DNA from: Nitrospinota bacterium
GTDB taxonomy: Bacteria > Nitrospirota > Nitrospiria > Nitrospirales > UBA8639
Length of the DNA stretch: 13,833 nucleotides
Direction of reading: 5' to 3'
Assembly: GCA_022561525.1 (NCBI GenBank)
Contig: JADFRB010000009.1
Location: 1-13,833, forward strand
Positions 1 to 13,833 of this stretch are shown here, piece after piece. Both the position numbers and the translations under genes were made by a program. Each line of letters begins with the position of its first letter. Within the stretch, counting starts at the first letter, position 1. The notes below the pieces were generated by a model. That model worked only from the letters and a program-made list of their open reading frames with translations. It did no database searches and was not told the DNA's origin.

Positions 1-2
1 CT

Positions 3-1700
3 CGTCTGCCAGATGACCTACACATACGCATTGATTTTGTTGATGGTATCGAAATCGAAGGGCTGAATGTTGGTCGAGTTGGCAACGTCTCAATGAAAAC
101 CAACCGACCCGAGATCCGGGATGTCGGCGGCGTCTTGCAAGCCGACACCAGCTATCCTTCTGAAGTTGGGAACCTCGAATGGGACAGTTACCATCAGATG
201 GGATTCAAGTCCTGGATGGAGGCGCCGCTCGGCACAAGTGAGGAGCCGATTGGATATATCTCCGTCAGAAGCAAGACAGACCACGTGTATGACTCTGAGA
301 CCGTAAATTTTTTCTTGGAAATCGGACGCCAACTCGGTCCCGCAATACGAAACAGCGAGTTGAACCGCGAACTTCGGTCAATGGTCGCGCGGGAAACCGC
401 GGTCGCCCAGATCGGCCGAGTTGTCTCGTCTACGCTGGACCAGGATGCCGTGATCCAGGTGGGGTTGGACGCCATCACCCGCGATTTACCCTATGACCGT
501 GCGATGATTACACGATTTGACGCTACTCGTCAGATTGCCAGTCAGGCTCATGTGAAAGGGGTGTCAGATGAGCTAGCGGCCGTGGCCAATTCCTTCGAAA
601 TTCCCATTTCCGACCCAACCAGTTTGGAAGGCACGCTGCTGCTTCAAGGCCAACCCGCCCTGGTCAACGACGTCAAAACCATTTTTTCATCGCTGCACCC
701 CTTGAACCAGCAATTGGTCACAGCCATGAACACCCACGCGTTTATCGCGGTGCCGTTGAAATTCCAAGACACCATGCTGGGTGCACTGATGGTGGACCGA
801 CGATCAACCATTCCGTTCACGCAAGATGATGTCTCTATTTTACTGACAGTCGGCCATCATATCGCACTGGCCCTTCACAATGCCCGTGCCTATACCGACC
901 TGCAAACATTGAATCAACAACTGGAAGCCAAGGTACAGGAACGGACGTTTGATCTTGAGCAAGCCAACCGCCACCTCGAAACTACGAATGAGCAGCTTGC
1001 GGAATTAAACGAAACCAAGTCGCGGTTTCTTGCGCATTGTTCGCATGAACTTCGTACGCCCCTGGCCTCGATCAAGGGCTTTTCGGAAAATTTACTGTCT
1101 GGGTTAGGCGGGGCATTAACCACCAAACAAAAAACCTCGCTTCAACGCATTGAAATCAATGCCGACCGTTTGGCGCGTATGATTGGCAATCTGCTCGACC
1201 TTTCCCAAATCGAGGCTGGGAAGATGCATTTGAATCGGAGTGCATGCGATCTTACGGTGCTGGCGCAGGAAGTTGTGGGACTTTACCACCCTTTAGCCCA
1301 AGCGAAAAACCAGCGCATCGAAGTTCAGGGACCAAATCAGGGCGTCAAACTTTATGCCGACCCTGATCGTGTCACACAGATCTTGCTGAATCTCCTTCAC
1401 AATGCCAGTAAGTTTACCCCGGAAGGAGAAACGATTCTGATCGTGACCGAATTGGTGCCACCCCAGGAAGCCCGTGTATCCGTCATCGACTCAGGACCAG
1501 GCATCCCGGAAGACGCCATCCCGAAATTGTTCGACCCCTTCTTTCAAGCCCACCGCGATCATGAAATGGGCACGAAAGGCTTGGGCCTAGGGCTCGCCAT
1601 TGTTCAGCACTTGGTGAACCTTCACGATGGGACCATACACGTGGAAAACCACCAACCCCACGGAGTCACTTTTCGTGTTCAATTTCCGTGTAGGACTTGA
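3..1700 (+). CDS. GAF-domain sensor histidine kinase, 5'-partial
   Basis: The reading frame is open to the left edge, so the true start lies outside the window; the ATG at 93 is internal because GAF-like sequence continues upstream of it. Order of parts, in residues from base 3: the end of a GAF domain (to about 115), a second GAF domain (about 130-300), a coiled-coil linker, then a HisKA dimerisation domain with the H-box SHELRTP (His codon at 1044-1046). The HATPase domain follows, with an N-box (LLNLLHNASKF), a G1 box (DSGPGIP) and a G2 box (GLGLGLAIV). No membrane segment or receiver domain is visible in this part. By family knowledge it autophosphorylates on the histidine and passes phosphate to a response regulator, which is not in view. 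The last codons, TGT AGG ACT TGA, lie inside the end of the hairpin element that starts at 1691, so that element provides the stop codon. Confidence 0.93.
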   Translation, partial: RLPDDLHIRIDFVDGIEIEGLNVGRVGNVSMKTNRPEIRDVGGVLQADTSYPSEVGNLEWDSYHQMGFKSWMEAPLGTSEEPIGYISVRSKTDHVYDSETVNFFLEIGRQLGPAIRNSELNRELRSMVARETAVAQIGRVVSSTLDQDAVIQVGLDAITRDLPYDRAMITRFDATRQIASQAHVKGVSDELAAVANSFEIPISDPTSLEGTLLLQGQPALVNDVKTIFSSLHPLNQQLVTAMNTHAFIAVPLKFQDTMLGALMVDRRSTIPFTQDDVSILLTVGHHIALALHNARAYTDLQTLNQQLEAKVQERTFDLEQANRHLETTNEQLAELNETKSRFLAHCSHELRTPLASIKGFSENLLSGLGGALTTKQKTSLQRIEINADRLARMIGNLLDLSQIEAGKMHLNRSACDLTVLAQEVVGLYHPLAQAKNQRIEVQGPNQGVKLYADPDRVTQILLNLLHNASKFTPEGETILIVTELVPPQEARVSVIDSGPGIPEDAIPKLFDPFFQAHRDHEMGTKGLGLGLAIVQHLVNLHDGTIHVENHQPHGVTFRVQFPCRT

Positions 1701-1873
1701 GAGAAAATAACTTGGGCAATATCGCGCCAAGATTTGGGTCGGATTTGGACGGAACGATTAAGAAAAACTCGAGGCATAGCACCGCTATGGTGAGGGTTTT
1801 TCGATTGAGGCCCGTTCAAAGATGGCCCGAAGATTGGATGCGAGATGTCCAAGTTATTTTCTCTCAGGTCCTA
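1691..1873. mobile_element. 183-bp palindromic MITE-like hairpin element, copy 1
   Basis: The element runs from a TA at 1691 to a TA at 1873. Its ends are near-perfect inverted repeats of about 28 bp (start TAGGACTTGAGAGAAAATAA; the other end reads TAGGACCTGAGAGAAAATAA on the reverse strand). The whole length folds on itself: position i pairs with 184-i, with a three-base loop at the exact centre (1781-1783) and tandem G-A-type mismatches between helices. Copy 2 at 7098-7280 has the same length and about 91% identity (16 differences by eye). It has no transposase. TA at both ends is what IS630/Tc1-mariner-type insertion leaves, so a non-autonomous element moved by such an enzyme is a reasonable inference. 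Short reading frames inside it have no ribosome binding site and are not considered genes. Confidence 0.85.
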
Positions 1874-1979
1874 AGGAGGGACGGAGGGAAGGTAGAGCTT
1901 CAGGAACATCAAGACCGTTGACGCGAGGTGGCGAATACCGTTCGTATCGTCGATTATTGAAGGCCTCTACCCCACCTAA

Positions 1980-2000
1980 CCTCCCCTTACAAAGGGGAGG
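1980..2000. terminator. Perfect 9-bp hairpin downstream of the LexA-like gene
   Basis: CCTCCCCTT and AAGGGGAGG form a perfect stem with an ACA loop, 16 bases beyond the stop of the repressor gene on the - strand. There is no clear T-run after it in that direction, so it may be a transcript-end hairpin rather than a classic intrinsic terminator. The remaining sequence between 1874 and 2016 shows nothing else. Confidence 0.45.
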
Positions 2001-2016
2001 AATAAACCACCACGTC

Positions 2017-2565
2017 TTACGATTTCTTACAGTACCGAATGACGCCGACGACGATGCCTTGAATGGTCAACTCATCATCTGGGGTCACCACAATGGGCTG
2101 CATGGTTGCATTTTCCGGTCGCAATTCAATGCGCCCATCTTTTTGATAAAACGTTTTGACGGTTGCCTCACCATTGAGGAGGGCGACCACGGTTTGGCCA
2201 TTTCGCGCGGTTTCTTGTCGGTGCACGATAATGACGTCGCCGGACAGAATGCCTTCATCGCGCATGGAGTCCCCCTTCACGCGCAACGCAAAGTTGTCTC
2301 CTTGGCCAATCATATCCGCCGGCACGTCCACCACTTCCGATTGCAACACCGGTTCGATGGGAGTACCAGCCGCAACCACTCCCGCCATCAAAACATGGGC
2401 CGGTTCCGCCAACTTGGCTAACGCCACCTCTAACATTGAAGGAATACGGCGTTGCCTGCACTCGTATCGAGCAATACTTGTCCGTGTAGTGCCCAGCGCC
2501 GCCGCAAGCTCTTCCTGCGTCATCCCCAGCGCTTTTCTCGTGGTGATCAGATTCTCAGGTTTCAT
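2017..2565 (-). CDS. LexA/S24-family self-cleaving repressor with XRE DNA-binding domain
   Basis: A 182-residue protein. Residues 1-52 form an XRE-type helix-turn-helix (MTQEELAAALGTTRTSIARYE), unlike the winged helix of classical LexA. Residues 65-178 form a LexA-like peptidase domain with the cleavage site Ala66-Gly67, catalytic Ser100 in VKGDSMRDEG and Lys137 in ATVKTF. The Gly67-Ser-Lys spacing (33 and 37) is almost that of E. coli LexA (34 and 37), so the catalytic parts look intact. By family knowledge it represses target genes and inactivates itself, usually after RecA-filament contact during DNA damage. Whether it is the cell's SOS regulator or a phage-type repressor cannot be told here. 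AGAGGGG lies just upstream of the ATG as a ribosome binding site. A 17-bp palindrome at 2582-2598 suggests autoregulation. It is divergent from the TonB receptor gene. Confidence 0.9.
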   Translation of the reverse strand: MKPENLITTRKALGMTQEELAAALGTTRTSIARYECRQRRIPSMLEVALAKLAEPAHVLMAGVVAAGTPIEPVLQSEVVDVPADMIGQGDNFALRVKGDSMRDEGILSGDVIIVHRQETARNGQTVVALLNGEATVKTFYQKDGRIELRPENATMQPIVVTPDDELTIQGIVVGVIRYCKKS

Positions 2566-2581
2566 CAGCCCCTCTCATTAA

Positions 2582-2598
2582 TGTAACCAATGGTTACA
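2582..2598. promoter_or_regulatory. Palindromic operator TGTAACCAATGGTTACA
   Basis: Two perfect 8-bp arms around a single central A, 16 bases upstream of the repressor start. It is the only copy I see in the window. Placement directly in front of a HTH repressor is typical of an autoregulatory operator, and assignment to that repressor is an inference. It could also affect the divergent receptor gene at 2688. Confidence 0.65.
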
Positions 2599-2619
2599 AA
2601 ATATGACAAGCAAAGTCAA
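2591..2619 (-). promoter_or_regulatory. Putative promoter of the LexA-like gene, overlapping the operator
   Basis: On the - strand TTGACT (2619-2614) is followed after 17 bases by TAACCA (2596-2591), which lies inside the palindrome. The -35 match and spacing are good and the -10 match is poor, so this is a candidate only. If right, repressor binding would block the polymerase directly. Confidence 0.35.
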
Positions 2620-2687
2620 CCGAAACTTTAAATCATAGAAACTTCAATGAGTTAGAACAATCCGCTTGCTATCCACAAAGGCCGACT

Positions 2688-4679
2688 TTGAATCTCCGGC
2701 TACCCATCGGTATGGTAGGGCCACCTATGGCTTGCCTACCGACAACAATCTTTCGGCTCATCTGTACGGGAACGATCGGGGTTCTCTCCCTGTCCACTGT
2801 TCTTGCGGCAGAACACGATCCCATCGAACAGCTTGACCCAATCGTCATCACCGCCACGGCAAGCCCGACCACGCTCTCTCAAGCACCGGCAGCGGTCACG
2901 ATTATCAGCCGTGAACAGATCGCCCAGCAACACGCCAACCGACTCAGCACCGTCTTGCAACAAATCCCTGGAGTCTTTGTGGATGAAATGGGAGGGCGAG
3001 GGGGACTGAGTTCGGTCTATTTGAGAGGAGGCGATCCGAATTTCACCATGATCATGATTGATGGTATCCCTATCAACGATCCGAGCAATCAACGCGGCGG
3101 ATCGGTGAATCTCGCCACACTCACTCCAGAGCGCATTGAACGCATTGAAATCGTTCGAGGCCCGGTATCGGTCGTCTACGGGTCCGATGCCATGGCTGGA
3201 GCCATCAATATCATCACCCGGAAAGGCCAGACGAATCCTCACTATCAGGCAACCGTGGAGGGAGGCCAATTTGGATACGGACGAGGTGTGATCCAAGCCC
3301 GAGGGGCTATCGATGGTGTTCTGTATAGCGGCTCGTTTGCGTTCACCCGAAACGACGCGCAAGTGGAGGGCGATCAATTTCAAGGTATCACAACGGGAGG
3401 GAGCCTCGGTTGGTCTCAGGACCCGTCATTGAACGTCCAGGTCACCGGCCAATATTCCCAATCCGAGATTCGAGCGTTTCCCGAAGGCAGTGGCGGGTCC
3501 CGGCTATCTGTTCTGAGAACGACCGAACGACGCTCGGCGGATGAATTCCTTGTGGGTATCACGCTCAAACACCAATTGGCTCAAACCTGGCGACAACAAC
3601 TCTCGGCCAATGTTTTTTATCGCCGAGAGGATATAAATAATCCTGGTGTCATGAATACGAGCATGACGTTTATCAATCCACCGACGATATTCACCACCGA
3701 TTTTTCTCGATACCGATTCCTCTGGACCTTGCACAAGACCTTTGACCAAAATTGGAATGTGTCAGGCGGCGTCCAACTCATTCATGAAGACGGCAACCGA
3801 GCCGGCACCCAACAACTCACGGCGCTAGGCTTTCCTGCCGATCAACGCAACGATTTTGAGAAAACACGAACGACCCTGGCGGGATTCTTCGAGACCGTCT
3901 GGAGTCCCTTCTCGCACACCACTATGACGTCGAGCCTTCGCCTTGATGACCCTCAAGGCTTTTCCCCTGAAGTCACTCCTCGGGTGGCCATCACCGTTCA
4001 AGTGCTGCCGGCAACCTCTGTGCGGGGAAGTTACAGTGAAGGGTTTAAACTCCCCAGCTTCAATGCACTCAGTGATCCGCTGATAGGGAACCCGTCATTG
4101 GTACCAGAGACCAGCCGAGGGGGGGACCTTAATGTGCACCAGGAGTTGTTCCATAAAAAGGTCGAACTCGATCTGACATATTTTTACAATCGCTTTTCGA
4201 ATCTCATTGACCTTGACCCCGTCCTCGCCAGACAAAATATCTTTACTCTTGTGAACCTCAGTACGGTGGTCACCAACGGGGTCGAGCTTGAAGTCACCAC
4301 GACTCCTTACCCCTGGCTCCAGGTGAAAGGATTTTTCACCTATCTGAACACCGAAATTCTTGGATCGGATGATTCCCTTCGGAATAGACCAAACACGTCA
4401 GGCGGATTAATCGTCGGCATTCAACCCACTTCCCGATTACACATTCGAAGTCAGGTGCGAGCCGTTGGCAAACGGTTTGACCTTCAAATCCCGACATCCC
4501 AGACCGTTGTCCCAAGCTTCTATCGTGTAGACCTTGCGGCGACACTCACGTTGAATGACTCGTGGAAAATTTTTGCGGCAGGCGAAAACCTCACGAATGT
4601 GCGATACGAAGAATTTCTTGGATTTGAGGCGCCCGGTGTGTGGTTTCGATTTGGGTTGAAGTGTCAGATCGGCGAGTAG
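2688..4679 (+). CDS. TonB-dependent outer-membrane receptor (BtuB-like)
   Basis: A 663-residue protein from a TTG start; ATGs at 2712 and 2727 are alternatives, and 2727 leaves a shorter signal peptide. The N-terminus ends in a hydrophobic signal sequence with a likely cut after VLAA (about residue 41). A TonB-box-like DPIVITATA follows at 50-58. The plug domain (about 60-180) shows the family signatures QQIPGVFVDE, SVYLRGGDPN, MIDGIPIND, RIEIVRGPVSVVYGSDAMAG and INIITRKG. The rest is the 22-strand barrel, with a typical late ENLTNVRYEE motif and an aromatic-rich final strand. Such receptors import cobalamin, iron chelates or similar ligands using TonB-ExbBD. No transporter or cofactor gene lies beside it, so the ligand cannot be named. 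It runs divergently from the repressor gene and converges on the diguanylate cyclase gene. Confidence 0.92.
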   Translation: MNLRLPIGMVGPPMACLPTTIFRLICTGTIGVLSLSTVLAAEHDPIEQLDPIVITATASPTTLSQAPAAVTIISREQIAQQHANRLSTVLQQIPGVFVDEMGGRGGLSSVYLRGGDPNFTMIMIDGIPINDPSNQRGGSVNLATLTPERIERIEIVRGPVSVVYGSDAMAGAINIITRKGQTNPHYQATVEGGQFGYGRGVIQARGAIDGVLYSGSFAFTRNDAQVEGDQFQGITTGGSLGWSQDPSLNVQVTGQYSQSEIRAFPEGSGGSRLSVLRTTERRSADEFLVGITLKHQLAQTWRQQLSANVFYRREDINNPGVMNTSMTFINPPTIFTTDFSRYRFLWTLHKTFDQNWNVSGGVQLIHEDGNRAGTQQLTALGFPADQRNDFEKTRTTLAGFFETVWSPFSHTTMTSSLRLDDPQGFSPEVTPRVAITVQVLPATSVRGSYSEGFKLPSFNALSDPLIGNPSLVPETSRGGDLNVHQELFHKKVELDLTYFYNRFSNLIDLDPVLARQNIFTLVNLSTVVTNGVELEVTTTPYPWLQVKGFFTYLNTEILGSDDSLRNRPNTSGGLIVGIQPTSRLHIRSQVRAVGKRFDLQIPTSQTVVPSFYRVDLAATLTLNDSWKIFAAGENLTNVRYEEFLGFEAPGVWFRFGLKCQIGE

Positions 4680-4685
4680 CTCGTG

Positions 4686-4808
4686 GCAGGATGTTGAAAA
4701 AGTCCGCCAGCGGCGTTCTCGGCCCTTTGTCGTGCTCACGTACTCTCGTACGCTCCGCGCGCCAAAGCGCCTGCGGCCTTGCTGGACGGGCCTTTTTGAA
4801 CATCCTGC
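4686..4808. repeat. 123-bp palindromic intergenic element between convergent genes
   Basis: The ends are inverted repeats beginning GCAGGATGTTGAAAAAG at left, with GCAGGATGTTCAAAAAG read from the right. The arms stay similar inward to a central CGTAC-TCTC-GTACG hairpin at 4739-4752. It starts 7 bases after the receptor stop and lies before the convergent cyclase stop, so as RNA it could end transcripts from both sides. Its left arm shares about 26 exact bases (TTGAAAAAGTCCGCCAGCGG and the next six) with the right end of the element at 7943-8114, in opposite orientation. It has no coding content. Confidence 0.75.
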
Positions 4809-4853
4809 ATTGCCAGGGGTTATGACGATGACCGTCGTATTCCGAATCCTCTA

Positions 4854-6011
4854 CTACGCTTCGACCAATTCCGGCAACGGATCTCCAGCGGCACAAAGCT
4901 GATTGCGTCCACTTTGTTTCGCACGATATAACGCTTGATCCGCGCGTTCGATCCAATTGGCCGACGTATCCCCCTTGAAATACTCAGCCAGCCCGATTGA
5001 GATGGTCACCGACAATTGTAAATCTTCATGCTCGATGAACGTTTGCCGAATTGCGGCCAAGAGTCGATCCCCGAGCGCACGTGCACCCTCAAGGTTTACC
5101 CCCTGTACGACAACGACAAACTCCTCTCCTCCATACCGAGCCACAAAATCCATTTTTCTGGGAAACGTGAGCACCGTCCGTTTCGCAATTTCGCAAATCA
5201 CCGTATCCCCTGCACGATGGCCATACGTGTCATTGACCTTCTTGAAATGATCGATATCCAGCATCATCAGGCAGGCCGGAGAATTCGACAGAATATTCAA
5301 CGCACTCAGTTGTTCCAAATGCTGATCCAATGCCGCACGATTGTACAACTGCGTGAGGCCATCTAACGCCATCTGCTGGCGCGTCTGACCCAGTTCTTCT
5401 TCCACTTCCTTGAGCTTCTCACCCAGCCTCTCAACCCGACGGCGTTCCTCCTGGTTCCGATCCTCCACCAGCTTGGTGAGGTCCTCCGCCGCAGCTAAGA
5501 CTTCCCGTTTCATGTCCTCAGGGCTTTTGCACACAACCGCGGTTTTGAGACGACTGATATGCGCCTGCATATGTCCATCCGTTTCTTGATCCTGAATAAA
5601 GGCCTGACTCACCGTACTGGTGAACGTCCACACGACCTCGCGCAAGGCATGAAAACCTTTCACGACATAATTTTTTTCACTCTGCCTATGGCGATTCACA
5701 AACTGATGCAGACCACCCCAATTCCGTCGGCCATCCGGATACTCTTCGCGAACATCCGGATCTTCTGAGGTCGTGGTTCCAAGAAGAACATGTCGGGCCC
5801 ATCGTTCAAACTCTTTGGTAAAGGACTCAGCGTCGCCTTTATCAAGATCGAACGCATGCCGCCCCCATGTCCGAAGGATTTTGGCCACCGCTTCGGCTGC
5901 GGCATCTTGCCCTTTTGATGAAGAAGCCCCTTGAGGCGCTCCCTTCTTTTTCGAAGACGAGCTCTCCTTGGATGGTTGGTCATTGCGACTCGACCACAGG
6001 TTAAACATCAT
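4854..6011 (-). CDS. Soluble GGDEF diguanylate cyclase
   Basis: A 385-residue protein. Residues 1-40 are a Ser/Lys-rich, probably disordered tail. Residues 40-175 form a helical, Trp-rich domain that I do not recognise as PAS, GAF or REC. Residues 176-212 are a charged coiled coil (RRRVERLGEKLKEVEEELGQ), followed by a GGDEF domain from DGLTQLYNR (217) onward. The metal-binding Asp is in MMLDIDHFKKVND, the active-site motif is intact (GGEEF, 294-298), and the product-inhibition site RxxD is present as RKMD (285-288). It should therefore make c-di-GMP from two GTP and be feedback inhibited. No membrane helices or signal peptide are visible, so it acts in the cytoplasm. The start has two consecutive ATGs with only a weak GAGAG upstream. 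There is no EAL domain, and no partner gene next to it. Confidence 0.92.
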   Translation of the reverse strand: MMFNLWSSRNDQPSKESSSSKKKGAPQGASSSKGQDAAAEAVAKILRTWGRHAFDLDKGDAESFTKEFERWARHVLLGTTTSEDPDVREEYPDGRRNWGGLHQFVNRHRQSEKNYVVKGFHALREVVWTFTSTVSQAFIQDQETDGHMQAHISRLKTAVVCKSPEDMKREVLAAAEDLTKLVEDRNQEERRRVERLGEKLKEVEEELGQTRQQMALDGLTQLYNRAALDQHLEQLSALNILSNSPACLMMLDIDHFKKVNDTYGHRAGDTVICEIAKRTVLTFPRKMDFVARYGGEEFVVVVQGVNLEGARALGDRLLAAIRQTFIEHEDLQLSVTISIGLAEYFKGDTSANWIERADQALYRAKQSGRNQLCAAGDPLPELVEA

Positions 6012-6153
6012 TCTACTCTCTCGGGATTAGTATGGTTGTGTGTGTGTTTTGTTCATTTTCATACGTTTTTCACTCATTACCTGATTATGTTATCGGCGAC
6101 ATGGCCGATTTCTTTATTGAGAGACGAGCTGTTGAAAAAACACCAAGACGGGC

Positions 6154-6173
6154 GGGACGGGACGGGACGGGAC
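6154..6173. repeat. GGGAC pentamer tandem repeat
   Basis: Four exact head-to-tail copies of GGGAC, preceded by an imperfect copy and followed by GAAAC. It sits in the 167-base gap between the cyclase start and the end of the 265-residue gene. The preceding GTTGAAAAAA (6131-6140) resembles the end of the palindromic elements elsewhere in the window, but I found no matching right end. It is a possible slippage-prone microsatellite. Confidence 0.7.
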
Positions 6174-6178
6174 GAAAC

Positions 6179-6976
6179 TCAATAGTCCCAATGTACTTCG
6201 CGGAGATTGAGCTGGCCTTCGGGTAAGGCATGGGTTCGATGGTTCACCACTTTGATGTCAACGGCGTCTGACATGAGCTGAATACTTTCGCCAACCTTCG
6301 GACTTTTTCCTTGACCCACGCACAGGTCAGCCAGAGCCAATAAACGATCGATGGTGGGATTCCCCGGTAAACCACGCGGGAGAAAGACCTCGAATTCCTC
6401 TAACCCAAACTTGGCCAACCCACGCGTATACAACCATTGACGACCATCGGACACATGTTCGTCCTGCTGCACATGGACATGATCTTCAATACGAAAAGAA
6501 TCCAGGCGTCGGTCACTCCAATCGGATGGATTGAAATAGCGGCTAGCCGCCACATCATACGCCGTGCCTTCAGTCAACAACGTCAAGCCCCTCGCCAGCC
6601 GTAACACAAAGAGCACGACATCCTGCTTGGAACTCCCAACCGGCGAGGTAGACATTATCTGAATGACCTGGGAATGTTCCCATCCCACCTGGCTTTTCCA
6701 TCGCATGGCTTCCTCTGCTGAGCGAACATGACTCACTATCGCCTGCCAGTCCACATGCCGAGCTTCAAATGTTGCATTGGAGTCGTGTTCCGGAAAACGA
6801 ATGGTGAGCGGCCCCCCATAGTGCTGGTTAAACCAGGCCGCTAAAAATCCTGCTGGCGGCGGATCGCCCCCTGAAAAGCCCACGACAACACTCGGGCGTT
6901 TCTTTGGAGCGGATTTTGTTTTACGCTTGATTTTTTTCACACGGACTTTCTGTTCGTCCTCACACACCGCATCCAT
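6179..6976 (-). CDS. Hypothetical protein, 265 residues
   Basis: I cannot assign this protein with confidence. Residues 1-28 are strongly basic (KVRVKKIKRKTK), then a globular region starts at VVVGFSGGDPPPAGFLAAWF. There are no signal peptide, membrane helices or cysteine clusters. The C-terminal half (TRGLAKFGLEEFEVFLPRG ... LLALADLCVGQG) has the feel of the DUF4261-type family, whose members share a TxGLxKFGxxELE-like segment; this is a memory-based resemblance only. The ATG at 6976 is the first possible start, because an in-frame stop precedes it directly, but no clear ribosome binding site is present. Uninterrupted length, normal composition and same-strand position behind the cyclase gene support a real gene. 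Confidence 0.72.
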   Translation of the reverse strand: MDAVCEDEQKVRVKKIKRKTKSAPKKRPSVVVGFSGGDPPPAGFLAAWFNQHYGGPLTIRFPEHDSNATFEARHVDWQAIVSHVRSAEEAMRWKSQVGWEHSQVIQIMSTSPVGSSKQDVVLFVLRLARGLTLLTEGTAYDVAASRYFNPSDWSDRRLDSFRIEDHVHVQQDEHVSDGRQWLYTRGLAKFGLEEFEVFLPRGLPGNPTIDRLLALADLCVGQGKSPKVGESIQLMSDAVDIKVVNHRTHALPEGQLNLREVHWDY

Positions 6977-7097
6977 TCATATCTGCGATGAGATGCCAGA
7001 CCTTACGTAATTGAAACCATTGCTGAGGTCAAGTCGTGAGATTCAAAGGAGGAAAGGAAAGAGTGTGCCGGCTTGATCTACCCGCCGCATTCACCAC

Positions 7098-7280
7098 TAG
7101 GACCTGGGAGAAACTACCTTGGACAATATCGCGCCAAGATTTGGGTCAGATTTGGACGGAACAATTGAGAAAAACCCGAGGCATAGCACAGCTATGTTGA
7201 GGGTTTTTCGATTGAGGCCCGTTCAAAGATGAGCCGAAGATTGGATGCGAGATGTCCAAGGTAGTCTCTCTCAGGTCCTA
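7098..7280. mobile_element. 183-bp palindromic MITE-like hairpin element, copy 2
   Basis: Same orientation and exactly the same length as the copy at 1691-1873, flanked by TA at 7098-7099 and 7279-7280. The terminal arms read TAGGACCTGGGAGAAACTAC and, from the other end, TAGGACCTGAGAGAGACTAC. Relative to copy 1 the arms changed together (positions 17/167 and 20/164 both A-T to C-G). The right-hand TA plus the first element base forms the TAG stop of the zinc-ribbon gene on the - strand. The preceding gap 6977-7097 contains nothing I can name. Confidence 0.85.
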
Positions 7281-7658
7281 AGTATGTTGAGGAGGCCAAT
7301 CGACCTCGGCCTGACAACCGCAGTAATAACAGGCGATGCGATACCGCCCTTTTCGTCGAGGATTGGGTAACGAGGTGAACACAATGGGAACCGAATCATG
7401 AGGACACACGGGTTGGAGATGAAGGAGGTGCTCATCGATAATAGCTTCGAGTTCTGCCGTCTCCCATGGCTGCCCGAGTTCTTCATGTCCTCGCACATGG
7501 TCTTCCCATCCACACAGGAGGCATTGCACATGATAGGTCTTGACCCGGTCTTGATGGTGAGAGACCTCGACGCATTCAACCTGACCCGAGCAAGAAGGCG
7601 TCTCACAGGCAATCGGTTCATGCTGAAGGGCTTGAATGAAAGACTTAGGAACATCCAT
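7278..7658 (-). CDS. Small protein with two predicted zinc ribbons
   Basis: A 126-residue protein without a family I can name. The cysteine layout suggests two treble-clef or zinc-ribbon units. The first has C18-x4-C23 paired with C46-x2-C49 (CETPSC, CLLCGWE); the second has C85-x-H87 paired with C110-x2-C113 (VCPHD, CYYCGCQ). They are separated by an acidic helix (ETAELEAIIDEHLLHLQ). The start is well supported by AGGAGGT five bases upstream (7664-7670). There are no signal peptide or membrane segments, so it is probably a cytoplasmic nucleic-acid or protein-binding adaptor, by analogy with other zinc ribbons only. The C-terminus ends ...PPQHT and the TAG stop is formed by the boundary of the hairpin element at 7280, so the original end may have been different. 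Confidence 0.8.
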   Translation of the reverse strand: MDVPKSFIQALQHEPIACETPSCSGQVECVEVSHHQDRVKTYHVQCLLCGWEDHVRGHEELGQPWETAELEAIIDEHLLHLQPVCPHDSVPIVFTSLPNPRRKGRYRIACYYCGCQAEVDWPPQHT

Positions 7659-7866
7659 CTCTGACCTCCTTTACGCCAGCCTCCTATCAATGGTTTGCGT
7701 CAGAGTATGGGGGACAAGCACAACAATAGCCAGACCCTCAAAACTCCGAATCCTACATGGAGCCTATCAGATTTTGGCAACACGGTGAAGCTACCCCGCC
7801 CAATGTTGTGGCCTCACTCCCGGAAGACTCCGAGATTCGTGGAGGATAGAGCGAGATACCGTTCTA

Positions 7867-7940
7867 GGATGGTGTTGAAAAACTCAAATTTCTTAAAAAT
7901 ACCTCGGAATACCACGAGGCAATACTCCCAACGACCATCC
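7867..7940. repeat. 74-bp imperfect inverted repeat
   Basis: Outer arms GGATGGTGTTG and CAACGACCATCC are complementary apart from one bulge, with an inner CCTCG/CGAGG stem. It is followed two bases later by another palindromic element. It is non-coding and probably a relic of the same class of intergenic repeats. The stretch 7671-7866 upstream shows nothing else I can support. Confidence 0.5.
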
Positions 7941-7942
7941 GC

Positions 7943-8114
7943 AGGGTATTCAAAAAGTCCCATCCAGTCCTGAGCAGAGTCGAAAAAAAAGGCCGGATTC
8001 GTAATGGGTAATGAGTAAGGGGGAAAGAAAGTAGAAGTCAAAACGACTCTTTCGCTTCATGTATCACGCTTCACGTCCCCAAAGAACGCCGCTGGCGGAC
8101 TTTTTCAATACCCT
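7943..8114. repeat. 172-bp element with 18-bp terminal inverted repeats
   Basis: The left end AGGGTATTCAAAAAGTCC matches the reverse complement of the right end (8097-8114) at 17 of 18 bases. The right arm continues inward as GAACGCCGCTGGCGGAC, the same module found at the left end of the 4686-4808 element. The interior (CCTGAGCAGAGTCGAAAAAA, then a low-complexity purine stretch) is unrelated and non-coding. The right end lies one base from the stop codon of the 63-residue gene. Confidence 0.65.
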
Positions 8115-8115
8115 T

Positions 8116-8307
8116 TTAATTCCGTGACACATCAAAGGCTGCAACACCCTGCCGCTTTCGCTGAGCCATGGCCAAACGCAACCCTTCATACACTTTCATG
8201 GCACCGTCAGACCAACTCGGGTCAAACTGGGAACCGCGAAACGCGGCTTCGGCAGCTTTCTTTTCATCATAGGTCAGTGATCGGGAGTGTCCAGTTGTCA
8301 CCTTCAT
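8116..8307 (-). CDS. Small conserved-looking protein, 63 residues
   Basis: I do not recognise the family. The protein is soluble and slightly basic, with sequence features such as SLTYDEKKAAEAAFRG and a helical middle (AMKVYEGLRLAMAQRK). The start is strongly supported: AAGGAGGG lies just upstream of the ATG, close to a perfect Shine-Dalgarno sequence. The TAA stop at 8116-8118 directly abuts a palindromic element. No neighbour shares its transcript clearly. The text resembles short Nitrospira-type hypothetical proteins, but that is an impression, not a match. Confidence 0.72.
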   Translation of the reverse strand: MKVTTGHSRSLTYDEKKAAEAAFRGSQFDPSWSDGAMKVYEGLRLAMAQRKRQGVAAFDVSRN

Positions 8308-8640
8308 AGCATTACCCTCCTTGTAAGATGTGTATGGCCGAGATCATCGTTCCAGTGATGGAAACTTGTGGCACCGTTTGGAAAGATGATTAAGCAAAGG
8401 GCATGCCGGAAATGACCTGGCTAATGAACGCAACACAACTCGACAAGATGTCAATCAGAATGCGGAATCGAACACCGCACAAGACAAAAAATGAACCGCG
8501 TGGCCAATCCACTCCGCACAACAATTGTCAGAAAATTTGACAGGTTGAACTGAGAAATGGGGGGAGGGTAAGAATTAAAGAGGAGTTTTCAATAGGTTAG
8601 ACCAATTCCGCTCAGTGTAAAAATTTTCGACAGTGAATCA
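8308..8640. other. Intergenic region with a short inverted repeat, no gene found
   Basis: No reading frame with a ribosome binding site is present. TGTCA-7-TGACA at 8526-8542 is a small palindrome, preceded by ACAATTGT, and could be an operator or chance. The promoter of the 63-residue gene should lie near 8330-8380, but I see no convincing -35/-10 pair. A weak frame at 8633-8869 lacks coding character. Confidence 0.35.
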
Positions 8641-8828
8641 GGCCATTGCCAAATTAAGCGTGGGCGGCACTGCAATTCGGCCGACAGAGAGGGCGAGAGG
8701 CAACAATTTCGTCTCCAGCTTTACACTGTTAAATTCCTCGACATCTTTCGAATGGGGGGGGTCAAGCAGCCTTTCCCTTCACATCGTGAAGGTCTTAGCG
8801 ACAACCAGGATTATCAACACTCCACATC

Positions 8829-8863
8829 AAAAAAAAAGGGTGTTGGAATTTTCCGACCCCTTT
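8829..8863 (-). terminator. Intrinsic terminator on the - strand
   Basis: Read on the - strand, AAAGGG-GTCGG pairs with CCAAC-(A)-CCCTTT around an AAAATT loop (one bulge, one G-T pair), followed by a run of nine T. This is the classic intrinsic terminator layout. No convincing gene ends directly before it, apart from the doubtful small frame at 8980-9153. Confidence 0.6.
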
Positions 8864-8892
8864 CTCTAGCGCAGACAAACCCAATTTTTTTC

Positions 8893-8910
8893 ATGTGATT
8901 TTTTTCACAT
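8893..8910. promoter_or_regulatory. CRP/FNR-like palindrome ATGTGATTTTTTTCACAT
   Basis: The site has the exact TGTGA-6-TCACA form recognised by CRP-family regulators, extended by one further A-T pair. An ATG follows directly at 8911 but opens only a weak frame. The site may control the lost PEP-CTERM gene downstream, or simply be a T-rich hairpin in a terminator-rich region. Confidence 0.4.
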
Positions 8911-8930
8911 ATGAACTATCAACCAACCAC

Positions 8931-8979
8931 CCAAAAAAGGTTCTCTGAAACCGTTCCCCTAGAGGAGTGTTTCACAGAA
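8931..8979 (-). terminator. Second intrinsic terminator on the - strand
   Basis: On the - strand TTCTGTGAAAC pairs with GTTTCAGAGAA (10 of 11), with an inner CCT/AGG hairpin, followed by CCTTTTTTGG. It begins right after a TGA at 8982-8980, which ends a small frame on the same strand. That arrangement supports transcription coming from the right. Confidence 0.55.
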
Positions 8980-9153
8980 TCACCTACCGCGGCGGCGTGG
9001 GCATTGTTTTTTGGCGTAGACCTTCACACTCGCATATTGGTGGGTATAATTGTAGTTCCTTTGTTTTACGCCAAACCCACACACGATGCACACGTGAAGC
9101 TGCTTTACGTACGAGTTGTTGCGCACCCGAATACCGCCACGGCTCCGCCGCAT
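8980..9153 (-). CDS. Possible 57-residue basic protein with a CxxC pair
   Basis: This is a doubtful gene. The frame starting at 9153 encodes a basic protein with CIVCGFGVKQRNYNYTHQYA and ends ...CPRRRGR, directly before an intrinsic terminator. AAGGA sits immediately against the ATG, too close for a normal ribosome binding site. No family is recognised. The adjacent + strand carries a PEP-CTERM tail just beyond its start, so the region may instead be degraded DNA. The terminator is the main support. Confidence 0.25.
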   Translation of the reverse strand: MRRSRGGIRVRNNSYVKQLHVCIVCGFGVKQRNYNYTHQYASVKVYAKKQCPRRRGR

Positions 9154-9158
9154 TCCTT

Positions 9159-9260
9159 CTACCGACGCCAATTCCAGAGCCAGCCACCATGGTCCTGATG
9201 GGCTCTGGGCTGATGGGTTTGGTCGCCTGGCGTTTACGGAAAGGACAGCCGAAAACCGAC
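9159..9260 (+). pseudogene. Orphan PEP-CTERM sorting signal (remnant of an exported protein gene)
   Basis: The + frame encodes PTPIPEPATMVLMGSGLMG followed by LVAWRLRKG: the Pro-Glu-Pro motif, a hydrophobic helix and a basic end, as in proteins sorted by exosortase/EpsH systems. In such proteins the stop follows within a few residues. Here the frame runs on for about 35 residues, through a strong terminator hairpin. Upstream, no signal peptide or mature domain is visible in any frame. A degraded or frameshifted gene is the best reading. A TAA at 9290-9292 in another frame, just before the terminator, could be the original stop. Confidence 0.6.
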
Positions 9261-9293
9261 GCCTCATGTTCCTTCTCGATGTCTCACCTTAAC

Positions 9294-9335
9294 TGGCCTC
9301 GTTCACCCAGCAGTGAACGGGGCCACCTTCTTTTC
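9294..9335 (+). terminator. Strong hairpin terminator after the PEP-CTERM remnant
   Basis: TGGCCTCGTTCAC (9294-9306) pairs with GTGAACGGGGCCA (9313-9325), a 13-bp stem with one T-G pair and a CCAGCA loop, followed by CCTTCTTTTCG. It marks the end of a + strand transcript here. The gap from it to 9580 holds nothing else I can support. Confidence 0.7.
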
Positions 9336-9580
9336 GTCAACTGCCTCATGAACCCATAACACTCCGACAGCAAGCCCCAACACCTTTCTGCTTTCGTTTC
9401 TAAGTTCAAAACCATCCTGCTTTTCTACGCAGTTCCCTTTAAGATTTGCTGTCTAAACACCGACAAAATGCAAGAAGAGAACGGCCTGTTACCTATCCAA
9501 TTCCAATCAGGAGTTTCGGAAGGTCAGGATTACTGTTCACACAAGACACCCCAATTCAATGTCCAGGTGAAGAGTCTGTA

Positions 9581-10660
9581 ATGAGTCCAGAGACAGACGA
9601 CCAAAATATTCCACCCTCCACCAATCTTGACTCCAAAGATTTAACTGAAGAAGAAATTGCGGCTTCTGATGAAACGTCCTTGGAAGATGATTGGGCTGCA
9701 GCCTTAGCCGAGCAAAGTCAGGCAGAGGCCGAACCGCCCATGGCGGAAGACACCACATCGACGAGCAAAACTGAGGCGCAGCCCGAGGCTGTCTCCCAAA
9801 GTTCATCCGATGAGGAGGAGCCTCCATCAACTGACGCATCGTTGGAAGATGATTGGACCGCAGCCTTAGCCGAACAAAGTCAGGCAGAGGCCGAGCCGCC
9901 CGTGGCGGAAGACACCACATCGGCGAGCGAACCTGAGGCGCAGCCCGAGACTGTCCCCCAAAGTTCATCCGATGAGAAGGAGCCTCCATCAACTGACGCA
10001 TCGTTGGAAAATGATTGGGCGGCAGTTCTTGAAGATCAGGAACAACCCCAACCCGAAGCTCAACAGGCAGAGACGGCCCCCACAGAAAATGACCCCGCTT
10101 CCGATGGCTCAAGCCAAATCGTGATGGGTTGGCCAAACAGTGGCTCGGTTCAATCTCAACAAGACCCCACACCGGCTGAGTGGAAACCGACAAGAATCAC
10201 ACCAGCATCAGAACACGATCAGCCGGCAGACTCCTCATCTCCGGAGGAACAACTCGCCGCGTCTGCGGCATCATCGGCTAAACCTGAACATTCCACAGCA
10301 CCCGAACCCAGCAACATGCCAGAAACATCGCCACCACCAGAACTCTCCCTGGCGGCAGCCGCAGCAGAAATTTCTATTCAGGTAGTGATGGAGAGAGCCA
10401 CTGACGTCTCCGAAGTCATCCAAGACGAACAGGCAAGGGAACGACTTGAGGCATCTGGCCCCGCATCCGACACAAGCCCCACACAGCCGACGACTGCATC
10501 CGCGACCTCGGACAATCTTGCAGAAGCAGCGACCACTCCAAAAACTCCAGAATTGGATCAAGGCACACACCATCCCGAGCCGCCTCCCCCTGACATCCCG
10601 GCGCAGAACATTGAATCAGCCCCAGATCGATTCAGGCGCCCGTTCTTCTCAAATCTCTAA
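9581..10660 (+). CDS. Acidic low-complexity protein with 54-residue tandem repeats
   Basis: A 359-residue protein from the ATG at 9581, chosen because AGGTGAAG lies ten bases upstream and acidic composition begins there; the frame is open back to 9446 but that part is basic and unlike the rest. It is rich in Glu, Ser, Pro, Ala, Thr and Gln and almost certainly disordered. Two full 54-residue units and a partial third each start with SLEDDW(A/T)AALAEQ. This core resembles the N-terminal DDLWAEALSEQ segment of the flagellar switch protein FliN, but no SpoA domain follows. A short helical part near residues 255-300 (ISIQVVMERATDVSEVI) is the only ordered-looking stretch. It has no signal peptide. 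Function is unknown. It ends just before a probable assembly join. Confidence 0.7.
   Translation: MSPETDDQNIPPSTNLDSKDLTEEEIAASDETSLEDDWAAALAEQSQAEAEPPMAEDTTSTSKTEAQPEAVSQSSSDEEEPPSTDASLEDDWTAALAEQSQAEAEPPVAEDTTSASEPEAQPETVPQSSSDEKEPPSTDASLENDWAAVLEDQEQPQPEAQQAETAPTENDPASDGSSQIVMGWPNSGSVQSQQDPTPAEWKPTRITPASEHDQPADSSSPEEQLAASAASSAKPEHSTAPEPSNMPETSPPPELSLAAAAAEISIQVVMERATDVSEVIQDEQARERLEASGPASDTSPTQPTTASATSDNLAEAATTPKTPELDQGTHHPEPPPPDIPAQNIESAPDRFRRPFFSNL
9677..10000 (+). repeat. 162-bp in-frame tandem repeat, two full units plus partial third
   Basis: Units begin at 9677 and 9839, with a decayed third unit from 10001. The period is 162 bp (54 codons) and the two full copies are nearly identical at the DNA level, implying a recent duplication. 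Differences fall at both silent and amino-acid-changing sites. Confidence 0.85.
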
Positions 10661-10686
10661 CCGCCCATTCGCAACCAAAGGGGACG

Positions 10687-11619
10687 GTGTTTAACAGGCC
10701 TGCCTCAACAATTACCGGGATCGCCCCCTGGAACTATTTAATGCCGGCCCCCACTCACCTTGCCGCATCGGAAAGCTATTCAACTTTTTACCGGAAAATG
10801 ATGGCCCAAAGCAACGTGCCGGAAAACGCGGTGTATCTGGGCATGGTGAACTTGTTTTTCTTTGGTTATGGAGCCTACCTTTATTTCAAAAAAAGACTTT
10901 GCCCTCAGGGCCGATTTTGGTTCCGATTTGTGTTTGGCGCGGGGATTTGTTATTTGTTCCTCTCGCTCCCTCCCAACATCGATCTCGGCAATGGGATAAA
11001 GATCGACCTGATTTCACCTTACCTTCACGCCATATTTCCCATGTTCAGGACTTTTGGCAGGATGGGATTATTTGTTTTAATTTTTGTCTCAATAGGATCG
11101 ATGATTGGCTTCTATCATTTCTTGCTGAATTGCGGCAAAAAGGCGCCTGCAGTTGTCGCCGCGGCGCTCATCCTTTCTTTGATTGACCTCGCCCCCAGAC
11201 TGCCAACCCTGGATATTGGCAAGCATCCGCCGGTATATGATTGGCTTAAAAACCAGAAGGGAAATTTTCTGATATATGAAATTCCCGAAGACTATACTGG
11301 GAGAAGGACCGATAATTTTCAACAATATAAATTCCGATATTACCAGGCCATCCATGGCAAGAAGCTGGCTAACAGAGGGATAAGCAATTACGACCCGCAA
11401 AGCAAGGTATTTTATCAAACGCTGAAAAAGCTGGGCGTAAAATATCTGGTCCAGCATAAAAACCTGTATCAGGAGGGTCCTTTGCCGCCGGAGTATAAGA
11501 AATTCGATTCCATCCCGGCGGCAGCGGTACAATTCAATGAAGGGGTAATAGAAAAATTTCCCGAATGGTTCGTTCCGGCAGCCACCATTGGCGAGGCTAA
11601 TGTCTATGAGGTTTATTAG
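10687..11619 (+). CDS. Polytopic membrane protein, C-terminal part (YfhO / GT-C-like), 5'-truncated
   Basis: The frame is open upstream of the GTG at 10687 and there is no ribosome binding site, so this is not a true start; homology-like sequence seems to begin near ITGIAPWNYLMPAPTHL. At least four membrane segments follow (around AVYLGMVNLFFFGYGAYLYF, FWFRFVFGAGICYLFLSLPP, MGLFVLIFVSIGSMIGF and VVAAALILSLIDLA). After them comes an extracytoplasmic domain of about 120 residues (PVYDWLKNQKGNFLIYEIP...). The order W-x-Y-L-x-P then helices then this tail is what I recall for YfhO-like and GT-C glycosyltransferase-related proteins. Such proteins modify surface polysaccharides with lipid-linked sugars. 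The neighbouring flippase fits. Its missing N-terminal half is explained by the join near 10,680. Confidence 0.7.
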   Translation: MFNRPASTITGIAPWNYLMPAPTHLAASESYSTFYRKMMAQSNVPENAVYLGMVNLFFFGYGAYLYFKKRLCPQGRFWFRFVFGAGICYLFLSLPPNIDLGNGIKIDLISPYLHAIFPMFRTFGRMGLFVLIFVSIGSMIGFYHFLLNCGKKAPAVVAAALILSLIDLAPRLPTLDIGKHPPVYDWLKNQKGNFLIYEIPEDYTGRRTDNFQQYKFRYYQAIHGKKLANRGISNYDPQSKVFYQTLKKLGVKYLVQHKNLYQEGPLPPEYKKFDSIPAAAVQFNEGVIEKFPEWFVPAATIGEANVYEVY

Positions 11620-11676
11620 AGTTTTTAAAAGATGAAAGAATTAAACGCGCGATTAATGGACTGAGGGCGCCTGTAA

Positions 11677-12921
11677 GTGCAGACTTTTCTCAAAAATAAT
11701 TTAATTATTCTGATATTTTTCAATTTTGGAAACGCCTTTAACTATTTATTTCAGATTGTAGCGGCGCGCGGGTTGACAGCGGAAAATTTTGGAGTATTTA
11801 ATTCACTCAACTCATTGGCTATAGTGATCTCCGCCCCTATCGCGGTATTCCCATTTGTGTTTTCAAAGTACACCGCCCAATACTGGCCCGATGAATCAGG
11901 CCGACTTAAAAGCCTTCTTGTCTTAGGGGTAAAATTTTCTTTTCTTCTGGCATCGGGCGCTCTGGCAATCGGTTTTCTTGCCGCCCCCTGGATTAAAAAC
12001 TATCTGCATATATCTGTCACAGGTCCGGTATTTATTATGATCGCCAGTTTAGGGATCTCCCTAATTCGTCCTGTTTTTCTAGGAACGTTAAGGGGGCTTA
12101 AAAGGTTTATGGCTTTTGGAATAGGGTCTAACAGTTTTGCGTTTGTCAGGTTTCTTTCCGGAGCGCTGTTGATTTGGTTTTTCAGTTTTGGAGTGAATGG
12201 AGCGCTCTTTGCCGGCCTGGCAGGAGGAATCGTATCCCTGGTTATAGGGGTTTGGGCTCTGAACGATATTTGGAAAATTTCCGCGGAACAGCTTCCCAAA
12301 GGATTTTTTTCAGAAATGAGCCGGTATGCTTTTCCCGTATTGTTGGCGTCTGCAATGGTAAAGCTCCTGGGAAATCTGGATATCGTTTTAGTGCGGCACT
12401 ATTGTTCCGCGGAAGAAGCGGGGCTTTATGCCACCGCCGCGGTTCTGGGACGAATTGCTTTATTTCTTCCCCGTTCCATGGTCCATGTCCTTTTCCCGGA
12501 TGCGGTGAAGGACCAGGGCATAGGCGCCGAAGCCCGCCAAAAACTTTGGACAACTCTTGGCCTGACATTTTTGTTGGGGGGAGGATTTTCTTTACTTTGC
12601 ATTCTCTGGCCTGAACTGACACTGACTTTGTTGTTCGGTGAAAAATACAAAGGAGCCGCCGCTTTACTCCAGGTTACCAGCATTGCCATGGCCCTGCTGG
12701 CGGTCGCCAATGTTTTATTCATTCATGGCCTTGCCCGGTCCAAATTCAAATTTCTCTGGCCCCTGACCGGAGGGGCAGGATTGATGACGGGACTTATTTT
12801 CTTTTTTCACGATACGGCTCTGACCATCGCTCACATCCTTCTCCTTTCCATTGGAACCATTTTAACCGTGACTTTTCTCATGAGTTTTTTGGCGGAAAAG
12901 AGACCGCATCTATCGCAATAA
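11677..12921 (+). CDS. Polysaccharide flippase (Wzx/MATE-like oligosaccharide flippase family)
   Basis: A 414-residue membrane protein with about 12 hydrophobic segments spread evenly over its length. The start region (NNLIILIFFNFGNAFNYLFQIVAARGLTAENFGVFNSL) is the typical opening of this family: helix 1, then (A)R-x-L-x-x-E-x-(F/Y)-G. The middle repeats the pattern (YAFPVLLASAMVKLLGNLDIVLV ... AEEAGLYATAAVLGRIALFLP). It would move lipid-linked oligosaccharides across the inner membrane. The GTG start follows a GAGGG ten or so bases upstream. It lies 57 bases behind the truncated membrane protein on the same strand, so a surface-polysaccharide operon is likely. Its length is normal for the family and it has no visible defects. 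Confidence 0.85.
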   Translation: MQTFLKNNLIILIFFNFGNAFNYLFQIVAARGLTAENFGVFNSLNSLAIVISAPIAVFPFVFSKYTAQYWPDESGRLKSLLVLGVKFSFLLASGALAIGFLAAPWIKNYLHISVTGPVFIMIASLGISLIRPVFLGTLRGLKRFMAFGIGSNSFAFVRFLSGALLIWFFSFGVNGALFAGLAGGIVSLVIGVWALNDIWKISAEQLPKGFFSEMSRYAFPVLLASAMVKLLGNLDIVLVRHYCSAEEAGLYATAAVLGRIALFLPRSMVHVLFPDAVKDQGIGAEARQKLWTTLGLTFLLGGGFSLLCILWPELTLTLLFGEKYKGAAALLQVTSIAMALLAVANVLFIHGLARSKFKFLWPLTGGAGLMTGLIFFFHDTALTIAHILLLSIGTILTVTFLMSFLAEKRPHLSQ

Positions 12922-13072
12922 CTTCTAAAAATCCCTTAAGGAAATTCCGGGAGCCATTGTTTCAGACTCCGATTGATGCTAACCTTTTTGAGAAATTTGG
13001 GTAAAATGGCGGCTGTTGCGAATGGGGCTCAGGCTCCCTGAAAACTCCGGCTGGCCGAACGAACAAAGAAAA

Positions 13073-13438
13073 ATGCCAATCATCCATCGTTACATATTTA
13101 AGGAACTGACCAAAACCTTTTTAATTACCGTGGCGTTCCTTACAGCGTTGCTTTATCTGGAGAGACTCATCTACATGACCTCTCTTATTTTTATTCGCGG
13201 CGTTACTTTTTTAGAAATCGCGTCGATGATGATCTACATTTCCCCTGCCTTCCTCTCTATAACCATTCCTATGGGAATCATGATGGCCTCCGTTTTAGTT
13301 TTCAACAGATTTTCGGCCGACAGCGAAATCTATGCCATGAAAGCCAGCGGCTGGAGTTTTCTATATCTTATGCGGCCGGTAATATTATTTTCTCTTCTTG
13401 CGTTTTTAGTTTCCAATTTAATTATTTTTTATTATTGA
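13073..13438 (+). CDS. LptF/LptG-type LPS export permease, 3'-truncated
   Basis: About 121 residues, against roughly 350-390 for the family. The N-terminus is diagnostic: MPIIHRYIFKELTKTFLIT, then a second helix (FLEIASMMIYISPAFLSITIPMGIMMASVLVFNRFSADSEIYAMKASGWS), matching the YjgP/YjgQ signature in which Pro-x-Gly precedes the NRFSxDSEIxAMxAxG coupling helix contacting LptB. The third helix ends at LIIFYY with a stop. The periplasmic beta-jellyroll domain and the last helices are missing, because the sequence changes to AT-rich foreign DNA at about 13,430. The ATG at 13073 fits the family start; the frame is open back to a TTG at 13016. The gap from 12922 to 13072 shows no clear promoter. 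Confidence 0.85.
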   Translation: MPIIHRYIFKELTKTFLITVAFLTALLYLERLIYMTSLIFIRGVTFLEIASMMIYISPAFLSITIPMGIMMASVLVFNRFSADSEIYAMKASGWSFLYLMRPVILFSLLAFLVSNLIIFYY

Positions 13439-13453
13439 TCTATTTTTCATTGT

Positions 13454-13833
13454 TCATTTCAAGACATCAAAATCCGGATATAAAGGAAACGCTTTGCATA
13501 ATTCCAAAATATCCTTATTAACATTTTTAATAACCTTTTTGTCAGTATGATTGTCAATTACTTTAGCAATATTCTCTCCTATAACCTTCATCTCGGATTC
13601 TTTAAAGCCTCTTGTGGTAACTGCAGGTGTTCCTAATCTTATTCCTGATGGATGAAAAGGACTTCCAGGTTCATAAGGAATTGTATTTTTATTTACAGTT
13701 ATTCCTGCTTCATCTAATGCAGTTTGTACTTCTTTTCCTTTTCCAGTCAAACCTTTATTAACAAGTTTAATGACCATTAAATGATTGTCAGTTCCACCAG
13801 TTGTCAGTTCCAAACCTTTATCCATTAATGCAT
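13454..13833 (-). CDS. glyA: Serine hydroxymethyltransferase, C-terminal fragment
   Basis: The frame is open to the right edge (codons for Ala and Leu precede the Met at 13825). It contains the family's C-terminal landmarks: LTTGGTDNHLMVIKL, GKGKEVQTALDEAGITVNKN, then PGSPFHPSGIRLGTPAVTTRG and the final helices. The PLP-dependent enzyme interconverts serine and glycine using tetrahydrofolate; the PLP lysine lies upstream, outside the window. The SPFHPSGIRLGTPAVT wording and low GC (22% and 37% in two 60-base lines counted by eye) differ sharply from the rest of the window, suggesting another organism, possibly a candidate-phylum bacterium. The reading frame itself appears intact to a TGA stop. 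Confidence 0.9.
   Translation of the reverse strand, partial: ALMDKGLELTTGGTDNHLMVIKLVNKGLTGKGKEVQTALDEAGITVNKNTIPYEPGSPFHPSGIRLGTPAVTTRGFKESEMKVIGENIAKVIDNHTDKKVIKNVNKDILELCKAFPLYPDFDVLK

Follow-up and report, generated by a model that had tools for sequence, protein, structure and literature searches.

ERIC, Correia/NEMIS, RUP and YPAL are non-coding palindromic repeats of 100–200 bp that often adjoin bacterial genes; in the parts of the literature drawn on here, most of them have inverted ends and target duplications, and their transcripts would form long stem-loops (PMC2229807, PMC10969869). The element described here resembles them in these respects. As far as the same excerpts describe them, it has other sequences, duplicates 3 bp of the form TWA where several of them duplicate TA, and is set apart by a recurring apical module and by covariation and strand bias measured here over a phylum. 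The GTAG and CGTC families of REP sequences offer another likeness: the portion of the report cited describes subfamilies whose stems contain G·T pairs and differ in their complementary letters, in which its authors saw a hint that they act as RNA (PMC3733652). In that account REPs are 20–40 bp long with an unpaired tag at one end, whereas the present element measures 179 bp, has inverted ends and carries a duplication (PMC3733652). We considered REP/BIME membership and rejected it, as there is neither a GTAG-like tag nor a 20–40 bp unit but a 183-bp hairpin with the paired ends AGGACC...GGTCCT. Stem-loop repeats of Borrelia plasmids are similar in that compensatory changes keep an RNA-type stem; they differ in their much shorter stems and fewer copies, and in the section cited no target duplication is shown for them (PMC2674063). 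At the gathering score no Rfam family was found in the window, only tRNAs in seven other loci; below it, a plant miRNA hairpin model scored 23.6 bits on the minus strand against a cut-off of 180, and Ms_IGR-2 scored 13.7 bits. No paper whose title or abstract concerns an element of this sort in Nitrospirota was found in the open-licence PMC literature. Integron attC sites, which we assume not to be its identity, were set aside. IS5-like and PIF/Harbinger-like elements have 3-bp TWA or TNA duplications and GG ends; the element is like them in both features, and kinship is a lead only.

The window, the whole stretch of 13,833 nucleotides that was analysed (contig JADFRB010000009.1), holds two copies of this element. 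A reading of its letters alone, called here the sequence-only reading, had described two 183-bp copies at 1691–1873 and 7098–7280 that differ at 16 positions and fold into one long hairpin when position i is paired with 184-i. A recount bears this out, with 59 Watson-Crick and 10 G·T pairs among 91 mirror pairs in copy 1 and 61 and 7 among 91 in copy 2. Folded as RNA, the + strands of copies 1 and 2 reach -108.5 and -113.4 kcal/mol, and their minus strands -69.1 and -90.3 kcal/mol. The double compensatory changes reported at 17/167 and 20/164, the six pairs that are G·T in one copy and Watson-Crick in the other (7, 10, 26, 51, 79 and 135), the pair gain at 100 and the pair losses at 136 and 169 were all found again. 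The asymmetry between strands that had been drawn from the transitions held for those six, which do give G·T on the + strand, but one transition had been missed: at 169 a T facing A becomes C, which makes an A·C pair. Counted with it, the transitions in pairs stand at 6 G·T against 1 A·C, too few for significance.

The mobile unit itself runs from GG to CC, at 1693–1871 and 7100–7278, and the outer TA letters (1691–1692 preceding and 1872–1873 following copy 1) belong to the target site. Both 179-bp copies lie with the favoured folding strand on +, and the covariance model described below scores them at 210.5 and 206.0 bits on that strand and at 85.2 and 92.5 bits on the other. In copy 1 the outer 27-bp stem, the terminal inverted repeat, is formed by a left arm at 1692–1718 and a right arm at 1846–1872; it encloses an inner hairpin (1719–1845) with tandem G·A mismatch motifs and mostly-G·T pairs, within which lies the apical module at 1769–1795 (CTCGAGGCATAGC..GCTATGGTGAGG). 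The arms are 93% complementary over 28 nt, and the outer stem is 94.9% paired in 66 copies. The element is short, without a transposase gene and present in many near-identical copies, as MITEs are. No sigma-70-like promoter was found in the window between 1500 and 2050. The window also contains two direct 162-bp repeats, 91% alike, within an open reading frame (9670–9993), and a short hairpin repeat at 1965–2002 (CCTCCCCTTACAAAGGGGAGG) with several matches elsewhere in genome G002.

The element is a transposon, because 37 of 61 copies have an identical 3-bp duplication at both ends, where 10000 shuffles gave a mean of 17.6 and at most 29, and because two relatives, G001 and G002, have an empty site in place of copy 2: their flanking matches run on and lie closer together by 185 and 192 bases. 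The three letters flanking GG...CC are most often TTA/TTA or TAA/TAA; a G follows in 37/61 copies and a C precedes in 22/61. Identical duplications also flank 19 of 49 further model matches, fragments included. A perfect 3-bp duplication is absent from both window copies, copy 1 having GTA on its left and TAA on its right. Matches of a histidine kinase gene (GAF, HisKA and HATPase_c domains) to G001 and G002 end at window positions 1688 and 1690, so copy 1 sits in the last codons of this gene. Among the 55 copies with an open reading frame on both sides, 53 fall outside any reading frame, and 28 of 57 facing 3' ends overlap the element or sit within 25 bp of it. There is no orientation preference, the left gene being on the + strand in 30/55 copies and the right gene on the minus strand in 27/55, and a second count (22/43 and 19/43) gave none either; both counts rest on a simple ORF caller. 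Nor was a replication-strand preference by GC skew significant (p 0.12, 68 copies).

How widely is the element distributed? The window's own genome, which is 64% complete, holds it in 41 distinct places and two more. Counting that genome each time, a DNA match was obtained in 8/48 genomes of the family, while a covariance model built from 66 copies matches 12/235 genomes of the order and 24/395 sampled genomes of the phylum, the last in 13 families. In ten of these 24 a match exceeds 75 bits; a chance match may be among the weakest, which score near 30 bits, E-values being per single genome, and copy numbers from the phylum scan are minima, as only six candidates per genome were scored. Carriers of the exact pattern in the named set are the MAGs B18T1B5 (labelled Nitrospinota), OFTM76, SZUA-215 and casp150-mb.14. 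The copy set was reduced from 118 matches to 92 after removal of same-place repeats, 70 of which were flagged full-length; 68 passed the length filter and 66 of those were distinct. Several contigs in G000 and G004 (such as L051, L053, L057 and L072–L077) end inside a copy; the repeat probably breaks assemblies, so that copy numbers are underestimates. Copies in G061 and G070 (L165, 752–928; L173, 773–949) have nearly identical flanking letters and probably represent one old shared insertion. Plasmid and phage collections gave no blastn match to the element, and three exact patterns, which diverged copies escape, gave none in viral contigs.

That the hairpin changes single letters and keeps its fold is a strong observation with so many copies. 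Co-variation of the arms, proposed from the two window copies, was checked over the 66 distinct copies, which covary much more strongly than shuffled or slid controls: the paired share of cells is 94.3%, against 87.4% in shuffles and at most 53.6% in slid versions, and the covariation score is 0.233 against 0.111 in shuffles (0/500 as high) and at most 0.060 in slid controls. Double-sided changes occur at 41/66 pairs and in 260 cells, where shuffles give 17.8 pairs and 71.1 cells; they affect 22/27 pairs of the outer stem and 19/39 inner pairs. Two further sets of copies, whose alignments were fitted to the model and hence lean towards its structure, agree with this. In the held-out set (11 copies from six other genomes, outside the model) 614/716 cells are paired and 102 are non-standard; double changes occupy 109 cells, and 19 standard pair types are new at those pairs relative to the 66 copies. 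In the phylum set, which comprises 40 of 54 model matches from 19 more distant genomes after the weaker strand of each place was dropped, 1963/2202 cells are paired and double changes occur at 64/66 pairs (shuffle mean 48.0, highest of 300 shuffles 55).

The covariation favours one strand, as is looked for in a structured RNA. The + strand is more stable in 66/66 copies (mean -97.6 versus -70.2), also 66/66 with DNA parameters, and the alifold energy is -58.1 on + and -24.7 on minus. The 61 symmetric, mostly Watson-Crick pairs hold 141 G·T cells and 53 A·C cells; six other pairs are mostly G·T and one is mostly A·C, and unpaired positions have no strand bias (17:16 types). The predicted excess of G·T over A·C on the + strand is present in variant types found in at least two copies (28:9, p 0.0026), while types private to a single copy are balanced (23:23, or 17 to 19 without the five most divergent copies); the contrast between shared and private types is modest (Fisher p 0.023), and, as cells and shared types are non-independent events, the p-values are a guide only. 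The held-out copies have 45 G·T to 20 A·C and the phylum set 206 to 70 cells. Because the bias is confined to shared types, single copies seem to drift while lineages that spread keep the + fold. Since neither private variants nor orientation are biased, the fold seems to count for multiplying lineages rather than for the adjoining gene. The opposition that the sequence-only reading set up between a selected fold and a dead, decaying MITE was misplaced: inverted ends and 3-bp duplications are MITE-like, and individual copies, to judge by their private variants, do seem to decay.

Within the inner hairpin of copy 1, on the + strand, a first tandem G·A motif sets GA at 1731–1732 opposite GA at 1832–1833, and others lie at 1742–1743/1821–1822, 1756–1757/1807–1808, 1760–1761/1803–1804 (its first letter changed to A in this copy) and 1771–1772/1792–1793. 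The ten G·A mismatches of these five motifs are each kept in 59–64 of the 66 copies. They are not fixed over the phylum, since the tandem motifs are complete in just 4–10 of 16–18 distant representatives; there the apical module is better kept, and among 19 genome representatives it is the best-kept part of the element. In the main family a strict expression for this module fits 21/66 copies and a relaxed one 44/66. A second palindromic repeat of about 121 bp has a copy near window 4687–4803 (minus strand) and a related arm at 8083–8114, without an Rfam match at the gathering score in the window. Matches to it occur in 15/20 relatives of G186, and the window copy has dozens of matches in G001; its + strand is the more stable in 30/32 copies, and it carries a similar apical module, a loose expression fitting 22/32 copies. 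The covariance model weakly matches two members of this family (35.5 and 30.4 bits), and hairpins in G260 and G272 match the model mainly around the core. These likenesses suggest that the apical module is a portable unit, perhaps a protein-binding site, and common descent is likely. A bolder and speculative proposal, doubtful as it is, would be a superfamily of mobile hairpins in Nitrospirota in which one apical RNA module (roughly CCGNAGGCRTAGC...GCTAYGTTGAGGA) sits on unrelated outer stems (the 179-bp TWA element, the 121-bp element and others) as the ligand of a trans-acting protein, the folded + strand RNA being required by elements that move as DNA in order to spread, in other words RNA-assisted MITEs.

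A partner encoding the moving enzyme was sought through the ends of the element. The exact end pattern AGGRCCTGWNRNAA gave 59 matches in G001, G004, G026 and G065, none of them the window's own genome, and the reversed pattern 19; none of 61 pattern matches in four genomes, whose assemblies are broken by repeats, belonged to an autonomous partner. Twenty stretches around matches outside known copies were inspected, and in these loci no inverted pair was seen at the distance of an insertion sequence. Some matches are shortened derivatives, such as a core-less one in G026 (L193, about 2415–2455) in which the two ends are joined directly into a short perfect hairpin. Sixteen PF01609 matches were found in G000, G001, G004 and G026, five of which could be named (IS1182, IS5 and IS4 above the cut-off, IS5-like and IS701-like below it), and among the best four inverted pairs per locus none combined GGRCCTG ends with TWA. 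The IS5-like locus L258 was rejected as a partner, as its ends start GGGCTTG, its duplication is TA and there is no further likeness.

Based on these observations, we propose a palindromic, MITE-like transposon in which selection, acting in lineages that propagate, maintains the + strand hairpin, probably in RNA form, a reading to which we assign a probability of about 55%. Its 179-bp length, its inverted ends of about 27 bp, its copies, its duplications and one empty site are observed; on this reading it is a non-autonomous DNA transposon served in trans by a putative transposase that inserts it at TWA and duplicates this target. The whole + strand folds into one long hairpin, and the contrast between shared and private variants supports the view that this fold is kept in spreading lineages while inserted copies drift. 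The folded molecule may be an RNA from some source copies and may bind a protein, most likely via the apical module; the bound RNA would then aid the spread or tolerance of the element, not the gene beside each copy. An ordinary palindromic MITE, in which the arms match since both ends bind one transposase, subfamilies are new source copies and no folded strand is selected, would share the inverted ends, the duplications and the many copies, and would fit both the concentration of double changes in the outer stem and the unbiased private variants. We think it unlikely, as double changes also reach nearly half of the inner pairs, shared variants and held-out copies have more G·T than A·C, and the strands differ in stability in every copy.

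The strand preference raises the question of which nucleic acid is folded. The claim of selection on a folded RNA of the + strand stood as far as strand-specific constraint is concerned; single-stranded DNA that folds would give an identical G·T signal. The + strand might thus fold as single-stranded DNA and be bound during movement by a Y1 transposase (REP or IS200-like) or another single-strand enzyme, which would accord with a strand-specific fold with wobble pairs and conserved mismatches, with the greater + stability under DNA parameters, and with the strand-specific hairpins that IS200/REP systems use, as described in the part of the source cited (PMC6006769). The foot of the hairpin is without GTAG-like guide letters, however, and the GC-skew preference is not significant. 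Moreover, a 3-bp duplication is a hallmark of DDE transposases, not of Y1 insertion. RNA is favoured over single-stranded DNA because so short and fixed a duplication suggests that a DDE transposase works on double-stranded DNA, and we regard a single-stranded DNA element as quite improbable. Conversion between the arms, or template switching in the hairpin, had been offered as another cause of their likeness, and double changes do occur in single copies too (22 private types, some neighbouring). As the main cause it fits poorly, and we give it very little credence: it would erase the ten G·A mismatches and the six mostly-G·T pairs, and it predicts no strand bias, whereas in-stem mismatches seem to persist over many speciations. 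A cis-acting mRNA element, whether it stabilises the message, terminates it or is cut by RNase III, with selection at every insertion site, would suit the location of copies outside reading frames and close to facing 3' ends, and has precedents in ERIC and Correia elements in the excerpts cited (PMC2229807, PMC10969869); the lack of orientation preference and of strand bias in private variants makes it a most improbable explanation.

What would a selected hairpin imply for these mobile elements? That MITE-like repeats of bacteria give stable hairpin transcripts is well known, but selection on the fold itself has been hard to demonstrate. Many copies across a phylum permit a test of such selection and allow spreading lineages to be separated from the drift of single copies, and one strand and one module are thereby singled out for bench testing. 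The element family is a candidate new RNA family entry, and it would explain many unannotated repeats in these genomes.
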